33,618 bases of DNA from a virus. Shown piece after piece: positions 1 to 33,618 of the stretch. Within the stretch, counting starts at the first letter, position 1; the number at the start of each line of letters is the position of its first letter. The position numbers and the translations under genes were made by a program. The notes under the pieces are model-generated. The model had not been told where the DNA came from, did not search any database, and was given only the letters and a program-made list of their open reading frames with translations. Location: positions 1 through 33,618 of the IMG/VR virus record IMGVR_UViG_3300035698_015980. One strand, 5' to 3'.

Positions 1-87
1 ATCAAAGTACTTATTCTACTGGTGATATTTTATATGCTAGTTCTAGTAATACTCTAAGTAAACTTTCAGCTGGATCAGACGATGAAG
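1..87. repeat. Left copy of 87-bp identical contig ends
   Basis: The first 87 bases are identical to 33532-33618. A reading frame runs through the join without a break, so the molecule is circular, circularly permuted or terminally redundant. An exact overlap of this size may be an assembler k-mer overlap rather than a biological direct terminal repeat. Confidence 0.97.
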
Positions 88-674
88 TATTAACTCTTGC
101 GTCTAGTGTTCCAAGTTGGGCAGCAGCTGGTGGTGGTGGTGGTGCTTGGGAATATGTATCTACAACGACAATAAGTAGTGATTCATCTATTGATTTTACT
201 GGATTGACTGGAAATGATTATATGGTCATTTTAAAAAAAATAGTTATGTCAAATGATAATTCAGTCTTACTTTTACAAGTAAGTAATGATGCAGGATCTT
301 CTTGGATTTCAACTGACTATCAGTATGTACAATTATATGGAGATTCTTCAAATGCATCTAATCCCGATTCATCTGGTGATAATTCATCTAATACAATTAA
401 CTTATCGAGATCCGTTGGAACTTCAAGCGGAGAATTTGGATTTAACGGCAATATTAAATTCTATAATTTAAATGAAGCAGCATTACCATTATCATTAACA
501 TGGAATGCAGTATATCAAGACGGCAACGGATATAGTATGTCAGCATTTGGAAACGCTGTCACATGCGATAATGGTGACAGTGGATCTAGTTTAGATATTG
601 ACTCACTAAGATTTTTTTCAGGTGGTTCATTAACTTCTGGTACAATTTATTTATATAAACTTATTATTGCTTAG
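1..674 (+). CDS. Tail fibre protein, 3' part (5' part at 33483-33531)
   Basis: This is the 3' part of a gene that starts with ATG at 33483, crosses the contig join and ends at the TAA at 672-674. Joined, it gives 240 residues; codon CAA begins at base 3 and is in frame with the internal ATG at 204. The N-terminal third carries the GDILYASSSNTLSKL pattern that recurs in phage fibre proteins and a run of five glycines (bases 128-142 region). The rest is rich in Ser, Asn, Gly and beta-prone residues and ends in a hydrophobic YLYKLIIA tail. It is probably the distal fibre or receptor-binding piece, following the 289-residue fibre at 32614. Exact receptor role is inferred from position and composition only. 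Confidence 0.8.
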   Translation, partial: QSTYSTGDILYASSSNTLSKLSAGSDDEVLTLASSVPSWAAAGGGGGAWEYVSTTTISSDSSIDFTGLTGNDYMVILKKIVMSNDNSVLLLQVSNDAGSSWISTDYQYVQLYGDSSNASNPDSSGDNSSNTINLSRSVGTSSGEFGFNGNIKFYNLNEAALPLSLTWNAVYQDGNGYSMSAFGNAVTCDNGDSGSSLDIDSLRFFSGGSLTSGTIYLYKLIIA

Positions 675-682
675 GAGTAAAA

Positions 683-898
683 GTGACTTTATTTAAACAA
701 GTAAATGGTGTAAAAGTTCAATTAACACCTGAAGAAGAGCAAGAGATTTCAGATATATTTGATAAAGAAGAAAAAATAAGAGAAGAAGAACAGGCTGATA
801 TTATAAAAGAAAATATTATAAAAGAAATAAAAGAAGAAGCTTTAATTCTTAAGCTTGGTATTACTAAAGAAGAATTAGACTTAATTAGAAATATCTAA
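683..898 (+). CDS. Small coiled-coil protein downstream of tail fibre
   Basis: A 71-residue, very acidic and lysine-rich protein with a GTG start; AGGAG lies seven bases upstream, which supports this start. The N-terminus contains the segment QLTPEEEQEI, a type often seen in small proteins encoded just after phage fibre genes. The middle is a predicted long charged helix (EEKIREEEQADIIKEN). It sits 8 bases after the fibre stop, in the same operon. A fibre-assembly or virion-accessory role is a guess from position. Confidence 0.6.
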   Translation: MTLFKQVNGVKVQLTPEEEQEISDIFDKEEKIREEEQADIIKENIIKEIKEEALILKLGITKEELDLIRNI

Positions 899-946
899 AG
901 TAACTAAAACTAATACTTTCTATATAGATTGTGGAGCAGGAAAAGA

Positions 947-1186
947 ATGTTTGAAATGTTTTATAATAATAATAACTTAATTAAAAAAAATATATTAATT
1001 TTTATAATAATGTCTATATGTGTCAGTTGTAGTTATTTTAATCGTAAATTTGGACTTAAAGATGATAATGTTATTGAGTCAAATATTGAGAATATAATAG
1101 AAAATAATACAGGATTATCAATTGACTTAACACCTGAAAATCCAGATAATGACGACTACAGTTTGGACATTTGGAGAGAAGATTAA
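947..1186 (+). CDS. Putative small lipoprotein
   Basis: From the ATG at 947 the protein has 79 residues. An AGGA at 938-941 and GGAG at 932-935 precede this ATG; the in-frame TTG at 929 has no ribosome binding site, so 947 is preferred. The N-terminus is a lysine pair followed by a hydrophobic stretch (ILIFIIMSICVSC), ending at a cysteine that could be lipidated; residue -3 is Cys, so the lipobox is imperfect. The remainder is acidic, with NNTGLSIDLTPENP, a pattern I associate with small phage lipoproteins. It could be a spanin subunit or another envelope protein. It is the last gene before the terminator and the only envelope-directed lysis candidate seen. Confidence 0.6.
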   Translation: MFEMFYNNNNLIKKNILIFIIMSICVSCSYFNRKFGLKDDNVIESNIENIIENNTGLSIDLTPENPDNDDYSLDIWRED

Positions 1187-1187
1187 T

Positions 1188-1209
1188 AACTATATCTTGA
1201 TATATAGTT
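1188..1209 (+). other. A+T-only hairpin after lipoprotein gene
   Basis: AACTATAT (1188-1195) pairs with ATATAGTT (1202-1209) immediately after the lipoprotein stop. It is weak on its own and precedes the stronger terminator at 1280; it may protect the transcript end. Confidence 0.35.
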
Positions 1210-1279
1210 AAATATTAGACAAGTAGCTCAAAATTGTAATATACAGCATATAGAAATTTCAATTCTTTACTATGTGCTT

Positions 1280-1309
1280 GAAGAGGAGTTCCCACCCTCC
1301 TCTTCTTTT
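1280..1309 (+). terminator. Rho-independent terminator of the late operon
   Basis: GAAGAGGAG (1280-1288) and CTCCTCTTC (1297-1305) form a perfect 9-bp stem with an 8-base loop, followed by TTTT. It ends the plus-strand structural run just before the stop codon of the converging minus-strand gene at 1314. There is no T-tract on the minus side, so it appears to work for the plus strand only. Confidence 0.88.
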
Positions 1310-1313
1310 CTAT

Positions 1314-1766
1314 TTAAATAGATACATCTATACTTTTTAAGTCATTAATTAGTTTATCATAACGATTCGATCTATTATTAAGTATATCTCTAATTTTAAT
1401 TTCAATTTCTGTCTCTTCTACTTCATCTTCAATATTTTTTATTGTAAATATTGTATCTATAACAGAACTTAATTGATTTAATAATGATTCGTATCTATCA
1501 AATAAATCAAGTATATTGATAATCATTTTAAGCCTATTGAAGTGAATATTTATTGGATAATCTTTTAATTTACTGTAAGATAATATAAGTTCATTATTAA
1601 TATCGACAATACTATTTCTAATATTTTCAATTTCTTTTTTAAATTTATTAAAATCAGTTATTGTAATTAGATCTATAATTTCATTAAGTTTAATAAACTC
1701 TATAGTGTAATAATTTATTAAATCAAAATTAAATTGCATTTTTTTAGATTCTTTAGATCTATCCAT
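1314..1766 (-). CDS. Hypothetical helical protein in recombination operon
   Basis: A 150-residue protein, rich in Ile, Lys, Asn and Asp, with heptad-like patterning throughout, so mainly alpha-helical or coiled-coil. I recognise no family. It is the last gene of the minus-strand operon, 22 bases after the YqaJ exonuclease. No good Shine-Dalgarno precedes the ATG at 1766; an internal Met at residue 10 is an alternative start without a better site. Position suggests a role alongside recombination or in host modulation, but no residue supports a specific function. Confidence 0.55.
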   Translation of the reverse strand: MDRSKESKKMQFNFDLINYYTIEFIKLNEIIDLITITDFNKFKKEIENIRNSIVDINNELILSYSKLKDYPINIHFNRLKMIINILDLFDRYESLLNQLSSVIDTIFTIKNIEDEVEETEIEIKIRDILNNRSNRYDKLINDLKSIDVSI

Positions 1767-1788
1767 AATAATACCATTTTTATTTTTG

Positions 1789-2676
1789 TTAATTATTTGA
1801 ATTAGTTATTTTCCAATATCCAATTTGTTTAGAACAATAATTTTTTGGATTATATTTACTTGCTATTTCAGGATGATTTTCACTTAAATCTTTATATAGT
1901 TTTTTCCAATTAGTAGTTCCATTTCTATTTATACGCTTAATTTTAACTCCAAATCCTTCGCAATTGCCATCATCTGTAAAAGATATAAGTTTTTCTTTAC
2001 ATGATTTTTCTTTATCAGAAAATTGTTTAGACATTTCTGATGCTTCCTTCCACTCTCTTGCTGCATATTCAAATTCAGGATCTATAATTTGCACAAAGTC
2101 ATCTTCCGAATGTGATGGCTCTGTCATATTAACTAGACATTTATAGAATTTAGTAACTTTTGTAAGAATTTCAAATATATAATTTTCATCTTTTTCAATT
2201 TTTACTGTGACAATAGCATCATTATAATAAGAGACATAATAGCATGTATTTAGATTAGCACAAAAAAGCTGCCATTGTACTTGATCCCAATATTGCGGCG
2301 GAACTTCACCTTTTTGGGCGTACTGATGAGTGGCTAACCCAACACACTTAACTTCTAAAATAGCTTTCTTTTCTCTATCTATCCCGTCGAGTGATGCACC
2401 AGCCCAATCTAGTCCATCATGTACAACTACAGCTGGCTCAAAATTAGAATTAAGTTCTTTATTTGCTAAAGCTCTAACAATTGGCTCAAGTTTTGTACCT
2501 CTTTCCATTGCCCAGTTTGATTTTTCTGGTTCTGCAAATCCAACTTTACGCTGCCATAATAGCAAAGGTGTACAATACTGGCTTTTCCCCATAATAATAG
2601 GGACATCAGATGCCATAATTTTTGATTTACGAAACTGTAACCATTCTTTAGTTCCCTGGATTAAATGTGATTCCAT
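1789..2676 (-). CDS. YqaJ-type viral recombinase exonuclease
   Basis: A 295-residue protein of the YqaJ/lambda-exonuclease branch of the PD-(D/E)XK nucleases, which chew 5' ends of linear double-stranded DNA and hand the 3' strand to an annealing protein. Visible motifs: the N-terminal QGTKEWLQFRKSKIMASD typical of YqaJ (residues about 7-24), MERGTKLEP (about 58-66), the catalytic aspartate in GASLDG (about 93-98), and ILEVK (about 106-110) with the Glu-x-Lys pair, then the QVQWQLF helix. The ATG at 2676 is preceded by GGAG. It follows the Bet/RecT gene on the same strand, the usual pairing. The C-terminal third is a charged extension that ends with a conserved-looking KWxKLYKDL-like element (NWKKLYKDL). 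Confidence 0.92.
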   Translation of the reverse strand: MESHLIQGTKEWLQFRKSKIMASDVPIIMGKSQYCTPLLLWQRKVGFAEPEKSNWAMERGTKLEPIVRALANKELNSNFEPAVVVHDGLDWAGASLDGIDREKKAILEVKCVGLATHQYAQKGEVPPQYWDQVQWQLFCANLNTCYYVSYYNDAIVTVKIEKDENYIFEILTKVTKFYKCLVNMTEPSHSEDDFVQIIDPEFEYAAREWKEASEMSKQFSDKEKSCKEKLISFTDDGNCEGFGVKIKRINRNGTTNWKKLYKDLSENHPEIASKYNPKNYCSKQIGYWKITNSNN

Positions 2677-2756
2677 ATTAAATATTTCTCCAAATTTTTC
2701 TATTTATTATTTATTTTGATTATAATTTTCTAACTCTACTTCACAATGTTTACGAT

Positions 2757-3509
2757 CTAACTATTATTCTTTTTTTTAGATTCTTTATCAATACATGCAG
2801 TTGCATATCCGCGACAAGCTGATAATTGTAACTTAGTAATTTCTCTTAAGTTATTTACACGACACATTTTAGTTAGTTTTTCTCTTAATTCTGTATGACC
2901 ATTTATATATGAATCTAATTTTAAAAATTCTTCATTTGATATTTCATAAGATTCGTCATTATCATGTTTAGTTATATCTATTTTTGTATTTTCAATTGCT
3001 ATTTTATTATCGTTATCTGCTTGATCCATCTCATCTTTTGAATATATACCTGATAAGTCTATTGGGAATGCACGTCTTAGCGCTCGTGCTTCACTAACTT
3101 TAGCTAGCATAACAGTTGGCATTTTTTGCCAAAAAGTATTGCTTCCGCTATATTCTGATAATAGTGCTTGCTCTCCTATTTCATGCCAAGTGCCGTCTGC
3201 TGTCATCTTTTTTACATAAGATGTCGCAGATAGAAGAGTTCCATTTTTTGCATACAGATATTCTGTAGGTCTTCCAGGAGAATAACATTTAGTTCTATCT
3301 GCTATAAGACGAAATCCGTCAATACTAGTCTGTATTGTCATTTTTCCTCCTCTTGGAATTGCATAGATTTGTTTTTGAAGAGGATCGAGTTTTGTTTTAG
3401 TGCAAATATGTAAGAACACTTCTAATTCTACATCAGAAAATGCATAGTTCATGATACTTTTAATAGTTTCTATCTCTTCTAGTGTATAATCATATGTTTC
3501 TTTATTCAT
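2757..3509 (-). CDS. bet: Bet/RecT-family single-strand annealing protein
   Basis: A 250-residue annealing protein of the lambda Bet family. Diagnostic segments are KTKLDPLQKQIYAIPRGG (about residues 38-55), TIQTSIDGFRLIADRT (about 58-73), and the EARALRRAFP block (about 139-148) that ends the core. It would anneal complementary single strands produced by the adjacent exonuclease, in the cytoplasm, for replication-coupled recombination. AAGGA precedes the ATG at 3509. The C-terminal 70 residues are lysine-rich and variable, as in relatives. First gene of the minus-strand operon, transcribed from the promoter at 3566-3595. Confidence 0.92.
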   Translation of the reverse strand: MNKETYDYTLEEIETIKSIMNYAFSDVELEVFLHICTKTKLDPLQKQIYAIPRGGKMTIQTSIDGFRLIADRTKCYSPGRPTEYLYAKNGTLLSATSYVKKMTADGTWHEIGEQALLSEYSGSNTFWQKMPTVMLAKVSEARALRRAFPIDLSGIYSKDEMDQADNDNKIAIENTKIDITKHDNDESYEISNEEFLKLDSYINGHTELREKLTKMCRVNNLREITKLQLSACRGYATACIDKESKKKNNS

Positions 3510-3565
3510 TTTATTTTCCTTGTTTTTTATCTGTTGCTACATAGTTATCTTCACTTTTACATATA

Positions 3566-3595
3566 ACTATACAACAACACCTCATTTTGCGTCAA
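3566..3595 (-). promoter_or_regulatory. Sigma70-like promoter for the recombination operon
   Basis: Read on the minus strand: -35 TTGACG (plus 3590-3595), an 18-base spacer, and -10 TATAGT (plus 3566-3571), placed 57 bases before the bet start. An inverted repeat ATAGTTAT (3541-3548) / ATAACTAT (3563-3570) overlaps the -10 and could be a regulator site. Confidence 0.65.
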
Positions 3596-3634
3596 ACAAA
3601 ATTGCTATAGACATATATTAATATAATATTATAT

Positions 3635-3648
3635 ACTGTTCATACAGT
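3635..3648. promoter_or_regulatory. Operator-like palindrome upstream of cro-like gene
   Basis: ACTGT-TCAT-ACAGT is a perfect inverted repeat located 25 bases before the start of the Cro-like gene and just downstream of a TATAAT at 3622-3627 that could be the plus-strand -10 (a TTGCTA lies at 3602-3607, but the 14-base spacing is short). Its size and place fit the binding site of the adjacent small HTH protein, giving autoregulation. Confidence 0.5.
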
Positions 3649-3673
3649 TAACAAATAATATAGAGGTAATTAA

Positions 3674-3910
3674 ATGGATTTAAACGAATACCTATGGAGA
3701 AACGGTATAACATCTGTAAAGATGTCTAGAGAAGTTGATTGTTGTCATAATACAATCGGAAAAATAAAACTGCATCAAGGATCACCGAATCTTCTTATAG
3801 CATTAAAGCTATATGAAACTTGCGATAAACAAATTGATTTTATTGACATGCTTAATAAAAGAGATAGAGAGCTTTATGATAAATGGATGTTAGAAAAAAT
3901 TAAAAATTAA
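3674..3910 (+). CDS. Cro-like helix-turn-helix regulator
   Basis: A 78-residue DNA-binding protein. Residues 1-55 follow the XRE/Cro pattern: YLWRNGITSVKMSREVDC, then the recognition helix HNTIGKIKLHQGSP, then LLIALKLYETC. AGAGG precedes the ATG. It is transcribed divergently from the recombination genes, with an operator-like palindrome between, as expected for a regulator that switches early transcription. There is no matching CI-type repressor with a peptidase or oligomerisation domain and no integrase, so it is probably a lytic control protein rather than part of a lysogeny switch. Family call is firm; target is inferred. Confidence 0.8.
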   Translation: MDLNEYLWRNGITSVKMSREVDCCHNTIGKIKLHQGSPNLLIALKLYETCDKQIDFIDMLNKRDRELYDKWMLEKIKN

Positions 3911-3917
3911 TATAAAA

Positions 3918-3954
3918 AAAGCAGTTAATCGACGTGTTTTCAATTAACTGCTTT
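3918..3954. terminator. Bidirectional terminator after cro-like gene
   Basis: AAAGCAGTTAAT (3918-3929) pairs perfectly over 12 bp with ATTAACTGCTTT (3943-3954). The plus side ends in TTTAATAA and the minus side in a run of seven T, so it can work in both directions. It begins eight bases after the regulator stop. Confidence 0.8.
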
Positions 3955-3983
3955 AATAAGTAATTTAAATTTAACTCGGATAC

Positions 3984-4100
3984 ATGGAGAAAAAAGAGAT
4001 TAGATATGGTATGAGATTTCAAAGAAAAAAGTACAGGAACTGGTCAGGTAGGAACCGATCAGCCCCCAGCTACTTATTACTAATATTAAACTTAATATAG
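3984..4100 (+). CDS. Possible small basic protein
   Basis: A 38-codon frame from ATG at 3984 to TAG at 4098, with CGGA eight bases upstream. The product is strongly basic (FQRKKYRNWSGRNR) and ends in a hydrophobic LLLILNLI tail. It contains the tandem DNA repeat at 4036-4062, so the amino-acid pattern may simply reflect a DNA-level repeat. No family recognised. It may be a decayed gene start; treat as low confidence. Confidence 0.25.
   Translation: MEKKEIRYGMRFQRKKYRNWSGRNRSAPSYLLLILNLI
4036..4062. repeat. Two 12-bp direct repeats
   Basis: GGAACTGGTCAG (4036-4047) and GGAACCGATCAG (4051-4062) are near-identical direct repeats, 15 bp apart, in the non-coding region before the replication gene. 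They could be initiator or regulator binding sites. Confidence 0.45.
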
Positions 4101-4216
4101 AAAACAACAACAACAAGACTCAGAAAAAAAAGGCTACGCATGTTGTTGTTTTTTCTGCTTCTGATAAAGAAAAATTCAAAAAATTATACCTAGACAGTGG
4201 ATATCTATACGTTTGA
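4097..4216 (+). pseudogene. Decayed fragment of the replication gene
   Basis: The frame from 4097 to the TGA at 4214-4216 reads IENNNNKTQKKKATHVVVFS and then SASDKEKFKKLY. This matches the internal segment NNNKTQKKKATPVVVSSASD of the replication protein encoded at 4503 at both protein and DNA level. It has no start site and diverges after the match, so it is a leftover of a duplication. It carries copy A of the AAC/GTT inverted repeat (4106-4115 with 4141-4150). Confidence 0.7.
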
Positions 4217-4305
4217 AAAATGTATTGATCTTGAAGATTTTAAATTATCTTACAATTATTAAACTTGTAAGTTTGAATTATTTGTTATATTCTTACGAAC
4301 TAAAA

Positions 4306-4341
4306 AAAAAAGATAGCCGTTTTGTTTCGACTATCTTTTTT
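4306..4341. terminator. Bidirectional terminator in the pre-replication region
   Basis: AAAAAAGATAG (4306-4316) pairs with CTATCTTTTTT (4331-4341), with a 14-base loop and T-tracts on both strands. No convincing gene precedes it, which suggests that it ends the transcript from the region carrying the decayed fragment or an untranslated RNA. Confidence 0.7.
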
Positions 4342-4348
4342 AAATTCC

Positions 4349-4419
4349 ATCAAATTGAGAATTATAGTTTTCAATTTGATATAATACAGGGCTAGTAACA
4401 AACTAAGTTTCTGTATTAT
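4349..4419. other. Two consecutive hairpins in control region
   Basis: ATCAAATTGA (4349-4358) pairs with TCAATTTGAT (4371-4380); directly after it ATAATACAG (4381-4389) pairs with CTGTATTAT (4411-4419). Both are perfect. With the stem at 4306-4341 and the one at 4477-4496 they make four stem-loops in 190 bases before the replication gene. Leader attenuation, protein binding or an origin are all possible. Confidence 0.5.
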
Positions 4420-4476
4420 TAGACTTTTCTAATGTAAAAGAGCTAATAATATAGCATTTCTTATTTTTTGTCACAA

Positions 4477-4496
4477 GCTCTAATTAAAATTGGAGC
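4477..4496 (+). promoter_or_regulatory. Hairpin covering the replication-gene ribosome binding site
   Basis: GCTCTAATT (4477-4485) pairs with AATTGGAGC (4488-4496), one U-G pair included, leaving a tiny loop. The GGAG Shine-Dalgarno of the gene starting at 4503 lies inside the 3' strand of the stem, so translation should depend on opening this hairpin by a ribosome, protein, temperature or a trans RNA. Confidence 0.6.
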
Positions 4497-4502
4497 ATTT
4501 TT

Positions 4503-5567
4503 ATGGAAATCATAGACAAATCAGAAAACAAATACTTCACAATTATACCAAATATTATCTATGAAATTGAATTAACCGCTTATGAAATATCGCTTTATTG
4601 CGCATTAAAGCGTACTACAGGTGATAGCGGCTCTTCATTTAAAGGAAGAATTCGCTTAGCTAAAGAATCTGGCATGTCTTTAGGTATGGTAACAAAAGTA
4701 AAATTATCTTTGGCAAAAACTAATAAAAAATTAAATGGTAAAGCTCTCATTGCTATAACTAAACGAAAGTCTAAAGATGGCGATGATGACTCAGACTTGA
4801 TATCAATTAATGATATTATGACTGAAAATCTAAGTTTTTTTATTTCAAAAAATAATAATGGTGGTCACCTCATGACTACGGGTGGTCACAGCATGACTAC
4901 GGGTGGTCACAGCATGACACTAAGAAGAACACCTATTAAGAAGAACACAATTAAAAAGAACAACAACAAGACTCAGAAAAAAAAGGCTACTCCTGTTGTT
5001 GTTTCTTCTGCTTCTGATAAATTAGAAATTAATAAAGAGCCAAAAATTAAACTTACTAAAAAACTAGATGAAGAAAAAGATAAAAATATAATAAAGAATA
5101 ACAACAACAAAACTCCTGAAAAAGAGGCTTCGCCTGTTGTTGTTTTTTCTATTTTTAAAGAATTAGAAATTTCTGATTCTCTAAAAGATAATCTTTCATC
5201 AAAGCTTGACGAAGATAAAGCAAAGAAGTTGGTTCAGCGTGTTAAAGCTTGGAAAGATAGAGGATCTGATTCGATAGCATGCAATACTATTCTAAAAAAC
5301 TGGGATATGTGGAATGATTATATTAATCCTAAAGATTTAAAAGCTAAAAATGAAAAATACTTAAAAAGTATTATAAAATACGATGGTTGTTATGTTGGAA
5401 ATTATAAAATCGAAATATCTATAACATATATTTTATTTAGACATTCATGTATTGATGGATCAAAAAACGTGTTTTATAATATCAAACAAAATAGGTTTAT
5501 ACAATTAATTTCAGATTTCGTTGAAAAACATAAGATAATAAAACAGCAGCAAATGCTTTATGCGTAA
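4503..5567 (+). CDS. Replication initiator-type protein with internal repeats
   Basis: A 354-residue protein. Residues 15-100 look like a winged-helix replication N-terminal domain (YEISLYCALKRTTG, then KGRIRLAKESGMSLGMVTKV). Residues about 118-139 are a glycine-histidine-methionine repeat encoded by three 21-bp tandem units. Residues about 148-215 hold a duplicated linker (KTQKKKATPVVV and KTPEKEASPVVV). The C-terminal part contains VKAWKDRGSDSIACNTILKNWDMW, a helical segment like those that end phage replication-organiser proteins. It leads the plus-strand early operon. By analogy with lambda O, the internal DNA repeats may be the origin it binds. The start is covered by a hairpin. Confidence 0.75.
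   Translation: MEIIDKSENKYFTIIPNIIYEIELTAYEISLYCALKRTTGDSGSSFKGRIRLAKESGMSLGMVTKVKLSLAKTNKKLNGKALIAITKRKSKDGDDDSDLISINDIMTENLSFFISKNNNGGHLMTTGGHSMTTGGHSMTLRRTPIKKNTIKKNNNKTQKKKATPVVVSSASDKLEINKEPKIKLTKKLDEEKDKNIIKNNNNKTPEKEASPVVVFSIFKELEISDSLKDNLSSKLDEDKAKKLVQRVKAWKDRGSDSIACNTILKNWDMWNDYINPKDLKAKNEKYLKSIIKYDGCYVGNYKIEISITYILFRHSCIDGSKNVFYNIKQNRFIQLISDFVEKHKIIKQQQMLYA
4860..4922. repeat. Three 21-bp tandem repeats (iteron-like)
   Basis: Units at 4860-4880, 4881-4901 and 4902-4922 each begin GGTGGTCAC and continue with CATGAC; the first two are nearly identical and the third diverges at its end. The core is partly palindromic (GTCAC/CATGAC). Repeats inside an initiator gene are a known arrangement for phage origins. 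Confidence 0.7.
4959..5144. repeat. AAC/GTT inverted repeats, copies B and C
   Basis: Copy B: AACAACAACA (4959-4968) with TGTTGTTGTT (4994-5003). Copy C: the same 10-bp arms at 5100-5109 and 5135-5144. Both have a 25-base loop and lie in the replication gene; copy A is at 4106-4150 in the decayed fragment. The arms code for Asn and Val runs using AAC and GTT, although AAT is the usual Asn codon here. Confidence 0.7.
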
Positions 5568-5769
5568 TATGTCTAAAACAAGCAGAAACATAGCAACACA
5601 GCAAAAATATAACATTACTGGAGTGATTAGACGTTTTAGAATATAAAATGAAACCAAGAGCTTTAAATAACTTTTAGTAAATTAAATAGAATTAAAACAA
5701 GTCAAAGTATTATATACAAATATCTTATATAAGTTTATCATGTATGGATAAACCTACGTTGGAGTTGTA
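5568..5769 (+). other. 202-base intergenic region with possible 25-codon frame
   Basis: A frame from ATG at 5569 (immediately after the preceding TAA, so possibly translationally coupled) to TAA at 5646 encodes 25 residues ending VIRRFRI. It has no Shine-Dalgarno and no recognised similarity. The rest is A+T-rich with no clear stem or promoter; GGAG at 5761-5764 serves the next gene. Confidence 0.3.
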
Positions 5770-6039
5770 ATGCAAGAAATTCTATATAATACAAAAGTAA
5801 GTTGGAAGGCTAAAGGGCTTTATTGTGCAATGGTTAATAAATCAAAAGAAGGAAAACTTAGCAAAAAAGAGATAATTAAAATTAGCAAAGGAGGAAATAC
5901 ATTAATATCTAACGGATTAAAAGAATTAATAAAATTAGGATATTTAGAAAAAAAAACATTTCGTAATAGAGGAAAATTTATAAACTGTGTGTGGATATTA
6001 AAAAATGGACATGAAGAATTACACCAAGATAATAATTAA
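5770..6039 (+). CDS. Small winged-helix protein
   Basis: An 89-residue protein with a winged-helix layout: SWKAKGLYCAMVNKS, then KLSKKEIIKISKGGNTLISNGLKELIKLGYLEKK, then a charged wing and FINCVWIL strand. This resembles the N-terminal DNA-binding part of phage replication proteins, including that of the larger gene at 4503, but without a C-terminal domain. GGAG stands six bases before the ATG. It may be a replication accessory or transcription factor. The HTH call is sound; the role is inferred from the early operon. Confidence 0.65.
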   Translation: MQEILYNTKVSWKAKGLYCAMVNKSKEGKLSKKEIIKISKGGNTLISNGLKELIKLGYLEKKTFRNRGKFINCVWILKNGHEELHQDNN

Positions 6040-6060
6040 TATTAAACTAAATTATTAATA

Positions 6061-6417
6061 ATGAATAGAACATATTATATGCTTAATAGTAATATTAAAC
6101 ACAAATTTAATGCAAAATCAACTATTGTTGACGGAATTCGTTTTGATAGCAAAATAGAAAGTAGATATTTCGAAAAGCTAATGCTTTTAAAAAAATCAGG
6201 TGAGATTTTATTCTTCTTAAGACAAGTACCTTTTCATCTTCCAGGAAATATTCGATACTTAGTTGATTTTGTTGAATTTTATGCTCCAAAAAATAATCAT
6301 CAAGGTGATGTTGTATTTACTGATGTGAAAGGATATATGACGAATATGTCAAAGCTAAAAATAAAACAAGTTGAAAGTATTTATGGCATAGATATAAATA
6401 TTGTAAAGAAAGTTTGA
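6061..6417 (+). CDS. DUF1064-type PD-(D/E)XK nuclease-like protein
   Basis: A 118-residue protein with the DUF1064 pattern: KHKFNAKSTIVDGIRFDSKIESRYFEKLMLL at residues 13-43 in outline, hydrophobic RQVPFHL, then YLVDFVEFY and VFTDVKGYMT (about 88-97), where the Asp-x-Lys pair fits a restriction-fold active site. The family is proposed to process branched DNA. The end SKLKIKQVESIYGI is also typical. There is no clear Shine-Dalgarno before the ATG at 6061; an in-frame ATG at 6079 is equally unsupported. It lies among replication genes. Confidence 0.75.
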   Translation: MNRTYYMLNSNIKHKFNAKSTIVDGIRFDSKIESRYFEKLMLLKKSGEILFFLRQVPFHLPGNIRYLVDFVEFYAPKNNHQGDVVFTDVKGYMTNMSKLKIKQVESIYGIDINIVKKV

Positions 6418-6448
6418 AAATGTAACTTCAATAAGAAGGAGCAAAAAG

Positions 6449-6751
6449 ATGATAGAGTGCATTAAATATACAGAATATGCAAAACAAGGTTGTCTTCAAG
6501 GCTTTGCTGATTTATATGTCAAGAAATGGGGTCTAGAAATTAAGGGATGCTCAATTTACATGAAAGAAAATCAAAGATGGATTAATTTTCCATCTAAAGA
6601 ATTTCAAAATACAGAAGGATCTAAAGCTTTTTTTCCAATTCTTAAGTTTAGAAATAAAGATCATATGACTAAATTTACTGAAGAAGCAAAGAAAGCAATT
6701 GATGATTTTTGTGTTTCTAACACAGAAAATGATCAAAAAGTTCAATTTTAA
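6449..6751 (+). CDS. SpoVG-like conserved phage protein
   Basis: A 100-residue protein that follows the pattern of small phage proteins related in appearance to SpoVG: GFADLYVKKWGLEIKGCSIY, then RWINFPSKEF, then FFPILKFRNKDHMTKF and a final helix. Function in phages is unknown; SpoVG itself binds nucleic acid. AAGGAG at 6435-6440 supports the start. It closes the early operon just before terS. Confidence 0.65.
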   Translation: MIECIKYTEYAKQGCLQGFADLYVKKWGLEIKGCSIYMKENQRWINFPSKEFQNTEGSKAFFPILKFRNKDHMTKFTEEAKKAIDDFCVSNTENDQKVQF

Positions 6752-6777
6752 ATTATATAAACAAAGGAGTAAAAATT

Positions 6778-7233
6778 ATGGCAGCACCAAAAGGTAATAA
6801 ATTTGCATATGGAAACCCAAACACTGGACGTCCTGCAACTTGGACAAAAGAAATTATTGAAAAAGAAGCAGAGTTATTGATGAAATGGTGTAGAAAAGAG
6901 AGCTCTCTAATATTGCGTAAATTTGCGTGTCTAAGAGGTTATACTCATGCTTATATATATAAGTGGTCAGACCCTAATGACAAGGCATTTAGTGAAGTCT
7001 TTTACGACGCGTTCCATTTTGCAAAAAGCGTAATCGGTACTAGAAGAGAAGAATTAGACATTGTAAAGTTCGCACAAAGAGATATGGGAATGCATTTTGA
7101 AGAACTCGAAGCTTTTGAAAGAGATAGAGAAAAATTCAAATCTAAGTTAAAGCAAAAAGAGAATGAAGTGCAAGCGCTCACATTAGCAGAACTTAACAAG
7201 ATGTCTAAAAATGGTGAACTTTCACAAAAATGA
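6778..7233 (+). CDS. terS: Terminase small subunit
   Basis: A 151-residue protein directly before terL, with a 4-base ATGA overlap. The N-terminus KGNKFAYGNPNTGRPATW is the typical start of small terminase subunits and is followed by helices with an HTH-like FACLRGYTHAYIYKWSDP (about residues 41-58). The C-terminus is a charged helix (KFKSKLKQKENEVQ), suitable for oligomerisation or TerL contact. It would recognise phage DNA and load the packaging motor. AAGGAG precedes the ATG. Confidence 0.85.
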   Translation: MAAPKGNKFAYGNPNTGRPATWTKEIIEKEAELLMKWCRKESSLILRKFACLRGYTHAYIYKWSDPNDKAFSEVFYDAFHFAKSVIGTRREELDIVKFAQRDMGMHFEELEAFERDREKFKSKLKQKENEVQALTLAELNKMSKNGELSQK

Positions 7234-9482
7234 TTCATGATAAAATATGGAGACTAAATAATATTTATAGAATCGTAGATAAAATAGGGTCTTCTATTCC
7301 ATTCAAGTTAAATTCAGTTCAAGAAGTCGTAGCTAAAGATAATCACAAGCGAAAATTAATATTGAAAGCTCGTCAATTGGGGATGTGTTTAGATCCTGAT
7401 ATGCTTGTTCTAACAGACAAATTAAAATGGGTAAGGATTAAAGATATATCAGTAGGAGATGGCATAGTAGGAGTCGATGAGTTTGTAAAGAAACAAGAAA
7501 AACGTAGAAAGCTACGTCCTGCAATAGTAAAAGCAATCAAAAAGCATGTAGCTAAAAGATATAGAATTACATTTGAAGACGGAAATACTCTGATCTGTAC
7601 AGGTGAACACAGGTGGCTAACACGAAACTCAGCTACTGATTACAAGTGGAGAAGTATAAATGGAGGATCTAAGGATCTACTAAAGATAGGCTATAAGATA
7701 AGACGTTGTTTCATAGAAACATGGGAAACGAGCTGCTTAGATGATATTTGGATTGGTAAAATGCTAGAATATCATGGATTTCTTTCTAAAAGTAGCAGTA
7801 TTGGTGTATATATAAATCTTATCAAGATAGATGATTATGCATTAGCAAAAATTGAAAGCTATTTAAATAATAGAAATTATAACTATAGAATTGATATCAA
7901 TAAGATTGATATAAAATATGTAACTAAAATAGTTATCGGTCGTATTGACGAGATGATTAGATTGATAGGGATCACTAATACTACTAAGTTTCTTAATTCT
8001 ACATGGTGGCATGGAAAAGAAATGCCGAAAGTCAAGGATGGTCCATACTCTACAGTGGTACAAATAGACGACATTGGAGATGGTGAGGTTATTGATCTGC
8101 AAACATCTACTAAGACATTCATTGCAGATGGTTATGTATCTCATAATTCTACATTCGCAGTAATAGATCTACTAGATGATGTTCTATTCAATGAAAATCT
8201 AGCAGCAGGAATTGTTTCTTATTCACTTGAACACGCACAGCATATTTATAAACGCATCATTGGTCACGCTTTAGATACTATTCTTCCAGAACTAAAACCA
8301 TTAGTAGGTATCGTTTCACAATCAGCAAGAGAGATAACATTTTCTAATGGTTCGTTTTTAAGAGTAGACACTTCCCTACGCGGTGGATCTTACCAGTCAA
8401 TTCTAGTATCAGAATTTGGAAAAACATGTTCACGTAGTCCTATAAAGGCTGAAGAGGTGATTACAGGAACACTTCAAACTGTAGGAATTAATGGTAAAAT
8501 AGTAATTGAATCTACTGGTGAGGGAAATAGTGGTTACTTTGCTGAGATGTGCCATGGAGCTATTGTAAGAGGAAATGAAAACTTAAGTTCTCTTGAATAT
8601 AAGCTATTCTTTTTTAGTTGGCTAAAAGAAAAACTTTATAGAACAAGTCAAGTCATATCGTATGAGATAGAACTTTCTGATTACTTTGATGGATTAGAAA
8701 AAGATCTAAACATCATAATAGATAAAGAGCAAAGATTTTGGTATGCACAGCAAGCAAAAATTCTAGGAGATAAGATACGCCAAGAATTTCCTTCGACAGA
8801 AAATGAAGCTTTTTTAAGTAACTCAGACGCTTATTACTATGCTCAGTATATAGAATCTGCTTATAATAGTAATAGATGCTTACATACTAGCTTATATGAT
8901 GCTTTGTTGCCTGTTTATGTTGCGATGGATATAGGAGTAAATGATCTAACTGTAATTGTTTTCTTTCAAGTTGTTCATGGTGAAGTTAGATTTATTGATT
9001 ACTATGAAGATAAGAATAAAGGTGTAGATTTCTACGCTAAGTTTCTTCTTCAAGATAAAAAATATCATTATAATACTATTTTCTTACCTCATGACTCAGT
9101 AAAAAGGAGTCAAGTAATTGTTGAAAATACATATGAAAGAGAATTTAGAAAACTATTTTCGTGTGTTGGTACAAAATTTGTAGTACTTCAAAAAATGGAT
9201 ATTAATCTTGCTATTTCTCACACAAAAATTATGTTTGATAGATGTATATTTAATATAAATAGATTGAAACCATTTTTAGATCATGTTGGAAAATATAGAA
9301 AGAAATGGAGCCAACAACAAGGTAGATATTTAGACGAACCATTACACGATATTCACTCCAATTATTCAGATTGTTTAAAATATGTATGTATGGCTGTTAC
9401 AAAGATAGAAGCAGTATCAAACATGGGCGGAGCCCTAGAAAAACATAAGAAAGCTATTGATATGCGTCGTACTAGATTTTAA
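7230..9482 (+). CDS. terL: Terminase large subunit containing an intein
   Basis: The 750-residue precursor is a packaging ATPase/nuclease interrupted by a 254-residue intein at residues 53-306; the spliced product would be 496 residues, normal for TerL. The N-extein ends KARQLGM and the C-extein begins STFAVIDLL, restoring a Walker A-like RQLGxST in which Met replaces the usual Lys. Walker B is ILVSE (391-395). The RNase-H-like nuclease has candidate aspartates in AMDIG (D567), LPHDS (D622) and SDCLKY (D714). It overlaps terS by four bases. Without splicing the ATP-binding loop is destroyed, so packaging depends on the intein. Confidence 0.95.
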   Translation: MIHDKIWRLNNIYRIVDKIGSSIPFKLNSVQEVVAKDNHKRKLILKARQLGMCLDPDMLVLTDKLKWVRIKDISVGDGIVGVDEFVKKQEKRRKLRPAIVKAIKKHVAKRYRITFEDGNTLICTGEHRWLTRNSATDYKWRSINGGSKDLLKIGYKIRRCFIETWETSCLDDIWIGKMLEYHGFLSKSSSIGVYINLIKIDDYALAKIESYLNNRNYNYRIDINKIDIKYVTKIVIGRIDEMIRLIGITNTTKFLNSTWWHGKEMPKVKDGPYSTVVQIDDIGDGEVIDLQTSTKTFIADGYVSHNSTFAVIDLLDDVLFNENLAAGIVSYSLEHAQHIYKRIIGHALDTILPELKPLVGIVSQSAREITFSNGSFLRVDTSLRGGSYQSILVSEFGKTCSRSPIKAEEVITGTLQTVGINGKIVIESTGEGNSGYFAEMCHGAIVRGNENLSSLEYKLFFFSWLKEKLYRTSQVISYEIELSDYFDGLEKDLNIIIDKEQRFWYAQQAKILGDKIRQEFPSTENEAFLSNSDAYYYAQYIESAYNSNRCLHTSLYDALLPVYVAMDIGVNDLTVIVFFQVVHGEVRFIDYYEDKNKGVDFYAKFLLQDKKYHYNTIFLPHDSVKRSQVIVENTYEREFRKLFSCVGTKFVVLQKMDINLAISHTKIMFDRCIFNINRLKPFLDHVGKYRKKWSQQQGRYLDEPLHDIHSNYSDCLKYVCMAVTKIEAVSNMGGALEKHKKAIDMRRTRF
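7386..8147 (+). mobile_element. Intein in TerL Walker A, with degenerate homing domain
   Basis: The in-frame insert starts with Cys53 (CLDPDMLVL, block A), has TGEHRWLT (124-131, block B with the His), and ends VIDLQTSTKTFIADGYVSHN before Ser307, the blocks F/G with the terminal His-Asn and a Ser +1 nucleophile. The middle (about residues 172-275) resembles a LAGLIDADG endonuclease, but the catalytic-acid position reads LEYHG where a Gly-Asp/Glu-Gly type motif is expected, so cutting is probably lost while splicing residues are intact. Confidence 0.93.
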
Positions 9483-9484
9483 TG

Positions 9485-9745
9485 TCAACTACCTCTTCAT
9501 AAATGAAGAGGCTTGTAAGGTGACTTACGAGATAGCAACCGAAAGGTTGTAATAGGTGATTAGACTAAGTATTAAATTACTACGTTGTTTTGGTTATGAC
9601 ACCAGTGGATGCCTCCCAAGTCTGCTGCTCTGTCGTTTAGTATTAAAAGAGTTCAACGACTCGGTGTGCTAAGTGTAAAAAGCCTTTATAACATTGTCGA
9701 TGGGAATCAACCCGAAAGGGTTTCGTTAAATATTAACGGAGAAAT
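9485..9745 (+). ncRNA. IscB/IsrB-type omega RNA (HEARO-like)
   Basis: The space between terL and portal is highly structured. Hairpins: CCTCTTCA/TGAAGAGG (9492-9511), CTTGTAAG-GTGA-CTTACGAG (9512-9531), CAACC-GAAA-GGTTG (9536-9549), AACCC-GAAA-GGGTT (9709-9722). CGTTG (9583-9587) with CAACG (9654-9658) and ACACC (9599-9603) with GGTGT (9663-9667) cross, making a pseudoknot. The 3' end GGGAATCAACCC, then TATTAACGGAG and an ATG coding MKVFVINKN, is the arrangement of the omega RNA that precedes iscB. Length fits. In IscB systems the guide is 5' of the scaffold, here the terL end. The family call rests on remembered motifs; a covariance-model search would decide. Confidence 0.75.
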
Positions 9746-9747
9746 TT

Positions 9748-9825
9748 ATGAAAGTATTTGTAATTAACAAAAACCATGAAATTCATTCCTGCACTAAAGC
9801 GCAGGGTTTTCTTTCACTAGACTAG
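9748..9825 (+). pseudogene. Truncated iscB N-terminus (25 codons)
   Basis: An ATG with CGGAG upstream opens a 25-codon frame starting MKVFVINKNHE, the usual N-terminus of IscB/RRXRR proteins, followed by a shortened TKAQGFLSLD and a stop. The PLMP block, RuvC pieces, bridge helix and HNH are absent. Only the start region directly behind the omega RNA has been kept, so the nuclease is gone. Confidence 0.65.
9788..9810 (+). terminator. Hairpin followed by T-tract (element right end or terminator)
   Basis: CCTGC (9788-9792) pairs with GCAGG (9801-9805), followed by GTTTT. It could be a weak terminator in the late operon or the subterminal hairpin of an IS200/IS605-like right end, which would make 9485-9825 a compact palindrome-associated element with its nuclease deleted. 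Confidence 0.45.
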
Positions 9826-9828
9826 GAT

Positions 9829-9853
9829 AAATCAATCAACTAAAGGTACGTAA
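9829..9853 (+). promoter_or_regulatory. Portal-gene leader shared with the gene at 17254
   Basis: AAATCAATCAACTAAAGGT leads to the portal ATG; 17229-17253 carries almost the same leader (AAATCAATCACTAAAGGTAC). AAGG is the ribosome binding site. The length of identity beyond the binding site suggests a conserved translation or processing signal. Confidence 0.5.
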
Positions 9854-12058
9854 ATGTTAGATGATTACGAAGCAAAACAGGAATTTTTAGAAAATTATAG
9901 ATATGCTCATGATTTCTGGGCTCCATTTATAGAAGATGCTAAGGTTTATAATCTAGCACAATCTGGTTATACTTGGAGTGAAAGAGAGCGAAAAGCATTA
10001 GTAAAAGATGGTCGTGAACCTATTGAGTTCAATATTATGCGTAGACCTCTTCAGTTCTATAGCGGATATTTACGAGATAATATTAACTCTATCGTAATTG
10101 CTCCTATTGAAGGAAGCGACCAGAAAACAGCAGATCAACTAACAAAAGTAAGCTCTTATATCTGGGACAAAGCTGATGGATTTCCTATTTTTCTTGATTC
10201 ATGTGATGAATGCTTTAAAGCAGGAATTAGTCTTACAGGTCTTAGAATGGATTTTTCTAAAGATTTTATTAATGGTGATATTAGCTTCTATAAACGCACA
10301 TTTAATAGTTTTTATCTAGACCCTACTTTCGAGAATTTAAGTTTAAATGATTGTGGTTTTGCAATCATGAGAGATCTACTAAACAAAGACTCTGCTAAAG
10401 CTCTTCTACCATTTGTTCCTAAAGAAGTTATAGACGAAATACATAACGGATTTCGTGATGAAAAGTTTATGAGCTATCATCCACAATTTACAACGTTTAG
10501 TCGTAATCGTAACTTATTAGCATATGATCAGTATTACAAGAGAACAACTCGAAATCGTGATATGTTGATAGATCAACGAACTGGTTTTTATAAAGACATC
10601 ACAGACGAAGATGAAGAAGCTAGAGAAAAGCTAGAACGTGGAATACATCGCTTTGAACAGTTAAGAAGAGAATCTGATGATATTGGAATTAATAAAGACG
10701 ATATACCAATTGTTGAAATAAAGACAGTTGAACGTCCATTCATTGAATTAAGTATTATGCTAAACGGAGAACAAGTATATGTTGGAGAAGATAGAACTGG
10801 AATAGTAGAAGCATACCCATTCGCTCCAAATATTTGTTATTTAGAGCCGTCAATATGGATGTCATCACAAAGAATACAAGGAATTTCATCAACGCAATGG
10901 AGCATGCAGAGACAGTTTAATAAAAGACATATGAAAATAATTGATATGATGGACTCAAACATATCTACAGGTTTCAAATATATATTAGGAACTGTACCAG
11001 ATCCACAGGAAATGCAGCAATCGGGTCAAAATAAGTTGATCGGCGTATCACTAGAAGATAATCCTTTGGGTCTTGATTCAGTACAGCAACTTCAGGGTGG
11101 CGGTGCAAATCCAGCTCTAATGGAATATCAAAAAATCCTTGATGATCTATCTCTTACATTAGCAAATATCAATGAATCTGTTTTGGGAATAGATGAGAAA
11201 GGTAATACTCAAGTCAGCGGTCGACTAGCTCAAGTTAGAATCGCTCAAGGATTACGATCAAATCGTAAGATATTCGACAATATCGAGACATCACAACAAA
11301 TTCTTGGTAGTCTTGTTCTCACAGCAATTCAAAAAAACTACTCTCCTGATAAGATTGAAAGAATCATCAATGAAAAACCTACAGAACAGTTTTACGAAAA
11401 TGACTTTGAACAATATGATGCTGTAATTAAAGAGGGTGTACGATCTAAATCACAGAAAGACGCTTACTATTACGAGCTTATCAATCTTAAGCGTGATGGA
11501 ATAGTTGATGTTCCGCAATCTGAAATTGTGAGAGCTTTACAAATGTCTGGACTTTCTGATTTACAAGAAGCAATTCAAAAGCAGGAAGAAAATAGATCTG
11601 AACATCAACAAAAAATTGATGAACAAGAAAAAATGGCTCTTAAGCTTGGGAATGCTGAAGTTATTTCAAAACTATCCCTAGCAAAAGAACGTGAAGCGAG
11701 AATTATTTCTGATATAAGTCTATCAGAATCAAGAACAGCAGATGCAGCAGAGAGTAGAGCAAAAGCAGCTTTAGATCGAGCCAAGACTATTACAGAAATA
11801 GCAGGGATGAAAGAAGATAGAATTATTAAAGTGTTAAATTTTGTTCAGATGTTAGAAGAACAAGAAACAGCAGATAGAGAATTTGTTTCAAATAAAGTAT
11901 TTAGCGAGTCGGATAGAGTTAATAATAATGTTGAGACTTCACTTTCTTTAAAATCTCCTCAACAACCTGAAGTTCCTGTAGAGAATGATACTATTCAAAA
12001 ACCTGAAGTTCCTGTAAAGAATGATACTATTTATAATGGAGACGACTTGTTAGTTTAG
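9854..12058 (+). CDS. Portal protein, P22 type
   Basis: A 734-residue protein, the size of P22-like portals. The first 550 residues have the portal layout: YAHDFWAPFIEDAKVYNL, REPIEFNIMRRPLQFYSGYLRDN, then WSMQRQFNKRHMKIIDMMDS (stem helix region) and VSGRLAQVRIAQGL. It forms the dodecameric ring through which TerL pumps DNA and to which the tail hub attaches. Residues 560-700 are a long coiled-coil, comparable to the barrel of P22 gp1. The last 30 residues contain a two-copy repeat PEVPVxNDTI encoded by a 36-bp tandem duplication (11966-12034), absent from typical portals. It is separated from terL by the omega RNA element. Confidence 0.92.
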   Translation: MLDDYEAKQEFLENYRYAHDFWAPFIEDAKVYNLAQSGYTWSERERKALVKDGREPIEFNIMRRPLQFYSGYLRDNINSIVIAPIEGSDQKTADQLTKVSSYIWDKADGFPIFLDSCDECFKAGISLTGLRMDFSKDFINGDISFYKRTFNSFYLDPTFENLSLNDCGFAIMRDLLNKDSAKALLPFVPKEVIDEIHNGFRDEKFMSYHPQFTTFSRNRNLLAYDQYYKRTTRNRDMLIDQRTGFYKDITDEDEEAREKLERGIHRFEQLRRESDDIGINKDDIPIVEIKTVERPFIELSIMLNGEQVYVGEDRTGIVEAYPFAPNICYLEPSIWMSSQRIQGISSTQWSMQRQFNKRHMKIIDMMDSNISTGFKYILGTVPDPQEMQQSGQNKLIGVSLEDNPLGLDSVQQLQGGGANPALMEYQKILDDLSLTLANINESVLGIDEKGNTQVSGRLAQVRIAQGLRSNRKIFDNIETSQQILGSLVLTAIQKNYSPDKIERIINEKPTEQFYENDFEQYDAVIKEGVRSKSQKDAYYYELINLKRDGIVDVPQSEIVRALQMSGLSDLQEAIQKQEENRSEHQQKIDEQEKMALKLGNAEVISKLSLAKEREARIISDISLSESRTADAAESRAKAALDRAKTITEIAGMKEDRIIKVLNFVQMLEEQETADREFVSNKVFSESDRVNNNVETSLSLKSPQQPEVPVENDTIQKPEVPVKNDTIYNGDDLLV

Positions 12059-12240
12059 AAAACTTATTAAAGCGTAAATATCAATATTTAAAATAGTAAT
12101 AGTTTTTACAAATACAAAATATTGTTGGATATTATTATACAAGTAATATTTACTCTATTGCTTCTAAATTTATGTTGACATATAGTAGAGTATAAGAGGT
12201 TTTTATATGCAGCTATTAATATTAATAATGTTGCGCTTGA
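12059..12240 (+). other. Intergenic stretch before the TnpB-type element
   Basis: About 180 A+T-rich bases between the portal stop and the omega-RNA-like segment. A TTGACA (12174-12179) stands here without a well-spaced -10. I see no gene, left end or tnpA. Confidence 0.4.
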
Positions 12241-12360
12241 AAAATATCAGGCCGTTTGAACGACGGTCTAAAGCTTGTGGATCTGCCTTCGTTGGAAGGA
12301 TCTGTGAAGCAAGAATCTTTCGCCTTTAGGCGAGATGAGGTTCAAACGGAAATGTATTAA
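12241..12360 (+). pseudogene. TnpB C-terminal tail remnant
   Basis: An open stretch of 39 codons between TGA (12238) and TAA (12358) encodes a tail containing LKLVDLPSLEG and SVKQESFAFRRDEV, the sequence style at the extreme C-terminus of IS605-family TnpB proteins, where coding and omega RNA overlap. No RuvC motif or zinc finger precedes it. A second frame with ATG at 12208 also runs through this segment but matches nothing. Confidence 0.65.
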
Positions 12361-12365
12361 ATTAA
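12245..12365 (+). ncRNA. TnpB-type omega RNA / IS605 right end
   Basis: CCGTTTGAAC (12252-12261) pairs perfectly with GTTCAAACGG (12340-12349), enclosing CCTTC-GTTG-GAAGG and TTTCGCC-TTTA-GGCGAGA (12318-12335). The 3' part GAAGCAAGAATC, then the hairpin, then GATGAGGTTCAA is the signature of TnpB reRNA/omega RNA, as in ISDra2-like right ends. The guide would follow TTCAA, from 12346. Curiously the outer stem includes the first four bases of that guide. No tnpB or tnpA is present anywhere in the genome. Sense orientation within the late operon. Confidence 0.75.
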
Positions 12366-12455
12366 ATATTGCATTGATATCAGTTAGTTTTCATAGATAT
12401 ATGTATATCTGATGAGAGAATTGACATTAATCGATATAGAAAAAAGGATAGTAAT
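12361..12455 (+). other. Leader of the gene at 12456 with palindrome
   Basis: AGATATATGTATATCT (about 12395-12410) is a perfect palindrome inside a larger ATCAG/CTGAT pairing. AAAGGAT before the next ATG is the ribosome binding site. No gene is seen. Confidence 0.4.
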
Positions 12456-12665
12456 ATGAAAGGAAAAGGAAAAGGAAAAGGAATGAATTCGCCTACTGGA
12501 CTATGTAGTTCTCGTTCAAATCCACTTCCAAAACCTAAAATGACACAACCAACATCTGGTTCACTACTAGTATCACCTTCTAATGCTGATCAAGCAAAGG
12601 TTAGGAATCTTAGAGCAAAAGCATTCAAAGAGAAAGATTCTCTTCGTGGAGCTAACGGAATCTAA
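12456..12665 (+). CDS. Small basic hypothetical protein
   Basis: A 69-residue basic protein beginning with a lysine-glycine repeat (KGKGKGKG) and ending KAFKEKDSLRGANGI. The end resembles small proteins encoded between portal and scaffold in related podoviruses. AAGGA lies upstream, and the stop overlaps the next start (TAATG). DNA or capsid-interior binding is possible from its charge; no family name is known to me. Confidence 0.65.
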   Translation: MKGKGKGKGMNSPTGLCSSRSNPLPKPKMTQPTSGSLLVSPSNADQAKVRNLRAKAFKEKDSLRGANGI

Positions 12666-13045
12666 TGGTATTAACAGAGAATTCAATGAGTAGTTCAGAT
12701 ATAACAGACAAGTTAATCGAAGACAAGACTTCGTTAAAAATGGCAATTAACAAAGTTGTTTATGATGCTATAAATAGTGTAAATCTTAGAGAAGACTATT
12801 TTCTAGTGATGCACGCTAAGTTTGATAAATTGGATCCCTCTGTATTTGTAGTTAGTCAAATGGTTGCTAGTTTAAAGCTTCCACAATTCATAAGTAATTC
12901 TATGGTATTTTTTGTTTCACCAACAAATGGAATTGTTGAATTATTATGGATGGTTCCGGCTAAGTTAAAGGGTGAGAAACTCACTCCAAAGTTCAATGAG
13001 AAAGGTGTCGCCTACCTACAAGCAAAGGGCGCAATGCCATCTTAA
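12665..13045 (+). CDS. Hypothetical protein between portal and scaffold
   Basis: A 126-residue protein with helix-rich N-terminus (KLIEDKTSLKMAINKVVYDAIN) and a beta-containing C-terminal half (FVVSQMVASLKLP, FVSPTNGIVELLWMVPAKL). It is translationally coupled to the preceding gene by a TAATG overlap. No family recognised. Conserved placement in the head operon suggests a head-assembly or packaging accessory role. Confidence 0.6.
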   Translation: MVLTENSMSSSDITDKLIEDKTSLKMAINKVVYDAINSVNLREDYFLVMHAKFDKLDPSVFVVSQMVASLKLPQFISNSMVFFVSPTNGIVELLWMVPAKLKGEKLTPKFNEKGVAYLQAKGAMPS

Positions 13046-13078
13046 GAGGCTATCTTAAGTTTTAAATACGGAGTAAAT

Positions 13079-13681
13079 ATGGAAAATCAGGAAACCGTAG
13101 AACCTGAACAAGTAGTTGATGAGGCTACTAGTGAATCTTACGTAGAACAACCAAAAGAAGCTCAAGAAGCTAAGCAAGAAGAAGAAAAAATGGTTCCTCT
13201 TCATGCAGTGCAGAAAGAGAGGCGTAAACGACAAGAAGTAGAGCAAGAGCTAAGATTACTTAGGGAATATCAGCAAAAAAATGCTGAACCTGATGAAAGT
13301 CAATACGAATCTGCGACAAAAGAAGATCTAGGAAAAGCTAAGTCATCATTGAAACGTGAGATACAAGAAGAAAACTGGGCAAGTCAAAATCCTGATAAAT
13401 ACAGGAAAATTAACGATGATTTGCCAGAATTTTTAAAAATTAGACCTAATCTAGCTTCGGCTATTGAAGCGTCTTCGAATAGATACGAGGAAGCTTGGTT
13501 GTTGATGAATGCATTATCTCCCAAGCAACAACAGCAAGTTGCGCAGAAGTCCAAACCTCAAGCACCTGGTTCACCTTCAGGTATTCCAAAGGCAGCAGCA
13601 ATGAGCGAAAATGTTGATTTGATGAATATGTCAGATTCTGAGTTCAATTCGTGGAGGCTACAAAGACGTGGACGAAGATAG
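13079..13681 (+). CDS. Probable scaffold protein
   Basis: A 200-residue, highly charged and Gln/Glu-rich protein directly before the major capsid gene, the normal position for a scaffold. Residues 1-70 are acidic and disordered, then a coiled-coil (KERRKRQEVEQELRLLREYQQK), then a helical region (NPDKYRKINDDLPEFLKIRP), a Pro/Gly linker and a basic C-terminus WRLQRRGRR that could bind the capsid inner face. It would guide procapsid assembly with the N4-gp56-type shell protein. Identification is from position and composition. Confidence 0.75.
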   Translation: MENQETVEPEQVVDEATSESYVEQPKEAQEAKQEEEKMVPLHAVQKERRKRQEVEQELRLLREYQQKNAEPDESQYESATKEDLGKAKSSLKREIQEENWASQNPDKYRKINDDLPEFLKIRPNLASAIEASSNRYEEAWLLMNALSPKQQQQVAQKSKPQAPGSPSGIPKAAAMSENVDLMNMSDSEFNSWRLQRRGRR

Positions 13682-13706
13682 GTATTTAAATAGAAGGACT
13701 TAACTT

Positions 13707-14645
13707 ATGGCTGACGCTGTTACAACAACTTCAGGTTATGGATCAATGGCTGATAGTTGGGCACATCGTGCTTTACTTCAGAGATCTAAACCAAATAATG
13801 TGCATAATCTATTTGGTAGCTCATTTGCACTACCACAAAAATCTACAGATACGATGGTTTTCCGTCGTCAAGAAAATCTAAACTCTGATCCTGTTGTACT
13901 GCCAGAAGATGCAGATCCAGCACCAGAGCAAGTTTTAAAGTTTGATATTTCCGTTACTCCACAAGAATTCGGGAAAGTAGTCCTATTATCCAGGAAAGTC
14001 TTGCTTGTTGTGGAAGATGACACAGCAAATGGAACAGCCGATAATCTTTCTCAATGTATGCATACTATGCTTGATAAAGTTACTCGTGACGTTTGGGCTT
14101 CTTCTGTTGCTCAAATTTCATGTCTTAATGGTTCCAATGGAAATGCAATAACAGAGCTTACTCAAATTGACGTGAACCGTGCTATTGCTTATCTAGACGA
14201 AAATGATACTGAGAAAATGACACCAACAGTTGATGGATCTAGTCGTTTCGGTACTGGACCAGTTGAAGCAGCTTTCTGGGTTGCAGCTCATGTAAAACTT
14301 AAGGCTGATATTCGCGCACTTGATGCGTTTGTTCCAACTTCACAATATGGCGCACAAGAAAGCGTATTAAAATCTGAATTTGGTGCAACTGATGAAGCAA
14401 GATGGGTAACATCTACTTTAGTTAATGTGACTACAGACTCACCACCACAGTATAGTAATACTTTTGTAGGCGCTAATGCATACGGATATGTTTCTATAGA
14501 TCAAATGGCAACAGAAATGATTCTTAAGCCTTTAGGTTGGAATGATTATTTGAACCGTTTTCAATCAATGGGTTTTACTGCATTCTTTAATGCTGCGATA
14601 CTTGACGATAGCCATATAGTAAATTTATTAGCTACTAAAGCTTAA
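13707..14645 (+). CDS. Major capsid protein, N4-gp56 family
   Basis: A 312-residue HK97-fold shell protein. The family pattern is visible: STDTMVFRRQENLNSDPVVLPEDADP (about residues 47-72), followed by VTPQEFGKVVLLSRKVLLVVED (about 84-105), and the long helix with LDKVTRDVWASS. The end GWNDYLNRFQSMGFTAFFNAAILDD also matches. Good ribosome binding site, and codon use more balanced than in the early genes, as expected for an abundant protein. Confidence 0.9.
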   Translation: MADAVTTTSGYGSMADSWAHRALLQRSKPNNVHNLFGSSFALPQKSTDTMVFRRQENLNSDPVVLPEDADPAPEQVLKFDISVTPQEFGKVVLLSRKVLLVVEDDTANGTADNLSQCMHTMLDKVTRDVWASSVAQISCLNGSNGNAITELTQIDVNRAIAYLDENDTEKMTPTVDGSSRFGTGPVEAAFWVAAHVKLKADIRALDAFVPTSQYGAQESVLKSEFGATDEARWVTSTLVNVTTDSPPQYSNTFVGANAYGYVSIDQMATEMILKPLGWNDYLNRFQSMGFTAFFNAAILDDSHIVNLLATKA

Positions 14646-14661
14646 GCATAAAGGAGTTATT

Positions 14662-15369
14662 ATGTCAGATTTATTTTTAGGACAATCAATGTCTGAAGCG
14701 TTTAAACTTGTCTCTGGTGGAGCAGCTTATACGCTACAATTTAGTTGGCAACCTGATATGGTTATTGTTAATAATCTAACAGATTGGACAGGTACAGCAG
14801 CAGGACTTCCACGATCTTTTTGGTTTCGCGATCAGATTACTAATGCCCATGCTTTTCAACAACAAGTAATTGATAGCTCCGCTGGTGCTAGCTTTAACTT
14901 TCTTGATACTGCAACTAACGGTTTTACGTTAGCAAATACTACTGGTGGTGTAACATCTACACAGTCTGTTATTTCTGGTGTTAGTCAAGCAGATCCTTGT
15001 GTTGTAACAACTGTTGCAGTTCATGGTCTTTCTACTGGTGACTACGTTCGGTTAAGCGACCTTGGCTCTGATATGCCCGCAGAACGCGGTATGAACCAGA
15101 TTAACAACAAAAGATACAAGATAATTGTTGTCGATACAAGTAACTTCTCTCTACTAGATCCTATTAGTGGCGAAGCTATTGATTCAACTGCTTATACTGC
15201 TTGGGTTGCTGGTGGTCGTGTTGTACTAGAAGGCGAGCAGACCTTTACATACGATGAGATCGACTACAAGTTGACTCTAGGAACCAGTGTTGTAGGAAAT
15301 GACTCAGACATTTTACTAGTTGAGGCTCATAAATGGGGCCGTTTCGTTGATTTGGGCGATATCGGGTAG
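14662..15369 (+). CDS. Virion protein with FCCH-like domain (capsid decoration candidate)
   Basis: A 235-residue protein directly after the capsid gene. Residues about 103-190 contain the beta-domain found in many phage virion proteins and named after the E1 FCCH fold: VISGVSQADPCVVTTVAVHGLSTGDYVRL, then NQINNKRYKIIVVDTSNFSL, ending AYTAWVAGGRVV. The N-terminal part (SWQPDMVIVNNLTDW) and C-terminal HKWGRF flank it. Likely a capsid decoration or auxiliary head protein. The same domain recurs in the tail hub at 17914. Confidence 0.7.
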   Translation: MSDLFLGQSMSEAFKLVSGGAAYTLQFSWQPDMVIVNNLTDWTGTAAGLPRSFWFRDQITNAHAFQQQVIDSSAGASFNFLDTATNGFTLANTTGGVTSTQSVISGVSQADPCVVTTVAVHGLSTGDYVRLSDLGSDMPAERGMNQINNKRYKIIVVDTSNFSLLDPISGEAIDSTAYTAWVAGGRVVLEGEQTFTYDEIDYKLTLGTSVVGNDSDILLVEAHKWGRFVDLGDIG

Positions 15370-15421
15370 TGGTTGAAACCTAGGAATGATATGCCAATTA
15401 AATATACATTCCTTTATGCTG

Positions 15422-15441
15422 GGCTCCTGTAAAAAGGAGTC
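15422..15441 (+). promoter_or_regulatory. Hairpin sequestering HNH-gene ribosome binding site
   Basis: GGCTCCT (15422-15428) pairs with AGGAGTC (15435-15441), burying the AGGAG used by the ATG at 15449. Homing-endonuclease genes in T4-like phages are often kept silent this way. A second hairpin AGGAATG/CATTCCT lies just upstream (from about 15384 to 15414). Confidence 0.65.
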
Positions 15442-15448
15442 TAGTATT

Positions 15449-16051
15449 ATGAAAACATGTAGTACGTGTGGAATAGAAAAAGAGTATAGTGAATTTTATA
15501 AGTGTAGTCTGCCTAAAAATGGTCATCGGGCGAATAAGGATGGATATAGGTCAAATTGCAAATCATGTCGTAATCTGAGTCAAAAACGATGCGATGCGAA
15601 AAATGTAGACGAAAGAAGGGCAACAAAGAAAGCTTGGGAAGATAAGAATAAAGATAGACTAAGAGAAGCTTCTAAAGTTTGGAAAGATAAGAATAGAGAA
15701 AAAGTAAGAAAAAATGAACGACTTTACGCCAGAAAAAGATACTACAACAATCTTGAGAAAGAGCGGCAGCGGTGTAAAGATTGGAGAAAGAATAATCCTG
15801 AAAAGTTAAAGTTTAGTAAAAAGAAAAGCTATGATAGATATCCAGAAAAAATAAAAGCGCGAACTTTAGTTTGTTGTGCTCTAAAAACAGGATTTTTAAT
15901 TAGACCAAATATCTGTTCAAAATGTCAAAAAGAAAGTAGAATAGAGGCTCACCACCCAGACTACTCAAAGCCTTTAGAAGTGATGTGGCTATGCAAAAAA
16001 TGCCACATGGCAGAACATAGAAAAGAAAAACCAATAAATAGGAGTACATAG
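15449..16051 (+). CDS. HNH homing endonuclease with zinc ribbon
   Basis: From ATG 15449 the protein has 200 residues; AGGAG nine bases upstream fixes this start rather than the ATG at 15386. The N-terminus is a four-Cys zinc ribbon (CSTCGIEKEYSEFY, then NCKSCRN). The middle is a very basic helical linker (EDKNKDRLREASKVWKDKN). The C-terminus is an HNH core: CSKCQKESRIEAHHPDY, then LWLCKKCH-like MWLCKKCHMAEH. It stands between capsid-accessory genes and its 3' end supplies the ribosome binding site for the next gene. Probably a free-standing homing endonuclease. Zinc-ribbon segments like this occur twice in the HNH protein at 31827. Confidence 0.88.
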   Translation: MKTCSTCGIEKEYSEFYKCSLPKNGHRANKDGYRSNCKSCRNLSQKRCDAKNVDERRATKKAWEDKNKDRLREASKVWKDKNREKVRKNERLYARKRYYNNLEKERQRCKDWRKNNPEKLKFSKKKSYDRYPEKIKARTLVCCALKTGFLIRPNICSKCQKESRIEAHHPDYSKPLEVMWLCKKCHMAEHRKEKPINRST

Positions 16052-16052
16052 A

Positions 16053-16496
16053 ATGTCAAAAGCAAAGACAGAAACTATGGAAAAAATGATCCAAGAAGCT
16101 CCAAAAGCTGGAGCAATCGAGGACATGACTCTAACAACTTATGATGAGTACAAAGCATATAATGCTGCTGCTCGTAAAGAAAACAAGCGTTTACGTGTAT
16201 GTCGACATCCTTGTAAACCATGTCCAATTGAATTACATCCACAAGAACGTATTGTTTTTGGTCGTGTTGATCAGCCACTTAACGCATTACCTGTTTATAT
16301 AAGTAATCATCTCATTCATTTTGAGAAGACGCTTTATCCAGGTAAAACATACGATTTACCTAGAGTAGTAATTAATTATCTAGCTGAAAAGGGAGTACCG
16401 CATTGGAAATGGTACAATAATTCAGATGGATCTTCTGAGACTAGAATCTCACATAGAGAGCCTAGATTTAGTTTAAGAACAACATACGCGGAGTAA
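16053..16496 (+). CDS. Conserved virion-region protein
   Basis: A 147-residue protein in the head-tail region. An N-terminal helical part (MEKMIQEAPKAGA, YDEYKAYNAAARKEN) is followed by a beta-rich part with CRHPCKPCPIEL, VFGRVDQPLNALPVYISNHLIHF and LPRVVINYLAEKGVPHWKW. I recognise it only as a conserved type of protein near the capsid genes of similar podoviruses. The three cysteines in CRHPCKPC could bind metal. Its AGGAG is within the HNH gene end. Confidence 0.6.
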   Translation: MSKAKTETMEKMIQEAPKAGAIEDMTLTTYDEYKAYNAAARKENKRLRVCRHPCKPCPIELHPQERIVFGRVDQPLNALPVYISNHLIHFEKTLYPGKTYDLPRVVINYLAEKGVPHWKWYNNSDGSSETRISHREPRFSLRTTYAE

Positions 16497-16500
16497 TGTT

Positions 16501-17193
16501 ATGACAAGATATGTTAGTGATGCCCTTAGAATTATGAGACTAGCAATATCACGTCGCAATTCTAATGATCCAGATTCTAGCGATCCAACATTATTAACAT
16601 ATCTTAATGACTTTGTTTCTCTAACAATGGGAAGCGAGGTTCGTTTGTTTGAACAGTATGAGACAATAGCATTTAATATAGATGATACAAATGAGACAGG
16701 AATTTATACATTCAACGATGTTGGGGCTGATTTTAATTTAGAGAGTATTTCAGGTGATGGATTTATTAGCTTAACAGATCCTCCAACTGGATCGTTATCT
16801 TGGACTACATTGTATATTTATACAAATCCTGGTGCATTCTTTGGATACTGGGGCGTTGAGAATGAAGATGTATTGATTCCAGGAATGCCAACAATGATGT
16901 TATTCTACGGAAAAAACTTAACATTTAGGACTATTCCTGATAAAGAATATACTGTTACATTATACGGTTATAAGAAAAATGATGACTTTTCTTCTGTTGG
17001 AAATCCTGAATTAGATTACGACTATTGGTTACGTTTTATTGCATATGGTGCAGCTATAAATTATGGAATGGATTATCGATTTTCTGATTCTATAATGTCT
17101 TCATTAAAGAGAAATTATAATAGAGAAAAACGCTTAATGTTAACTAGAACTCACAATCAGATAAAAATAAGTCGAACGTTCCCAAGTTTTTGA
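16501..17193 (+). CDS. Probable head-to-tail adaptor protein
   Basis: A 230-residue protein, lying four bases after the preceding gene and before the tail-hub block. The N-terminal helix (VSDALRIMRLAISRRN) and LLTYLNDFVSLTM are followed by beta segments (YLYTNPG-like YIYTNPGAFFGYWG, KEYTVTLYGYKK) and a C-terminal helical part with YWLRFIAYGAAINYGMDYRF. This layout is common in adaptor or connector proteins between portal and tail hub. Function is inferred from place and form. Confidence 0.6.
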   Translation: MTRYVSDALRIMRLAISRRNSNDPDSSDPTLLTYLNDFVSLTMGSEVRLFEQYETIAFNIDDTNETGIYTFNDVGADFNLESISGDGFISLTDPPTGSLSWTTLYIYTNPGAFFGYWGVENEDVLIPGMPTMMLFYGKNLTFRTIPDKEYTVTLYGYKKNDDFSSVGNPELDYDYWLRFIAYGAAINYGMDYRFSDSIMSSLKRNYNREKRLMLTRTHNQIKISRTFPSF

Positions 17194-17228
17194 TTGAAAG
17201 TTAGTTAGTTAATTATCAAGATTTTCTT

Positions 17229-17253
17229 AAATCAATCACTAAAGGTACATAAA
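17229..17253 (+). promoter_or_regulatory. Leader repeat matching the portal-gene leader
   Basis: AAATCAATCACTAAAGGTAC plus an A-rich end leads to the ATG at 17254 and is nearly identical to 9829-9853. The preceding 35 bases do not match, so this is a short conserved leader rather than a duplicated gene end. Confidence 0.5.
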
Positions 17254-17913
17254 ATGAGTTGGGAATCTACTTGGCCAGATGGCTCAAAATCAGTAAAATC
17301 AAACCAAGCTACTGGAGCAGCTAATACTACTTACATAAAAACTACTATGAACGTAGATCACTATTGGGATGATTCAGCAGATAATGACGGACATCACCAG
17401 TGGGTACAGATGACTCAGAGTGGAACAGCAGCTGTTCCAATTGTACCTAGTCTTGGAACAGGAATGGATGGAATTATTTATGTTAAAGCTAAATCAGCAA
17501 CAGAATCACCAGATAATCAAGATGCACAACCATTTTTCATTGATAATAAAGAAATTGGAACTCCTGGTGTAACTCAAGAAATGCAGCTTTTAGGAATTCG
17601 AGCTTGTGGAACATTTAATGGTAGATCAAGTAATGGTGATTGCACAATAACATATAATCATAATGTTGATTCTATTACACGGACTGCAAAAGGTAGATAT
17701 ACAGTTACATTTACAAGTGAATTGCCATCTGTAAACTATTTGTTGCATTCTGGACAAGTAGCCTCAAGCCGTGGATATGTTACAGTTGAGTCATCAATTG
17801 TTCCATTGGTTGATGTGAAAACAACTACATTTTGTAAACTTTCAGCATTAACTGCAATTGGAAGAGATAATATTGATCCTATTCAGGCATGGTTTTTTTG
17901 TTTTGGGGGTTAA
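17254..17913 (+). CDS. Tail/virion protein, beta-rich
   Basis: A 219-residue protein. The N-terminal half has a pattern seen in podovirus tail proteins (MNVDHYWDDSADNDGHHQWVQM, followed by GMDGIIYVKAKS). The second half is beta-rich with an FNGRSSNGDCTITYNHN segment and a repeated strand pattern, and may be a trimeric fibre or tail-tip domain. It is directly joined to the tail-hub gene (stop then ATG with no gap). A fibre-attachment or head-tail closure role is likely. Confidence 0.6.
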   Translation: MSWESTWPDGSKSVKSNQATGAANTTYIKTTMNVDHYWDDSADNDGHHQWVQMTQSGTAAVPIVPSLGTGMDGIIYVKAKSATESPDNQDAQPFFIDNKEIGTPGVTQEMQLLGIRACGTFNGRSSNGDCTITYNHNVDSITRTAKGRYTVTFTSELPSVNYLLHSGQVASSRGYVTVESSIVPLVDVKTTTFCKLSALTAIGRDNIDPIQAWFFCFGG

Positions 17914-19794
17914 ATGCAAGTCTACGAAATAACAGGTTTTAAAACGGGTGTTTCTATAGAGGGTGTTAACTTTCTACAACCTTCTGATTCATTTCAAAAT
18001 ATAAGAAATGGTTATATCCATCGACAAGTACTTCAATCTCGAAAGGGATTTAGTAAGTGGTCATTTGGTTATGATGCTGGTGCAGGATTAACAGGTCATT
18101 TACCTACTCGTGTTATGGGTATTTTTGACAATGTTCTAACATTAACTAGTACAATAGAGACTTTAGCTTTTGATAAAAATTTTGCCTATAAATATAATGA
18201 AGCTACTAATTCATTTCTAAGGATTCCTTTTGGAGGAAGTTTAGCCGCATATGTTGGGTTTGGGTTGGCAAATATAGAGGACTATATATCTGGTACAACT
18301 TATCCTGATAAAACAGGAGCTAATCGTTTTGTTTTTACTGGAAAGGGTATGGATCACATCTTTTTCTATGATGGAACTAATATTTTAGATTATACTAGTG
18401 TAGTTGATAACACAGACTATGTGAGTTTTGCAGGGAAAACATTAGATAGAGCAACTCATGTAATTTGGTTTGGTGAACGTCTTAATTTTATTTCTCCAAC
18501 ACTTAGTGCAAAACTATATCCTCAAGCAGTTTTATATTCTGGAATTAGAGATAGCTCAGGAAATGGCGATAGTTATAATGCTCCTGGTTCTGGTCTTCTT
18601 GAAATAGATACTTACGAACTTATTAAAGGTGCCGTTATTCTTGGTGATCGTATAGTATTAAATGTTAGTCAATCAAATTGGATAATTGAAAAAACAAGGG
18701 ATGCTTTTAATCCATACTTTACTAGAAAGATACCATCTGTACTTGGAACAGACGCTTCATTTTCTACTGTAGTATGGAATCATGAAGTAAGATCTATTGG
18801 TAAGACTGGAATTATTTCTACTGATGGTCGACAGTCTCTAAGAATAGATAACAAGATACCTTATTTTACAGATGAAGAAATTAATCCTATTGAGTTTGAA
18901 CAAACATATGGAGGATTTGACAGAGATACATCACAATTCAAATGGTCTTACGTTGATAGTGGAAGAGATATTAATTCTACAGCAAATAAAGTACTCGTTA
19001 ATAATTATGAAGAGAATAGTTGGTCAATATATGACCAAAGATTTAGTATTTTTGGCGAAACTATTTCAGGGCAAAACCTTACTTGGAATGAAATTGATGA
19101 AAATCAAAATCCATCATGGCTAAGAATGGATACCACAGAAGAAACGTGGAATAAAATTGGTATTGGTAAAGAAGTACATAAAACTCTAGCTGGTGATGAT
19201 CTTGGTTTTATATATGAACTTAACGAAAATTTTGACGATTATTTTGTTGCAATAACAGGTATATCTAAAGCAGCTTCAGCAATTATATCTACTGAAGACC
19301 AAGCAATTCAGGTTGGTGATAGAGTAGTTATAAAAAACGTATCTGGAATGACTCAAATAAACAGCGCTATTGCTACAGTCACAGCAAGAACTCTATCTTC
19401 AATTACTGTTAACATTAATAGTCAACAGTATGATATTTGGACTTCAGGAGGATCAGTAAGTAAATTAATTAATTTTCAAGCTGAAACAATTCCATTTAAT
19501 CCTTTTAGATCAGAAGGTGAACAGGTAAGAATTTCTCACATTGAGTTTTTAATTGACACAAACTCTGGAAATTTAAAACTAGATATTTTTATGGATGGAG
19601 AAAATGCTCCATTCAAGTCTAATGTTTTATTAAAACCAACAAGTACTAGAAAAGATAGAGAATGGGTATCTGTTATTGTAAATAATACAGCTAATTTCAT
19701 GGTTTTAAAGTTAAATCAAGAGTCAGTTTCAGAACAGGTAAGAATTACTAGTATACGTATTCATGCTGAACCAGCAGGAGCAACAACAGATTAA
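17914..19794 (+). CDS. Tail hub, P22 gp10-like, with FCCH insertion
   Basis: A 626-residue beta-rich protein whose first 400 residues have the propeller-like repeating strands of P22 gp10 (packaged-DNA stabilisation) relatives: NIRNGYIHRQVLQSRKGF, ANRFVFTGKGMDHIFFYDG, GAVILGDRIVLNVSQSNWII, EVRSIGKTGIISTDG, NSTANKVLVNNYEENSW. Residues about 445-514 are an FCCH-like domain (ITGISKAASAIISTEDQAIQ, then VGDRVVIKNVSGMTQIN and WTSGGSV), also present at 14662. The end is another beta domain. It would form the tail hub below the portal. Confidence 0.75.
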   Translation: MQVYEITGFKTGVSIEGVNFLQPSDSFQNIRNGYIHRQVLQSRKGFSKWSFGYDAGAGLTGHLPTRVMGIFDNVLTLTSTIETLAFDKNFAYKYNEATNSFLRIPFGGSLAAYVGFGLANIEDYISGTTYPDKTGANRFVFTGKGMDHIFFYDGTNILDYTSVVDNTDYVSFAGKTLDRATHVIWFGERLNFISPTLSAKLYPQAVLYSGIRDSSGNGDSYNAPGSGLLEIDTYELIKGAVILGDRIVLNVSQSNWIIEKTRDAFNPYFTRKIPSVLGTDASFSTVVWNHEVRSIGKTGIISTDGRQSLRIDNKIPYFTDEEINPIEFEQTYGGFDRDTSQFKWSYVDSGRDINSTANKVLVNNYEENSWSIYDQRFSIFGETISGQNLTWNEIDENQNPSWLRMDTTEETWNKIGIGKEVHKTLAGDDLGFIYELNENFDDYFVAITGISKAASAIISTEDQAIQVGDRVVIKNVSGMTQINSAIATVTARTLSSITVNINSQQYDIWTSGGSVSKLINFQAETIPFNPFRSEGEQVRISHIEFLIDTNSGNLKLDIFMDGENAPFKSNVLLKPTSTRKDREWVSVIVNNTANFMVLKLNQESVSEQVRITSIRIHAEPAGATTD

Positions 19795-19805
19795 AGGAGA
19801 TTAAA

Positions 19806-20072
19806 TTGTCAAAAATTCCAGAAACATTAAATATTGGAGACAGAGATAATATAACTCCTGAAATTCTATTAGAATTATTAGAAGCTATGTATACTGATCT
19901 TTCTATAGCAATAAATAATAAGCCTGATTTATATGAGAGAGAATCAGATGGATTAACTACAGATACATTTCTTTCTAATGGAGATATTAACATCAACACA
20001 TTAACATCAAAGATTGAGATTTTGATAGAACATACTAATCCAACATCTGTAATATGGAAACAAATTAGTTGA
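19806..20072 (+). CDS. Small virion-region protein with TTG start
   Basis: An 88-residue protein with the rare start TTG, supported by AAAGGAG six bases upstream. The sequence is helical and acidic (LNIGDRDNITPEILLELLEAMYTDL) and ends with IEHTNPTSVIWKQIS. No family is recognised. It lies between the tail hub and the ejection proteins, and its product is presumably structural. Confidence 0.6.
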   Translation: MSKIPETLNIGDRDNITPEILLELLEAMYTDLSIAINNKPDLYERESDGLTTDTFLSNGDININTLTSKIEILIEHTNPTSVIWKQIS

Positions 20073-20100
20073 TAAGGTAGTAAAAAAAGGAGAAAATAAA

Positions 20101-20673
20101 ATGACATCGGCTATTATAGGAGCAGCAGGATCAGTATTGAGTTCGCTTTTCTCAAACAATCCTAAAGAGTCTCGTACGCAAAAACAAAAACGTAAATTGG
20201 TAGATGATTTAATTGCTTCTCTTAGTGGAAATGGATCATTTAACGATCTTTTCGAAATGGATGATGAAGCTTTTCAAAAATCTTATATTGACCCAGCAAA
20301 GTCTAAGTTTGAAAATCAAATAGCACCTCAGATTCAGCAAAGTTTTATTGCTAGTGGTCAGCAAAGAGGTACTGGTTTAGACGACACATTGACTAGAGCG
20401 GGTGTTGATATGGATCAACTTCTAAATGAGCAATACATGAATTTTCAACAAGATGCAAAAAATAGACAATCTAGCGCTATTAGTGGAATTTTAGGTGGTG
20501 GTGAAGGTGTTCAACCTGGATTAAGTATTGGTGAAAAATTATCACAAGGTGCAGCAGGATATCTTTCTAGTGATTCTTTTAGTAGTAGTTTAGAAAATAT
20601 TTTAGATAAGTATTCTAAAAAAGAAAATCAGAATCAACAGCTATATACAAATAGAGAGGGATTTTCAAAATGA
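20101..20673 (+). CDS. Internal virion (ejection) protein, small
   Basis: A 190-residue protein with a short hydrophobic glycine/alanine N-terminus (IIGAAGSVLSSLF), basic KQKRKLVDDLIASLSGNG and a helical core (FIASGQQRGTGLDDTLTRAG, then VDMDQLLNEQYMNFQQDA). These segments are typical of small internal virion proteins that precede larger ejection proteins in P22-like operons. It overlaps the next gene by four bases (ATGA). It would be released into the cell envelope with the DNA. Role inferred from sequence style and order. Confidence 0.65.
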   Translation: MTSAIIGAAGSVLSSLFSNNPKESRTQKQKRKLVDDLIASLSGNGSFNDLFEMDDEAFQKSYIDPAKSKFENQIAPQIQQSFIASGQQRGTGLDDTLTRAGVDMDQLLNEQYMNFQQDAKNRQSSAISGILGGGEGVQPGLSIGEKLSQGAAGYLSSDSFSSSLENILDKYSKKENQNQQLYTNREGFSK

Positions 20674-21776
20674 ACCCATCACCATTTCAGATAGCACAAA
20701 GTGTAGGAAATCAGTTTGGAAAGGCAGTTAGAGCGCAAGGAGATAAATCAGCTATTGATGAGATACTTTCACAGGCTTCACAATCTGGTAATCCAAATGA
20801 TATTAATAATGCTATGGGTAAGATTCTTTCGAGAGTTTCTGCAGAAAGACAACCTATGGCAATGAATATTTTAAAAAATAAGATGGCTGAAATTCAAAAT
20901 AAAAGAACGCAAGAAGCTGATGTAGATTTAGGATTTCCTTCTCAGTTTGGAACAGCATCACAAGAAGCTCAAAAAGGTTTTATTAAAAATAGAGAAGCTT
21001 CTATGAAAGTACAAAAAGAATCTAGAGAATCTGATATATTAGCAAAAATTCAAAGGGGAGAACAAATAACTCCTGAAGAACAGTCTGAATTATCTCCAAC
21101 ATCTCAACGAACATTAATTGGTACTCAAAAACCTGTATTTGAACCAACTGAAGAAAGACTTGAAGCTGAGCGAGTTTCTTCTTTAGCTACTGAAATTGAA
21201 AATGATTTTAAAGCTTCTAAGTCTGAAGAAATGCGATTAAATAGAATGACAAAACTTGATGAAAGTGGAGAACTTTCAACACCAATGATGATTAAAACGT
21301 TAAATAAGTTAGGTTTTCCTCTTGGTGTACTAGGAAATCCTAATTCAGAAGAATTTGTCAAGTTAGAAGCCGATTTCCTTCGAGATGTACGTCAAGTATT
21401 TCCTGGTGGAAGAATAACAAATTATGAAATACAAGCATATTTAAAAACTGTACCAGGATTAATGAACTCACAAGAAGGACGTCGTTCTATTATTCGAAAT
21501 AGAAAGCTTATTAATGAGTCTAAACAATTACGTTATGAAGCTTATAGAAAAATATTAAAAGAAAATAATGGGCGTAAACCTAGAAATATGGGACTTCTTA
21601 TTGAAGATAATATACAAGATCGTATAGTTGAAATTGAAGATAAATTTCGTGATGGAATTCAGAATAATATTGAAATGTTTCAGCAACCTATTAGAATGAA
21701 GGATTCTAATGGAAATACATATGATATACCACCAAATAAGGTTTCTCAAGCATCAAAACAGGGATTAACATTCTAA
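20670..21776 (+). CDS. Internal virion (ejection) protein, middle
   Basis: A 368-residue, mostly helical, Gln/Lys/Glu-rich protein. It starts PFQIAQSVGNQFGKAVRAQG, has a disordered centre (QRGEQITPEEQSELSPTSQ) and a helical C-terminal half with FVKLEADFLRDVRQVFPGGRITNYEI. It ends with a short beta-like MKDSNGNTYDIPPNKV motif that is common at the ends of virion proteins. Translationally coupled at both ends. It fits the second of three ejection proteins. Confidence 0.65.
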   Translation: MNPSPFQIAQSVGNQFGKAVRAQGDKSAIDEILSQASQSGNPNDINNAMGKILSRVSAERQPMAMNILKNKMAEIQNKRTQEADVDLGFPSQFGTASQEAQKGFIKNREASMKVQKESRESDILAKIQRGEQITPEEQSELSPTSQRTLIGTQKPVFEPTEERLEAERVSSLATEIENDFKASKSEEMRLNRMTKLDESGELSTPMMIKTLNKLGFPLGVLGNPNSEEFVKLEADFLRDVRQVFPGGRITNYEIQAYLKTVPGLMNSQEGRRSIIRNRKLINESKQLRYEAYRKILKENNGRKPRNMGLLIEDNIQDRIVEIEDKFRDGIQNNIEMFQQPIRMKDSNGNTYDIPPNKVSQASKQGLTF

Positions 21777-23140
21777 TGCAACAAGAAATTGATCTTACAA
21801 AATATATTATTGATCCTTCACAACAAGTAACGGATCAACAACAAGATGAAATTATTGAAGATGAACCATTAGATTTAAATTCTTTTAGAGTTCAAAAAGA
21901 TGAGTCTGGTATAGAAAAAACAACACGACATATTGTAAGAACAGGAGCTAGAGCTATTGAAAATGTACTTGGTATTCCTGGAAACTTAATACAACTAACA
22001 AATACTATTTCAGAAAATTTACCATATAAAGAAGCAAATCAAACATTTGTTCAAAAAGCTGCTCAAAAGTTATTTTCATATGTTCCAACATCTAATGACT
22101 TACAAAGTGTATCAAGTTGGTTAACAAGTGGTTATACTGATCCAAAAAATTCTAGAGAAGAATTTGGTGATGAAATAACTGGGCTAGCTTCTGTTTTAGC
22201 ATTTCCATTAAAAGATCCAACTAAATTTGCTAAAACTGCTAAATCAATTGCTAAAACTTTAGGAATGGCAACAGCAGTAAAGGGTTTAGGAACAGGCGTT
22301 AAATCACTAGGTGGAAGTGAAACACAACAAGCACTTACAGAAATGGGAACTTTGTTTTTACTAAGTAATTTCGGTAATAAAGCTCCTAAAAAAATGATTT
22401 CTGATAAATATCAGAAAGCTGAGAAACTATTACCTAAAGGTATAAATGCAAAAACTTCAAAGTTAAATTCTGATCTTGGTAAATTTGAAACAACATTGAA
22501 AAAGGGTATTTCTACACCAGCAAAAGCAGAGGTGCTAGGAGCTATTAAAGAATTAAAAGCAAAATCTAGCGTCGGAACAATGGAAGCTGAAGAATTGCTT
22601 GAATCATTTAGAAATATTAATGAACGAATGAACTCAAAAAAGCTTTTTAATGAATTAGGTACAGCAGAAAGAAAGCTTTTAAAAATTAGATATGACGGAG
22701 TAAAAAATACAGTTAGAGATTCAGTAAAGGATTTTGGTAAAACAAATAAACCTTTTCTAAACGAGTGGCTTGAAGCTAATGCAGCTAATGCAGTATATGA
22801 AAAAAGCAGATCACTTAATAATTGGATAAATAAAAAAGCACCAAAACTACCGTCAAAATTAGCAGCTACAATAGCTTTTGAATTGTATACTGGATCTATT
22901 TCAGGTTCTCCTGTTGTTGGTGTACAAGCAGCTGGAGCAACACTTGCTGGAGCAGGGGCAGCAGCTGGACTTGCTAAGACTGGTCAAGTTTTGTATAGAG
23001 TTATGAATAATCCATCTTTAAGAAATCATTATTTAAATGGGTTAAAAGCAGCATCAAAAGAAGATCTTCCTGCGTTTATTAAAATTTTAAATAAATTGAA
23101 TGATGGTATTAAAAAAGATGAGAAAATAAATAAAAAGTAA
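21776..23140 (+). CDS. Internal virion (ejection) protein, large, with hydrophobic segment
   Basis: A 454-residue protein coupled to the preceding gene (TAATG). It has an acidic N-terminus, an amphipathic region (RTGARAIENVLGIPGNLIQL), LASVLAFPLKDPTKF, a basic helical centre (residues 200-330) and an alanine/glycine-rich hydrophobic stretch near residues 375-405 (VGVQAAGATLAGAGAAAGLA) able to enter a membrane. This suits an ejection protein that helps DNA cross the envelope. The last part of its coding sequence is duplicated at 24269-24334, beyond an inserted HNH gene. Confidence 0.65.
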   Translation: MQQEIDLTKYIIDPSQQVTDQQQDEIIEDEPLDLNSFRVQKDESGIEKTTRHIVRTGARAIENVLGIPGNLIQLTNTISENLPYKEANQTFVQKAAQKLFSYVPTSNDLQSVSSWLTSGYTDPKNSREEFGDEITGLASVLAFPLKDPTKFAKTAKSIAKTLGMATAVKGLGTGVKSLGGSETQQALTEMGTLFLLSNFGNKAPKKMISDKYQKAEKLLPKGINAKTSKLNSDLGKFETTLKKGISTPAKAEVLGAIKELKAKSSVGTMEAEELLESFRNINERMNSKKLFNELGTAERKLLKIRYDGVKNTVRDSVKDFGKTNKPFLNEWLEANAANAVYEKSRSLNNWINKKAPKLPSKLAATIAFELYTGSISGSPVVGVQAAGATLAGAGAAAGLAKTGQVLYRVMNNPSLRNHYLNGLKAASKEDLPAFIKILNKLNDGIKKDEKINKK

Positions 23141-23470
23141 AATTATATATCATAATATTATATTTATATTGTAATAAAGTCTTTAGATAAACTTTTTACG
23201 TGTTTCTATTATTTAATATATATTTTCATCATCGCATTCAAATGATACACATATTAGATATGTTGCAAATACTATTAGATTAATTATTATTAACATTAAC
23301 ATCTATATATCTCCATAATGTTTATTGTTTTAAGTGTTTCTATTATTTAATGTATATTATCATTATTACCATAATATAATATAAAGATTATATATGCTAT
23401 AAATAGCATTATATTAATTAATATTAATATTAACATATATATATATCCATAATGTTTATTATTATTATTA
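23141..23470. repeat. Two imperfect ~132-bp tandem units, A+T-rich non-coding
   Basis: GTGTTTCTATTATTTAAT occurs at about 23200 and again at about 23332, and ATCCATAATGTTTATT / CTCCATAATGTTTATT closes both units (about 23310-23326 and 23447-23462). Read on the minus strand, the start of each unit resembles the 3' end of the HNH gene at 24333 (ACGTGTTTCC type, coding WKHVK). No gene is seen; the region looks like eroded ends of earlier endonuclease insertions. Confidence 0.55.
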
Positions 23471-24256
23471 TTATACGTATTTCCATATTTTACCAGTTTT
23501 AATTCTAGATACTATAGAATCTGAGATACCAAACTTTTTTGAGATAATACATCCAGGAATTTTTTTATTAAGCATCTTTTTTATTTTTTTAACAATATCT
23601 TCTGATAGCTTTGAAATACCACAACTATTATCTTTTTCGTATCTTACTTCAGTGTTATCTATATTTGATTCTAAAAATAGATGGTCTGGATTAACGCATT
23701 TTATTTCATTACATTTATGACTTATGCGCATATAACTTGGAATGTTTCCATTAAATAGTTTATAAGAAGCTATATGTACATATTTATATTTTCCTGTCCA
23801 AAGTCTTGGATATCCATCGCTACCAATATTTCCTTTCCAAATCCAACAATCAGTTTCGTTATTTATATTGACATTAGATCTAATCTTTTTTTTAAGAATG
23901 GTTCCTTTTTTATTTTTAATACATCCACAACTTTTTGTATTACTAGACATTAAATCTCTGCTAGTAACTTTAGTTTTATTTCCACAGCTACACAAACATA
24001 TCCAATATCTACTTCTTTCCTTAACTCCATCTTGTTTTAATACAGTTAGGTGACTAAATTTCTTTCCTTCAAGTTGAAGCCCACGTTTGCAACCGCAAGA
24101 TGTAGAATTATTATTTCTTATGTATCTTGCCTCTAATGCAATATAATTTCCGCAAGAACATTTGCACATCCATTTAGATTGGACACTATTTTTGTTTTCA
24201 ATGCGTTTAATAATTGTAAGTTGACCAAATTTTTTATTTTCTAATTTAAGAGTCAT
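23471..24256 (-). CDS. HNH homing endonuclease with two zinc/AP2-like modules
   Basis: A 261-residue protein, opposite to the late operon. Residues 8-55 and 62-112 are two copies of a module of type FGQLTIIKR..WMCKCSCGN..SCGC, a Cys-rich DNA-binding unit seen in phage HNH proteins. The HNH core follows: CWIWKGNIGSDGYPR, then HIASYKLFNG, ISHKCNEIKCVNPDHL and a final DN. The C-terminus is an HTH (SEDIVKKIKKMLNKK, then ISKKFGISDSIVSRI). Ribosome binding site AAGGA on the minus strand just before the ATG. It is flanked by two copies of the end of the ejection-protein gene. Confidence 0.88.
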   Translation of the reverse strand: MTLKLENKKFGQLTIIKRIENKNSVQSKWMCKCSCGNYIALEARYIRNNNSTSCGCKRGLQLEGKKFSHLTVLKQDGVKERSRYWICLCSCGNKTKVTSRDLMSSNTKSCGCIKNKKGTILKKKIRSNVNINNETDCWIWKGNIGSDGYPRLWTGKYKYVHIASYKLFNGNIPSYMRISHKCNEIKCVNPDHLFLESNIDNTEVRYEKDNSCGISKLSEDIVKKIKKMLNKKIPGCIISKKFGISDSIVSRIKTGKIWKYV

Positions 24257-24268
24257 TTTTAATATCCT

Positions 24269-24334
24269 TCTTTAAGAAATCATTATTTAAATGGGTTGAA
24301 AGCAGCAGCAGAAGAATATCTTCCAGCGTTTATT
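24269..24334 (+). pseudogene. Second copy of the 3' end of the ejection-protein gene
   Basis: Sixty-six bases match 23015-23080 with five mismatches, same orientation, beginning TCTTTAAGAAATCATTATTT. The copy has no gene in front of it and ends at the 3' end of the next minus-strand HNH gene. It is best read as the old gene end, displaced when an endonuclease cassette brought a replacement end. Confidence 0.8.
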
Positions 24335-25157
24335 ATTTTACGTGTTTCCAGGTTTCTCTTTTTATAGCTTTATGAATACATGTTCTATTTACATTAAATT
24401 TTTCAGCTAGACTATTTAAACTTTCTTTTTTATTTAAATAATATTCTCGTATATATTTAACTTTATCTTCATTTAATTTTGAGGATCCATGCATTGATCC
24501 TTTTGCTTGTCTATCTTTTTTCACCATATCTCTACTATTATCAAGATTTGTACCTTTAATTAAGTGATCAGGATTACAACAAAGTTTACAGTCGCAGGTA
24601 TGCATTATAACATGTTTTTTACTACTAATTGGTATTTTAAATACTGAATAAGATAATCTATGCATTTGCCAAAATTGCCCATTAATGTGTATTCTTCCAT
24701 ATCCTTTATTTAGTTCGCTTTTTTGCCATATCCAACATCCATTATCGTTCACAATAATGTTATTTTTTATATATTGTCTAATCTCTTCAATATTTGAAAA
24801 ATTTGGATTTTCTCTACAATAAACGATAGCAAAACATTTTTTACATATTCCTGAGTGTTTTTTTGCTCTAAATACAGGAACTATCTTTTCTTTTCCACAT
24901 TCCTTGCATTTAATTTTTACTCCACGTGTTTTTACTTTTCCGTGTACGCAGATAATATCTGTGTCTTTAAGTAAATCTTTACGTGATTTCCACTTACAAC
25001 TGATGCAATATCCTTTATGAGTATTAAGTCCTTGCATTGGTATTTTTAATTCTTTTCCACATTCCTTGCATTTTCTTAAAACTCCACGTCGACGCCTTTT
25101 TCTTTCTTTTTCATTCTGTTCAATCCATATTAGTTTTTCTTTTTGCAATTCCTGCAT
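24333..25157 (-). CDS. HNH homing endonuclease, main reading frame
   Basis: A 274-residue frame. It has two zinc-ribbon-like repeats (RKCKECGKELKIP, ISCK and then IKCKECGKEKIVP, CKKC) and the HNH core: CWIWQKSELNKGYGRI, QMHRLSYSVF, IMHTCDCKLCCNPDHLIKGTNLDN. It ends with an HTH (LNEDKVKYIREYYLNKKESL, NVNRTCIHKAIKRETW). The upstream frame at 25120-25374 carries two further zinc ribbons and overlaps by 38 bases, so the start at 25157 may be only apparent and the whole may be one gene broken by a frameshift. Confidence 0.82.
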   Translation of the reverse strand: MQELQKEKLIWIEQNEKERKRRRRGVLRKCKECGKELKIPMQGLNTHKGYCISCKWKSRKDLLKDTDIICVHGKVKTRGVKIKCKECGKEKIVPVFRAKKHSGICKKCFAIVYCRENPNFSNIEEIRQYIKNNIIVNDNGCWIWQKSELNKGYGRIHINGQFWQMHRLSYSVFKIPISSKKHVIMHTCDCKLCCNPDHLIKGTNLDNSRDMVKKDRQAKGSMHGSSKLNEDKVKYIREYYLNKKESLNSLAEKFNVNRTCIHKAIKRETWKHVK

Positions 25158-25374
25158 TAGCGTTACACCTTCTACTACAATATTTATTTGTTTTAACTTT
25201 ATATGGATTTACTGAATAGTTAAGTCCACATGTATGGCAGATCATTGTATTTGATCTTCTTTTTTTGTCTGCTGAAGCTTTTCCAGCAGCTTTGTTCCTA
25301 CATAGAATTGAACAGTATTTTTTATTTTTACTACTTATTTTCTTACAACATGTTTGGCATTTCTTAGTTAGCAT
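25120..25374 (-). CDS. Zinc-ribbon N-terminal piece, probably split from the HNH gene
   Basis: From ATG at 25374 (85 codons; an upstream TTG at 25401 would add nine) the product has two Cys-rich modules: CQTCCKKISSKNKKYCSILC and CHTCGLNYSVNPYKVKTNKY followed by C. It ends within the start of the next frame. A single-base change in the A-rich overlap (near AAAAAGAAAAAC on the minus strand) would join KRK to LIWIEQNEKER and give one long HNH protein with four ribbons. It may be a genuine mutation or an assembly error in a homopolymer. Confidence 0.6.
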   Translation of the reverse strand: MLTKKCQTCCKKISSKNKKYCSILCRNKAAGKASADKKRRSNTMICHTCGLNYSVNPYKVKTNKYCSRRCNANAGIAKRKTNMD

Positions 25375-25381
25375 AGTAAAA

Positions 25382-25393
25382 TATCCCGGGATA
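25382..25393. other. 12-bp perfect palindrome
   Basis: TATCCCGGGATA, unusually G+C-rich for its surroundings, lies just before the start of the minus-strand zinc-ribbon frame. It may be a regulator or nuclease site; nothing else supports a role. Confidence 0.3.
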
Positions 25394-25519
25394 AAAATCA
25401 ATGTTTTTCTGCTATCGACAGAGTCACACTTAACGCATTATATTTAAGCTTTTATTTATTTAATATAGAAAATTTGCTAAAATATAGATATTGAAAGAAA
25501 CCCTAAAAAAGGAGTATGT

Positions 25520-28012
25520 ATGCCAAAATATAAGAATCCAGTTTCGTATCGAGGAAGAAGCGGAACAAAAAATAGAACAGGCGATCTAAAAATTGCTACA
25601 AACGCTCAGGTTGAAGCTGGAACCGATGATTCAGTTGTAATTAGTGCAAAAGATGCTGCTGAAATTTCAGCTCCAGACGGATCTACAACAGTTAAAGGTT
25701 TAATCCGTCTGGCAACAATTGTCGAAAGCCAGGCTGGTACTGCAACTAATATTGCAAACACACCGGCTGGGCTTGCTGCCGTTGCAATTGCAGGTGCCCC
25801 TGACGCTAGTACTGGTGGTAAAGGTATCGTAGAACTTGCTACAGATATAGAAGCCGTAGCTCTAGTTGATACAACAAGAGCTATTGTTCCTTCTAGTCTT
25901 GCCGCTGTACTTGCTGCTCCTGGTGCAATTGGAGGTACAACACCTGCTGCTGGTACTTTTACTGACTTAGATGCTGATACAACTAATGACATTTCTCTTG
26001 ATGCAGATGCAGCATCACATTTTGCTGTTGCTGGTGCTGGAATTGATCTAACACTTGAGTCAGCTGCTGGAAGAGTAATTATTAATGCTGAAGAGGCTGT
26101 TGATAATTCAATAACATTATTGAGCGCCGCTGGAGGGATCGATTTGGACTCGGCACTTTCAACAACTATTAGTTCATCAGAAAATAGTGCAGACGCTATT
26201 GTTATTAATGCAAGTGCAGGTGGTCTAGATATCATATCGGCTGGAGCAGCTGGAGAAGACCTTGATATTACAAGCACAGCTGGTAGTGTGAATATTTCAG
26301 CTGGTGAAAATGCTGCTGATTCAATCACACTTACAAGTAGTGCAGGTGGAATAGATATTTTGGCGGCTGGATCAGCTGGAGAAGATGTAGACATCACTTG
26401 TACAAGCGGTTCTGTAAATATTACTGCTGGAGAAAATGCTGGAGATTCAATCGTTATTAGTTCAAGTGTTGGTGGTATTCAAGTTAATGCTGCTGGTGCT
26501 GGAGCTGGAGAAGATATTAGTCTTACAGCAACAGGAAGCTCTATCAATTTGACTTCTACAGAAGCCGATGCTAACGCAATCAAAATAGATGCTTCTGATG
26601 CTGCTGGAGGAATTAATTTGAGTTGTGGAAGTGGTGGATTTACTTTAAATGGTGACGCTACAACATCTTATGCAATTGGTGCTTCTACAACTTCAGGAAC
26701 TATTGATATTGGTGGAACTGCTCAGACTGGAACCATGACACTTGGTGATAGTTCTGGAATTAATATAATTGAGCTTGGGTCAGGAGAGGGAGCTACTACG
26801 GTTAATATTGCCGGAGGCGCCACTTCTGCTAAAGTTGTAAGTATTGCCACAGGAGCAGTCGCTAACCTAGTTACTATAGGATCAGCGAGCGGAGCTGCAA
26901 GTCTTGATCTTCTATGTGGTACAGGAAACTTCACATTAGATGGTGCTGCAACAAGTCAATATGACTTATTTGCAACTACAACTTCCGGAACAATAACTCT
27001 TGGTGGAACTGCTCAGACTGGAACCATGACATTGGGTGATAGTTCTGGCATTAATATAATCGAGCTTGGGTCAGGAGAGGGAGCTACTACGGTTAATATC
27101 GCCGGAGGTGCTACTTCTGCTAAAGTTGTTAGTATTGCCACAGGCGCAGTTGCTAACTTAGTAACTATAGGATCAGCAAGCGGAGCAGCAAGTCTTGATC
27201 TTCTATGTGGAACAGGTAACTTTACACTTGAAGGCGCTACAGCTTCAACTTATGAGATTTCATCGACAGGAGTTAACACAGGAACGCTTAAACTAGCTTC
27301 TGGTACAGGTGCTAGAACTGTTGAGATTGCCGGCGGTGGAACAGGTGCAAAAACAATTAACCTAGGAGCGGCTGCCTCAGCTGATCTTATCACGATTGGA
27401 GATTCTACAGGAGCTGCAAGCTTAGATCTAGCATGTGGTACAGGAAACTTCACACTTGAAGGCGCTACAGCTTCAACATATGATATTTCAAGTACAGGTA
27501 TTAATACAGGAACGGTAAAACTAGCTTCTGGTACAGGTGCTAGAACTGTAGAACTTGCTGGCGGTGGAACAGGAGTTAAAACTGTAAATATAGCAGCTGC
27601 TGCTACAGCAGATATTGTAACTATAGGTACTGATACCGGAGCAGGTTCAACAACTGTTGCTGCCGGAACAGGAGGCCTTACGTTAGATGCTAATGGTTTG
27701 ATCGATGTGACATTAGCAACAGACACACAAGCAGGTGCTACAGTAACAATAAATGCTAACGCTGGTTATGGTATCTTTACTGGAATCGTAACAGCTTCAG
27801 CAGCTAGTGCTACACTTACTGTAACAAATAGTGTTTGTACTACTGGTTCAGTAATTCTTTGTACTGCTTCAGACCTAAGTGCTGGTGCTGCTGGTCTTAC
27901 AATTAATCGTGTAAAACCTGCTGCTGGCAGCTTTGTAGTGTCATATACCAACGAAGGCGCGGCGTCAATCGATTCTAGTATCACTTTAGCTTTCTGGATT
28001 TTGAAAGCATAG
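25520..28012 (+). CDS. Large repetitive tail fibre protein
   Basis: An 830-residue, Gly/Ala/Thr/Ser-rich protein. The N-terminus (MPKYKNPVSYRGRSGTKNRT) is basic and probably binds the tail; residues 25-140 hold two segments of the type VKGLIRLATxxE / GKGIVELATDIEA, known in phage fibres. Residues 180-380 consist of short repeats such as SAGGIDILAAGSAGEDVDIT. Residues 395-600 contain two near-identical 97-residue units, and 570-730 two 76-residue units. The end (VSYTNEGAASIDSSITLAFW) looks like a compact tip. AAAGGAG precedes the ATG. A long trimeric beta fibre is likely. Confidence 0.85.
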   Translation: MPKYKNPVSYRGRSGTKNRTGDLKIATNAQVEAGTDDSVVISAKDAAEISAPDGSTTVKGLIRLATIVESQAGTATNIANTPAGLAAVAIAGAPDASTGGKGIVELATDIEAVALVDTTRAIVPSSLAAVLAAPGAIGGTTPAAGTFTDLDADTTNDISLDADAASHFAVAGAGIDLTLESAAGRVIINAEEAVDNSITLLSAAGGIDLDSALSTTISSSENSADAIVINASAGGLDIISAGAAGEDLDITSTAGSVNISAGENAADSITLTSSAGGIDILAAGSAGEDVDITCTSGSVNITAGENAGDSIVISSSVGGIQVNAAGAGAGEDISLTATGSSINLTSTEADANAIKIDASDAAGGINLSCGSGGFTLNGDATTSYAIGASTTSGTIDIGGTAQTGTMTLGDSSGINIIELGSGEGATTVNIAGGATSAKVVSIATGAVANLVTIGSASGAASLDLLCGTGNFTLDGAATSQYDLFATTTSGTITLGGTAQTGTMTLGDSSGINIIELGSGEGATTVNIAGGATSAKVVSIATGAVANLVTIGSASGAASLDLLCGTGNFTLEGATASTYEISSTGVNTGTLKLASGTGARTVEIAGGGTGAKTINLGAAASADLITIGDSTGAASLDLACGTGNFTLEGATASTYDISSTGINTGTVKLASGTGARTVELAGGGTGVKTVNIAAAATADIVTIGTDTGAGSTTVAAGTGGLTLDANGLIDVTLATDTQAGATVTINANAGYGIFTGIVTASAASATLTVTNSVCTTGSVILCTASDLSAGAAGLTINRVKPAAGSFVVSYTNEGAASIDSSITLAFWILKA
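26711..27292 (+). repeat. Two 291-bp repeats in the fibre gene
   Basis: The unit starting GGTGGAACTGCTCAGACTGG at 26711 recurs at 27002, a 97-codon period, with very high identity for about 230 bp. Such repeats let fibre length change by recombination. Confidence 0.8.
27233..27688 (+). repeat. Two 228-bp repeats in the fibre gene
   Basis: GGCGCTACAGCTTCAAC occurs at 27233 and 27461, a 76-codon period. The two units are similar but more diverged than the 291-bp pair, and the second loses similarity near its end. Confidence 0.7.
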
Positions 28013-28260
28013 AACTATAACATAATTAATAACAATAAAGCATCTTGCACTTATGTGCTGGGTGCTTTATCATATCTACGAGCTAGGTTCGCTACTGAAA
28101 AGTTGGTTCCCGACCAATCTGCTCATTTCTTTTATTCGTATAAAAACAGGCAAACGCTTGTCTCACGTTAAAAATCCAGTATAATTAGTTAATCTTTGAA
28201 TTTTTTAAATTCTTGTGATAGAGTTATAATTTATTATAAGTATAATTAAATGGAGATTTT
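28013..28260 (+). other. Structured intergenic region with terminator-like stem and -10 box
   Basis: AAAGCATC (28037-28044) pairs with GGTGCTTT (28061-28068) around an inner GCAC-TTAT-GTGC stem; a T-tract is lacking. TTGGT/ACCAA (28103-28117) and ACAGGC-AAAC-GCTTGT (from about 28146) follow. A TATAAT at 28225-28230 could be a promoter -10 for the next gene, but the -35 is poor. The stretch may be a processed leader, a small RNA or a weak terminator plus promoter; I do not recognise a family. Confidence 0.45.
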
Positions 28261-28515
28261 ATGTTTGTATCAAAGAGTGTTGCTGAGTTTGATGTGGATG
28301 GAAAGAAAGCACAGTTTATAATTGATAGTTCAATACCAGTTGAAGCAGTTCAGCAAATTCTAAATAAGTTAATGCATTTTTGTGTTGAGCGATTAAAAGA
28401 AGCTGAAAATGAAAGAGCTCAAAATATTAAAGACCTAGAAGCTGCTAAAGTTCCAGAACTTGAGCCAGTTGAAGAAGAAAAAACAACTCCTAAAGAAGAA
28501 AAAACAGAGGCATAG
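28261..28515 (+). CDS. Small acidic protein in fibre operon
   Basis: An 84-residue protein. Its N-terminal half is folded-looking (VAEFDVDGKKAQFIIDSSIP, VEAVQQILNKLMHFCVERL) and its C-terminal half is a charged, Glu/Lys-rich tail (EPVEEEKTTPKEEKTEA). GGAG precedes the ATG. No family recognised. Its position between fibre genes suggests a fibre-assembly or chaperone role. Confidence 0.6.
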   Translation: MFVSKSVAEFDVDGKKAQFIIDSSIPVEAVQQILNKLMHFCVERLKEAENERAQNIKDLEAAKVPELEPVEEEKTTPKEEKTEA

Positions 28516-28517
28516 TT

Positions 28518-28841
28518 ATGGCATCTAGAGCATTTTTTGAATCAATAAAAGTACTTGCATTTGGTGGTATTTCAGGAGCTTATGCTTCTGTAGGTTCTCC
28601 TACTGAACATACAATTAAAGCATTTTGCATCAGTAATAACACAGAAGGTGATCTGTATTTAACTACAAATACCGGAGAAGATCAGATGTTCTTGGCTGCG
28701 GGTTCGTTTCGGTTATATGATACGCAGGCAAACGTAGGTCCTAGTGATGATAAATTTGTATTACCAGTAGGAACACAGTTTTCAGTAAAACAAATAACAG
28801 CTCCTGTAGCAGGTTCTGTTTATATTGAGTGTATATATTGA
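28518..28841 (+). CDS. Small beta-rich virion protein
   Basis: A 107-residue protein starting two bases after the preceding stop. It has a beta-sandwich-like pattern: TIKAFCISNNTEGDLYLTTN, QMFLAAGSFRLYDTQAN, KFVLPVGTQFSVKQ, AGSVYIECIY. Proteins of this size and pattern occur in fibre operons as small caps or linker units. The function is not established; the structural role is inferred from location. Confidence 0.6.
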   Translation: MASRAFFESIKVLAFGGISGAYASVGSPTEHTIKAFCISNNTEGDLYLTTNTGEDQMFLAAGSFRLYDTQANVGPSDDKFVLPVGTQFSVKQITAPVAGSVYIECIY

Positions 28842-29500
28842 GATCACGACGTGAAGAATATACTAAGCGTTTTGAGGAATTAACAAAGCAAGAAATAAAA
28901 AATTATAATGATTCCTTGCTTAATACTCATATTGAGTTAGAAAAATTCCGTATAAATCTTAAAGAGTCAGTAGATCTTTATTCTAAACATATAGCTATTC
29001 TTTCAAGTAATATAAAAAATATAAAAATTGAAAATACTTATCTTAAAGATCAAATTTCTAATCTTACTAAAAACTTAAAAAGTCATATCAATGATTTTAA
29101 TAAGCTTGAAAAAGATAAGATTTATAGTGATAAGAATGCTAAAAATTTCAACAACTTTATAAAAAAAGAACTTGAATTAAAAGAAAAAGAAATTAGTTAT
29201 ATTAAAAATATAGTGATAGATTCTAAATTAACATTAGAAAATAACATAATAGATATTTCTAATGAAATTATACTATTATATCATAAGTCAAAAGTAGACA
29301 ATGAGGTTCTAAAAAAAGAGATTTTATCACTACCATCGGAAGCAGAGAAAGTTAAGAAAGAACTTATTAGCAAGATAAATATATCAAAAGTTGATAATGC
29401 TGGTATGATAAAAGAGTTTGAAAAGATCAAAAAGAAAGTGTTTGTACAGGAAAAAATGAACGAATATTTTCAAACACAAATTGATAGGTTAAAGGAGTAG
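28829..29500 (+). CDS. Long coiled-coil protein in fibre operon
   Basis: A protein of up to 223 residues from GTG at 28829; a TTG at 28838 that overlaps the preceding stop (TTGA) is an equally plausible start and gives 220. No good Shine-Dalgarno stands before either, so translation is probably coupled to the preceding gene. The product is nearly all heptad-patterned helix, rich in Lys, Ile, Asn and Glu (EELTKQEIKNYND, KKELELKEKEISYIKN). Composition differs sharply from the Gly/Thr-rich fibres around it. It could be a helical spacer or a chaperone. Confidence 0.6.
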   Translation: MYILRSRREEYTKRFEELTKQEIKNYNDSLLNTHIELEKFRINLKESVDLYSKHIAILSSNIKNIKIENTYLKDQISNLTKNLKSHINDFNKLEKDKIYSDKNAKNFNNFIKKELELKEKEISYIKNIVIDSKLTLENNIIDISNEIILLYHKSKVDNEVLKKEILSLPSEAEKVKKELISKINISKVDNAGMIKEFEKIKKKVFVQEKMNEYFQTQIDRLKE

Positions 29501-29504
29501 TAAG

Positions 29505-31784
29505 ATGTCACAGGCAGGATTGCTTGATATAGAGGCTAGTCACCCAACTATACCAACTAAATTTGACGGTGACTCTGGATCGGCAATACCAATTGGTAAT
29601 CTTATTGAATTTCAAGGGTTGACAGTTGCAAACGGAACATACGCTAAACCTATTTTTGTTACAGCTTCAGGAAACACGGTTGTTACAAACATACAGGCTG
29701 GTAAAGTAATAACGGGTGCTCCGTTAGACGCTAACGATGCAGGTTTGTGTAGCTTTGATGATACTATTTTCACTCAGGATGCTAATGGTTATGTTTCTAT
29801 AATAGGTACATATTTTGGACAAACCATCACCGGTGATACTGGAGGGGCACTTTCTCCTACTGCTGGAAACTGGAATATTATTGGGACGTCAGCACAAGGA
29901 ATCACCGCCATTGGATCTGGAGACACTTTAACCTTTACGATTGCTGATGCTACTACTACAACAAAAGGCGTTGCTTCTTATAACACTACTGATTTTTCAA
30001 TTACTACTGGTGCTGTATCGATTAAAGATAATTTCATTAATAGCATTACTACCGATTCGGGTGTGATGACACCTGCGGTCAATAGTTTTTCTATTCTTGG
30101 TGGTGAGGGTATAGACGTAACTCATGCTGTTACAGTTATCACTGTAGCTGGGGAAGATGCTAGCGATACTAATAAAGGTGTGGCGACATTCGACGAATAT
30201 GATTTTGTCGTTACTGCTGGAAACGTAACGCTACGTCCTGCTTCGGCAGTGTATTTTGTTGGAAAGTGGGGTAATGATGCTGCTGACGGCCTAACGATAG
30301 AGAGCGCGAAGCTAACAGTACAAGCTGCTGTAACGGCTGCTTCTGCGTCTTCTACAATTCTTATCCACCCAGGGACGTATACTGAGACTGTGACGTTAGA
30401 TGCAAATGGTCAAACACTTATAGGTGTTGGAAGGCCAAACAACGTTATTATCACACAAGCTGATGCCAACGTTTTAGATTTCAACACAAGAACCAGTTGT
30501 CAGATAAAAAATATTACCTTTTCCGTCACTGCTGCAACTACAGCAATAAACACCGTAGAAGGAACTATTGGAAGTTTGACAGCTAGAGATTGCAGTTTAA
30601 GCATGACGACTACTACCGACATCGCCTCTATTGCACAGCCATCATGTTGCTATGTCAACGGTGCTGGTCAGTATAGAATGCGTGCTGGACGGTTTACCTA
30701 TACCAACAGCGGAAATGGCGGTGGAACAGCTAACAAATCTGCTTTTATGGTCGGCAATGGCGGTACTGTTGATTTAAAAAAGGCTTGTTGTAGCACAGTT
30801 ACGACGTCAGGTACAGATTTAGTATCGTCAATAGCTACCGACTCAGACACTACAGGCATAGTGAAGATGAATGAGTGTGAGGTCATTATGACTTGCGGTG
30901 GCACAATTGCTGCTGCACTAGCTTATCTTGGTGGGACTGGAATAACGCACCATTTCGGTTATAATAACATCGAACTTGATGCTACTGGTTGCACTAATGC
31001 TTACGGCTTTTTTGCTGCCGATGCTGCATCTAATACATACCTGTTTTTCAACCACATACACGTAATAGGTGCTACAAACAACTACGGCTATATCATCGGA
31101 GCAGCGTCAACGTTGATATCGCATTTCAACGATATTACTGCTTCCAACGGTGTATCTATTGCAGGAACAGCCCACGAAGTTGATAGTCTCGAAGACGGCT
31201 ATCTAACAGTCACACACACGGTATATGCTGAAACCTTCGATACAAACGTCGCTGCTGCTGCGGTGACGTTGACAGGGACGACTTTAGCAGCTGACGGCAC
31301 CGACGCTAACATCCCCATCACCATCACGCCTAAAGGCGGTGAGGCGGTCACTATAGACGGGTTAGACTATCCTATGGCTGACGGTACAGCTGGGCAGGCT
31401 GTCATCACTAACGGATCGGCAGTCCTTTCTTTTGGTTCTGCTATATCTGGTGGTGGACTCAACTGGACACGTATATCAGGAACTACTCAAGCATTGGCTG
31501 TTAATAATGGATATGTTTCAACTGATGGAGCTTTAACAACATGTACTCTTCCTGCAACGGCAGCTTTAGGGGATGTTATAAAGATTGTTGGTGAAGGTGC
31601 GGGTCTTTTTCGCATAAGCCAAGGTGCAAACCAAAGCATTAGATTTGGTCCACTTATTAGCACCGTTGGTGTTGGTGGATATGCATTATCTTCTAAGATA
31701 TACGATTGTATAACGCTAAGGTGTGTCGTGGAAAATCTCACCTTCGAAATAGAGAGTGCTGTTGGGAATATTGGTTTGCTTTAA
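29505..31784 (+). CDS. Tail fibre/spike with beta-helix domain
   Basis: A 759-residue protein. The N-terminal 240 residues hold fibre repeats (TGDTGGALSPTAGNWNIIG, TTTTKGVASYNTTDFSITTG, then DTNKGVATFDEYDF). Residues about 245-560 are a parallel beta-helix of the pectate-lyase type: GNDAADGLTIESAKLTVQAA, ILIHPGTYTETVTLDANGQT, then rung-like strands such as IKNITFSVTAATTAIN. Such domains bind or cleave surface polysaccharides. The C-terminal 110 residues form another module ending NLTFEIESAVGNIGLL. The beta-helix region is clearly richer in G and C than both its ends, a sign of acquisition from elsewhere. Confidence 0.8.
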   Translation: MSQAGLLDIEASHPTIPTKFDGDSGSAIPIGNLIEFQGLTVANGTYAKPIFVTASGNTVVTNIQAGKVITGAPLDANDAGLCSFDDTIFTQDANGYVSIIGTYFGQTITGDTGGALSPTAGNWNIIGTSAQGITAIGSGDTLTFTIADATTTTKGVASYNTTDFSITTGAVSIKDNFINSITTDSGVMTPAVNSFSILGGEGIDVTHAVTVITVAGEDASDTNKGVATFDEYDFVVTAGNVTLRPASAVYFVGKWGNDAADGLTIESAKLTVQAAVTAASASSTILIHPGTYTETVTLDANGQTLIGVGRPNNVIITQADANVLDFNTRTSCQIKNITFSVTAATTAINTVEGTIGSLTARDCSLSMTTTTDIASIAQPSCCYVNGAGQYRMRAGRFTYTNSGNGGGTANKSAFMVGNGGTVDLKKACCSTVTTSGTDLVSSIATDSDTTGIVKMNECEVIMTCGGTIAAALAYLGGTGITHHFGYNNIELDATGCTNAYGFFAADAASNTYLFFNHIHVIGATNNYGYIIGAASTLISHFNDITASNGVSIAGTAHEVDSLEDGYLTVTHTVYAETFDTNVAAAAVTLTGTTLAADGTDANIPITITPKGGEAVTIDGLDYPMADGTAGQAVITNGSAVLSFGSAISGGGLNWTRISGTTQALAVNNGYVSTDGALTTCTLPATAALGDVIKIVGEGAGLFRISQGANQSIRFGPLISTVGVGGYALSSKIYDCITLRCVVENLTFEIESAVGNIGLL

Positions 31785-31793
31785 TACACGCTG

Positions 31794-31817
31794 TTGGTAA
31801 ACTTGGTTTTTTACCAA
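31794..31817 (+). promoter_or_regulatory. Hairpin abutting the ribosome binding site of an HNH gene
   Basis: TTGGTAAA (31794-31801) pairs perfectly with TTTACCAA (31810-31817). The AAGGA binding site (31816-31820) of the GTG at 31827 begins inside the stem. This parallels the hairpin before the HNH gene at 15449. Confidence 0.55.
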
Positions 31818-31826
31818 GGATTCAAT

Positions 31827-32636
31827 GTGAGAATTTGCAAAATATGCGAGATTGAAAAGGAAGATTCAAGATTTGATAGAAGCCACGGATATCTTTGTAG
31901 ATATTGTAAAGAATGCAGAAAGAAAAAACCGTGGTACAAGCTAAAAGGAACTATAAATACAGGTAGATTTAAAAAAGGAAACCATCCAGTAGCTCCTTTT
32001 AAAAAAGGATATATTCCGTGGAATAAAGGGAAAAAAGCTAGCAAAGAAACGTGTTTGAAAATAGGTCTAGCCAAAAAGGGTAAAAAATTTAGCAAAGAAC
32101 ATATTGAAAAGCGAACTAAAACATTTAGTGAAAATTGGATAAAAAGAAATCCTAGCGGAAGTAGAGGATCACCAAGAGCGAGAAATTGGAGTAGACAAGT
32201 AATAGAGCGTGACGGTAATAAATGTACTTTGTGTGTGTCAGAAGAAAAATTACACGCTCATCACATTATAGGATGGGATGATGATAAAACAAAAAGATTT
32301 GATATAGACAATGGTATAACATTATGTATAATCTGCCATATGTCACTTCATGGTAAAGGAAGACCGTCTTGGAATAAAGGAAAAAAACTCAGCGAAGAAC
32401 ATCGAAAAAATATTAGCAATTCGAATATAGGAAAAAAATCTTGGAACAGTGGAATATATACACCACCAGAAAAAATACGCAAATGCAAGGTGTGTGGAAT
32501 AGAAAAGGAAATTAAGTGCTTTACACTATCAGGAATATACATAAGAAGAGAGTGTAAGATGTGCAGAAATTTAAAGATTGCTAACAAAAAGTTGGAATTA
32601 CTAAGAGGTTTAAATGGTGGCAATAAAATACACTAA
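31827..32636 (+). CDS. HNH homing endonuclease with NUMOD3 motifs
   Basis: From GTG at 31827 (AAGGA seven bases before) the protein has 269 residues; the TTG at 31794 lies in a hairpin and is rejected. It contains an N-terminal zinc ribbon (CKICEIEKEDSRF, CKECRKKK), NUMOD3 DNA-binding repeats (PWNKGKKASKETCLKIG, KKGKKFSKEHIEKR and again PSWNKGKKLSEEHRKNIS), an HNH core (CTLCVSEEKLHAHHIIGW, DNGITLCIICHMSLHG) and a C-terminal zinc ribbon (CKVCGIEKEIKCF, CKMCRNLK). Its end overlaps the next fibre gene by 23 bases. A free-standing homing endonuclease inserted between two fibre genes. Confidence 0.9.
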   Translation: MRICKICEIEKEDSRFDRSHGYLCRYCKECRKKKPWYKLKGTINTGRFKKGNHPVAPFKKGYIPWNKGKKASKETCLKIGLAKKGKKFSKEHIEKRTKTFSENWIKRNPSGSRGSPRARNWSRQVIERDGNKCTLCVSEEKLHAHHIIGWDDDKTKRFDIDNGITLCIICHMSLHGKGRPSWNKGKKLSEEHRKNISNSNIGKKSWNSGIYTPPEKIRKCKVCGIEKEIKCFTLSGIYIRRECKMCRNLKIANKKLELLRGLNGGNKIH

Positions 32637-33483
32637 TGCAGCAGGAATGTTTGAAAACGGTATTCAAGTATATAACGAGGATACAGGAGAAATATCTGCA
32701 AGGACAATAACAGCCGGTTCCTCAAAAGTTACTGTGGCTGATGGAATTGGAACAGCAGGAAATCCAACGATTGACGTAGCAGAGGCACAACTTACCCTAG
32801 ATAGTATTGGTGGTACGTTAGGTGTTCCAAAGGGCGGAACTGGCGTTACTTCGTTAACAGATGGTGGTATACTTCTTGGTTCTGGAGTTGGAGCTATTAC
32901 AGTAACAGCACAGCCAAGTAATGGACAATTGCTAATCGGAAGCACTGGAAGCGATCCAGTTCTTGCAACTTTAGCATCAGCAGATGGATCAGTAACAGTA
33001 ACGAATGGTGCTGGAACAATAGATTTAGCTGTAGCAGCAGCAAACGATGCAATACTAACGTTAACTGGTGATTCTGGAGGTGCATTATCTCCAACAACAG
33101 GAAATGTAAATATATTAGGCGGTACTAATACTACAGTTGCTGGATCAGGTTCAACTATTACTATAAATTCAGGAACAGCAGGACAGATAATAAAAGTAAC
33201 AGAGTTAGATAATACAGATAGCGCTTATGATGTATTGTCAACAGATTATTACATGTCATGTGATACAACTTCTGGTGTTTTATCTGTTAGATTACCAAAT
33301 GGGCCAACAACTGGTACAATTTATATAGTTAAAGATTCTGCAGGAACATGTCAAACTAATAATATTACCGTAACAACTGTTGGTGGAGCTGTTAATATAG
33401 ATGGTGCTGTAACGTTTGCAATGAATACACAATATGAAAGTGTTAATCTTATGTTTAATGGAACTTCTTGGGAGATTTATTAA
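32614..33483 (+). CDS. Tail fibre protein with GGTG repeats
   Basis: A 289-residue fibre protein. The start lies inside the end of the HNH gene; AGAGG precedes the ATG. Residues 70-130 carry the common fibre pattern (GVPKGGTGVTSLTDGGILLG, SNGQLLIGSTGSDPVLATL). Residues 148-180 (LTGDSGGALSPTTGNVNILG) match a segment of the 759-residue fibre at 29505, so the two share a module. The C-terminal domain (YVLPNG-like RLPNGPTTGTIYIVKD, ending NLMFNGTSWEIY) is the typical end of many phage fibres. It joins directly to the fibre gene that crosses the contig join. Confidence 0.85.
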   Translation: MVAIKYTNAAGMFENGIQVYNEDTGEISARTITAGSSKVTVADGIGTAGNPTIDVAEAQLTLDSIGGTLGVPKGGTGVTSLTDGGILLGSGVGAITVTAQPSNGQLLIGSTGSDPVLATLASADGSVTVTNGAGTIDLAVAAANDAILTLTGDSGGALSPTTGNVNILGGTNTTVAGSGSTITINSGTAGQIIKVTELDNTDSAYDVLSTDYYMSCDTTSGVLSVRLPNGPTTGTIYIVKDSAGTCQTNNITVTTVGGAVNIDGAVTFAMNTQYESVNLMFNGTSWEIY

Positions 33484-33618
33484 TGTCATATAAACGCAAA
33501 TCACCACAGCCTGAAATAGAAGGAGGAACTAATCAAAGTACTTATTCTACTGGTGATATTTTATATGCTAGTTCTAGTAATACTCTAAGTAAACTTTCAG
33601 CTGGATCAGACGATGAAG
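33483..33618 (+). CDS. Tail fibre protein, 5' part (continues at base 1)
   Basis: ATG at 33483 overlaps the last base of the preceding stop codon (TAATG). The first residues, MSYKRKSPQPEIEGGTNQST, continue in frame through the terminal overlap to the TAA at 672-674 of the left end, 240 residues in total. Bases 33532-33618 repeat 1-87 and should be counted once. The AAGGAGG inside the first codons (about 33521) is not a start signal for any frame I see. Confidence 0.85.
   Translation, partial: MSYKRKSPQPEIEGGTNQSTYSTGDILYASSSNTLSKLSAGSDDE
33532..33618. repeat. Right copy of 87-bp identical contig ends
   Basis: Identical to 1-87; see the left copy. Removing one copy gives 33,531 bp. Confidence 0.97.

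Follow-up and report, generated by a model that had tools for sequence, protein, structure and literature searches.

The window analysed here is the whole of IMG/VR record IMGVR_UViG_3300035698_015980 (positions 1-33,618), a possibly incomplete contig of an uncultured metagenomic phage. Its genes for the terminase large subunit (terL) and the portal protein are separated by 371 bp, where the closest relatives have 72-88 bp, and this gap holds an omega RNA of the IscB type (HEARO), a short open reading frame that begins like iscB, and a hairpin of the kind that follows iscB in intact viral elements. The features are collected in Table 1.

Table 1. Features at and around the terL-portal gap of the window
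Feature	Position	Strand	Basis
terL (terminase large subunit); its final bases are the element's left flank	7230-9482	+	tblastn and relatives
Intein inside terL (residues 52-306)	about 7383-8147	+	Pfam Intein_splicing PF14890, residues 60-306, E 2.5e-9
Putative guide, 16 nt, CGTACTAGATTTTAAT (terL end and stop codon)	9468-9483	+	Position expected from IscB biology
Complete HEARO/IscB omega RNA scaffold, with the element's left end (LE) as part of it	9484-9711	+	Rfam RF02033
Left-end subterminal hairpin CCTCTTCATAAATGAAGAGG, within the omega RNA; likely the left hairpin recognised by TnpA	9492-9511	+	Fold
Omega RNA pseudoknot, 5' strand	9563-9567	+	Pairs with 9694-9698; projected Rfam structure, 4 of 5 pairs canonical
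Omega RNA pseudoknot, 3' strand	9694-9698	+	Pairs with 9563-9567; projected Rfam structure
25-codon ORF: about 10 codons from the start of iscB (MKVFVINKNH), then running on into the right end	9748-9825	+	Sequence; viral IscB N-termini
Right-end (RE) hairpin ATGAAATTCATTCCTGCACTAAAGCGCAGGGTTTTCTTTCAC	9776-9817	+	Covariance model R1; best match of the window
ATAAA, candidate counterpart of the TAM-like ATGA or ATAA that flanks intact elements	9827-9831	+	Comparison with the flanks of other elements, both intact and orphan
Portal protein gene, right-hand neighbour	9854-12058	+	PHROG 156 portal protein, E 2.1e-38; relatives

The omega RNA scaffold

The original prediction of an IscB-type omega RNA between terL and portal is borne out by the Rfam HEARO model (RF02033), which in a cmscan of the window matches over its full length (model positions 1-211 of 211) with 119.6 bits (E 2.1e-24), above the curated gathering score of 83 bits. 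It is the sole Rfam family in the window, and a search of the phage's own record returns the same single match. When the Rfam structure is projected onto the sequence, 58 of its 63 pairs are canonical. The five non-canonical pairs include three consecutive U.U pairs (9589-9591/9685-9687) in the main helix, where 9584-9594 pairs with 9682-9692; in relative L221 a comparable U.U run, shifted by one step, can be read from the alignment. The crossing helices first proposed from the sequence (9583/9654 and 9599/9663) differ from the family structure, which has instead this main helix and the pseudoknot. The first 77 nt of the RNA are far more stably folded than shuffled sequences (z -6.5, 0 of 200).

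Covariation was assessed by transferring the Rfam structure, via the row of the window, to an alignment of 16 viral HEAROs, neither alignment nor structure having been tuned to the test. Some 84.9% of alignment cells pair, 38 of the 63 pairs have changed on both sides, and the covariation score of 0.484 compares with 0.194 for shuffled alignments and at most 0.134 with pairing partners slid. Compensatory changes across the 16 viral relatives strongly back the predicted omega RNA structure.

The iscB stub and the right end

Downstream of the scaffold the usual order of omega RNA, ribosome-binding site and iscB start is seen, as had been noted originally. The ORF translates as MKVFVINKNHEIHSCTKAQGFLSLD, followed by a stop codon, and its N-terminus resembles viral IscB starts (M-x-VFVI/LDK); the 25-residue peptide has no Pfam match. 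For the right end we built a covariance model (R1) from 13 other REs with the window left out. Run on both strands of the whole window, R1 places its best match at the RE hairpin (25.6 bits, E 4.9e-5), and in held-out intact elements it finds REs close 3' of iscB (L200, L208, L210/L224, L189, L204, L216, L191, L196 and L218). Because the RE starts inside the stub's codon 10, the ORF is best described as the start of iscB read through into the right end. The stub is thus real and IscB-like at its start, but only about 10 of its codons derive from iscB and the remainder is transposon right end. The idea that it encodes a conserved small protein was rejected on the same ground, its tail being the right end.

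In intact viral elements an RE hairpin comes immediately after iscB, which has about 390-480 codons. The outer stem of this hairpin encloses, in order, TTC(C/A)T, an inner hairpin with a loop that is often CTAAAG, and (G)TTTC(C/T); ATGA or ATAA lies about 2-12 nt past the RE. The RE of the window is followed by GGATAAA. Its outer stem is short (5 bp), and its fold is modestly better than shuffled sequences (z -1.3). The limits initially given for the feature, 9485-9825, put it in the right place, although the element extends to about 9826 and its RE had been overlooked.

Search for an effector and a transposase

IscB was sought with profile NF040563 (NCBIfam, cut-off 175 bits) in 50 records that served as controls and tests, 16 of which scored above the cut-off. 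In the 33.6-kb record no IscB was found, the profile touching only the HNH domain of ORF 31794-32636 (27.8 bits), and none of the related phage records searched exceeded the cut-off. Production of an IscB by the phage itself was rejected as a possibility, IscB being absent from its record. The locus is an omega RNA with no IscB effector adjacent or in the same record, and does not constitute a complete OMEGA (IscB) system. Likewise, no Y1 TnpA (PF01797) was found in the record, while control records were positive.

TnpA genes are associated with ends of this kind elsewhere. In a related phage (G032, locus L033) a Y1 TnpA gene is followed by the same RE type with the flank GGATAA, and in phage G155 a TnpA+TnpB element has an end-hairpin core that resembles that of the orphan omega RNA locus L220 of the same genome.

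Identity and proposed origin of the element

We interpret the locus as an iscB-deleted, non-autonomous element of the IS200/IS605 superfamily (ISC/HEARO), an explanation that, taken as a whole, we hold with a probability of about 0.82. Both subterminal hairpins of the family are present, the RE as recognised by the held-out model and the LE as the 5' helices of the HEARO. The left hairpin is itself a partial match to the right-end model (13.7 bits), and its type recurs in the mini elements L075, L110 and L072. What the sequence retains is the left end with the full omega RNA, ten iscB codons, the RE hairpin and the ATAAA flank. An ancestral IscB-carrying element would have inserted just past the terL stop codon, and a single internal deletion would have joined approximately codon 10 of iscB to the right end, with the loss of about 1.2 kb. 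Internal deletion is the usual origin of non-autonomous IS200/IS605 elements. The combination of a kept RNA and a destroyed reading frame had been taken as the opposite of random decay; one internal deletion that leaves both ends is the simpler reading.

The element could also be a dead relic, in which insertion and iscB loss were one event followed by neutral drift, and the apparent quality of the RNA reflects nothing more than a recent loss. We put this at somewhat less than an even chance. The ends and the RNA would look intact soon after a deletion, the U.U run in the main helix fits with drift, and the element is single: neither a second copy nor a close relative carrying it was found in the searched phage, plasmid and related viral records. 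Against this, the LE-omega RNA-RE anatomy occurs in at least six phages, which points to a deletion form that is persistent or still moving.

The insertion site in related phages

Relatives were sampled as 58 terL-related and 55 portal-related viral loci. The insert is absent from the closest of them, as would be expected of an empty site, but the window lacks about 45 bp of their terL-portal gap, a promoter-like stretch among them, so that the insertion is not clean relative to the empty relatives. No true empty allele from the window's own lineage is present in the collections. Searches further afield returned little: a blastn search of annotated phages with the insert gave nothing useful, one of plasmids recovered the conserved RNA core only (three records), a scan for phages sharing the terL end gave mostly chance matches, and a portal-protein scan of bacterial genomes matched only two MAG-binned phage contigs.

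Among 99 related records a HEARO was found in one (G022, L110/L226), where it lies at a different place, has no iscB and is followed by an RE. A conserved regulatory RNA of the phage group was rejected as an identity for the insert on this count. Another proposal is that the RNA has been domesticated and now helps this phage to tune expression of portal versus terL, in the role of leader, terminator or processing site. It lies in sense orientation between two structural genes, where it takes the place of part of the usual gap, and the stretch has no terminator-like site other than the RE. We nevertheless consider this role very unlikely, given that relatives manage with a short gap, that the insert is not a conserved feature of the group and that the terminator count is near that of shuffled sequences.

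The terL-portal gap is a recurrent insertion spot. In L075 it holds a short mini element made of a left-end helix and a right end, and in L072 (4637-5004) an element of about 367-368 bp with the same left-end motif and a right end. L111 carries part of the L072 copy together with a second copy (9430-9796) elsewhere, 95% identical. This 367-bp pair at two sites indicates, as judged from the sequences, that transposase-free LE...RE elements move in this phage group. No Rfam family matches the L072/L111 element, whose open frames do not exceed 99 residues; it is largely non-coding with ISC-like ends, and possibly represents another type of guide RNA. The terL-portal gaps of L016, L020, L021 and L107 measure 1.3-2.4 kb.

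For the iscB-deleted element of the window, movement, now or when it last occurred, would most likely have been by 'peel and paste' as single strands. The Y1 TnpA would have been supplied in trans by another element of the host or by a co-infecting phage, recognising the same two subterminal hairpins. The TnpA gene of the related phage G032, the mini elements and the shared right-end type favour such movement.

Recurrence among viral HEARO loci

Viral HEAROs were gathered by an IMG/VR scan for the conserved RNA core and confirmed with the Rfam model. Of the 41 loci obtained, 12 lack an adjacent iscB; the sample is biased by the conserved-core scan toward well-kept RNAs, includes near-duplicate contigs and is silent on the number of decayed RNAs missed. 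At least six orphan loci, the window among them, keep the right end: in L194, L195, L199, L220 and L226 the omega RNA is followed by an RE at 77-133 nt, and in the window at 65 nt. Orphan omega RNAs occur without any iscB in G124, G149, G155, G022 and the window, and together with intact iscB copies in the same phage in G126, G125 and G108.

The closest sampled omega RNA is that of the orphan L220 (74% identity over 158 nt), on a 183-kb contig (IMGVR_UViG_3300035529_000070, G155). Like the window, L220 has an iscB stub (about 12 codons) and a retained right end in a record without iscB; unlike it, L220 belongs to another phage and lies at another site, in a genome that also contains the TnpA+TnpB element with a similar end hairpin.

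The loci also bear on the quality of the contig. The window is a metagenomic assembly and such elements are repeated in communities, so an assembler might have collapsed an intact element and dropped iscB. That the same deletion anatomy occurs in independent contigs from other samples, which differ in their deletion points and whose RNAs have low mutual identity (74% for L220), makes this artefact highly improbable.

The omega RNA as a possible guide

The guide of IscB lies 5' of the scaffold. At this locus it would consist of the end of terL and its stop codon, and the omega RNA would probably be produced by read-through of the late operon. The RNA may be structurally fit to load a foreign IscB, its guiding activity being hypothetical. 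In a compatible addition to the deletion-element explanation, an IscB of the host or of a co-infecting phage would use the omega RNA to cut the empty terL-portal site, and repair would keep or copy the element, as in homing.

The scaffold is complete and pseudoknotted, and orphan RNAs score no lower than those beside iscB (means of 125.7 and 125.1 bits, p = 1.0), although conserved-core sampling favours well-kept RNAs. The coexistence of orphan RNAs and intact iscB in some phages also speaks for such a guide. Standalone omega RNAs have been reported to be functional with IscB in trans (cited in PMC9581776), and TnpB, according to one report, drives IS elements through populations of plasmids (PMC11870625). 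Set against these points are the lack of an IscB in the record and in the related phages searched, the three consecutive U.U pairs in the main helix, and the sequence of the nearest empty relative. In L004, the closest relative in which this part is alike, 14 of the 16 guide bases match and one mismatch lies two bases from the TAM side. For OgeuIscB, which has the TAM NNRR, mismatches at positions 1-14 abolish cutting (PMC9640706). Because the L004 mismatch is TAM-proximal and OgeuIscB is intolerant of such mismatches, the suggestion that a trans-acting IscB would be directed to terL of relatives that lack the insert is not supported as first worded, and it is doubtful that the known empty relatives would be cut. 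Active guiding in trans at this locus is on balance unlikely. The broader proposition also appears unlikely: that phages carry a class of iscB-less elements with a working omega RNA and both ends, which would spread as guide-only parasites, with a borrowed TnpA moving the ends and the guide enlisting a borrowed IscB against insert-less alleles.

Relation to known systems

The locus resembles HEARO/IscB omega RNAs (RF02033) in its full-length model match, its pseudoknot and the position of the RNA just upstream of an iscB start with a ribosome-binding site. It differs from HEARO/OMEGA systems in that iscB ends after about 10 codons and in its position between phage structural genes. With the reported standalone omega RNAs (cited in PMC9581776) it has in common that there is no adjacent effector gene; it stands apart from them in keeping both transposon ends and a stub, in its phage carrier and in having no IscB in the record. 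Palindrome-associated transposable elements (PATEs) are described as the joined ends that remain once IS605-type elements have lost their core (PMC3119063); like the element of the window, they are transposase-free, have subterminal palindromes at both ends and arose by core deletion, whereas the element of the window is of IscB-element origin and keeps a whole structured guide RNA.

The HEARO family, transposase-free IS605 derivatives and standalone omega RNAs are already known; the interest of the present element is its recurrence in phages and the retained guide scaffold. It is a clean example from nature of an RNA-guided system cut down, in a phage, to a guide and mobile ends, and with 12 of the 41 viral loci lacking an adjacent iscB, the reduction is recurrent. 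Such an element could move only with enzymes from elsewhere, and might serve as a potential guide for a borrowed nuclease. It poses the question of whether guide-only elements parasitise the IscB and TnpA of others, as MITEs do transposases. Finding an omega RNA in a phage does not in itself amount to evidence of a phage-encoded nuclease.

Additional observations

Several other arrangements were noted among the loci compared. In L190 (G126, positions 601-881) an orphan HEARO is followed by an inverted right end and then by a TnpB gene; the 185-kb contig G126 has six HEAROs and a Y1 TnpA. The 165-kb contig G156 (IMGVR_UViG_3300030508_000013) carries a split iscB. Its N-terminal half (151 aa) follows the HEARO L221 (2801-3009, minus strand) at about 98 kb, and its C-terminal half with the HNH (L346, 633-1292, minus strand) lies at about 149 kb, about 50 kb off. 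This could be a rearranged gene or a working two-piece IscB.

In the window itself, positions 12250-12350, between portal and the next gene, contain a 10-bp stem (CCGTTTGAAC/GTTCAAACGG) that encloses hairpins. The minus-strand fold has a z of -3.5 and there is a weak minus-strand match to the right-end model (E 0.012); the stretch has no Rfam family, and the related loci compared give short, weak matches only. Three ORFs for HNH (homing-type) endonucleases are present in the 33.6-kb contig, at 23471-24256 (-), 24333-25157 (-) and 31794-32636 (+), the first two of which are adjacent and have several matched families in common. The intein in terL sits at the Walker A loop. Most relatives are without one, and some have an intein at the same place in terL or inserts elsewhere in the gene (L002, L003, L011, L013, L045 and L056). 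Mobile inserts of several kinds are thus found in and around terL across the related phage group.
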